From contig PABV01000033.1 in assembly GCA_002699425.1 (NCBI GenBank), positions 70,614 through 103,537 on the forward strand: a DNA stretch of 32,924 nt. Reading direction: 5' to 3'. Shown one piece after another: positions 1-32,924 of this stretch. Below the pieces are notes generated by a model, which was not told the DNA's origin, made no database searches, and worked only from the letters and a program-made list of their open reading frames with translations. Source of the stretch: Methanobacteriota archaeon. GTDB taxonomy: Archaea > Thermoplasmatota > Poseidoniia > Poseidoniales > Poseidoniaceae. The first letter of the stretch is position 1. Every line of letters begins with the position of its first letter. The position numbers were made by a program, and so were the translations under genes.

Positions 1-2
1 AA

Positions 3-767
3 AATATCTATGCATTTTGTAGATACGGTGACGATCTTGGTGATGAAGCACCTTTTGACAGTCAAGGTCGATTAAAATTGCTTGAAGCATGGGAAAAAGA
101 CTTGGCAGAAGCGCATCAAAGTGACTGGTCAGGAAAACCTCAGCATCCTATCTTGATTGCCGTACAATATACTGCAAAAACATTCAATATACCATTGGAG
201 CCATTTTGGAAACTCATTCAGGCATTTAAGATGGACCAGACAAAAAACAGATATCAATCATGGGATGAATTATTAGATTATTGCCAACATTCAGCCGATC
301 CTGTTGGTCATCTGTTCTTGTATGTTTACGGTCATGATAATGAAGAATTACGTACTCTTTCCGACAAAACCTGCACTGCATTACAATTAGCAAATCATTG
401 GCAGGACATTTCGAGAGATTGGCAACAAAATCGTTCATATCTACCCGAAGAAACCATGCAACGCTTTGGGGTTGATTGGAACCGTTACGGGCCAGAGTAC
501 GTTGATGAAAATTGGAAATCAATGCTATCATTCGAGGTTGAAAGAGCACAGAAATTATTTGATGAAGGCAAAAAACTTTGGAAGTTAGTAGATGCTCACT
601 TAGCGGTTGACTTGATGATGTTTACCAAAGGTGGTGAGGCGATTTTGCAAGCTATTCGAAATCAAAAATTCGATACATGGAAGAAAAGGCCTAAGGTTTC
701 AAAACTAAAGCAAGTACGACTTTACTTCAAAGCAAAGGCTGAGTGGAAACGCGCTTCTCGTGGCTAA
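3..767 (+). CDS. hpnC: HpnC-like hydroxysqualene synthase (squalene/phytoene synthase family), 5' truncated by window
   Basis: The open frame runs in from the window edge, so the N-terminus is missing; the first ATG inside the window (78) is internal. The first visible residues include the Asp-rich motif YCRYGDDLGDE type (here FCRYGDDLGDE), close to the HpnC version, and the second motif is LANHWQDISRDW followed by RSYLP. The LAN-WQD-DW pattern is typical of HpnC rather than of CrtB or HpnD. In bacteria HpnC converts presqualene diphosphate to hydroxysqualene. The stop overlaps the start of the next gene by 8 bases, and that gene is the HpnD-like partner, which supports joint translation and a shared squalene pathway. 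A generic carotenoid synthase is the alternative, less likely because of the second motif. Confidence 0.8.
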   Translation, partial: NIYAFCRYGDDLGDEAPFDSQGRLKLLEAWEKDLAEAHQSDWSGKPQHPILIAVQYTAKTFNIPLEPFWKLIQAFKMDQTKNRYQSWDELLDYCQHSADPVGHLFLYVYGHDNEELRTLSDKTCTALQLANHWQDISRDWQQNRSYLPEETMQRFGVDWNRYGPEYVDENWKSMLSFEVERAQKLFDEGKKLWKLVDAHLAVDLMMFTKGGEAILQAIRNQKFDTWKKRPKVSKLKQVRLYFKAKAEWKRASRG

Positions 768-2130
768 ATTTTTGAATAGTCAATCAACGGTCAGACTCAT
801 AAAAGAAAAGAATCTAGCCCAATCGATTCAAGTGCTAGAGCGCAGGAAACCTTTGGATTTGATGTTCCCTCTAGAGGGAAGTGCTCATCAGCAACAATCC
901 AATCTTGATGTTCCAAGAAAATCTGCCTTAGATCGACTCCGAGAAGCCGTAGTGCTCACAAAAGACGCCGTGAAAGCAGTAAGTCTTACAGCCATGGAAG
1001 CGCTAAAAGAAGGTGCATCTATGATTGGTATCCTCACCGAGAGAGACGAATTAGTGGATCCATTTTCACACCTCGAAGCCCCTATCTGGCCAAGAGATCC
1101 ACCCGTTGAACTCATTCGCTTAGCTTATGCATACTGTGAAGAATTGACGATGAGAGAAGCAGGTAATTTCTATCATTCGTTCAAGTATCTACCCGATGAG
1201 CAAAGACAAGCCATGTGTGCAGTATACGCTTTCTGTCGTCGCGCTGATGATATCGCAGATGGTGATTGGGAAGATCGTTTTCCAGGCGCAAATGGGGAAT
1301 TGGACCAAGAGGCAATGTTGTATCGAGAAAAACTGGAAGAACTCCAGAATAAGGACACTGTACTTGATCATGAGCATTATTTGGAAAAGATCACACAATT
1401 GTTTTTCTTCCGCAAAAAACTGTCAACATGCTACAGTGAGGTCAGCAGTACTGACCCTGTGTTTTTGGCATTGAAGGATGCGGTTAGAAGGTATTCGATC
1501 CCTAGACAAGTGTTTGATGATCTGATTACTGGAATGGAAGACGATTTATTCAACAATCGATATCATGACTTTGATGACTTATATCTTTACTGTTATCGAG
1601 TTGCAAGCGTCGTCGGATTAATGTGTATCGAAATTTATGGCTATGAAGACCCGAAAGCTCGAAAATATGCAGAGTCATGGGGTATTTTTATGCAATTAAC
1701 AAACGTCCTTAGAGACATCGCAGAGGATGTACAACGTGACCGAATTTACTTACCACTCGGTGAATTAGAAAAGAACGGAATCCTCCCTGAGAAATTAGAT
1801 GAAAACGTCATACTCAATCCTTCTTGGGAACCATATGTTCATCACTACGCAAAAAGAGCTAGGACTTATTTGAAAGAGGCCAAACAACTTCTCCCTCTTC
1901 TTCCAAGAAGATCTAGGTATTCCCCTGCCGCAATGATTGCCTTTTATGATAAAATCTTAAGAAAAATCGAAAGACAACAAGGCGATGTCTTCACAAAGCG
2001 AGTCAAATTGAATAAGATACAGAAGTTATCCTTGGCAGCAGCAGTTTATCTACGTCATCGGTTTTTACCGGGATTCCTGAATCCTGTTTGGAGTGGATTG
2101 GCAAAATTTGGCATCCTACCCGATGTCTGA
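760..2130 (+). CDS. hpnD: HpnD-like presqualene diphosphate synthase / phytoene-squalene synthase with long N-terminal extension
   Basis: The 456-residue product starts at a GTG that overlaps the end of the HpnC-like gene. The synthase domain begins near residue 117. Both Asp-rich motifs are present: YAFCRRADDIADGD near residues 155-168 and LTNVLRDIAEDVQRDRIYLP near 313-332. These are the substrate diphosphate/Mg-binding motifs of head-to-head prenyl synthases. The second motif matches the CrtB/HpnD type, so with HpnC next door the likely reaction is two farnesyl diphosphate to presqualene diphosphate. About 115 residues before the domain match nothing I recognise and make the protein longer than the usual 280-350 residues. 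An internal start (for example ATG at 862) is possible but would still leave an extension. Phytoene synthase is the main alternative. Confidence 0.8.
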   Translation: MAKFLNSQSTVRLIKEKNLAQSIQVLERRKPLDLMFPLEGSAHQQQSNLDVPRKSALDRLREAVVLTKDAVKAVSLTAMEALKEGASMIGILTERDELVDPFSHLEAPIWPRDPPVELIRLAYAYCEELTMREAGNFYHSFKYLPDEQRQAMCAVYAFCRRADDIADGDWEDRFPGANGELDQEAMLYREKLEELQNKDTVLDHEHYLEKITQLFFFRKKLSTCYSEVSSTDPVFLALKDAVRRYSIPRQVFDDLITGMEDDLFNNRYHDFDDLYLYCYRVASVVGLMCIEIYGYEDPKARKYAESWGIFMQLTNVLRDIAEDVQRDRIYLPLGELEKNGILPEKLDENVILNPSWEPYVHHYAKRARTYLKEAKQLLPLLPRRSRYSPAAMIAFYDKILRKIERQQGDVFTKRVKLNKIQKLSLAAAVYLRHRFLPGFLNPVWSGLAKFGILPDV

Positions 2131-2133
2131 GAT

Positions 2134-2664
2134 TTATTTTTCACCTCGATGTAAATCGTCCCATGTTGCCCATTGATCTACCCATTCTTCCATGAACTGA
2201 TCGATATTCAGATTCATGCCCTGCATGACTTTTTTGGTAGGTATGGCTCCTTTTTTACGGATACCAGTCCGAATAAGGGCAGAAGAACATTTTTTATTTC
2301 GTTGCCAAATTTCTTGATGAAAATAAAAAAAGTGCTCATCCATACCAACCAACTTCGTTTTCACAGTTGCTTTTCGCCATGGCTTTACTCGATGCATGTA
2401 GCGTATTGATGACCCAGCAACAACGAAAGCAGATTTTGTTTTTCTAACCCAGTTGTACAACCCTATTCGTATCGCTAAATCGTATCTTGCCAAGTCGAAA
2501 AAAACAAAGTGTCTTCCATTATTTACTTCGAAATAAACATCGATATCCCCGATTCCTGGTCTAAATACCCATGTCTTAATCTCAAGAGGGTTAAATGTTT
2601 TTTTTTTGGCAAAAAGACCTCTAAAGAGGAGGCTAATTAGCCTAAGATAAGGATACAATTGCAC
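2134..2664 (-). CDS. Hotdog-fold thioesterase-like protein (4HBT / THEM6-like)
   Basis: The 176-residue product starts at GTG. Its hotdog-like core reads as a 4-hydroxybenzoyl-CoA-thioesterase-family fold: VNNGRHFVFFDLARYDLAIR near residues 47-66, then a strand with SSIRYMHRVKPW and VKTKLVGMDEHFFYFHQEIW. The order and spacing resemble THEM6-like acyl-CoA thioesterases. Only 3 bases separate it from the upstream acyl-CoA dehydrogenase stop on the same strand, so the two are probably one transcript and both likely act on acyl-CoA compounds. The substrate cannot be read from the sequence. Its 3' end lies 3 bases from the convergent HpnD-like gene. Confidence 0.72.
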   Translation of the reverse strand: MQLYPYLRLISLLFRGLFAKKKTFNPLEIKTWVFRPGIGDIDVYFEVNNGRHFVFFDLARYDLAIRIGLYNWVRKTKSAFVVAGSSIRYMHRVKPWRKATVKTKLVGMDEHFFYFHQEIWQRNKKCSSALIRTGIRKKGAIPTKKVMQGMNLNIDQFMEEWVDQWATWDDLHRGEK

Positions 2665-2667
2665 CCC

Positions 2668-3870
2668 TCAAACAGTTCGAGTGAAAGCTTGAATTCCGGT
2701 AATGTATCTGCCTATAATGAGGTTGTGAATATCGTGGGTTCCCTCGTAAGTTTTCACCGATTCAAGATTAGCCATGTGCCTCATTACTGGATATTCATCA
2801 AGAATACCATTAGCGCCGTGAATATCTCTTGCACTTCTCGCAATTTCCAGAGCAATATCTACATTGTTCATTTTTGCAAGAGAAATTTGTTCAGGGAACC
2901 ATGTTCCATCATCCTTCTTTTTTCCGAGATGATAAGCAAGTAATTGTCCCTTTGTTATTTCTCTAAGCATCCAAGATAATTTGTTTTGAACCAATTGGTA
3001 GGAGGCGATTGGATGGTCAAATTGAATCCTTGAAAGAGCATAGGCCTTTGCGCTGTGAAAGCAGGCCATTGCGGAGCCAAGAGCGCCCCATGAAATCCCA
3101 TACCGAGCATTGTTTAGGCATGAAAAAGGCCCGCGTAAGCCCTTTACATTTGGTAAGATTCTATCTTTTGGGATTTTGCAATCTTGGAAGACTAATTCAC
3201 TTGTAACGCTTGCTTTGAGGGAGTGTTTTCCCTTCATCTCAGGAGCGGAAAAACCGGGGTCGTCCTTCTCAACAATGAAACCCTTGATGACGCCGTCAAG
3301 TTTTGCCCACACGATAGCAACATCAGCAATCGAACCATTTGTAATCCACATTTTAGCTCCATTGAGCAAGAAGTGATCACCCATATCTTCTGCACGTGTA
3401 ATCATATCACCTGGGTTTGAACCATAATCTGGCTCAGTAAGTCCAAAACATCCAATCCATTCTCCAGATGTCATTTTTGGAAGGTAATATTGCTTTTGTT
3501 CCTCGGAACCAAAGTCCCAGATTGGGTACATTGCCAACGATCCTTGAACCGATGCAAAACTCCGAAGACCACTATCACCTCTCTCAAGTTCCTGACAGAT
3601 TAATCCATAAGCAACGTAGGATAATCCTGGGCAATCATATCCCTTGAGTGGTGCACCTAAAACACCCATTTCACCCAGTGCAACTCTCCATTCATCTGGA
3701 AAGACGCCTTGTTCACATGCATGCTCGATTTTCGGTAATACTTCTTCATCCACCCAGTCTCTGACCATGTCTCTGACCATGATTTCTTCTTCGGTGAGCA
3801 GACTCTCAATGTCATAGAAGTCCAATGCCTCAAAGGGTTCCATGTTCGATTGCGTGAGGAGGATACTCAT
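2668..3870 (-). CDS. gcdH: Acyl-CoA dehydrogenase, glutaryl-CoA dehydrogenase type
   Basis: The 400-residue flavoprotein has N-terminal helical, middle beta and C-terminal helical acyl-CoA dehydrogenase domains. Visible signatures are LRSFASVQGSL, which aligns with the substrate-Arg region of glutaryl-CoA dehydrogenase, WIGCFGLTEPDYGSNP (flavin region), and KTYEGTHDIHNLIIGR, which carries the catalytic base Glu at about residue 376. The tail GITGIQAF type (here YITGIQAF) is characteristic of the GCDH clade. Known GCDHs oxidise and decarboxylate glutaryl-CoA to crotonyl-CoA and pass electrons to ETF, whose genes lie at 6860-8539. ATG at 3870 shares one base with the preceding gene's TGA; a TTG one codon upstream is less likely. 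Another short-chain acyl-CoA dehydrogenase is possible. Confidence 0.85.
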   Translation of the reverse strand: MSILLTQSNMEPFEALDFYDIESLLTEEEIMVRDMVRDWVDEEVLPKIEHACEQGVFPDEWRVALGEMGVLGAPLKGYDCPGLSYVAYGLICQELERGDSGLRSFASVQGSLAMYPIWDFGSEEQKQYYLPKMTSGEWIGCFGLTEPDYGSNPGDMITRAEDMGDHFLLNGAKMWITNGSIADVAIVWAKLDGVIKGFIVEKDDPGFSAPEMKGKHSLKASVTSELVFQDCKIPKDRILPNVKGLRGPFSCLNNARYGISWGALGSAMACFHSAKAYALSRIQFDHPIASYQLVQNKLSWMLREITKGQLLAYHLGKKKDDGTWFPEQISLAKMNNVDIALEIARSARDIHGANGILDEYPVMRHMANLESVKTYEGTHDIHNLIIGRYITGIQAFTRTV

Positions 3871-5060
3871 CAAGGTTGGGTTTTCTTTTTCTCTAATCTT
3901 CTATTACGCCAGTTGAGATACTTTCTCTGAAGCCAAGGACTATTCCAATAAATCAATCCCAAAAAAACACCTGGAACGGCGATGGCGACGACCAACATAA
4001 GAACAGTGGTCAGGATGCCATCATTTAGTTCATCGACAAGCGGCTCAAAAGATACGATACTTCCTCTTGAGGTTACGAAAAATCCAGTTCTGGTATCCAT
4101 TTCCCAGACGGAGATAATATTCTCTCTGCTTAAGGTGACATTCTCAGAAATCACATCGGCGTTGACCATGAGAGTGAATGTATCTGTCGTAACGGGGTCG
4201 TATCTCAATAAACCGATAGGAATTAGTGTGAATAAAGAAGTTGAATCAATACCTCTTTGGTTTGTATTGAATTCTCCACCGAGTTCTTTGAGCTCCCAAA
4301 TTTTTACCATGGCAGAGTTTTCCGGCGAATCAGGATCCAGTCGTAGATTACCAATTCTTGCTCCAGAACCGATGTAAACGCATTCGTTAAGTGTACCATC
4401 ATCGCAAGCAACACCCAGCCATGTATCGCTGGTTGTTCCGGCGACCCAACTAATATTCGACCATCTGTCTATAATTCCTATGCCATCTGATAGGGTGGAA
4501 AATGTGCAGATATTGTGTGCTCTATGACATGCAATATCTGAGACTTGACTTTCTTTTGTCCCCTCAAGTTGTTGAAATCCACTTCCGTTAGTGTACATCC
4601 AGATACTTCCATCATCGCTACCGATGTATGCGTGCGAACCACTTGCTACCCAAGAAACACTTGTGAGGTCTGCATCACCAAGCACATTGGTACCCGTGAC
4701 GATTTGAACATCGTGATTTGATTTCACGTACCGAAGGACTGTTGCTTTATCTCCGACGATGTATGCTGTTTGTGACCGTGGGTGCCATGCGGCATCTTGC
4801 AAAGTTTCATCTGAATCTTTTTCTAAAAATACATCCTCATTAGGATTCATTGCTTGAGTTGAATCGATAAGATGCAAGTATCCCTCTGCACCGTAGACCA
4901 ATACATATTGTCCATCGGGAGATAAAGCACCTCCTGTAAGTCCAAGGTCTGCTGAGTCCAGACTTCTTGAATCTAAAATTTCAATAGAGGTCGGAATAGC
5001 TGATGCTAGAGGTAGCGTCATCACCAGCAGTATGCCTAGCCAAACCGCTTTCTTGCGCAT
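3870..5060 (-). CDS. Secreted, membrane-anchored beta-propeller-like protein of unknown function
   Basis: The chosen ATG at 5060 gives a classic signal peptide, MRKKAVWLGILLVMTLPLASA, and has a GAGGT sequence about 10 bases upstream. An in-frame extension to 5099 would bury the signal and is rejected. The 396-residue product has repeated blade-like segments (GGALSPDGQYVLVYG, DAAWHPRSQTAYIVG, SVSWVASGSHAYIGSDDGS), as in WD40-like or YVTN propellers. It ends with one transmembrane segment near residues 348-372 and a basic tail, RKYLNWRNRRLEKKK. Topology is therefore outside domain, membrane anchor, short cytoplasmic tail. Its TGA overlaps the ATG of the acyl-CoA dehydrogenase. No function is assigned. 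Confidence 0.75.
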   Translation of the reverse strand: MRKKAVWLGILLVMTLPLASAIPTSIEILDSRSLDSADLGLTGGALSPDGQYVLVYGAEGYLHLIDSTQAMNPNEDVFLEKDSDETLQDAAWHPRSQTAYIVGDKATVLRYVKSNHDVQIVTGTNVLGDADLTSVSWVASGSHAYIGSDDGSIWMYTNGSGFQQLEGTKESQVSDIACHRAHNICTFSTLSDGIGIIDRWSNISWVAGTTSDTWLGVACDDGTLNECVYIGSGARIGNLRLDPDSPENSAMVKIWELKELGGEFNTNQRGIDSTSLFTLIPIGLLRYDPVTTDTFTLMVNADVISENVTLSRENIISVWEMDTRTGFFVTSRGSIVSFEPLVDELNDGILTTVLMLVVAIAVPGVFLGLIYWNSPWLQRKYLNWRNRRLEKKKTQP

Positions 5061-5145
5061 GTTATTGCGAACCTCATCGGAAATAAAACACCATCCCATC
5101 CATTGTTGTCGGTGGGCTTATGACTGAACGTTTTTTGGGAGTGTC

Positions 5146-5679
5146 ATGGAGACCTTTGAAGTAAAACGTGGATTGGTAAAATCTATTGGAGGAAATGCGG
5201 GATTGGCCAAGTTGGCAACTACCTATTTTGAGATGGTTGAAGCAAGTGCAGAAGGTCATTTCACCGGAAGTTTTGCCATCATGAAGAAGGTAACAGGTCA
5301 CTACAATGAGGATGGAAAGTTGATTGTTGATGTTGATCAAATGAAGGGTGAAGAACTTGGAGATTTTCTTGGAACTGATGAAGGGAAATCATTGGCTATG
5401 GAATCAAGAAAGCGCTGGTCAGGTTTTTTGGACGAAGCCACAGGCTACAATCCAAAGCAGAGAGGAGATAAAGCCAAAGAAGCAGGGAAAAAGATTTCAA
5501 AATCTAAATCAATGATTTCAATGGCTCGAAAACTCATGGCAATGAGCGATAAATATGATGATGAAACACGAGCCAATGCTGAATCACAAATCGAAGAAAT
5601 TGAGAAAAAACTTGCCGAAGGTAACGGTACCAGAGCCTTTTCCCTTGCTGAAAAATTAAACAAATACTTGGAAGGATAA
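5146..5679 (+). CDS. Conserved-looking hypothetical protein next to TyrRS
   Basis: The 177-residue soluble protein has an upstream GGGAG and ATG at 5146. The N-terminal part (about 1-70) looks like a small alpha/beta domain (ETFEVKRGLVKSIG, then SFAIMKKVTGHYNEDGKLIVDVD). It loosely recalls archaeal DUF5611-type domains, but that is only an impression. The C-terminal part (about 105-177) is rich in Lys, Glu and Ala and predicted helical or coiled coil. No signal peptide or catalytic motif is visible. It sits 8 bases upstream of the tyrosyl-tRNA synthetase on the same strand, so the two are probably co-transcribed. Function unknown. Confidence 0.65.
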   Translation: METFEVKRGLVKSIGGNAGLAKLATTYFEMVEASAEGHFTGSFAIMKKVTGHYNEDGKLIVDVDQMKGEELGDFLGTDEGKSLAMESRKRWSGFLDEATGYNPKQRGDKAKEAGKKISKSKSMISMARKLMAMSDKYDDETRANAESQIEEIEKKLAEGNGTRAFSLAEKLNKYLEG

Positions 5680-5687
5680 GTGATAGA

Positions 5688-6812
5688 ATGGAACCGTTGA
5701 TTGAACGATATCAACGGATAGGTGAAATGTCTGAAGACCAACTTAATCGTCTTGAATTAATGATTGGTTCTGTCAAAGAAAGTGTTGGAATCGAGCACAT
5801 TGTAGATTGTATTCTCGATGAAACTTCTGCGAAGGGTGATGGAGTCATTCGAGCTTATGTTGGATTTGAGCCTTCTGGAAAAGCACATATTGGTTGGAAA
5901 GTCATTTCATTACAACTCAAACGACTGTTAGAAGCGCGTGTTAATGTGTTAGTTTTCCTTGCGGATTGGCATGCTTGGGTAAATGATAAATTTGCAGGTT
6001 CGATGGAAGCGATTCAAACAACTGGTAAGTACATGGAAGATACATTTCGTGCCTTATTGGATAGCCCCGCTGAAGGAGATGGGCCAGGAGAACTAAGGTT
6101 CCTTTACGCTTCAGATATTATGGATTCAGGAGAATATTGGGCGAGGGTACTTCGTTGCTCAAAAAATGTAAGTCTCTCAAGAGTTCGGCGTACATTTTCC
6201 ATTATGGGTCGTGACGAAGCATCGAGTGATGGAGATCTTTCAAGATTTTATTATCCTGCTATGCAGGCAGCAGATATTTTCGAATTAGATATCGATCTGG
6301 CAATAGGAGGTATGGATCAAAGAAAGGCCCACATGTACATGCGAGATGTGGCAGATAGATGGAACTGGCAAAAAGCAACGTGTTTGCATACTTCAATTCT
6401 CTCAAATTTACGATCAAAAGGAGCGAGAATGGAATCCTTTGATCACAAGATGAGCAAATCCAATCCAAGTGGTGCAGTATTATTACATGATGATGCATCT
6501 ACATTGAAAAAGAAATTAAGAAAAGCATATCTTGATCCTCAAGACCCTGAATCACCTGTTTTTGAACTGATAGAGCATGTCATTCTTCCAGAGTTATCTC
6601 AGTTAGACGTCATCCCGAATCCAGAATACGGCGAGCCAACTACTTGGCATGATTTGGTTGAGATAAAGCAGGCCTTACATTCTGAAAAATTACATCCTTT
6701 TGATGTAAAAATGGCGGTTGCTGATTCATTGAGTCGTTGCCTTTCATCTATTGGTGAGTATTTTTCCCATCATCCAAAATCACTTGATTTGGTGAACCAA
6801 CTCATGAGATAA
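5688..6812 (+). CDS. tyrS: Tyrosyl-tRNA synthetase, archaeal type
   Basis: The 374-residue class I synthetase charges tRNA-Tyr with tyrosine. The ATP-binding HIGH motif reads AHIGW at residues 66-70, preceded by YVGFEPSG, the tyrosine-pocket segment. The KMSKS motif is intact at residues 254-258 (DHKMSKSNPSG). Further Tyr-binding segments are YYPAMQAADIF and IGGMDQRKAHM. There is no S4-like C-terminal domain, so the architecture is the short archaeal/eukaryotic form and not the bacterial one. It carries an N-terminal stretch of about 50 residues before the catalytic core. The gene follows the unknown 177-residue protein closely. Confidence 0.95.
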   Translation: MEPLIERYQRIGEMSEDQLNRLELMIGSVKESVGIEHIVDCILDETSAKGDGVIRAYVGFEPSGKAHIGWKVISLQLKRLLEARVNVLVFLADWHAWVNDKFAGSMEAIQTTGKYMEDTFRALLDSPAEGDGPGELRFLYASDIMDSGEYWARVLRCSKNVSLSRVRRTFSIMGRDEASSDGDLSRFYYPAMQAADIFELDIDLAIGGMDQRKAHMYMRDVADRWNWQKATCLHTSILSNLRSKGARMESFDHKMSKSNPSGAVLLHDDASTLKKKLRKAYLDPQDPESPVFELIEHVILPELSQLDVIPNPEYGEPTTWHDLVEIKQALHSEKLHPFDVKMAVADSLSRCLSSIGEYFSHHPKSLDLVNQLMR

Positions 6813-6859
6813 GGTTCATGAACGTCTTGGATTTGGGGGGTAATGTCCTCTGAGGTGCT

Positions 6860-7603
6860 ATGATGAATATAGTGGTTTTAGTCAAGCGAGTCCCTGATAC
6901 CAATGCAAAGATTGTGGTCACAAATGAAAGAGTTGACTTGTCATCAGTAAAGTGGGTTATCAGTCCATATGATGAATTTGCGATCGAGATGGCACTTCGC
7001 CATAGAGAATCAAACGGAGGCGAAGTCGTCGCACTTACACTTGGAGACGCCCAATCAGATAAGGTACTCAAAGATGCTAAAGCCATAGGTGTTGACAAAC
7101 TTGTCCGGATTTGGAATGATAATTGGAACTATTTGGATTCAGTAGGTATCCAATCGGCTCTCGCACAAACCATCACTGAATTAGGTGCTCAAGTCGTGTA
7201 TTGCGGTAAATCTGCCGCTGACACAGGTGCTGCGTCAACAGGTCCAGGTTTAGCTGAAAAGTTGGGCTGGCCAAATATTTCTAATGCAGTCGAAACGGAG
7301 TTTGGTGACAAACTTCTGGTAACAGCTCCGGTCTCAGGCAATCCTGCAAAGCTGGAGGTTGGATTACCTGCAGTTATCACTTGTGATAAAGGGCCTTACA
7401 AGGTAAGGAAACCTAACGTAAAAGGTATCATGATGGCAAAAAAAGCAACTGTTGAGGTTAAAGAAGCATCTATTCCCGAACAAACAGTGAAATTAGAGTC
7501 ACATTCATATCCTCCACAAAAGCCTGCTGGAAAGCAGTTTCATGGTTCAGAATCGGTTCAAAATGTTGTACAATTGCTTCGTGATGAGGCGAATGTGATT
7601 TGA
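6860..7603 (+). CDS. etfB: Electron transfer flavoprotein beta subunit
   Basis: The 247-residue product begins with the ETF-beta signature NIVVLVKRVPDTNAKI and continues with SPYDEFAIEMALRHRE and the GDAQSDKVLKDAKAIGVDKLVRI stretch (AMP-binding side). VVYCGKSAADTGAASTGPGLAEKLGWP is the ETF-beta signature region. With ETF-alpha it shuttles electrons from acyl-CoA dehydrogenases to the respiratory chain. GAGGTG at 6852-6857 precedes two adjacent ATG codons (6860 and 6863); spacing favours the second, so the true start may be one codon later. The alpha subunit follows after 9 bases, with its Shine-Dalgarno overlapping this gene's stop. Confidence 0.95.
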   Translation: MMNIVVLVKRVPDTNAKIVVTNERVDLSSVKWVISPYDEFAIEMALRHRESNGGEVVALTLGDAQSDKVLKDAKAIGVDKLVRIWNDNWNYLDSVGIQSALAQTITELGAQVVYCGKSAADTGAASTGPGLAEKLGWPNISNAVETEFGDKLLVTAPVSGNPAKLEVGLPAVITCDKGPYKVRKPNVKGIMMAKKATVEVKEASIPEQTVKLESHSYPPQKPAGKQFHGSESVQNVVQLLRDEANVI

Positions 7604-7612
7604 GGTGAAAAA

Positions 7613-8539
7613 ATGAGTGAATCAATAGTAATTGCAGAAATGAACGATGGTAAAGTATCAGCGACAACAGCAGAATTAGTATCAGCCGCATTGGCATACG
7701 GTTCAACTCCTACTCTGGTAATTCCATGCACTACACCATCTGTTGCAGATGGAGAAGGATATGAAGGTGTAACACAGGTTATTGCTTGTGTAGCAAGTGT
7801 ATTTTCATCTTTCGATGCTGCAGGCTGGGCAGAAGCCTTGGATGAGTTGACTTCAGAAGGGTCGATTTTTGTTTCAGCCTCACCACATTCAAGAGACCTT
7901 GCCGCGAGACTCGCAGCAAGAAAAGGGATTCCCGTCGTTCAAGATGTGATAAGAATAGAAAACGGGAAATTCACAAGTCCGGTTTATTCTGGAAAAGCAA
8001 ACCAAACAGTATCTGTTACAGGAGATGCTGCAATCAGTATTCGTTCGAATATTTTTCAAGGAGCAAGCCCAGCCACAATGACTTGTAATGTTGTAGATAA
8101 ATCAGGGCAAGTTTCAGTCGCAATCAAAGAAATGCTGAATCGAGCGAATGAAAGATTAGACGTTAGCGAAGCAAATATTATCATTTCAGGTGGGAGAGGG
8201 ATGGGAAATCCATCTAATTTTTCCCATTTAGAAGAGATTGCAGATGTTCTGGGAGCAGCAGTTGGTGCATCGAGAGCAGCAGTTGATACATGGGATGAGA
8301 TACCTCATAGCATGCAAGTTGGTCAAACCGGAAAAACAGTTAACCCAAATTTGTATATCGCTGTAGGAATCTCTGGTGCCATCCAACATCTTGCAGGTAT
8401 GAGATCTTCTAAGTATATCGTAGCAATAAACAAGGATGCTGAGGCGCCTATTTTCCAGCATGCGGATTATGGTATTGTTGCAACTTGGGAAGAAGCACTT
8501 CCAGAGTTGTCAACCCATTTACAAGCCATGCTTGGATAA
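7613..8539 (+). CDS. etfA: Electron transfer flavoprotein alpha subunit
   Basis: The 308-residue protein has an N-terminal alpha/beta domain and a C-terminal FAD-binding domain. The FAD site is visible as [12 protein letters not shown], then [23 protein letters not shown] and [20 protein letters not shown], ending with [19 protein letters not shown], the standard ETF-alpha signature. It forms the heterodimer with ETF-beta and holds the redox FAD. GAGGTG at 7602-7607 lies 5 bases before ATG 7613 and overlaps the etfB stop, which implies coupled translation. No bifurcating-type extra domain (FixX/FixC neighbours) is present. The acyl-CoA dehydrogenase at 2668-3870 is a plausible electron donor. 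The stop codon abuts the convergent MBL gene with no gap. Confidence 0.95.
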
Positions 8540-9265
8540 TCACATCCATGCACCGCGACCGGTTTGATGTCCGTTCACAAAAGGATTTGTCGTTTTTTCA
8601 TGACTAATTGTAGTTAAAGGACCGTGCCCGGGATGTACGATTGTGTCATCATTGAGAATCCATAACCGCTCTTTTATCATACGAATGAGTAAATCCATAT
8701 CTCCCCCAGAATCAGGCAAATCGGTTCTTCCTACTGAACCTTGAAACAAGGTATCACCTGCAAAGAGATGGTCAGGACCGTCATCGACATGAAGTAGTAA
8801 ACAACATCCACCAAGCGTATGACCAGGTGTATGGATGATTTCAAATTTTAAACCTTCAAATTCGTGCTCTTCACCATGCTTCCACTCAACATCCGCTATG
8901 GCTGGTTCTGGAACCTCGAACCCCCATCGCCTTGCAGAAAGCTGTGCCTTGCTTTGTAAAAAAGCATCATCAGCGTGAAGATACCACGGGACCTGATATT
9001 TTTCTTTAAGATCAGGGATGTGGCCGCTATGATCAAAGTGGGCGTGAGTGTTCAATAGGGCTATGACTCTTTTTTCCCCGTTGTAAGCATTAATTTCGAA
9101 ATCAGGTCCACTTCCAGATTGGGACTCGATCCAATCGATGATTCTCTCTGGCTCACCACCACCATCAATGATGACTGTGGCTCCGTTTAGTGGATTTGTT
9201 ACGACAGAACATCTTTGTTGAAGTGCAGTGACAAAGAAGTGTTCAATATTTGGTGAGAAAACCAT
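8540..9265 (-). CDS. Metallo-beta-lactamase-fold hydrolase (glyoxalase II-like)
   Basis: The 241-residue protein has the full metal-binding set of the MBL fold: NTHAHFDHSGH (HxHxDH), HTPGHTLGG, AGDTLFQGSVGRTDLP with the bridging Asp, and a final VHPGHGPLTTISHE. The GDTLF-GRTD pattern resembles hydroxyacylglutathione hydrolase and related thioester hydrolases. True glutathione-dependent glyoxalase II function is doubtful in an archaeon, so a general thioester or other hydrolase is the safer call. ATG at 9265 is chosen; a TTG at 9283 would overlap the upstream gene and has no ribosome binding site. Its stop is directly back to back with the etfA stop. Confidence 0.85.
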   Translation of the reverse strand: MVFSPNIEHFFVTALQQRCSVVTNPLNGATVIIDGGGEPERIIDWIESQSGSGPDFEINAYNGEKRVIALLNTHAHFDHSGHIPDLKEKYQVPWYLHADDAFLQSKAQLSARRWGFEVPEPAIADVEWKHGEEHEFEGLKFEIIHTPGHTLGGCCLLLHVDDGPDHLFAGDTLFQGSVGRTDLPDSGGDMDLLIRMIKERLWILNDDTIVHPGHGPLTTISHEKTTNPFVNGHQTGRGAWM

Positions 9266-9275
9266 TGAAAACCAC

Positions 9276-10781
9276 TCATTCAATCGTTACAGTAAGTGCA
9301 TCACTGGTCCAGGATCCTTCGGAATCCTTTACTCGCAACTCGAATCGATGAACTCCTTTATTCAATTTGATTTTTACTTTGGAAGATTGGGCTACTTCTT
9401 TCCCAAGAGCATTGATCCATTGCCAACTTGAGACTCTGCTTTGTGGGTCGTAGGTCTCAGAACCGTCTAATATTACCATTGCAACTCCATTTTCATCTGA
9501 TTGAGTAGTAATATCGTTGCCACTATTTGCTACAGGAGCAATATATTCCTCTACTTCTGAGTCAAGATCTTCAAGAAGATTGATATCATGTAGTGCTAAA
9601 TCGAGATTTTCATCTTCATTAATTGGTTTTGTATCCTCTTCAAGTGCGCTAAGTTGATCTTCGAGAGCATCCAGCAAGACTGACATCTCTTTGGCATTAC
9701 TTTTCGAAGTCACCTTTTCTTCTGCCATAAGGGCTTCAAAAGCATCATCCTTTTCATCATATAGAGATGCAGCGTCTATTTCTATAGGAGGAGCCTCTGC
9801 CCAATCGTCCACTTCATTTTTCACTAATGCCACGCTTTCTGCTTCAGCATTGGCATCAAGAATGATGACCGGTTCGCTTTCAGTCCAATCATTTTGGTCC
9901 TCTCCGGCAACCATCACTACACTCCAATCATCATTAACAGCGATCATTTCAACCATTCCTTGATGTTCAACAGACCAAACGATTTCATCTCCGTTGATCA
10001 TGTAAATATGAAACCATGATGCCAGAAGTGCTCTGTCACCCCCGTCAATAATTTTCTTGACAGGATGTTGAAGTTCGGCTGCTAACTTATCATAATATTG
10101 AACTCCTCCCATATCCAATCCAAGCCAAACACCATCGATGGCAACAACTCTTCCTTTTGGTTCACTTCGTTCAACTAATTTTCCATCTCGCCAACATTCC
10201 ACTTCAATGGCTTCTTCTTCCCCGGGGACCAAACCATGACCTTCCCTTGCAATGATAATCGCATCGTTGTTCCATCCTATCGCAGTAATACGTTCACCTA
10301 TGTCACCTCTAGCAGGTCTTTGCCATGTTTTTTCACCACTCCAAGACCATAATGAGACCTCTCCACTTTCATCAGCGATTGCAAGTTGTGGACCTAGTGA
10401 AATGAATAATGTGCTTTGGTTATCAGGCATGAAAAGGAGGTTACCTTGATGATCAATAACGTAACATTTCCCGAGAGCATCTGAAAATACAATGTTCAGC
10501 CCATCAGAAAAAAGATTCTCTGCACCCGTCTCGCATTGAAAATTCCATCCAGGCTTGAATTTTTGTAAGCAAGTAATCCCATCTTTGTGAGAAACAATAA
10601 GGTCGCCGTTTTTCAGATGTTCAATACCAGAGATACCTTCGCATTCAAACACATTCCCATTCTCATCGAAGAGGCGGTTTTTTTCAGCAATGACCGGGTT
10701 TTTCCCCTCTCCGTCAACGGAAATTGCCACTACGCGATTCTCTGAAGCAATTTTTCGGAGGAGGGGTACGCTCTTGCGCAT
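9276..10781 (-). CDS. Cytoplasmic beta-propeller-like protein with acidic linker and C-terminal PKD-like domain
   Basis: The start at 10781 is preferred because GGAGT lies 6 bases upstream; an in-frame ATG at 10817 lacks one. The product has about 501 residues. Residues 1-300 show repeated short beta segments (DGEGKNPVIAEKNRLFDENG, IVFSDALGKCYVIDHQGN, AIADESGEVSLWSWSGE), as in a PQQ/WD40-like propeller. About 300-410 is strongly acidic and low in complexity. The last 85 residues form a PKD-like Ig fold: SDENGVAMVILDGSETYDP, then SSWQWINALG and HRFELRVKDSEGSW. PKD domains are usually extracellular, but I see no signal peptide or transmembrane helix. Function unknown. The MBL gene starts next to its stop. 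Confidence 0.7.
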   Translation of the reverse strand: MRKSVPLLRKIASENRVVAISVDGEGKNPVIAEKNRLFDENGNVFECEGISGIEHLKNGDLIVSHKDGITCLQKFKPGWNFQCETGAENLFSDGLNIVFSDALGKCYVIDHQGNLLFMPDNQSTLFISLGPQLAIADESGEVSLWSWSGEKTWQRPARGDIGERITAIGWNNDAIIIAREGHGLVPGEEEAIEVECWRDGKLVERSEPKGRVVAIDGVWLGLDMGGVQYYDKLAAELQHPVKKIIDGGDRALLASWFHIYMINGDEIVWSVEHQGMVEMIAVNDDWSVVMVAGEDQNDWTESEPVIILDANAEAESVALVKNEVDDWAEAPPIEIDAASLYDEKDDAFEALMAEEKVTSKSNAKEMSVLLDALEDQLSALEEDTKPINEDENLDLALHDINLLEDLDSEVEEYIAPVANSGNDITTQSDENGVAMVILDGSETYDPQSRVSSWQWINALGKEVAQSSKVKIKLNKGVHRFELRVKDSEGSWTSDALTVTIE

Positions 10782-10869
10782 GGAAACTCCGAGGGGGAAG
10801 GGGTTCATGAGAATCATGGCTCAGCACGAATATTCTGAGCAATAAAAGATAGAGAGAAAATACTGAGTA

Positions 10870-12405
10870 TTACGTTTCTCCAAGATTGTGAATATCGATA
10901 TTGACCTCAGGATTCTTTTGCATATTTTTGGCTTTATCGTTTCGCCTTTTTTGCAGTCTTTCAAGATATTCAGGAGTAATATCTCCTGTGATATATTCTC
11001 CGTTAAAGCAACTGGCATCCCAGGATTGTGGTCCATTGATACTTGTTGTATCAATGAGGTCATCTAATGTTTGAAAGAATAATCGGTCGGAGCCTATTTC
11101 AGCGGAGATTTCCTCAATTGTTCGATTATTTGCAATAAATTCGTCCATTGCTGGCATATCAATGCCGTAAACATTTGGATATCTAACTGGAGGAGCTGCG
11201 GATGCAAAATAGACCTTTTTTGCTCCACACTCTCTGGCCATTTCAATAATCTGTGCGCTGGTGTTTCCTCTTACAATCGAATCATCTACCAAAATGACAT
11301 TTTTCCCAGAAAACTCTTTTTCAATAGTGTTTAATTTTCGCCGGACGGATTTCATTCTTACCGCTTGTCCGGGCATGATGAAGGTTCTTCCAATGTATCT
11401 GTTCTTTACAAAGCCTTCACGATACTCGATTCCTAAGGTTCTCGCCAACTGTAAAGCAGCATATCTTCCCGAATCAGGAACTGGTATGACCACATCGATG
11501 TCATGTTCTGGCATTTCTTCCAAAATACGACTCGCTAATCGTTCACCTTGATTCAATCTTGCCTGATAAACAGAAATACCATCGATTACCGAATCAGGCC
11601 TTGCAAAATAGACGTGCTCAAAAATACAAGGAGTGTGTAATTTATCTTCAGCACAATTTCTTGTGTAGAGTTTACCTGCTTTCGAAATGAATATTGCTTC
11701 TCCAGGTTGAACATCTCTTTCAACTTCGAATCCCAGTGCTGAAATTGCTACAGATTCTGATGCAACAATCCACTCCTTCACTCCATTGATAGTTCGACTG
11801 CCGAAAATTAGTGGCCTAATGCCATGAGCATCTCTAAATGCGAGTAAACCAAACTCACTTAGCAATGCAACACAAGCAAAACTTCCTTTTGTTTGCTCGT
11901 TGAGGCGGGATACAGCATCGAATATATTGTCGACATCAATATGTATTTCTCCATCGATGTCAAAGTTTGGTGCAAGATCAAAAATCTCAACAGCGAGGAG
12001 ATTTAGGAGTAATTCTGAGTCTGAGGTTGTGTTCATGTGTCTTCGGTTTTTCATACTCACAATTTGCTTTAATTCTTCAACGTTGGTCAGATTTCCATTG
12101 TGAGCGAGAGAAATTCCGTAAGGTGAATTCACATAAAATGGCTGGGCTTCTGCTGCGGAAGAACTACCTGCAGTTGGATATCGAACATGGCCGATACCAA
12201 CATGACCAACGAGTTGTTTCATGTGTTTTTCCAAAAAAACGTCTTTGACCAAACCTATTTTTTTCCTGAGGTGGAAACGCCCCTCATTTTCAGTCACAAT
12301 ACCAGCGGCATCTTGGCCTCTGTGTTGTAGTACTGTGAGCCCATCGTAGATCAACTGGTTCACGTGGGTACCAGCTTGTCCAACAACTCCAATGATGCCG
12401 CACAT
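10870..12405 (-). CDS. purF: Amidophosphoribosyltransferase (PurF)
   Basis: The 511-residue enzyme catalyses the first step of purine synthesis, PRPP plus glutamine to phosphoribosylamine. The N-terminus MCGIIGVVG places the catalytic Cys at residue 2 with no propeptide. LQHRGQDAAGI and HNGNLTN are class II amidotransferase motifs. The PRPP-binding motif VILVDDSIVRGNTS is at residues 370-383. The segments that carry FeS-cluster cysteines in Bacillus PurF read RYPNVYGID and DASCFNGEY here, so a cluster seems absent, as in the E. coli enzyme. L37e lies 59 bases upstream on the same strand. L37e-purF linkage is a known archaeal arrangement, usually with an LSm gene that is missing here. Confidence 0.96.
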   Translation of the reverse strand: MCGIIGVVGQAGTHVNQLIYDGLTVLQHRGQDAAGIVTENEGRFHLRKKIGLVKDVFLEKHMKQLVGHVGIGHVRYPTAGSSSAAEAQPFYVNSPYGISLAHNGNLTNVEELKQIVSMKNRRHMNTTSDSELLLNLLAVEIFDLAPNFDIDGEIHIDVDNIFDAVSRLNEQTKGSFACVALLSEFGLLAFRDAHGIRPLIFGSRTINGVKEWIVASESVAISALGFEVERDVQPGEAIFISKAGKLYTRNCAEDKLHTPCIFEHVYFARPDSVIDGISVYQARLNQGERLASRILEEMPEHDIDVVIPVPDSGRYAALQLARTLGIEYREGFVKNRYIGRTFIMPGQAVRMKSVRRKLNTIEKEFSGKNVILVDDSIVRGNTSAQIIEMARECGAKKVYFASAAPPVRYPNVYGIDMPAMDEFIANNRTIEEISAEIGSDRLFFQTLDDLIDTTSINGPQSWDASCFNGEYITGDITPEYLERLQKRRNDKAKNMQKNPEVNIDIHNLGET

Positions 12406-12464
12406 GGTTCTCGTTAACCCATCCCAAGTACAGACGATTTACATCCCTTTTGGAACAACATCAA

Positions 12465-12638
12465 TTACGGTCGATGGGATTTCTTAGACCAACTGTAAGT
12501 TCTTCGCCTCGCAGTTGCCCCATATCCACATGATGCACAAACTTTCTTTTGTTTGTGATAGGAATGTTTTCCACAGCGGCGACATGGCATGTGGGTGGTC
12601 TTTTGACGACTTCCCCTTGAAGGTGTACCCTTTGACAT
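12465..12638 (-). CDS. rpl37e: 50S ribosomal protein L37e
   Basis: The 57-residue zinc-ribbon protein of the large subunit begins [16 protein letters not shown], as in archaeal and eukaryotic L37e. Zinc ligands are intact: C19-x2-C22 and C34-x2-C37, within [20 protein letters not shown]. It continues [11 protein letters not shown], another family hallmark. ATG at 12638 is chosen because GGTGA lies 5 bases before it and the protein then begins as the family does; an in-frame start at 12662 adds eight unrelated residues. A TATA-like sequence lies about 35 bases upstream. Followed by purF on the same strand. Confidence 0.95.
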
Positions 12639-12670
12639 ACAATCACCGTGCAGCCTGCCCACCTGACAAC

Positions 12671-12680
12671 TGTATATGAA
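12671..12680 (-). promoter_or_regulatory. Candidate TATA box for L37e-purF
   Basis: On the minus strand the sequence reads TTCATATACA, centred about 36 bases before the L37e start codon. Archaeal TATA boxes sit about 26 bases before the transcript start, so this would give a leader of roughly 10 bases holding the GGTGA site. It lies just past the stop codon of the upstream membrane-protein gene, so L37e need not depend on that gene's promoter. The call is by position and sequence only. Confidence 0.4.
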
Positions 12681-12692
12681 AGCAGCGGCGGG

Positions 12693-13145
12693 TTATTCCT
12701 CCTCAGGAAATCGAGTGGGGGTTGCGGTAATTGATGCAAAAAGGCTTCCAATTGTCAAAAGTACAGCCAAAACCATGGCAAAGCCGGAAGCAATAATGTG
12801 AACGATGTTGTACAATGCCTGGGCCTGGAAACTTCCGTTGTTTTCCATGAGAATATCGTTATTATAAAGCAACAGAATACCAATCCCAACACCTGCCATG
12901 ACGGCGATAATCATGCCCATAATCGGGGCATAGGGTCTTTCTCGACTTCCAGCATAAGCAAACATATTCACCATAAGGAGAATGCCGGTAATGATGTATG
13001 CGGTGAGTATGGCGTTAGCAAAACGCTTGAAGGATTCTTCGCTAAAGTATGGGTTTCCAATCAAGATGTTAACTAGAATAATGAGCAAGAATGGAATGGA
13101 TGCTGCGGATAAGAGCACTTTCCAATCAGCTCTCTTTTCACTCAT
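12693..13145 (-). CDS. Small four-helix integral membrane protein, unknown function
   Basis: The 150-residue product has four clear hydrophobic helices, at about 10-28, 42-65, 72-95 and 112-138, with a short soluble N-terminus and an acidic tail, RFPEEE. There is no recognisable catalytic motif, cysteine pair or transporter signature. The ATG overlaps the stop of the upstream membrane-protein gene by 8 bases, so the two are translated from one message and may form a complex. I do not recognise the family. Confidence 0.6.
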   Translation of the reverse strand: MSEKRADWKVLLSAASIPFLLIILVNILIGNPYFSEESFKRFANAILTAYIITGILLMVNMFAYAGSRERPYAPIMGMIIAVMAGVGIGILLLYNNDILMENNGSFQAQALYNIVHIIASGFAMVLAVLLTIGSLFASITATPTRFPEEE

Positions 13146-13923
13146 CTTCTATACCTCCTAGGTGCCGTGAAAGTACCGATTCAACGTGATTCCACTCCTC
13201 TTTAGTGGGAGGGGATGTTTGGGTCGGTTCAGGCATTGATTTTTCATACACAGCAATAACTATGGTAAAAGCAAAAATTGCCAATAAACAACCGACAATG
13301 ATCCCAAAAATATCAGCGGCTGCCATCCAAATATAATCTCTAAATTGTTCAGCAGTAGTTATGTTTCCATCATATGACATCGCAAGAAGTGTGATCAAAG
13401 TAGTAAAAACTGAGATTAGGAATAAATGTATTGAATTTTTCCCCCTATCTCTTCCTATCGTGACAAGAATCATTGAAAATAGGGCAGTAAATGAAGCCGA
13501 TGCTAAAAGGAATGTAGGCCAAAAAATAATCCAATAAGGATTGGCTTGTCCTCTCCACATTGGTGTGAATGAATGCCAATGCATAATGCATAAATAGGTC
13601 ATTGAGAACAAAGATAAAAGAAAACCAAGAGGCCTGTATGTTTTACTGATTCGCTGAACAGGAACATTTCCTGAAAAGATAATGATATACAAGCCTCCCA
13701 AAAGTGCGGTGGATGGAATCAGCAGATCAAGCAATAGTTTTCCCACTGCGGATGAATCAGAGTTGGGAACTGTTATCGGAGAACTAAGGAGTCCTATGAT
13801 TCCCACAATAATCAGCGGAATAACAAACCGACTGGATTTGGTGAAGAAGGTTAAAGAAACCCCTATGCCAAATAAAAAAAGAGGAATCCAGAAAAAGAAT
13901 AATGGCGCAAGCGCCTCCTCCAT
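13138..13923 (-). CDS. Seven-helix integral membrane protein, unknown function
   Basis: The 261-residue product has about seven hydrophobic segments, near residues 5-25, 31-50, 60-85, 97-115, 128-150, 160-178 and 198-225. A soluble acidic C-terminus follows, with TQTSPPTKEEWNHVESVLSR. The tail may bind a partner inside the cell. I see no retinal-binding lysine pattern of a rhodopsin and no transporter signature. It is the first gene of a unit with the four-helix protein downstream (8-base overlap). It diverges from the L44e cluster with a 133-base gap that must hold both promoters. Confidence 0.6.
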   Translation of the reverse strand: MEEALAPLFFFWIPLFLFGIGVSLTFFTKSSRFVIPLIIVGIIGLLSSPITVPNSDSSAVGKLLLDLLIPSTALLGGLYIIIFSGNVPVQRISKTYRPLGFLLSLFSMTYLCIMHWHSFTPMWRGQANPYWIIFWPTFLLASASFTALFSMILVTIGRDRGKNSIHLFLISVFTTLITLLAMSYDGNITTAEQFRDYIWMAAADIFGIIVGCLLAIFAFTIVIAVYEKSMPEPTQTSPPTKEEWNHVESVLSRHLGGIEDE

Positions 13924-14010
13924 AAATGAGTGCTACCGATTCTTGCATATCAATATATCATCACTATCAATTAGCGCAGTCCCACCTTTTCGTAAAAATT
14001 ACTTGCGGCA

Positions 14011-14020
14011 TGCATAAATA
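14011..14020 (+). promoter_or_regulatory. Candidate TATA box for the L44e-S27e-aIF2alpha cluster
   Basis: TGCATAAATA lies 37 bases before the chosen L44e start, in the 133-base divergent gap. A transcript start about 26 bases from its centre would fall near 14042 and leave a short leader with the GAGTGA ribosome binding site. It is the best A/T-rich promoter match in the gap for the plus strand. Based on sequence and spacing only. Confidence 0.45.
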
Positions 14021-14056
14021 TTGAACTCATGTGGCACGGCTGCCTGAGTGATTGTA

Positions 14057-14341
14057 ATGGTGAAAATGCCACGTCAAGTAAAGCGATACAGCCCCTCTGC
14101 TGGTAAGCATACTTTGCATACAGTTGAGCGGGTCAAAAAGAGACGTGCCTCTGAACTCAAGTGGGGTCAACGTCGGTTTCGCCGAGTTATGGCAGGTTAC
14201 CGAGGTTTTCCACGTCCTAAACCAGATGGTAGGGAGAAGCCTACCAAGCGTGTAAACATTCTTTATCGATGCACTGAGACAGGTAAAGCACATTATGCTC
14301 CCTGTCAAAGGGCGAAGAAATTCGAATTAGTAGATAATTGA
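14057..14341 (+). CDS. rpl44e: 50S ribosomal protein L44e, with degenerate zinc-binding site
   Basis: The 94-residue product keeps the L44e core: MVKMPRQVKRY, then SELKWGQRRFRR, then EKPTKRVNILYRC and GKAHYAPCQRAKKFEL. Family members bind zinc with two CxxC pairs. Here the first pair is replaced by S12-P-S-A15, and in the second C72 stays while the partner is T75, so zinc binding by the usual ligands is not expected. ATG at 14057 is chosen for its GAGTGA 5 bases upstream; GTG at 14048 and ATG at 14066 are alternatives. It heads the conserved archaeal order L44e, S27e, aIF2-alpha, Nop10. S27e follows after 11 bases. Confidence 0.92.
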   Translation: MVKMPRQVKRYSPSAGKHTLHTVERVKKRRASELKWGQRRFRRVMAGYRGFPRPKPDGREKPTKRVNILYRCTETGKAHYAPCQRAKKFELVDN

Positions 14342-14352
14342 GGTGAAGATTC

Positions 14353-14523
14353 ATGGCAGGCCATTTTTTGAAAGTGAGTTGCAAAGATTGTGGACATGAG
14401 AGCGTTATTTTCTCACGGGCCACAACAATGATCCCTTGTTCTGTATGTGGGTCTATACTCACAAAATCCGCTGGCGGAAAAGCAAAACTTGTCGGTTGCG
14501 ACGTCATTGAGACATTTGTCTAA
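14353..14523 (+). CDS. rps27e: 30S ribosomal protein S27e
   Basis: The short 56-residue zinc-ribbon protein of the small subunit begins MAGHFLKVSCKDCGHESVIF. Both zinc pairs are intact: C10-x2-C13 and C29-x2-C32 (PCSVCGSIL). The middle FSRATTMIPC and the end GKAKLVGCDVIETF match archaeal S27e. GAGGTG lies 7 bases before the ATG. It falls between L44e and aIF2-alpha, exactly where this protein is found in other archaea. The intact zinc site contrasts with that of L44e just upstream. Confidence 0.95.
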   Translation: MAGHFLKVSCKDCGHESVIFSRATTMIPCSVCGSILTKSAGGKAKLVGCDVIETFV

Positions 14524-14537
14524 GGAGGTGTGCCTCC
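14524..14537 (+). promoter_or_regulatory. Hairpin enclosing the aIF2-alpha Shine-Dalgarno sequence
   Basis: The bases between the S27e stop and the aIF2-alpha ATG read GGAGG-TGTG-CCTCC, a perfect 5-bp G/C-rich stem with a 4-base loop. The 5' arm is the Shine-Dalgarno sequence itself, and the 3' arm touches the start codon. Folding would hide the ribosome binding site. Ribosomes finishing S27e (stop 14521-14523) would reach and open it, so it may enforce translational coupling. Sequence directly shows the inverted repeat; the regulatory role is inference. Confidence 0.5.
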
Positions 14538-15329
14538 ATGGCAGTCGACCAATCAATCATGAGTCCTAATGAAGGGGAATTGGTCGTTTGCACCGTAACT
14601 GAGGTAAAGCAAAATGGCGCTTATGTCAAATTAGACGAATATACTGGAATAAACGGCTTCATTTTTATCGGAGAAGTAGCATCAGGATGGATCAAAAATA
14701 TCCGTGGGTATGTAAGGGACGGTCAACGCCTTATCTGTAAAGTACTCAGAACTCGAAGAGATGGAGAAAGTTTGGAGTTATCACTCAAAAGCGTCAGTGA
14801 AGAACGCCGAAGAGACCGCCTTCAGGTTTGGAAAAATGAACAACGTGCTCTTCAATTGTTCAAGGTTCTTGGAGAAAAGCAAAAGTGGGATGAGGAAAAG
14901 AAACTCTCCTTAACAACAGACCTTACCGAGATGTTTGAAACATTATATGGCGCTTTTGAGGAAGCAGCCATGAACCCAGAAAGTCTCTCAGATGCCGGTT
15001 TTGAAGGGGAATGGTTGAAAGAATTTATCGAAATTGCTGTTGAAAATATTATTCCTGAGTTTGTCGAAATCAAAGGGATTTTGACGATTAAAGTTGAAGA
15101 TTCACGAGGTATCGATCTCATCAGGGAAAGTTTGTTAGCTGCAGAAAGTGCCACAAATGAGGAAGAAGAGATTGAAGTGAAGTGTTTTTATGATGGAGCG
15201 CCAAATTATCGTATTGAACTCAAGGCTCCTGATTTCAAAACCGGTGAGGAAATATGGAATTTAGCCACCGAGAAATGTTTGCAAGTGATTCATGCGGCTG
15301 GTGGAGATGCCAGTGCTTCGAGGGAGTAA
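14538..15329 (+). CDS. eif2a: Translation initiation factor aIF2 alpha subunit
   Basis: The 263-residue factor is part of the aIF2 heterotrimer that brings initiator tRNA to the ribosome. The N-terminal S1 (OB) domain, residues about 8-85, reads GELVVCTVTEVKQNGAYVKL, then GFIFIGEVASGWIKNIRGYV and SLELSLKSVSEERRRD. A helical domain follows (about 90-170). The C-terminal alpha/beta domain binds the gamma subunit (LTIKVEDSRGIDLIRESL). The start is fixed by the strong GGAGG directly upstream. It sits in the standard archaeal cluster between S27e and Nop10; Nop10 starts one base past its stop. Confidence 0.95.
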   Translation: MAVDQSIMSPNEGELVVCTVTEVKQNGAYVKLDEYTGINGFIFIGEVASGWIKNIRGYVRDGQRLICKVLRTRRDGESLELSLKSVSEERRRDRLQVWKNEQRALQLFKVLGEKQKWDEEKKLSLTTDLTEMFETLYGAFEEAAMNPESLSDAGFEGEWLKEFIEIAVENIIPEFVEIKGILTIKVEDSRGIDLIRESLLAAESATNEEEEIEVKCFYDGAPNYRIELKAPDFKTGEEIWNLATEKCLQVIHAAGGDASASRE

Positions 15330-15330
15330 T

Positions 15331-15540
15331 GTGCCGCGACAATTGTTGCAGTTTTGCCGGGTTTGTGAGGTATACACTCTCAAAACTGAATGTCCAAAGT
15401 GCCAAACAAAAGTAACCCAAGCTCCTCCTTTAAAATGGTCCCCGGAAGATAAGAGGGCTTATCTTCGAAGAAAATTAGAGAATGTTGCAGACGATGAATG
15501 GTCAAAATCTCTATCCCGATTTAACAACACGGATGTTTAA
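15331..15540 (+). CDS. nop10: H/ACA RNP component Nop10
   Basis: The 69-residue product is the small H/ACA-RNP protein that supports Cbf5 in RNA-guided pseudouridylation. The family core is clear: LLQFCRVCEVYTLKTECPKC with zinc cysteines C9, C12, C21 and C24, then KVTQAPPLKWSPEDKRAYLR, matching the archaeal SPEDKY region. The start is GTG at 15331 with GGGAG shortly upstream; an in-frame ATG at 15292 lies inside aIF2-alpha and is rejected. The C-terminal extension of about 20 residues (KLENVADDEWSKSL) is longer than in the minimal archaeal form of about 55-60 residues. Confidence 0.92.
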   Translation: MPRQLLQFCRVCEVYTLKTECPKCQTKVTQAPPLKWSPEDKRAYLRRKLENVADDEWSKSLSRFNNTDV

Positions 15541-15578
15541 TCTTTGTCTGTATATCGTGGTATTATGTTTCTTTGTTA

Positions 15579-15598
15579 AGGGAAGCATTATCTTCCTT
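15579..15598 (+). other. Inverted repeat between nop10 and the PAC2 gene
   Basis: GGAAG (15581-15585) and CTTCC (15592-15596) pair across a 6-base loop; adding A-T and G-T pairs gives a 7-bp stem. There is no T-tract after it, so it is not a classic terminator. It lies 20 bases before the PAC2 start and could be in that gene's leader, or mark the end of the translation-cluster transcript. A possible TATA (TATATC, 15551-15556) lies upstream. Role unknown. Confidence 0.35.
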
Positions 15599-15618
15599 CA
15601 AGTCCGGCTGAATGATTC

Positions 15619-16359
15619 ATGGGCATTCAAGTGCATTGGTTAGAAGAAGAAATGGACTTGGAAAAAAGCACCATACTTGTTGCTTTTCCAGGGGTGGGAG
15701 ATGTAGGTAAACTGGCTATTGATGCCATCAATCAATCACTTCAAGCAGTAACAGTAGCGAGGATTATGCATTCTTCACTACCTCCTATTGCCAAATTGGA
15801 TGAAGATGGTCTTCTCGTGCCACCTCACCTGTCATTATCTTATATTGAATTAGAAGGAAAAAGTCTTTTCACATTGACTGGCGATGCTCAACCAAGTACG
15901 CCCGATGGTCAATATGAAATGGCTCAATGGTTGCTTTCGCATGCTCAAAGTAGCGAAATTATTTCCTTTGCGGGCATGGCTGCTAAGGCAGAAACCAAAG
16001 AGGTCTTTGCTATCTGTTCAGATGTAAATTATCGTATTGATTTAGAACAGATGGGTGTTGATATCCGACGTACGGAGCCGAAATCCGGAGTGATTGGAAT
16101 GGCAGCAATGCTCACTTCACTCAGCCCTATGTTTCAGGTTTCAGGTTGCTGTTTAATTGCCACTACGATTGGAACAAGTTTAGATCCATTGGCTTCTGAA
16201 AGATTACTGAACCATCTCATTTCATGGTGGTCTATGCCACAATCCATCGTCCTCAATGCAAAAGAACGGCTAATGGAAAAACTTGAATCAATGAAAAATG
16301 ATGATTCAGTAGATCATGTAGGGGAATTACTTGCTCCTGATGATTTGTTGTATATGTGA
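15619..16359 (+). CDS. PAC2-family protein (proteasome assembly chaperone-like)
   Basis: The 246-residue product starts MGIQVHWLEEEMDLEKSTILVAFPGVGDVGKLAIDAI; the AFPGVGDVG segment and ARIMHSSLPPIAKLDEDGLL that follows are hallmarks of the archaeal PAC2 / COG2047 family. SFAGMAAKA and SGVIGMAAMLTSLSP fit the later conserved core. Eukaryotic relatives help assemble the 20S proteasome; archaeal members are poorly characterised. The family commonly follows Nop10 in archaeal genomes, as here. It is separated from Nop10 by 78 bases that hold an inverted repeat. Its TGA abuts the convergent SAMP-like stop with no gap. Confidence 0.85.
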   Translation: MGIQVHWLEEEMDLEKSTILVAFPGVGDVGKLAIDAINQSLQAVTVARIMHSSLPPIAKLDEDGLLVPPHLSLSYIELEGKSLFTLTGDAQPSTPDGQYEMAQWLLSHAQSSEIISFAGMAAKAETKEVFAICSDVNYRIDLEQMGVDIRRTEPKSGVIGMAAMLTSLSPMFQVSGCCLIATTIGTSLDPLASERLLNHLISWWSMPQSIVLNAKERLMEKLESMKNDDSVDHVGELLAPDDLLYM

Positions 16360-16560
16360 TCATCCGCCACTGCTCACAATAATCAACGCAAGAGTCAAAT
16401 CATCATCAATAGATGTATTATGTGGGAGTATTTTTTCATCGTAACTCACAATAACAGTAGATGGATGAATATTGGCTTTCACGAGAATATCATGAATACT
16501 GCTGCCTGCATCTATCTCAATTTCTGTATCTAGCCCAGCCCCAGTGAGTACGACTCGCAT
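16360..16560 (-). CDS. Ubiquitin-like small archaeal modifier protein (SAMP2/ThiS/MoaD-like)
   Basis: The 66-residue product starts MRVVLTGAGLDTEIEID and ends LALIIVSSGG. The small beta-grasp pattern (strand, strand, helix SSIHDILVKANI, strand VIVSYDEKIL, strand) and the terminal Gly-Gly are the marks of ubiquitin-like modifiers and sulfur carriers. It has the same length as Haloferax SAMP2, known for protein conjugation and tRNA thiolation. ATG at 16560 is chosen; an upstream in-frame ATG at 16626 would run into the tRNA gene and add a charged, unrelated stretch. The activating E1 (UbaA/MoeB) is not in the window. ThiS or MoaD carrier function cannot be excluded. Confidence 0.82.
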   Translation of the reverse strand: MRVVLTGAGLDTEIEIDAGSSIHDILVKANIHPSTVIVSYDEKILPHNTSIDDDLTLALIIVSSGG

Positions 16561-16613
16561 AGTGGAGCGAAGGTCATCATCCTTATCACGGTCTTGACGG
16601 TCCGGGATTTGCT

Positions 16614-16696
16614 GCCGAGTTCGCATAGCCTGGTATTGCGGTGGATTCGAAATCCACTGGGACCTTCCCGCGAGAGTTCGAATCTCTCACTCGGCG
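16614..16696 (+). tRNA. tRNA-Ser(CGA)
   Basis: The gene folds as a class II tRNA. The acceptor stem is GCCGAGT with ACTCGGC and discriminator G. The D stem is GCA/TGC. The anticodon stem is GTGGA/TCCAC, with loop TTCGAAA and anticodon CGA. A long variable arm (GGGA/TCCC) identifies serine. The T arm is GAGAG-TTCGAAT-CTCTC. No CCA is encoded after position 16696 and no intron is seen. It reads UCG codons. It starts 53 bases from the divergent SAMP-like gene and ends 52 bases before the 930-residue membrane protein gene. Confidence 0.95.
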
Positions 16697-16748
16697 CTGT
16701 TTGTGCAATCCCAAAAAGCGATAGCCATATTTGTGAATACCATCACCC

Positions 16749-19541
16749 ATGCATGTGTTCTGTCCCTTTTGCACACTTGAAGTCGAGGACCACGTTTTGG
16801 TCTGCGACCATTGTGGTAGCGACCTTTCAGGGATCCTCAGTTTAGTGAGTAATCAGAGCCAGACTAATGAGGATGATTCCTCGATTCAAGTAAATCTCTC
16901 AGATACAGCAGTAGCAGGAGATGTGAACATTACTCAAAGTCTTCAAGCAGATACCGAGCAAATTGTGGAAAAGTTGGTGAATCAACTTGACCGTTTTGAT
17001 ATCAATAAACCCGGTTTAGCGGTTCCTGAAGACGGTTTTTCTCGACTTGATGTTGAAGCGGCTATACCCTTGGTTCGCGAAGATATGAACATTCTCAAAG
17101 GCATGACCTCTCCTTCTCTTTTGCAATTTGGAAAATTACTCGATTCGATGGGATGGCCAAAAATTGCTCAGAGAATTTCAAAGATTCTTCTCGAAAGAGA
17201 TGATGTGAAAACCAATCCATTATGGCATGCACGATCACATTTGATTATGTCTCGTTCATCCGGAGAATTATTTGAGCATTCACTAGCCATTAAACATGCA
17301 GACATGGCAGCAGAAATAGCCCAAGCCTCAGATCTCAAAGAAGTTGAAGCCTATGCACTCTATCTTTCTATTGACAAGCGAAATGATCTCTCAAGAGATA
17401 CCAGTGTTCAAGGAACTCGAACTGAATTGTTATTGGAGTCAGCAGGTGTTGATGGAGGAGAAACTGGAGCATGGTGCCATCTTGCTTTATCCCGATACCT
17501 TGATGCTGTTAATCCAGATGTTGCAGAGCATCATGAGGCCATGGGGTTCCAACATGCAAGCAATCACAATGACCTTGAAGCCATGGTCGCAACTTTGTTA
17601 GCCACTGCAGAAAATAAAATTTGGACCATTAAAGAGGGGTTTTGGACGGTTGTCAAAGATGATGCGGATACCAATGGATTATCCTCTTATTCGATGTTGG
17701 TTGATTTAGCCAATTTTGTCCGTCAAGAGTCTAAAGAGCAATTGCTTGCAGGTATTCGTACACTTACTCGCCACGCTCATGGAAGAGAAATGAAAGAAAT
17801 GGAGCATCTTTCCATTCTGTTGTCAGCAATTATTTCCATCCAATCGATGATGGAAGAAACAAAACCGGGGCAATCGGAGAGGCAGGAGCGATTATCTCAA
17901 ATTCTTGATGAGGAATCAACCCAAATTGTGTTTGATGAAGTGCTGACAAGGTCATATCATGGATTTGATCAGGCTTTATTGTATCATTTCATTTTGCTCG
18001 AACTCTCAGGTACATCGCTACCTTCTGCTGCTAGAGGTTATTTGTCGATGAAACGTGACTTCTCTAATGATTCTATTAAGGCCATGATGCATCTATATGA
18101 AACGTATCAAAATAATTCAGGAGACCTTCAAGATGCCTTCAATAAAACGGTTGATTTCCTTGAATCTACCAAACTTACCGCAGATGATTCGTCTTGGGTA
18201 CTGCTCAATGAAATATCACAAATTAAACGGGTTCAATACGCTACCCCAGAACTACCAGAACATCGCCAGGAACGCCGAGATAATTTTTCCAATGTGCATG
18301 AGGTTGTTTGGTCTCGTCGAAGATTAGGCATTGGTACATTTGTGTGCATGTTTGGGCTTCTCTTTGTATTGAATGACCCTGACTTTTTAATCGATTGGTT
18401 AAATGAACATATCGTAACTTCAGGGGTACTACTCTCTCTTAACGAAGGCTTCTTTGGTGAGCTAAATCATACGCCTAAGTCTTGCTCAGATGGGCTTGGC
18501 CACCGTTTTTTCACATGGAGATGTGACACAATATTTCAATTCAACTTTATCATGACAGGGCTATTTTGGGGAATGATTACATGTTTTATGCTCAGATTAT
18601 TTGTTGGGGGACCCAAGAAAATTCTCAAATCTTCAAATAAAATTGGATTCTCTAAACTCAGGGGAATAGGAATATGGTTCACGTTGCAATCAATTCTCAT
18701 TCTTTTATTATTAGTTTATTTGATTGGAACCATATTTATGAGATTAGATGGCCGATTCCATTCAAGAGTATTTATTGATGATTTCTACCTTATCTTGATA
18801 CTTATAGCGTTTATTTTTGTTTTATTATGTGCTATTTTTGAAATTAGAGAATATACTAAAGGAAAAATTTCAGGAATTCGAACTGTTGCTTCAATTATGA
18901 CCATTTGTTTCTTTTTGTTATTTGTTATTCTTCTCTCTTCTGCAAAAACCGATTTGTATGGAGAGAGTTCTAGTTATGGCCTCATAAATGGCTTCGCACC
19001 AGAGATAACTGGTCAAACTAATTATGTTGGGGGTGCTGATTATGTTGGTTTTCAAACAATTAACGGTGAGACGTTGTTATATGATGAAAATGGAAGGCAA
19101 TTACTTATGAAACGAGAAGTGTTCGATTCATCAACTTCTAGTGTTCATAATTACTTGCAGAGATGTCAGTATACCTCGCAAGTAGATTTTGCTGTAGAAT
19201 GTGATTATGGCTCTTCAGATGAAGGCTGGATTGTTACTGCATATATGGTGGAGGCTCATGTTGAGAAAATAGAGTATGACATAGCAGTATCGTATTACTT
19301 GGGAATTTCGATGTATATTTTTGTATTTGGATCTTGGGCGCTCTTACTTTTCACAAAACTCCATCAAAAACAGACTTTGGTTAATCTTGCTGGTAGCGGG
19401 TTGATTATCAGTATGTTATTTGGCCAAGTACTCGATAATAAAGTCTCAATTATGATCTCTTCTTTTGTCCTTGGAATTATGTTCTACACGCAATGGGTTT
19501 TGCCTTGGAAAGAAGAAGATCCTAAGGAGGTGCATGCTTAA
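16749..19541 (+). CDS. Large zinc-ribbon, helical-repeat and multi-pass membrane protein, unknown function
   Basis: The 930-residue product has three parts. Residues 1-25 form a zinc ribbon, FCPFC (C5, C8) and VCDHCG (C19, C22). Residues 46-63 form a beta-type motif, IQVNLSDTAVAGDVNITQ. About 100-500 is all-helical and looks like irregular TPR/HEAT-like repeats. Eight predicted membrane helices follow, near 526-543, 600-620, 640-665, 678-698, 711-731, 850-870, 878-893 and 899-918. The loop at about 735-845 may lie outside and holds two cysteines (806, 818). Coding DNA for the membrane part is visibly richer in A/T than the first half. Its TAA shares a base with the next gene's ATG. No known function is assigned. 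Confidence 0.75.
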   Translation: MHVFCPFCTLEVEDHVLVCDHCGSDLSGILSLVSNQSQTNEDDSSIQVNLSDTAVAGDVNITQSLQADTEQIVEKLVNQLDRFDINKPGLAVPEDGFSRLDVEAAIPLVREDMNILKGMTSPSLLQFGKLLDSMGWPKIAQRISKILLERDDVKTNPLWHARSHLIMSRSSGELFEHSLAIKHADMAAEIAQASDLKEVEAYALYLSIDKRNDLSRDTSVQGTRTELLLESAGVDGGETGAWCHLALSRYLDAVNPDVAEHHEAMGFQHASNHNDLEAMVATLLATAENKIWTIKEGFWTVVKDDADTNGLSSYSMLVDLANFVRQESKEQLLAGIRTLTRHAHGREMKEMEHLSILLSAIISIQSMMEETKPGQSERQERLSQILDEESTQIVFDEVLTRSYHGFDQALLYHFILLELSGTSLPSAARGYLSMKRDFSNDSIKAMMHLYETYQNNSGDLQDAFNKTVDFLESTKLTADDSSWVLLNEISQIKRVQYATPELPEHRQERRDNFSNVHEVVWSRRRLGIGTFVCMFGLLFVLNDPDFLIDWLNEHIVTSGVLLSLNEGFFGELNHTPKSCSDGLGHRFFTWRCDTIFQFNFIMTGLFWGMITCFMLRLFVGGPKKILKSSNKIGFSKLRGIGIWFTLQSILILLLLVYLIGTIFMRLDGRFHSRVFIDDFYLILILIAFIFVLLCAIFEIREYTKGKISGIRTVASIMTICFFLLFVILLSSAKTDLYGESSSYGLINGFAPEITGQTNYVGGADYVGFQTINGETLLYDENGRQLLMKREVFDSSTSSVHNYLQRCQYTSQVDFAVECDYGSSDEGWIVTAYMVEAHVEKIEYDIAVSYYLGISMYIFVFGSWALLLFTKLHQKQTLVNLAGSGLIISMLFGQVLDNKVSIMISSFVLGIMFYTQWVLPWKEEDPKEVHA

Positions 19542-20275
19542 TGGTCTATCAAGTCACTATGAAACATGCGGTCGGCAAAGTCAGTCATGACCATATTCGT
19601 AATGTAATCAGAAGGGCTCATCCAGAAGGTGAGAAAATTGAATTCAGTTATACCGGTTCAGGAATCATGTATACTTGTGGAGATACCAAAGCGATGGTTG
19701 ACTATGATATTGGCGAAATTGTGGTCACACCGGGAACGCCAAAGATGTTGACGCTTTCTAAAATTGGCTCAGCTCTGGTGATACCGGGGATGCTGATTGA
19801 CCGATATGTGAAGAAGAAACACGCAAAAGCACTTGCAGTGGCTTCCGTGGCTTGTGTGGCAGGTCTTGATGCTGAGCCAGAAGAAGACTCCAAAGAATTA
19901 TTTGAACACATGGACGAAGATGATTGGACCACTGTAAAGCATTCAATGGGTATTGGAAATGACTTTGATACCTTCCAGTTGCTTGAAGATGAACCGTTTG
20001 ATGCTGAGGCTGAGAGTCGTGCAGGTAACCCCAAAACAGGATTCTTTGAGGTCGTTCCAAAAGAGCATTGGATTCCTCCAGCATCATGGCAAGGAGACTC
20101 GGATGAGTATGGCATTGAGTGGTTGAACTATCCTCCTCATTCCGTCCAATTTTTTATTCGAGATGATACCAATGAGCCTTGGATGATGAGTGGTGCTCAT
20201 CAACAAGGTGCACCACCACCAGTTGATCCTGAGATATACTCTGGTCTATTGGATGACGTTATGGCACACGTATAA
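19541..20275 (+). CDS. Hypothetical protein translationally coupled to the 930-residue membrane protein
   Basis: The 244-residue product starts at ATG 19541 inside a TAATG overlap, with GGAGGTG upstream inside the previous gene. The N-terminus (MVYQVTMKHAVGKVSHDHIRN, then IEFSYTGSGIMYTCGDTKAM) suggests a small alpha/beta domain. A mildly hydrophobic segment at about 75-110 could contact the membrane. The rest is acidic, with a Trp/Pro-rich part (EHWIPPASWQG, EWLNYPPHSVQFFI). No catalytic motif is recognised. The coupling suggests that it works with the large membrane protein. Its stop abuts the convergent gene's stop directly. Confidence 0.65.
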   Translation: MVYQVTMKHAVGKVSHDHIRNVIRRAHPEGEKIEFSYTGSGIMYTCGDTKAMVDYDIGEIVVTPGTPKMLTLSKIGSALVIPGMLIDRYVKKKHAKALAVASVACVAGLDAEPEEDSKELFEHMDEDDWTTVKHSMGIGNDFDTFQLLEDEPFDAEAESRAGNPKTGFFEVVPKEHWIPPASWQGDSDEYGIEWLNYPPHSVQFFIRDDTNEPWMMSGAHQQGAPPPVDPEIYSGLLDDVMAHV

Positions 20276-22576
20276 TTAGAGAAGTCCAGATTGCGAGACT
20301 TCGAGAAATTTATCGATCATCATCCACAAAGCAACAGGTACTAAGGCCCAACCCATGGCTTTGGCGAATACATCAGAACCAGACCGGCCAAAGGCTCTTG
20401 AAATAGGTCCTCCCCATGAAGCCACAAAGCGAATCACAAGTATTGACAATCCAAACATCAGGACATAGATGAGTAGCATAAATGGTCCAAGAAGCCAACC
20501 CATGCCTCCACTGAGGATTATGGCACCAACACCTTGAGCAAGCATTGAAGGGAAAGCAAAGTAGGTAAACCAAGCAAAATAAAACCCGATCAATACATCT
20601 CTTTCACCATCTTCTATATCTCGCCATTGTTTGAAATTTTCCGGATAGAAGCTGTACAACAGTTTCGCAATCAATCTTGTTTCAATGACGCTTCCACTCA
20701 TGGCGGCTCTAATTGCAATGGTCGTGAACCAGATAAATAGTCCAATATCGACATAATTTCTCAAATCCATGTCAACTGGGATAAAAACCATGCTCAGCGG
20801 CAGCAAATTCACGAATAGGAATGAAATTCCACCGCTCAAAGCAATACTTCCCCACAAGGCTCCAGGTGGTAGAGGTTCCTCAGGCGGAACCCATTCATCT
20901 CTTGGCAAAGCTAAGAATAGCAAGGCTAGCCCCGGTCCGAGTAAAAGTGCGAAGGAGCTTACAATCGATTGTTTACCTCCTGAACTTGCAGTCTCAAGGG
21001 CATTCTTGATTTCCTCTGTAGAGGCAGTTGGATGTTGCGAAAAAGCAACATGACCCGCAGGGTCGATAATGAGTACGGCGTCTGAAACCCCAGTAGGTAA
21101 TTGCTTGGCAAATCGAGAGGATGAATCATCGATTAAGATTGGCCACGAGCCATTCACCTGCTCAAACAATGGGATTAAATCATCCATGCGAACATCATCA
21201 CCGGTGACAATTTGCACGAAGGCAACATCATCTCCGAGGAGTTCCTGCGCATCCCTAAATTCCTTAATTTGGTCGTATGCATTATTTGAAGCAGGGATTG
21301 ATACTCCGATTGCAACCGCTTTCTTTCCCTTCATCAGATCATCCAAGGAAATCGAACCATTTCCATACTGATGTAAAATAAAATCTGGAATTCTCGCATC
21401 TTCTGAAACTCTTACATCCCCCCCCATATCTGGCATATCGGATGCCAGAGGAATGAATAATAATGCCATCACAAGAAGGGCGCCAATCAACGGAGGAGGA
21501 ATCAAAACACCGGTACGGAATGCATTCAGAACAAAAATCAGAAATGCACCCATGCAAGAAACACTGAGCCAAAGTCCTGCACTGGCGAGGGGTTCCGCCT
21601 CATCGGCTACCTCGAATCGAATCAAACCACGAGCATGACACTTCAAATCGATGTGACTATCTGCGGTTTTCAAACAAACTTTGAGGACCATATCGCCTTC
21701 AGGAAGTTGTAGTTTTCCAGTCCATACCATGGCTTCACGTCCGTTGCTATCAGTTCGATTGATAGGAGCATCTGAGCCAAATTGTTCAACAAGAAACATT
21801 GTATCAAAAATTGATTTATCCGTCTCAGGAACAGGTCCCCATATGGTGAATTCCAAATTTTCAAGGTCATCATAACCCCATGGCATAATTGGGGTAAATT
21901 CTATTTGAGCGATGCCTAAATCGTCGACTCGAACTTGGAACTGAGGTTCATAGAGCATGCCATCAATGATGACTCCTCCAGATCTGGACTCGGATCCACC
22001 CCATTCCACGCTAATGGTCGCAGCACATTCGTTATTGATCAGCAATCTCAAGCGCATTGTGTCACCTGGTTTGGCTGAAACAAATCCCGCATCGGTTGGA
22101 GTAGTTGAAAAGTTCTCAGCACCCGGTTCTCCTGCTCGGGTAATCACTTCAGAAACTGTGGCTTGATGAACGATAGCACTGCCGATGTAAAATTCCGAGG
22201 TGAGTGTGACAGGGCTTTGGGTAGCCGTGCAAGTGCTTGGTCCTGAGCTGATGAGTACAGTGAAATATGTAGAAATATTCAGAGATGCATTGAATCCCTC
22301 AATCAGTGGTGGTGTTTGTAGATCAAAGATTTCTACATCTCCAGCCGTACGAAATGTAGTGAATCCTCCAGGGACAACATCAGCATTGTATCTGGTAAGC
22401 AGGGAATCATCATTACTTCCGCTCAAGTACAAGCGATTGTGTTCGCTCACTTCCCACTCAACAAACCCAGGTTCGTAGGTTTTCTCATCTTCTGCCGAAC
22501 CATTGAATGTAAGATATGTCGTGGACAAAAGCAAAAGCAACAGACCAGTAATGATAGCCGAACTGGCTCTTGCCAT
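20276..22576 (-). CDS. Large membrane protein with extracellular domain and thioredoxin-like domain lacking active-site cysteines
   Basis: The 766-residue product starts at ATG 22576 with a signal-like helix (AIITGLLLLLLSTTYLTF); GTG at 22594 is the alternative. A beta-rich domain of about 300 residues follows, presumably outside the cell. Two helices lie near 335-355 and 362-382. About 390-535 reads like a peroxiredoxin/TlpA-type thioredoxin fold: RIPDFILHQYGNGSISLDDL, then KAVAIGVSIPASNNAYDQIK, DDVAFVQIVTGDD, then SDAVLIIDPAGHV. The usual CxxC position holds IPASNNA, so redox activity is not expected. Several more helices end the protein. It lies 46 bases downstream of the DUF92 gene. Function unknown. 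Confidence 0.7.
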   Translation of the reverse strand: MARASSAIITGLLLLLLSTTYLTFNGSAEDEKTYEPGFVEWEVSEHNRLYLSGSNDDSLLTRYNADVVPGGFTTFRTAGDVEIFDLQTPPLIEGFNASLNISTYFTVLISSGPSTCTATQSPVTLTSEFYIGSAIVHQATVSEVITRAGEPGAENFSTTPTDAGFVSAKPGDTMRLRLLINNECAATISVEWGGSESRSGGVIIDGMLYEPQFQVRVDDLGIAQIEFTPIMPWGYDDLENLEFTIWGPVPETDKSIFDTMFLVEQFGSDAPINRTDSNGREAMVWTGKLQLPEGDMVLKVCLKTADSHIDLKCHARGLIRFEVADEAEPLASAGLWLSVSCMGAFLIFVLNAFRTGVLIPPPLIGALLVMALLFIPLASDMPDMGGDVRVSEDARIPDFILHQYGNGSISLDDLMKGKKAVAIGVSIPASNNAYDQIKEFRDAQELLGDDVAFVQIVTGDDVRMDDLIPLFEQVNGSWPILIDDSSSRFAKQLPTGVSDAVLIIDPAGHVAFSQHPTASTEEIKNALETASSGGKQSIVSSFALLLGPGLALLFLALPRDEWVPPEEPLPPGALWGSIALSGGISFLFVNLLPLSMVFIPVDMDLRNYVDIGLFIWFTTIAIRAAMSGSVIETRLIAKLLYSFYPENFKQWRDIEDGERDVLIGFYFAWFTYFAFPSMLAQGVGAIILSGGMGWLLGPFMLLIYVLMFGLSILVIRFVASWGGPISRAFGRSGSDVFAKAMGWALVPVALWMMIDKFLEVSQSGLL

Positions 22577-22622
22577 GTATCGGGGAAAACACACGGGTTG
22601 ATTACTCCAACGCTATCATCCG

Positions 22623-23420
22623 TCAATACCATGACAAATCGAGGATGAAGTACATCAATATCACGCCGATGGTAATTGAGGCTGCATTGACAGTACCTTT
22701 TGTCATGAAGCCTCTGTTTTCAAGTATGGCTCCAAGTAGGCTATCTATTTGACATCCAATCCATCCAATTAAAGCAGCGATCATAGCATAGGTGAACCCG
22801 TCTGCTACAAAATGTCCGGAAGGTAGCCAATAGAGAACCAATGCCATCATTCCCATCGTGAAAGCTCCAAGAGCTGCAGCCAATTGACCATTTGGTGAAA
22901 ATCCTCCATTTATTCCTGGCTCACATTTTTTGAATGTAGTAATCATTCTCACCCGCTTATCCATGCATCCGATTTCACTGGCAAAGGTATCAGAAGCAGC
23001 AACAGCAACGGATGCGGTGAAAAGCCATACCCCGTTTTCCCAATCACCTTCAAGAAAAGCCAAAATTACGACAAGACCGGGAAGGCCTCCGTTTGCAATT
23101 ACATTTGTCCAACTTCGATGGCCATCTCCAGATTCATTCAAACCCATTGCTGTTTTCTCTTCAAACCGCCATTTTGTGGCCTTGTGTGATGCAATCAGGA
23201 AACTAAGTAAAACCAGCAACCATGACCAATGTCCTAGAAAGCCGACCACACAAGCCAAAACGACGGCTGCCATAACTCCGGATTTATCCAAAATACGGTA
23301 TCTTGAGGCCAATGCCACAAGCCCAATAATGATAAACAAACACACGGTAAAGTTCCATGTGTTAAATCCGGGTTCCATGAACTCCACCATGGTGACCAAA
23401 CCGAGACTGAGAATTCTCAT
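22623..23420 (-). CDS. DUF92 / TMEM19 family membrane protein (VTE6-like)
   Basis: The 265-residue multi-pass protein carries the DUF92 signatures RSWTNVIANGGLPGL, ASDTFASEIG, GINGGFSPNGQLAAALGA and WIGCQIDSLLGAILENRG, within about six or seven hydrophobic helices. The plant relative VTE6 is a phytyl-phosphate kinase. For archaea a role on isoprenoid phosphates has been suggested but not shown here. The ATG overlaps the stop of the PrsW-like gene (ATGA), so they are co-translated. Family assignment is firm; the reaction in this organism is inference. Confidence 0.85.
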   Translation of the reverse strand: MRILSLGLVTMVEFMEPGFNTWNFTVCLFIIIGLVALASRYRILDKSGVMAAVVLACVVGFLGHWSWLLVLLSFLIASHKATKWRFEEKTAMGLNESGDGHRSWTNVIANGGLPGLVVILAFLEGDWENGVWLFTASVAVAASDTFASEIGCMDKRVRMITTFKKCEPGINGGFSPNGQLAAALGAFTMGMMALVLYWLPSGHFVADGFTYAMIAALIGWIGCQIDSLLGAILENRGFMTKGTVNAASITIGVILMYFILDLSWY

Positions 23421-24805
23421 TGAAGTTCTTTTTGGCTTAAATCAGTCTCAATAAGGGGATTTCTCAATATTGATTCATTCGGCAAATATTGTACAGATGC
23501 CATGATTTGCCGTCCCACAAACCATAAACATGCAACCAGGAATCCTGTCCACGAAATTAGAGCCAGTAATCCAATGCCTGGAGAGAGATCACGAGTTAGA
23601 TATCCTACTCCCCATGAACTTCCATTCCATAGAGCATGGCCTAAGATGGCTAAACCAAGTGCCGTGCCAGGATGTTGTGGGAGTTTCCAAGCCTTGTCTT
23701 GTGGTATTTGTAACCAAGGCTTCACAATATTTTTTGGCTGTTGACTAATGTTCTGTTGTTGGAGCGGAGTTCCAGTATCTGGTTCGAACAACACCCAATT
23801 CGTTTCCTGTACATTGGCATCTGCAGTAGTCCATTTTCTTTTTTTGCTAATCTGCCATCCGATTGCACAACCGGTAAGTCCAGACCAAACAGCATGACCA
23901 GGAATTGAGCCAATGCCACGAATGATGGTGGTTAGTCCATAACTAAATGCGAGATATTCTCCTCCAAATAGAGAGCCAAGAATGTACTGCAAATTTTCCA
24001 GCATTGCGAATCCTAGACCGACACAAAACCCAACTTGGAACCCTCGCTTGGGCGAATCAATAATTCTATAGAGTGATAGTATCAGAAGTCCTTTACAGAT
24101 TTCTTCTCCAATTGGCGCACTCATGGTAAGGAGAAGAAATTCACCAACAGAGTTTGTATCAAAAGCACTCATACCTGCAAGGTTTAACAGAGATGGGGAC
24201 AGAATAGAGTTGATGACAATCGCTGGAATTGTAGATAACATTCCCGCAATCAGCATCATCTCCGCTTGCCATTTAGTCGTCTGAATGTCCAAGTGATGCA
24301 TACTAAATGACCACCATGCATGGACAGGTACGCTAAATCCAATCAACCATGCAGGTATAGCGACGAGAATAACCATCAATATAGCAACAGGGTGATCGGT
24401 AATAAGTACAGGAATAAAAGCCCCTACTGAAAGGAAAACGGTCACAAAAAAAATCGTCCATAGGGTTCGAGCAGGTGGGAGTTCAACCGGGGGAGAGTCT
24501 CTTATGAGGTGATGTGCAAACCTGGTCGGTACTGATGTGTGAAGTACTCGATTGTCACTGATTGGATGAATAGTCTGACCTCCTTCCACGGGAAAAGCGC
24601 TCAGGATGTGTTTGAGTTTTGGTCTTCTGAGCCAAATAAAGAGGAGAACCAAAGGAAATGAGCAAAATGTAGAACCCATTGTAAGCATCATGTCTTGTTC
24701 CCATAAACCATAGACGATGAGAAAAATCATATTTGCCATCAGGTAGGTAAGTAATACGATTCCCAACATTTTCCATACCAATGACCATGGTGATGACTGA
24801 CTCAT
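23417..24805 (-). CDS. PrsW-family intramembrane protease
   Basis: The 462-residue product has eight to ten hydrophobic helices. Catalytic-type motifs of the PrsW family are all present: SAPIGEEICKG with E234-E235, GLGFAMLENLQY with E270, PGHAVWSG with H304 and LGHALWNG with H390. Known PrsW members cleave anti-sigma factors in the membrane (site-1 protease in Bacillus); an archaeal substrate is unknown. A hydrophilic loop of about 70 residues lies between the H304 and H390 motifs. ATG at 24805 is chosen; an upstream in-frame TTG at 24880 lacks support. It overlaps the DUF92 gene by 4 bases. Confidence 0.85.
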   Translation of the reverse strand: MSQSSPWSLVWKMLGIVLLTYLMANMIFLIVYGLWEQDMMLTMGSTFCSFPLVLLFIWLRRPKLKHILSAFPVEGGQTIHPISDNRVLHTSVPTRFAHHLIRDSPPVELPPARTLWTIFFVTVFLSVGAFIPVLITDHPVAILMVILVAIPAWLIGFSVPVHAWWSFSMHHLDIQTTKWQAEMMLIAGMLSTIPAIVINSILSPSLLNLAGMSAFDTNSVGEFLLLTMSAPIGEEICKGLLILSLYRIIDSPKRGFQVGFCVGLGFAMLENLQYILGSLFGGEYLAFSYGLTTIIRGIGSIPGHAVWSGLTGCAIGWQISKKRKWTTADANVQETNWVLFEPDTGTPLQQQNISQQPKNIVKPWLQIPQDKAWKLPQHPGTALGLAILGHALWNGSSWGVGYLTRDLSPGIGLLALISWTGFLVACLWFVGRQIMASVQYLPNESILRNPLIETDLSQKELQ

Positions 24806-24973
24806 GATGGTCGTCCCTTGCGGGAGTGGAGTCAGCGGGATTTGGGTTTGCACATCCAATTGGAGCCAGTCATGGTTCAAAGGCTCTTGGTTCCCCGCTC
24901 AGTCCGCCCATCATTCGACATGTTCATTCGGCTAGGTACGCTCATCACTGCAGGGATTGAGCGGTATGGGTTC
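24806..24973. other. Intergenic region between P5C dehydrogenase and PrsW-like gene
   Basis: This 168-base gap between two minus-strand genes holds no open frame with coding features and no tRNA that I can fold. The only repeat seen is a weak GAGCC/GGCTC pair with a 14-base loop near 24863-24886. It presumably contains the promoter of the PrsW-like gene and the end of the P5C dehydrogenase transcript, but no convincing TATA box was identified. Confidence 0.4.
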
Positions 24974-26614
24974 TCACTCATCAGGTTTGAGGAAGCCATA
25001 TCTCCAATCCTCGGGAGGATTGAAATTTCTCTTCACGGTACGAACGCTAACCCAACGCATCAGATTGATTGGACTGCCTGCCTTGTCATTTGTGCCGCTT
25101 CCACGAGCACCACCAAACGGTTGCTGACCAACAACGGCACCGGTTGGTTTGTCGTTGATGTAATAGTTTCCAGAACTATAACGGAGCGCTTTTGTTGCTG
25201 TTTCAATATCAGCCTCTTGGTTTGCGAAGATGGAGCCAGTTAAAGAATACGGCGAGGTTTCATCACAAAGTTTCAGTACATCCTCAAACTCTTCATCATT
25301 GTATACGTAAACAGTAAGTACAGGTCCGAAGATTTCTTCTTTTATACTTTCATATTGCGGATCCTTTACAACGATGGTTGTAGGTTCAATAAACCAACCA
25401 ACAGTTGAATCATAGTTTCCACCGGTAATAATCTCAGCATCATCCGATTTACGGGCTCGCTCGATGTAGCCAGTAATGTTGTTGAACGCTTTTTCATCAA
25501 TCACGGCCGAGACCAGATTGCTAAAATCAGCAGGATCTCCCATCTTCACTTGAGCTACCTCGTCGATGTATGGTTGCTTAATTCGCTCCCAAACCGATGC
25601 GGGAATGTAGCATCTAGAGGCTGCTGAGCATTTCTGACCCTGGAATTCAAAGGCTCCTCGAAGCATTGCCGTAAGGAGTGCTTTTTCTCGGCAATCAGGA
25701 TGTGCAACGATGAAGTCTTTACCGCCGGTTTCTCCAACGATGCGGGGATAAGAGCGAAGATTCGGCAAATTTTTACCCACTTGTGTCCATATATGATCGA
25801 AAACACCGGTTGAACCCGTAAAGTGAATGCCGGCAAGCATTGGATGTGACATACAAATATCAGAGATTTCAGAAGCTCGTGCAGGGACAAAATTGATCAC
25901 ACCTGCTGGCAGTCCAGCATCCATCATCAATTGCATAATCTTGTAATTGCTAAGGTAACTGTTTCTGCTTGGCTTCCATACAGCAGTGTTTCCCATGAGT
26001 GCTGGAGCAGAGGGAAGATTACCTGCAATACTTGTAAAATTGAATGGAGTAACGGCAAAGATAAAGCCTTCCAATGCCCGTCCTTCACAAGAATTCTGAA
26101 TACCTTCTGGTGATATAGGGGGTTGTATATTTTGGTAAATTTGTTGAGCGAAATGTGGATTAAGTCTCCAAAAATCAATCAATTCACAGGCTGAATCAAT
26201 CTCAGCCTGGTGGCAGGTTTTGGATTGATTAAGCATGGTTGAAGCGTTAACTTCCGCTCTTCTTTCTCCTGCCAAAAGGTCGGCTGCTTTGATAAAAATA
26301 CTCGCTCTCTCTTGCCAAGGTAGACTTGACCATGACTGATGAGCATGTAATGAGGCTTCGATAGCATTTCTGATTTCCTTCTCACCAGCAAGATGCACTC
26401 GAGCAATTACATGAGCGTGCCTGTGCGGCATGACTTGTTCAACAATGTTATCCGTCCAAACTTCTTCTCCATTGATAATACACGGTATCTCTACGATTTC
26501 TTGTGATTGACGTTTGAGTTCATCTTGAAGCGATTTTCTTTCAGGGCTGCCAGGCAGATAGCCTAACACAGGCTCGTTTTCCATTGGAGGTAGCGTAAAT
26601 CCATTGAGACTCAT
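24974..26614 (-). CDS. pruA: Delta-1-pyrroline-5-carboxylate dehydrogenase (ALDH4-type)
   Basis: The 546-residue aldehyde dehydrogenase oxidises glutamate semialdehyde to glutamate with NAD, the second step of proline breakdown. The catalytic Cys is C329 in FQGQKCSAASR and the general base is E295 in IVGETGGKD. VTPFNFTSIAGNLPSAPALM and NDKPTGAVVGQQPFGGARGS are typical of the ALDH4A1/PruA group, not of general ALDHs. Length matches the stand-alone eukaryote-like enzyme, not the fused PutA. Proline dehydrogenase is not in the window. It follows MsrA on the same strand after 30 bases. Confidence 0.93.
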   Translation of the reverse strand: MSLNGFTLPPMENEPVLGYLPGSPERKSLQDELKRQSQEIVEIPCIINGEEVWTDNIVEQVMPHRHAHVIARVHLAGEKEIRNAIEASLHAHQSWSSLPWQERASIFIKAADLLAGERRAEVNASTMLNQSKTCHQAEIDSACELIDFWRLNPHFAQQIYQNIQPPISPEGIQNSCEGRALEGFIFAVTPFNFTSIAGNLPSAPALMGNTAVWKPSRNSYLSNYKIMQLMMDAGLPAGVINFVPARASEISDICMSHPMLAGIHFTGSTGVFDHIWTQVGKNLPNLRSYPRIVGETGGKDFIVAHPDCREKALLTAMLRGAFEFQGQKCSAASRCYIPASVWERIKQPYIDEVAQVKMGDPADFSNLVSAVIDEKAFNNITGYIERARKSDDAEIITGGNYDSTVGWFIEPTTIVVKDPQYESIKEEIFGPVLTVYVYNDEEFEDVLKLCDETSPYSLTGSIFANQEADIETATKALRYSSGNYYINDKPTGAVVGQQPFGGARGSGTNDKAGSPINLMRWVSVRTVKRNFNPPEDWRYGFLKPDE

Positions 26615-26644
26615 ACCTTGGCCAATAGATACGGCACTTCAATT

Positions 26645-27169
26645 TCACTGTCGATAAAGATGAGCATGTTTTTGCCTAACTTTACGCAGTTTTGGCCCAA
26701 CTACGGCCATGCAATATCCTTGTTTGGGGTTTCTTGCATAGTAATCATGATGATATGGCTCTGCTTCGTGATAATTTGACAATGGCGTGATCTCGGTGAC
26801 GATTGGTCGGCTCCAAACTTCTTGCATTTTTTGTGTAATCTCTCGAGCAATCTCGTCTTGAGATGTAGATGTGGTGTATATCACACTCCGATATTGTGTT
26901 CCGACGTCATTACCTTGGCGATTGAGTTGAGTAGGATCGTGCACAGTAAAAAAAACCTCAAGTAATGTGGAATATGATATCTCATTTGCATCAAACATAA
27001 CCTCGACAACCTCTGCATGGCCAGTCTTGCCGCTGCAAACGGATTCATAATGAGGCGAGGGGTCTTCTCCACCTGCGTATCCTGGAAGTGCAGAATGAAC
27101 TCCTTTTATCTGTTTAAACGCACCTTCTACGCACCAGAAACACCCTCCGCCGAATACCGCCCTTTCCAT
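26645..27169 (-). CDS. msrA: Peptide methionine-S-sulfoxide reductase MsrA
   Basis: The 174-residue enzyme reduces methionine-S-sulfoxide in proteins. The catalytic motif GGGCFWC is at residues 7-13 with reactive C10. GYAGGEDPSPHYESVCSGKTGHAEVVEV and FFTVHDPTQLNRQGNDVGTQYRS are strong family signatures. ATG at 27169 is chosen because MERAVFGGGCFWC is the normal MsrA beginning; an in-frame ATG at 27226 would add 19 unrelated residues. A late cysteine (GYCMAVVGPKL) may be a resolving residue. It probably shares a transcript with P5C dehydrogenase. Confidence 0.95.
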   Translation of the reverse strand: MERAVFGGGCFWCVEGAFKQIKGVHSALPGYAGGEDPSPHYESVCSGKTGHAEVVEVMFDANEISYSTLLEVFFTVHDPTQLNRQGNDVGTQYRSVIYTTSTSQDEIAREITQKMQEVWSRPIVTEITPLSNYHEAEPYHHDYYARNPKQGYCMAVVGPKLRKVRQKHAHLYRQ

Positions 27170-27375
27170 GAGAGAACCGAAGCCAAAGTACACTTGAATC
27201 CTTGCTTTATGGTGTAAAAAATTCATCTGGAGCGATAAATTTCAGGATTTTGAATACATTTCAAATCATTTATTCAATTTTTCACCCAAGCATAAAATCG
27301 ACACGGCTTTGTTGCTCAAAAATTCTATTCTAACAAGAAAAAGTAATCATTTGAATAAAATAAATGCAAATAAGT

Positions 27376-27403
27376 AGTAATTTACTTTAGTTTTAGGACT
27401 AAA
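27376..27403 (+). promoter_or_regulatory. Two adjacent inverted repeats upstream of glutamine synthetase
   Basis: In the A/T-rich gap (27170-27453) two dyads lie side by side: AGTAA-T-TTACT (27376-27386) and TTTAGT-TTTAGG-ACTAAA (27386-27403). They sit 50-78 bases before the glutamine synthetase ATG, where an archaeal promoter and operator would be. The following AAATATTG could be part of a TATA box. A nitrogen-responsive repressor site is a reasonable idea, but only the dyads are seen directly. Confidence 0.4.
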
Positions 27404-27453
27404 TATTGAGCGTATGATTGATAAACCGTCTCGTCTGCCGTGCAAGCGATATT

Positions 27454-28473
27454 ATGGCAGTAAAAGCAGAGTATATCTGGATAGACGGAGCAAAACCAAC
27501 CGCTAAACTACGAAGCAAAACAAAAGTGATGCTTGACCTTGATGAGGTCAAGTCTCTTGACGATCTTCCCCTATGGGGTTTCGATGGTTCATCCACACAG
27601 CAAGCTGAAGGGCACGCTTCAGATTGTGCTCTCAAACCAGTAAACTATTATCTTGACCCAATTCGAGGATGGCCACACGTTCTAGTCATGACTGAAGTTT
27701 GTAATCCAGAAGATATGTCACCTCACGTTTCCAATACAAGAGCCGCTTGTGTTGATATGGCAGGGAAACACATGGGCGAAGAATGTCTTTTTGGAATTGA
27801 GCAAGAATATACTTTCTATGACGGTATTAAGCCTCTTGGCTGGCCAGATAATGGATTTCCAGCCCCTCAAGGAGGGTATTACTGTGGTGTAGGTTCTGAT
27901 GAAGTCTATGGTAGAGAAGTCGTCGAGGACCACATGGATGCCTGCATGGAAGCAGGTCTTTCAATTTCTGGAATCAATGCTGAGGTCATGCCCGCTCAGT
28001 GGGAGTACCAAATCGGACCGCTCGGAGCACCGGAAGTAGCCGACCAAATTTGGATCTCCAGGTGGCTCTTGTATCGCATCGCTGAAGAATATGGTGTCTC
28101 AGCCACTCTTGCTGCCAAGCCTGTAAAAGGTGATTGGAATGGTGCAGGAGCGCATACCAATTTCTCAACCAAAGCCATGCGTGAAGATGGAGGCATCAAA
28201 GTCATCGAAGAAGCTTGTGAAAAGTTAGGGAAGCGAGCCATGCTTCACATTGAAAATTATGGTGCAGGCATCGAAGATCGCCTCACTGGTGCGCATGAAA
28301 CCCAATCATGGGAGCAATTCAGTTGGGGAGTTTCCGACAGAGGTGCATCCATTCGAATACCATGGCAAGTCAACGTTGATGGCAAAGGATACCTCGAGGA
28401 CAGGAGGCCAAACGCAAATTGTGACCCATACGTCGTTTGTCGTTTGATGGTCGAATCTGTTTGTGACCTTTGA
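27454..28473 (+). CDS. glnII: Glutamine synthetase type II (bacterial/eukaryotic GSII)
   Basis: The 339-residue enzyme makes glutamine from glutamate, ammonia and ATP. Its length and motifs are those of GSII, not of archaeal GSI (about 440-470 residues): AEYIWIDG, LPLWGFDGSSTQQAEGHASD, FGIEQEYTFYDG with E116 and E118, GINAEVMPAQWEYQIG with E177, GDWNGAGAHTNFST with H234, and GYLEDRRPNANCDPYVV with E315. The LPLWGFDGSST-QAEG segment is very close to rhizobial-type GSII. ATG at 27454 is chosen because the family starts a few residues before EYIW; TTG at 27418 is rejected. It probably entered by transfer. No adenylylation site of the GSI kind exists. Confidence 0.93.
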   Translation: MAVKAEYIWIDGAKPTAKLRSKTKVMLDLDEVKSLDDLPLWGFDGSSTQQAEGHASDCALKPVNYYLDPIRGWPHVLVMTEVCNPEDMSPHVSNTRAACVDMAGKHMGEECLFGIEQEYTFYDGIKPLGWPDNGFPAPQGGYYCGVGSDEVYGREVVEDHMDACMEAGLSISGINAEVMPAQWEYQIGPLGAPEVADQIWISRWLLYRIAEEYGVSATLAAKPVKGDWNGAGAHTNFSTKAMREDGGIKVIEEACEKLGKRAMLHIENYGAGIEDRLTGAHETQSWEQFSWGVSDRGASIRIPWQVNVDGKGYLEDRRPNANCDPYVVCRLMVESVCDL

Positions 28474-28523
28474 TTCAAACGAAGCATCCATACACCACCT
28501 TCCATTCCAGAGGAATGAGGGAC

Positions 28524-29477
28524 ATGAGCGACACAGTCATCTCACCTGATGGAAAATGGATGTGGAACGGTAGCGAATGGCTTCCAGCACCTCCTGGAAC
28601 CGAGCCAACGTCTTCATCTGAAAAGCCTACTTTTTCTCCAGATGGCGAATATCTTTGGGCTGCAGGTGATTGGATTCCAGCACCTCCTAAAGAAGGAGAA
28701 AAACCGGCATCTCTCAAACCTGATGATGGCACACAATCTCCAGAAATGAATGAAGCCTCAGAATCAAAACAGGATGATATCATTGTAATCCTTGCCGAAG
28801 GGATTCGTCAACTGGGCCTTGCTGATGAAAATACACTACGTCCTCTGCAATTAGCAGATGGTTCTGAGATGGAATTGAAAATAGGAGCAAGAGTTCTTGT
28901 GAATTGGAGAGGTAGGGGGCATTTTTACTATGCAGATATCCACTATATCCACGATGATGAAGAATTGTATGATGTGACCTATGACAAGGGAGATACTGAA
29001 CAGAAAATCAAACCAGAGCATATTCGTCATGCCTTTGAATTGAATATCGGAGATCGTGTTGCTGCAGATTGGCGAAGCCAGGGTCATTATTTCCTTGGAA
29101 GGATTGCTGCAGCACATCCAGATCACTCCTTCATGGTGCAATTTGATGACGGTGATGAGGAAGATGATATTCGTTTAAGCCGAATTCTTATCGTCGATGA
29201 TGAGGAATCAGAGTCTGTGAGTTATATGGAAGCAATCCTTGAATTCAGACAACTTATCGAGATGTTTCATGAAGTTGACTTTGACCAAACAGGTGTCATT
29301 ACAAGCCATCATTTACTCGAATTGATGAATCGCAGAAAAGGTGAAATTTTAGATAAAGACGTTTTCATGAAGTTCTTTGATGATTTCAACATTGGCATGG
29401 ATCTCGAAATTGATTACCGTCGATTTGCAAAATTATTGCTGCTCAAACCGCCAGAAAAGCCTCAATTCGAAGGCTGA
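28524..29477 (+). CDS. SPDG-repeat, tandem Tudor-like and EF-hand-like protein, unknown function
   Basis: The 317-residue soluble protein has an unusual domain order. Two short repeats, SPDGKWMWNGSEWLPAPP (7-24) and SPDGEYLWAAGDWIPAPP (38-55), are followed by a polar linker. Two Tudor/agenet-like barrels follow: about 119-168 (IGARVLVNWRGRGHFYYADI, then YDVTYDKGD) and about 175-222 (IGDRVAADWRSQGHYFLGRI, then FMVQFDDGDEEDDI). The C-terminus (about 240-307) looks like an EF-hand pair; the first loop is DFDQTGVITSHH (252-263) with D, D, T and G in the expected places but His at position 12, and the second is more decayed. ATG at 28524 is chosen; 28515 is possible. It begins 50 bases after glutamine synthetase. 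Confidence 0.7.
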   Translation: MSDTVISPDGKWMWNGSEWLPAPPGTEPTSSSEKPTFSPDGEYLWAAGDWIPAPPKEGEKPASLKPDDGTQSPEMNEASESKQDDIIVILAEGIRQLGLADENTLRPLQLADGSEMELKIGARVLVNWRGRGHFYYADIHYIHDDEELYDVTYDKGDTEQKIKPEHIRHAFELNIGDRVAADWRSQGHYFLGRIAAAHPDHSFMVQFDDGDEEDDIRLSRILIVDDEESESVSYMEAILEFRQLIEMFHEVDFDQTGVITSHHLLELMNRRKGEILDKDVFMKFFDDFNIGMDLEIDYRRFAKLLLLKPPEKPQFEG

Positions 29478-29483
29478 TATGTG

Positions 29484-29503
29484 TCAAGAGATTTTATTCT
29501 TGA
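29484..29503. terminator. Inverted repeat after the Tudor-like gene
   Basis: TCAAGA (29484-29489) pairs with TCTTGA (29498-29503) across the 8-base loop GATTTTAT, 7 bases after the stop of the Tudor-like gene. The position fits transcript end or 3' stability. Archaeal termination depends mainly on T-rich runs, and the loop holds TTTTAT. Weak but directly visible. Confidence 0.4.
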
Positions 29504-29568
29504 TTGCAGGCTTGATTCAAGGAAGAAGAAGGTTAAATACATAGGCTCATAGCAATGTTTATTCATAT

Positions 29569-29586
29569 TGCATAATTTATTATGCA
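29569..29586. terminator. Perfect 18-base palindrome at the cutA 3' end
   Basis: TGCATAATTTATTATGCA is a perfect dyad (8-bp arms, 2-base centre) ending at the base next to the cutA stop codon. It lies in the 109-base gap between convergent genes and could serve both strands as a terminator or 3' hairpin. GCAAT/ATTGC, just upstream (29552-29571), overlaps it and offers an alternative fold. Role inferred from position. Confidence 0.45.
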
Positions 29587-29910
29587 CTAGTCTACTAGCG
29601 TTTCTAACATCCATGAATAGTAGGCTTGAGTGGTTGTTTCCTTATTGTAAACAATTTGTGGAATATCATATGGGTGAGCCTGGTCAAGATATGCAATCAA
29701 TTGCTCAAGTTTACTCAGTGTCGTTTTCAAGGTGATTTTCCATTCTGCATCGTGTTGTAATTCTCCTTTCCACATGTAACTAGAATCGATTCGTTGTGAT
29801 TGACTGCAAGCGCATAATCCCTGTTCGATTGGTGAAGATCGGAATTTCATCACATCATTATCGCTTAAGTTTCCCGGAAGTGTCGTAGTGACCACAGCAA
29901 TGTTGTACAT
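29587..29910 (-). CDS. cutA: CutA-like divalent cation tolerance protein
   Basis: The 107-residue product matches the CutA1 trimer family: an N-terminal strand (NIAVVTTTLPG), a middle CACSQSQRIDSSYMWKGELQ that matches the family's YRW-KG region, WKITLKTTLSKLEQLIAYL, then HPYDIPQIV, the family's HPYEVPEI motif, and the C-terminal YYSWMLETL. CutA proteins are widespread small trimers linked to copper tolerance in E. coli; their true role is unsettled and in some lineages they interact with nitrogen or metabolic regulators. It diverges from the photolyase-like gene, with an inverted repeat in the shared 82-base gap. Confidence 0.87.
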   Translation of the reverse strand: MYNIAVVTTTLPGNLSDNDVMKFRSSPIEQGLCACSQSQRIDSSYMWKGELQHDAEWKITLKTTLSKLEQLIAYLDQAHPYDIPQIVYNKETTTQAYYSWMLETLVD

Positions 29911-29937
29911 GATAATTGGCCATGCATTCGGTTCATG

Positions 29938-29953
29938 AATCTAACTCTAGATT
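29938..29953. promoter_or_regulatory. Inverted repeat in the cutA / photolyase divergent gap (operator candidate)
   Basis: AATCTA-ACTC-TAGATT forms a 16-base dyad in the 82-base gap, with a further copy of AATCTA at 29981-29986 near the photolyase start. A TTCATGAA palindrome (29932-29939) sits next to it. Such spacing suits a dimeric repressor or activator shared by both genes. Only the repeats are seen; binding is inferred. Confidence 0.4.
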
Positions 29954-29963
29954 GAAACACTTC

Positions 29964-29971
29964 TTTATCAT
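29964..29971 (+). promoter_or_regulatory. Candidate TATA box for the photolyase-like gene
   Basis: TTTATCAT followed by an A run is centred about 26 bases before the GTG start at 29993, the usual TATA-to-start distance in archaea. Transcription would then begin at or very near the start codon, giving a leaderless message. It lies directly after the AATCTA dyad, so a bound factor could control it. Confidence 0.35.
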
Positions 29972-29992
29972 AAAAAAGGTAATCTAGGTAAC

Positions 29993-31567
29993 GTGAGCAA
30001 TGCTAGGGACTTCCTTGATTTGCTGAATCCAGATAGTGAAAGCCATCCTGAAAGATGGCATTTCGTCATTTATGATCAACTCAATCTTGATGCGTTTTCA
30101 TGGTCTGAAGGAATGCCAAAGGATAACGGGCTCATATTCATCGAAACTCTTGCGAAGGGTACCTCCAAAAAATACCACAAACAAAAACTGGGATTTCTGA
30201 TTTCAAACATGCGCCACTTCGCTCTCGAAGCCAGTAATGCAGGGCATCCCGTTCGATACGTTATCGATAAGAGGCCATACGAATTCATTCTCGAGGAATT
30301 AATCGCTTCTTTGGGACCGATTCATGTCACACAACCAGCAGAAAGAGTGATGAAATTATCTTTGAATGAACTTATTTTGAAAAATAATCTTATTCTTCAT
30401 GAGCACAAAGGCTGGCTCACTCAACGCTCATGGTTTGTTGAATCAGTAGGTGTAAATCCTCCCTTTCGAATGGACAAGTTCTACCGCAGAGTCCGTCACG
30501 AAACCGGTTGGCTGATGACAGAAGGTTCTCCAGTAGGTGGCAAGTATAGCTTTGATGGAGAAAATAGGCACCCTTGGAAAGGAGAACCAATGCCTCCTAC
30601 AGATCCAATTTATCCAAAGGATGAAATCGATGTAGAAGTGGAGCAGATGGTTGAAAGAGTGTTTTCCCAACATCCAGGTGTCATCGATCTTGATATGGTG
30701 CCAACCTCGCTCAAGCAACATCATCTGGCCATGGAACATGCAAAGCAACTCTTACCCTACTTTGGAACTTACGAGGATGCGATGACAACACAAAGTCGAG
30801 GCCTGTTTCATTCCAAACTAGCCTCATCCATCAATCTTCATAGATTGATGCCATTAGAGGTTGTACAAATGGTATTGTCTTCTCCTGCTCCAATAAACAG
30901 CACAGAGGGATTTCTCAGACAATTGATTTGGAGAGAATATGTACGTCATGTATATGATGTCACAAACGGATTCATGGACCTTGAAATTGAAGGTTCAGAC
31001 CAAGGCAAGCCCAACCATCTTGGCCAATTCAATCCGTTACCGAATGTATTCTGGGGGGCAAAATCAGGCCTTCATTGCCTTGACCATGTTGTCGAATCAG
31101 TGATGGAAGACGGGTGGACGCATCACATACCTCGTCTAATGATTCTAGGAAACCTTGCGACATTACTCGATGTTGAGCCTAAGCAATTATCAGATTGGTT
31201 TCATGAATGCTTTATCGATGCTTTTGATTGGGTTGTGGAGCCAAATGTTCTGGGCATGGCATCTGCATCCATGGGTACAACCATGATGACTAAACCCTAT
31301 GTTTCGGGTACGCCATACATCAATAAAATGAGTGATTATTGTCAGTCTTGTGCTTTGGATCCAAAAAAGAATTGTCCAATTTCAAATTTGTATTGGGCTT
31401 TCTTAGAGCGACACAAAGAGGCCTTCAAAGGGAACCATCGAATGTCGATGGCGATGAGGAATCTCAATAGGAGAAGTGACGAGAAGAAAAAGCAGGATGA
31501 ATCTATTTTTCATAGCCTATGGGATTCACTCTATAGAAATGAAATCTATCTTCAAAATATCCTTTGA
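29993..31567 (+). CDS. FeS-BCP type cryptochrome/photolyase-related protein (PhrB-like, possible (6-4) photolyase)
   Basis: The 524-residue flavoprotein resembles the deoxyribodipyrimidine photolyase-related family. The N-terminal Rossmann domain starts RWHFVIYDQLNLD. The C-terminal FAD domain includes STEGFLRQLIWREYVRHVY, FWGAKSGLHCLDHVV and DWVVEPNVLGMASASMGT. Four cysteines, C362, C450, C453 and C461 (YCQSC, KKNCPISNLYWAF), match the 4Fe-4S ligands of Agrobacterium PhrB, although the last spacing is shorter. Known members repair (6-4) photoproducts using light. It fits a sunlit-water organism. The start is GTG at 29993. A cryptochrome-like sensor role cannot be excluded. Confidence 0.88.
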   Translation: MSNARDFLDLLNPDSESHPERWHFVIYDQLNLDAFSWSEGMPKDNGLIFIETLAKGTSKKYHKQKLGFLISNMRHFALEASNAGHPVRYVIDKRPYEFILEELIASLGPIHVTQPAERVMKLSLNELILKNNLILHEHKGWLTQRSWFVESVGVNPPFRMDKFYRRVRHETGWLMTEGSPVGGKYSFDGENRHPWKGEPMPPTDPIYPKDEIDVEVEQMVERVFSQHPGVIDLDMVPTSLKQHHLAMEHAKQLLPYFGTYEDAMTTQSRGLFHSKLASSINLHRLMPLEVVQMVLSSPAPINSTEGFLRQLIWREYVRHVYDVTNGFMDLEIEGSDQGKPNHLGQFNPLPNVFWGAKSGLHCLDHVVESVMEDGWTHHIPRLMILGNLATLLDVEPKQLSDWFHECFIDAFDWVVEPNVLGMASASMGTTMMTKPYVSGTPYINKMSDYCQSCALDPKKNCPISNLYWAFLERHKEAFKGNHRMSMAMRNLNRRSDEKKKQDESIFHSLWDSLYRNEIYLQNIL

Positions 31568-31600
31568 ATGCCATGTGAGCGGGTGATTTCATGAAAACAA

Positions 31601-32923
31601 TCACTCGGATTCCGCTGATTCAGCAGATGTTGCAGAATCCGCAGGGTCCACTTCAATCCGCATAAGCACCAAGAACACAAGGGCTTGGAAAGCCGCACCA
31701 AAGAGGAATAAGTTGGGGAAGCTCCCGCCTGCAAGGTCGAGAAGTCGCGGTGAAAGAGCGTTACCGGCAAAGGCACCGACGTTAATGAGAGTCATGTAGA
31801 TGGAAAATTGAGTGCCTGCAAATTCCTTGGTCGTAACCGACATCAAGAAGGCCAGCAGGTTGGCACCGACGATGGCCCAAACCAGTGTCCAAACTAACCA
31901 GATTTGCAACATCAGTCCGCTATCGGTCCATTGTGAACGCATCATTGACCAAGCAATGGTCATAACGGTACCAACGGCTACAGCGTAGGTCAACGTTTTC
32001 TTGGAACCGAACTTTGAACCAAGCAAACCTCCAACCAGGAAACCAAGCATCGTCATCAAGAAGACGGGTAGGCCTTTTGCATCCAGATAATCTTGACTCT
32101 CCCAGCCTAATTCCTTAACGAAAAGGAATTCCCACTGAAAGTCAATGACGCCCATGCCGGTGCCCATGCCACCACCGATCCACATGATGGTGCACAGCAA
32201 CAAGGCCATCTTTGCAGCGTTGTCGGACACGGCGGTTCGGAAGCCAGTGATGATTTCTCCGAAAGTCATGGTGTCTTCTTCAGGAGCTGAAGCGACCTCA
32301 CTGTTCTCGTCGCTCCATGGGAAGAGGCGGTCGCCGGGGCGCTCACGGACAAACAGAGGAACGAGCATGATAACTGCAAGTACTGCAATTTGCACCTGAA
32401 GGGCTGCATGAAATCCTGAATCGTTGAGTACCCGACTCAATCCAAGCACTGCAAACATGGCGCCAAAGCCCTTGAACACAAACATCAGTCCGTTGGCCAT
32501 AGGCAATTCTTCATCGCTCAGTGTATCCACTGCCAAAGCGTCAGAACTGACGTCTTGGAGTGCTGCAAAGATGTTGTGAATCAAGAAAAAGAGTGCAAGT
32601 TTCTTCAGGTCATCGGCGGGGTCATCTACCAGTAGGAATGCCGCCATGGTGATGATCATACCGAGTTGTGAGACGAGCACCCACGGTCGGCGACGACCCA
32701 TGGCCGGGAACCGATAGCGGTCGATAACTGGACCCAGGACGAGTTTCCCAATGATCCACGGAAGCATACCTGCTGAAATGAGTGCGAGTTTCTGGTCGTC
32801 ATCCATGGACCCATTGTCCACAAGGTAGGTGACCAGCACGGTGGCGACAAAGAACCAAGGAACACCCTGAGCAAAGTACAGCGCACAAACTGTACCAAAT
32901 CGTGTCACTTTGCTTTCCTGCAT
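31601..32923 (-). CDS. MFS transporter, AmpG/PAT-like
   Basis: The 440-residue product has about 12 membrane helices. The beginning, VCALYFAQGVPWFFVATVLV, and the helix 4-5 segment, LQDVSSDALAVDTLSDEELP followed by MANGLM, resemble the AmpG/acetyl-CoA-transporter branch of the major facilitator superfamily. GRRRPWVL follows helix 2 as the usual basic loop. The central loop is acidic (SDENSEVASAPEEDT). The ATG is one base from the window edge, so an earlier start cannot be ruled out. Its DNA is visibly richer in G/C (three 60-base lines counted at 48, 50 and 67 percent) than neighbouring genes. Muropeptide transport is unlikely in an archaeon; substrate unknown. Confidence 0.8.
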   Translation of the reverse strand: MQESKVTRFGTVCALYFAQGVPWFFVATVLVTYLVDNGSMDDDQKLALISAGMLPWIIGKLVLGPVIDRYRFPAMGRRRPWVLVSQLGMIITMAAFLLVDDPADDLKKLALFFLIHNIFAALQDVSSDALAVDTLSDEELPMANGLMFVFKGFGAMFAVLGLSRVLNDSGFHAALQVQIAVLAVIMLVPLFVRERPGDRLFPWSDENSEVASAPEEDTMTFGEIITGFRTAVSDNAAKMALLLCTIMWIGGGMGTGMGVIDFQWEFLFVKELGWESQDYLDAKGLPVFLMTMLGFLVGGLLGSKFGSKKTLTYAVAVGTVMTIAWSMMRSQWTDSGLMLQIWLVWTLVWAIVGANLLAFLMSVTTKEFAGTQFSIYMTLINVGAFAGNALSPRLLDLAGGSFPNLFLFGAAFQALVFLVLMRIEVDPADSATSAESAESE

Positions 32924-32924
32924 A

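What the first reader, a model, noticed from the sequence alone, without database searches (positions are those of the whole stretch)
28524..29477. Archaeal protein combining SPDG/W repeats, tandem Tudor-like barrels and an EF-hand-like pair
Tudor-like and EF-hand domains together are unusual outside eukaryotes. Both barrels share a strong internal pattern (IG-RV-W-GH-Y then a D-GD acidic turn), so they look like a duplication. The EF-hand loop at residues 252-263 keeps D, D, T, G and I but has His at position 12, so calcium binding may be weak. The SPDG-W-PAPP repeats at the front appear twice. No enzyme motif is present, which suggests a reader or adaptor, perhaps calcium-tuned.
Basis: partly seen in the sequence, partly recalled or inferred. 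Interest (0 to 1): 0.8.

Follow-up and report, generated by a model that had tools for sequence, protein, structure and literature searches.

The report
Archaeal Tudor plus calmodulin-lobe adaptor protein
A protein made only by a group of ocean archaea joins two domain types best known from eukaryotes, methyl-mark-reading Tudor barrels and a calmodulin-like lobe that seems to have lost its calcium sites, and most likely acts as an internal docking adaptor rather than a calcium sensor.

Summary
Window 28524-29477 (+) encodes a 317-aa protein with two SPDG-W-PAPP repeats, two Tudor-type barrels (T1 121-170, T2 176-223) and an EF-hand pair (229-306). Tudor models pass Pfam cut-offs, and AlphaFold2 gives both barrels and both helix-loop-helix units; the closest solved folds are the 53BP1 and KDM4A double Tudors. 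The family recurs in both families of the marine order Poseidoniales (about 82 of 293 genomes; all 80 retained hits in an 85,000-species collection), single-cell genomes included, and was found in no other order of its phylum. Relatives usually carry extra barrels. The EF pair resembles the calmodulin C-lobe (family profile E 4e-20), but its second loop has lost calcium ligands family-wide and its first keeps an acidic position 12 in under half. "Calcium-tuned" is therefore not supported. T2's W, F/Y, F/Y, Asp cage is invariant in 50 sequences. Most Poseidoniales lack histones and none of 29 had a SET domain, so any methylated partner is non-histone. Relatives lie beside, or are fused to, an unassigned coiled-coil protein. 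Most likely: a cytosolic, calcium-independent peptide-binding adaptor. The window copy is a shortened, fast-evolving member at a conserved position before a photolyase-related gene.

The parts
28524..29477 (+). 317-aa Tudor/EF-hand protein (P0001), start ATG 28524
   Evidence: start matches family N-termini
28542..28595 (+). first SPDG-W-PAPP repeat (residues 7-24)
   Evidence: predicted beta hairpin 12-14/19-21
28635..28688 (+). second SPDG-W-PAPP repeat (residues 38-55)
   Evidence: predicted beta hairpin 43-46/49-52
28752..28811 (+). helix 77-96, counterpart of the family's 'AVxxAVIxALxxLG' helix; the preceding DSVIGGD motif is worn down here
28884..29033 (+). Tudor-type barrel T1 (residues 121-170); keeps three aromatics W128, Y135, Y153, but Lys155 where 53BP1 has D1521
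29049..29192 (+). Tudor-type barrel T2 (residues 176-223); cage W183, F190, F207, D209 invariant as aromatic/aromatic/aromatic/Asp in 50 sequences
29208..29441 (+). calmodulin C-lobe-like EF-hand pair (residues 229-306)
29277..29312 (+). EF1 loop DFDQTGVITSHH (252-263), His at position 12
29388..29423 (+). EF2 loop (289-300) NIGMDLEIDYRR: ligand positions 1 and 3 lost

Best explanation
It is a member of a Poseidoniales-specific family of cytosolic adaptor proteins. Tandem Tudor barrels bind a basic, probably methylated (Lys or Arg) peptide of a non-histone partner through the aromatic cage of T2. The calmodulin C-lobe-like EF pair, having lost calcium coordination, docks another helix without calcium, as the calcium-free lobes of myosin essential light chains do (analogy from general knowledge). 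The small N-terminal modules (SPDG hairpins or zinc ribbon, interchangeable) add a further contact. In many relatives the protein works with a coiled-coil scaffold protein and a small helical protein, which are its neighbours or fused to it. Shown: domains, predicted folds, recurrence, cage conservation, loss of calcium ligands, conserved neighbours and fusion. Inferred: the ligand, the docking role and the scaffold function. The window copy is a shortened, fast-evolving member.
For: Tudor and fold matches. Family recurrence, including single-cell genomes. Cage residues W183, 190, 207 and D209 invariant in type over 50 sequences. Profile match to the calmodulin C-lobe, E 4e-20, with 54 bits against the C-lobe and 23 against the N-lobe of the same chain. 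Non-canonical calcium loops while sister proteins keep canonical ones. No hydrophobic segment, no Cys, net charge -34. A 173-aa helical gene lies near the family gene in 17 of 70 loci and a 407-aa coiled-coil gene in 14; the latter is fused N-terminally in L093 and L102. The two co-occur in 72 of 82 genomes.
Against: No binding partner or ligand is known. T1 has Lys in place of the cage Asp, and 53BP1 Y1523 is Asp in both barrels, so the cage is incomplete. No SET domain in 29 genomes (that control rings in only 1 of 14 genomes) and histones over the cut-off in only 2 of 59, so no obvious writer or classical target. In the window's own genome neither copy of the family adjoins the coiled-coil gene, and the co-occurrence test is confounded by phylogeny. 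About 30% of relatives could still bind one calcium at EF1.
Confidence: 0.5

Rival explanations
1. A calcium-tuned reader: EF1 binds calcium weakly and changes the affinity of the Tudor pair for its peptide.
For: EF1 keeps Asp1, Gly6 and Ile8 in all sequences, and 21 of 70 relatives keep acceptable ligands at 1, 3, 5 and 12. Poseidoniales have many calcium-competent EF-hand proteins.
Against: EF2 has lost ligands 1 and 3 family-wide; EF1 position 12 is Lys in 22 of 50 and His in the window copy.
Confidence: 0.15
2. The Tudor barrels bind nucleic acid (KOW/Tudor-like RNA or DNA contact), so the protein works on chromosomes or RNA.
For: Some Tudor domains bind DNA (stated in PMC5906684), and fold searches also return Spt5-type barrels.
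Against: The protein is very acidic (net -34 over 317 aa, T2 alone -7), and the aromatic cage is what is conserved.
Confidence: 0.12
3. A degenerate, dying copy: the window gene is a decaying duplicate of the canonical copy on contigs C42/C8, with no function of its own.
For: Very long branch (2.6 changes per site), loss of the C-terminal domains, a canonical copy elsewhere in the genome, and no counterpart found in the one other genome of the genus (that genome is 76% complete).
Against: The 317-codon frame is open, all fold-critical and T2 cage residues are kept, and the gene sits at a position conserved for the family in other genera.
Confidence: 0.18

Closest known systems
53BP1 and KDM4A (JMJD2A) tandem/double Tudor domains
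   Same: Tandem Tudor fold; profile E 7.5e-7 to KDM4A; Foldseek E 8e-5 to 53BP1; W, Y/F, F, D cage positions
   Different: No demethylase or BRCT parts; the Y1523 wall of the cage is Asp; no histones in most of these archaea; EF-hand lobe attached
Calmodulin C-lobe / essential light chain type EF-hand pair
   Same: Spacing, helices and beta-bridge; family profile E 4e-20 to calmodulin
   Different: A single lobe inside a larger protein; calcium ligands lost in loop 2 and incomplete in loop 1
Prokaryotic chromo-like domains (Kaur et al. 2018, PMC5906684)
   Same: Tandem aromatic-cage barrels in prokaryotes; EF-hand combinations reported
   Different: Those are described as secreted, in bacteria and only rarely in euryarchaea; here no secretion signal is visible, and the protein is order-specific with conserved neighbours
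Prokaryotic calmodulin-like EF-hand proteins (PMC7016017)
   Same: Calmodulin-like EF dyad fused to other domains in prokaryotes
   Different: The passages read list no Tudor fusion and no archaeal case; those are presumed calcium-binding

Membership tests
Tudor-like (Royal family) domains | Profile match above curated cut-off | tested here: met
   Tudor_5 38.9 bits against 31; Tudor_3, 53-BP1 Tudor and BAHCC1 Tudor also pass
Tudor-like (Royal family) domains | Five-stranded SH3-like barrel | tested here: met
   AlphaFold2 strands 123-169 and 178-223, pLDDT about 85-94; Foldseek to 53BP1, SETDB1, ADCP1
Tudor-like (Royal family) domains | Aromatic cage | tested here: inconclusive
   T2 has three aromatics plus Asp invariant, but the fourth aromatic wall (53BP1 Y1523) is Asp; T1 has Lys for the cage Asp
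Tudor-like (Royal family) domains | Binding of methylated Lys or Arg | not testable with these tools
   needs a binding assay
Calmodulin-superfamily EF-hand pair | Paired helix-loop-helix with beta-bridge | tested here: met
   H229-251, E258-260, H261-272, H278-287, E295-297, H298-306
Calmodulin-superfamily EF-hand pair | Sequence homology | tested here: met
   E 4e-20 to calmodulin with the family profile; EF-hand_6 / EF-hand_1 above cut-off in relatives; window copy alone below the EF-hand_7 cut-off
Calmodulin-superfamily EF-hand pair | Canonical calcium-coordinating residues 1,3,5,7,9,12 in both loops | tested here: not met
   loop 2 lacks 1 and 3, loop 1 has His at 12
Secreted bacterial chromo-like proteins (PMC5906684) | Signal peptide / secretion | tested here: not met
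   No hydrophobic segment near the N-terminus, no Cys in the window copy; hydropathy only, no signal-peptide predictor run
Histone-mark readers | Histones present as target | tested here: not met
   PF00808 absent from G000 and over the cut-off in only 2 of 59 relatives; controls ring in three archaea

The most novel reading that the evidence does not exclude
Poseidoniales run a cytosolic protein-methylation reading system without histones, in which Tudor-barrel proteins recruit methylated proteins to a coiled-coil scaffold through a calcium-blind calmodulin lobe; this would be a protein-methyl signalling module in archaea independent of chromatin.
Probability: 0.15. Interest if true: 0.85.

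Novelty: new variant of a known kind. Interest (0 to 1): 0.5.

Why it matters
Tudor readers and calmodulin lobes are textbook parts of eukaryotic signalling. An archaeal order that fuses them in a protein without a visible export signal, without histones in most species and without working calcium loops, offers a test of what such readers bind when there is no chromatin. The conserved coiled-coil partner gives a concrete complex to look for in one of the most abundant archaeal groups of the surface ocean.

Tried and rejected
A single-sequence genome scan found no relative and was replaced by profile searches. Viral origin: no relatives in viral contigs or phages. Defence role: no PADLOC match for this protein or its partners. 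SPFH/band-7 identity of the 407-aa partner was suspected by eye but not confirmed: no Pfam, NCBIfam or useful PDB match, and PF13421 rings at other loci; it is left as unassigned coiled-coil. A C-terminal remnant in the 515-bp gap downstream of the gene was looked for and not found. Assembly or binning artefact: rejected, since single-cell genomes carry the family and the window neighbourhood is shared with other MAGs.

Full report
Observation. The ORF at 28524-29477 (+) is open and 317 aa long. The N-terminus carries two copies of an SPDG...W....W.PAPP repeat (residues 7-24 and 38-55), which align better than all 2000 shuffles, as do the two barrels. Pfam finds Tudor_5, Tudor_3, BAHCC1-like and 53-BP1 Tudor above cut-off and EF-hand_7 below it; single-sequence search of the PDB finds KDM4A double Tudor (8.8e-5) and calmodulin (0.01). 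AlphaFold2 with 50 aligned sequences gives barrels at 121-170 and 176-223 with block pLDDT about 85-94 and an EF pair at 229-306 with block pLDDT 62-90; pTM is 0.41, so the relative placement of the domains is not determined. Foldseek puts 53BP1, SETDB1, ADCP1 and BAHCC1 tandem Tudor/Agenet structures first.

Family. One search of 293 Poseidoniales genomes gave matches in 118, of which I count about 82 with a Tudor2/EF match at E<1e-9; the rest match mainly through the SPDG unit. A survey of 390 genomes of the phylum found it only in Poseidoniales, plus one Tudor-only match in the same class. A scan of 84,980 species genomes gave 109 relatives; the 80 best, all that were kept, are Poseidoniales or 'Euryarchaeota' marine records, with several single-cell genomes. 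That scan starts from short peptide patterns, so distant relatives elsewhere are not excluded. Of 70 proteins read in full or nearly so, 51 begin with SPDG and about 13 with a zinc ribbon instead; 60 continue into a beta-rich region ending in GPTGW, most of these followed by a C-terminal barrel that is Tudor-knot by Pfam and matches the MRG2 chromodomain at TM 0.86. Some carry an extra inserted domain. The window copy lacks the 'SPTN' barrel and everything after the EF pair. Over its tandem Tudor it is 41-49% identical to barrels 2 and 3 of the zinc-ribbon group.

EF-hand. The family profile matches calmodulin at E 4e-20, the C-lobe with 54 bits and the N-lobe with 23 in the same chain. In 50 sequences EF1 keeps Asp1, Gly6 and Ile8 throughout, but position 5 is Thr/Ser and position 12 is Lys in 22 and Glu in 21. 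EF2 has Gly at position 1 in 44 of 50 and mostly Gly/Ser/Glu at position 3. Other EF-hand proteins of the same archaea have canonical DxDxDGxIxxxE loops, and EF-hand pairs are found in all 39 genomes tested, 14 places in the window's genome. So the fold has been kept and calcium binding largely lost in this family, which speaks for calcium-independent docking.

Tudor cage. By alignment with 53BP1 (W1495, Y1502, F1519, D1521, Y1523; residue numbers from general knowledge) T2 has W183, F190, F207, D209 and D211. The first four are invariant in type over 50 sequences. T1 has W128, Y135 and Y153, but Lys155 at the Asp position. This is compatible with a methylated-amine pocket in T2, but not proof. 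Histone-fold genes are over the cut-off in only 2 of 59 relatives and absent from the window's genome, and SET domains were not found in 29 (its control rings in only one genome). Other archaeal methyltransferase types were not searched. The protein is strongly acidic, which argues against nucleic acid.

Context. In 17 of 70 loci a 173-aa helical protein gene lies next to or close to the family gene, and in 14 a 407-aa protein with a long coiled coil (by inspection of its sequence) follows. In L093 and L102 (860 aa) the 407-aa protein is fused N-terminally to the Tudor-EF protein; the matches of G145 and G172 in long frames (866 and 861 aa) suggest the same fusion there. This linkage covers both Poseidoniales families. 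The two proteins co-occur in 72 of 82 genomes (odds ratio 13.9, p 1e-17), but clades are shared, so the p-value overstates independence. The window's genome holds the coiled-coil/helical pair on contig C40 away from both copies. It also has a second, canonical copy whose two ends lie on C42 and C8 with an identical overlap.

Position and history of the window copy. The order DUF92-type gene, 487-aa gene, ALDH, MsrA, one intervening gene, Tudor-EF, photolyase-related gene is shared with L088, L101, L121, L125 and L132, with the outermost gene missing in one. The intervening gene is GlnA in the window and an MMPL-type transporter in the others. In the tree of the Tudor2-EF core the window protein has a branch of 2.6 changes per site and no supported place; grouping it with the syntenic clade is not rejected (p-AU 0.14), nor with its own canonical copy (0.09). 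So it is probably the fast-evolving positional counterpart of those genes, but descent from a separate duplication cannot be excluded.

Comparison with the literature. Chromo-like domains in bacteria, rarely in euryarchaea, are described as secreted, sometimes with EF-hands (PMC5906684). Calmodulin-like EF dyads in bacteria with many fusions are described in PMC7016017. A survey of archaeal families mentions calcium-binding domains in modules specific to each Poseidoniales family (PMC9258230). I found no description of this fusion, but only open-licence papers were searchable. The parts are known; the combination, its apparent cytosolic setting, the lost calcium sites and the conserved partner are new as far as I could check.

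Noticed in passing
L055:5694-6914 (-) and L055:6922-7440 (-); fused form L093:6321-8900: A conserved gene pair, a 407-aa coiled-coil protein plus a 173-aa helical protein, with no convincing match in Pfam, NCBIfam, PADLOC or PDB; also present in the window's genome (L159:8609-10387).
   Followed up: partly
window 16749-19541 (+): A 930-aa membrane protein whose N-terminal zinc ribbon plus 'SDTAVAGDVNI' stretch resembles the N-terminal module of the zinc-ribbon Tudor-EF relatives (tblastn E 0.001); the module seems to be shuffled among Poseidoniales proteins, as is SPDG (L150).
   Followed up: partly
whole genome G000 and relatives: EF-hand_7 pairs are very common in Poseidoniales (39 of 39 genomes; 14 places in G000), many with canonical calcium loops.
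   Followed up: partly
G064 C15:11936-12180: A histone-fold gene, split in two matches, in one Poseidoniaceae genome of a group otherwise mostly without histones.
   Followed up: no
L014, L017, L077 and similar, between GPTGW and the final barrel: An inserted domain 'VQGAGTxKCNGTY...GDYYRVKSSSDTPPxxGW' in part of the family; not identified.
   Followed up: no
window 29587-29910 (-): A 107-aa ORF in the gap between the gene and the photolyase-related gene; not examined further.
   Followed up: no
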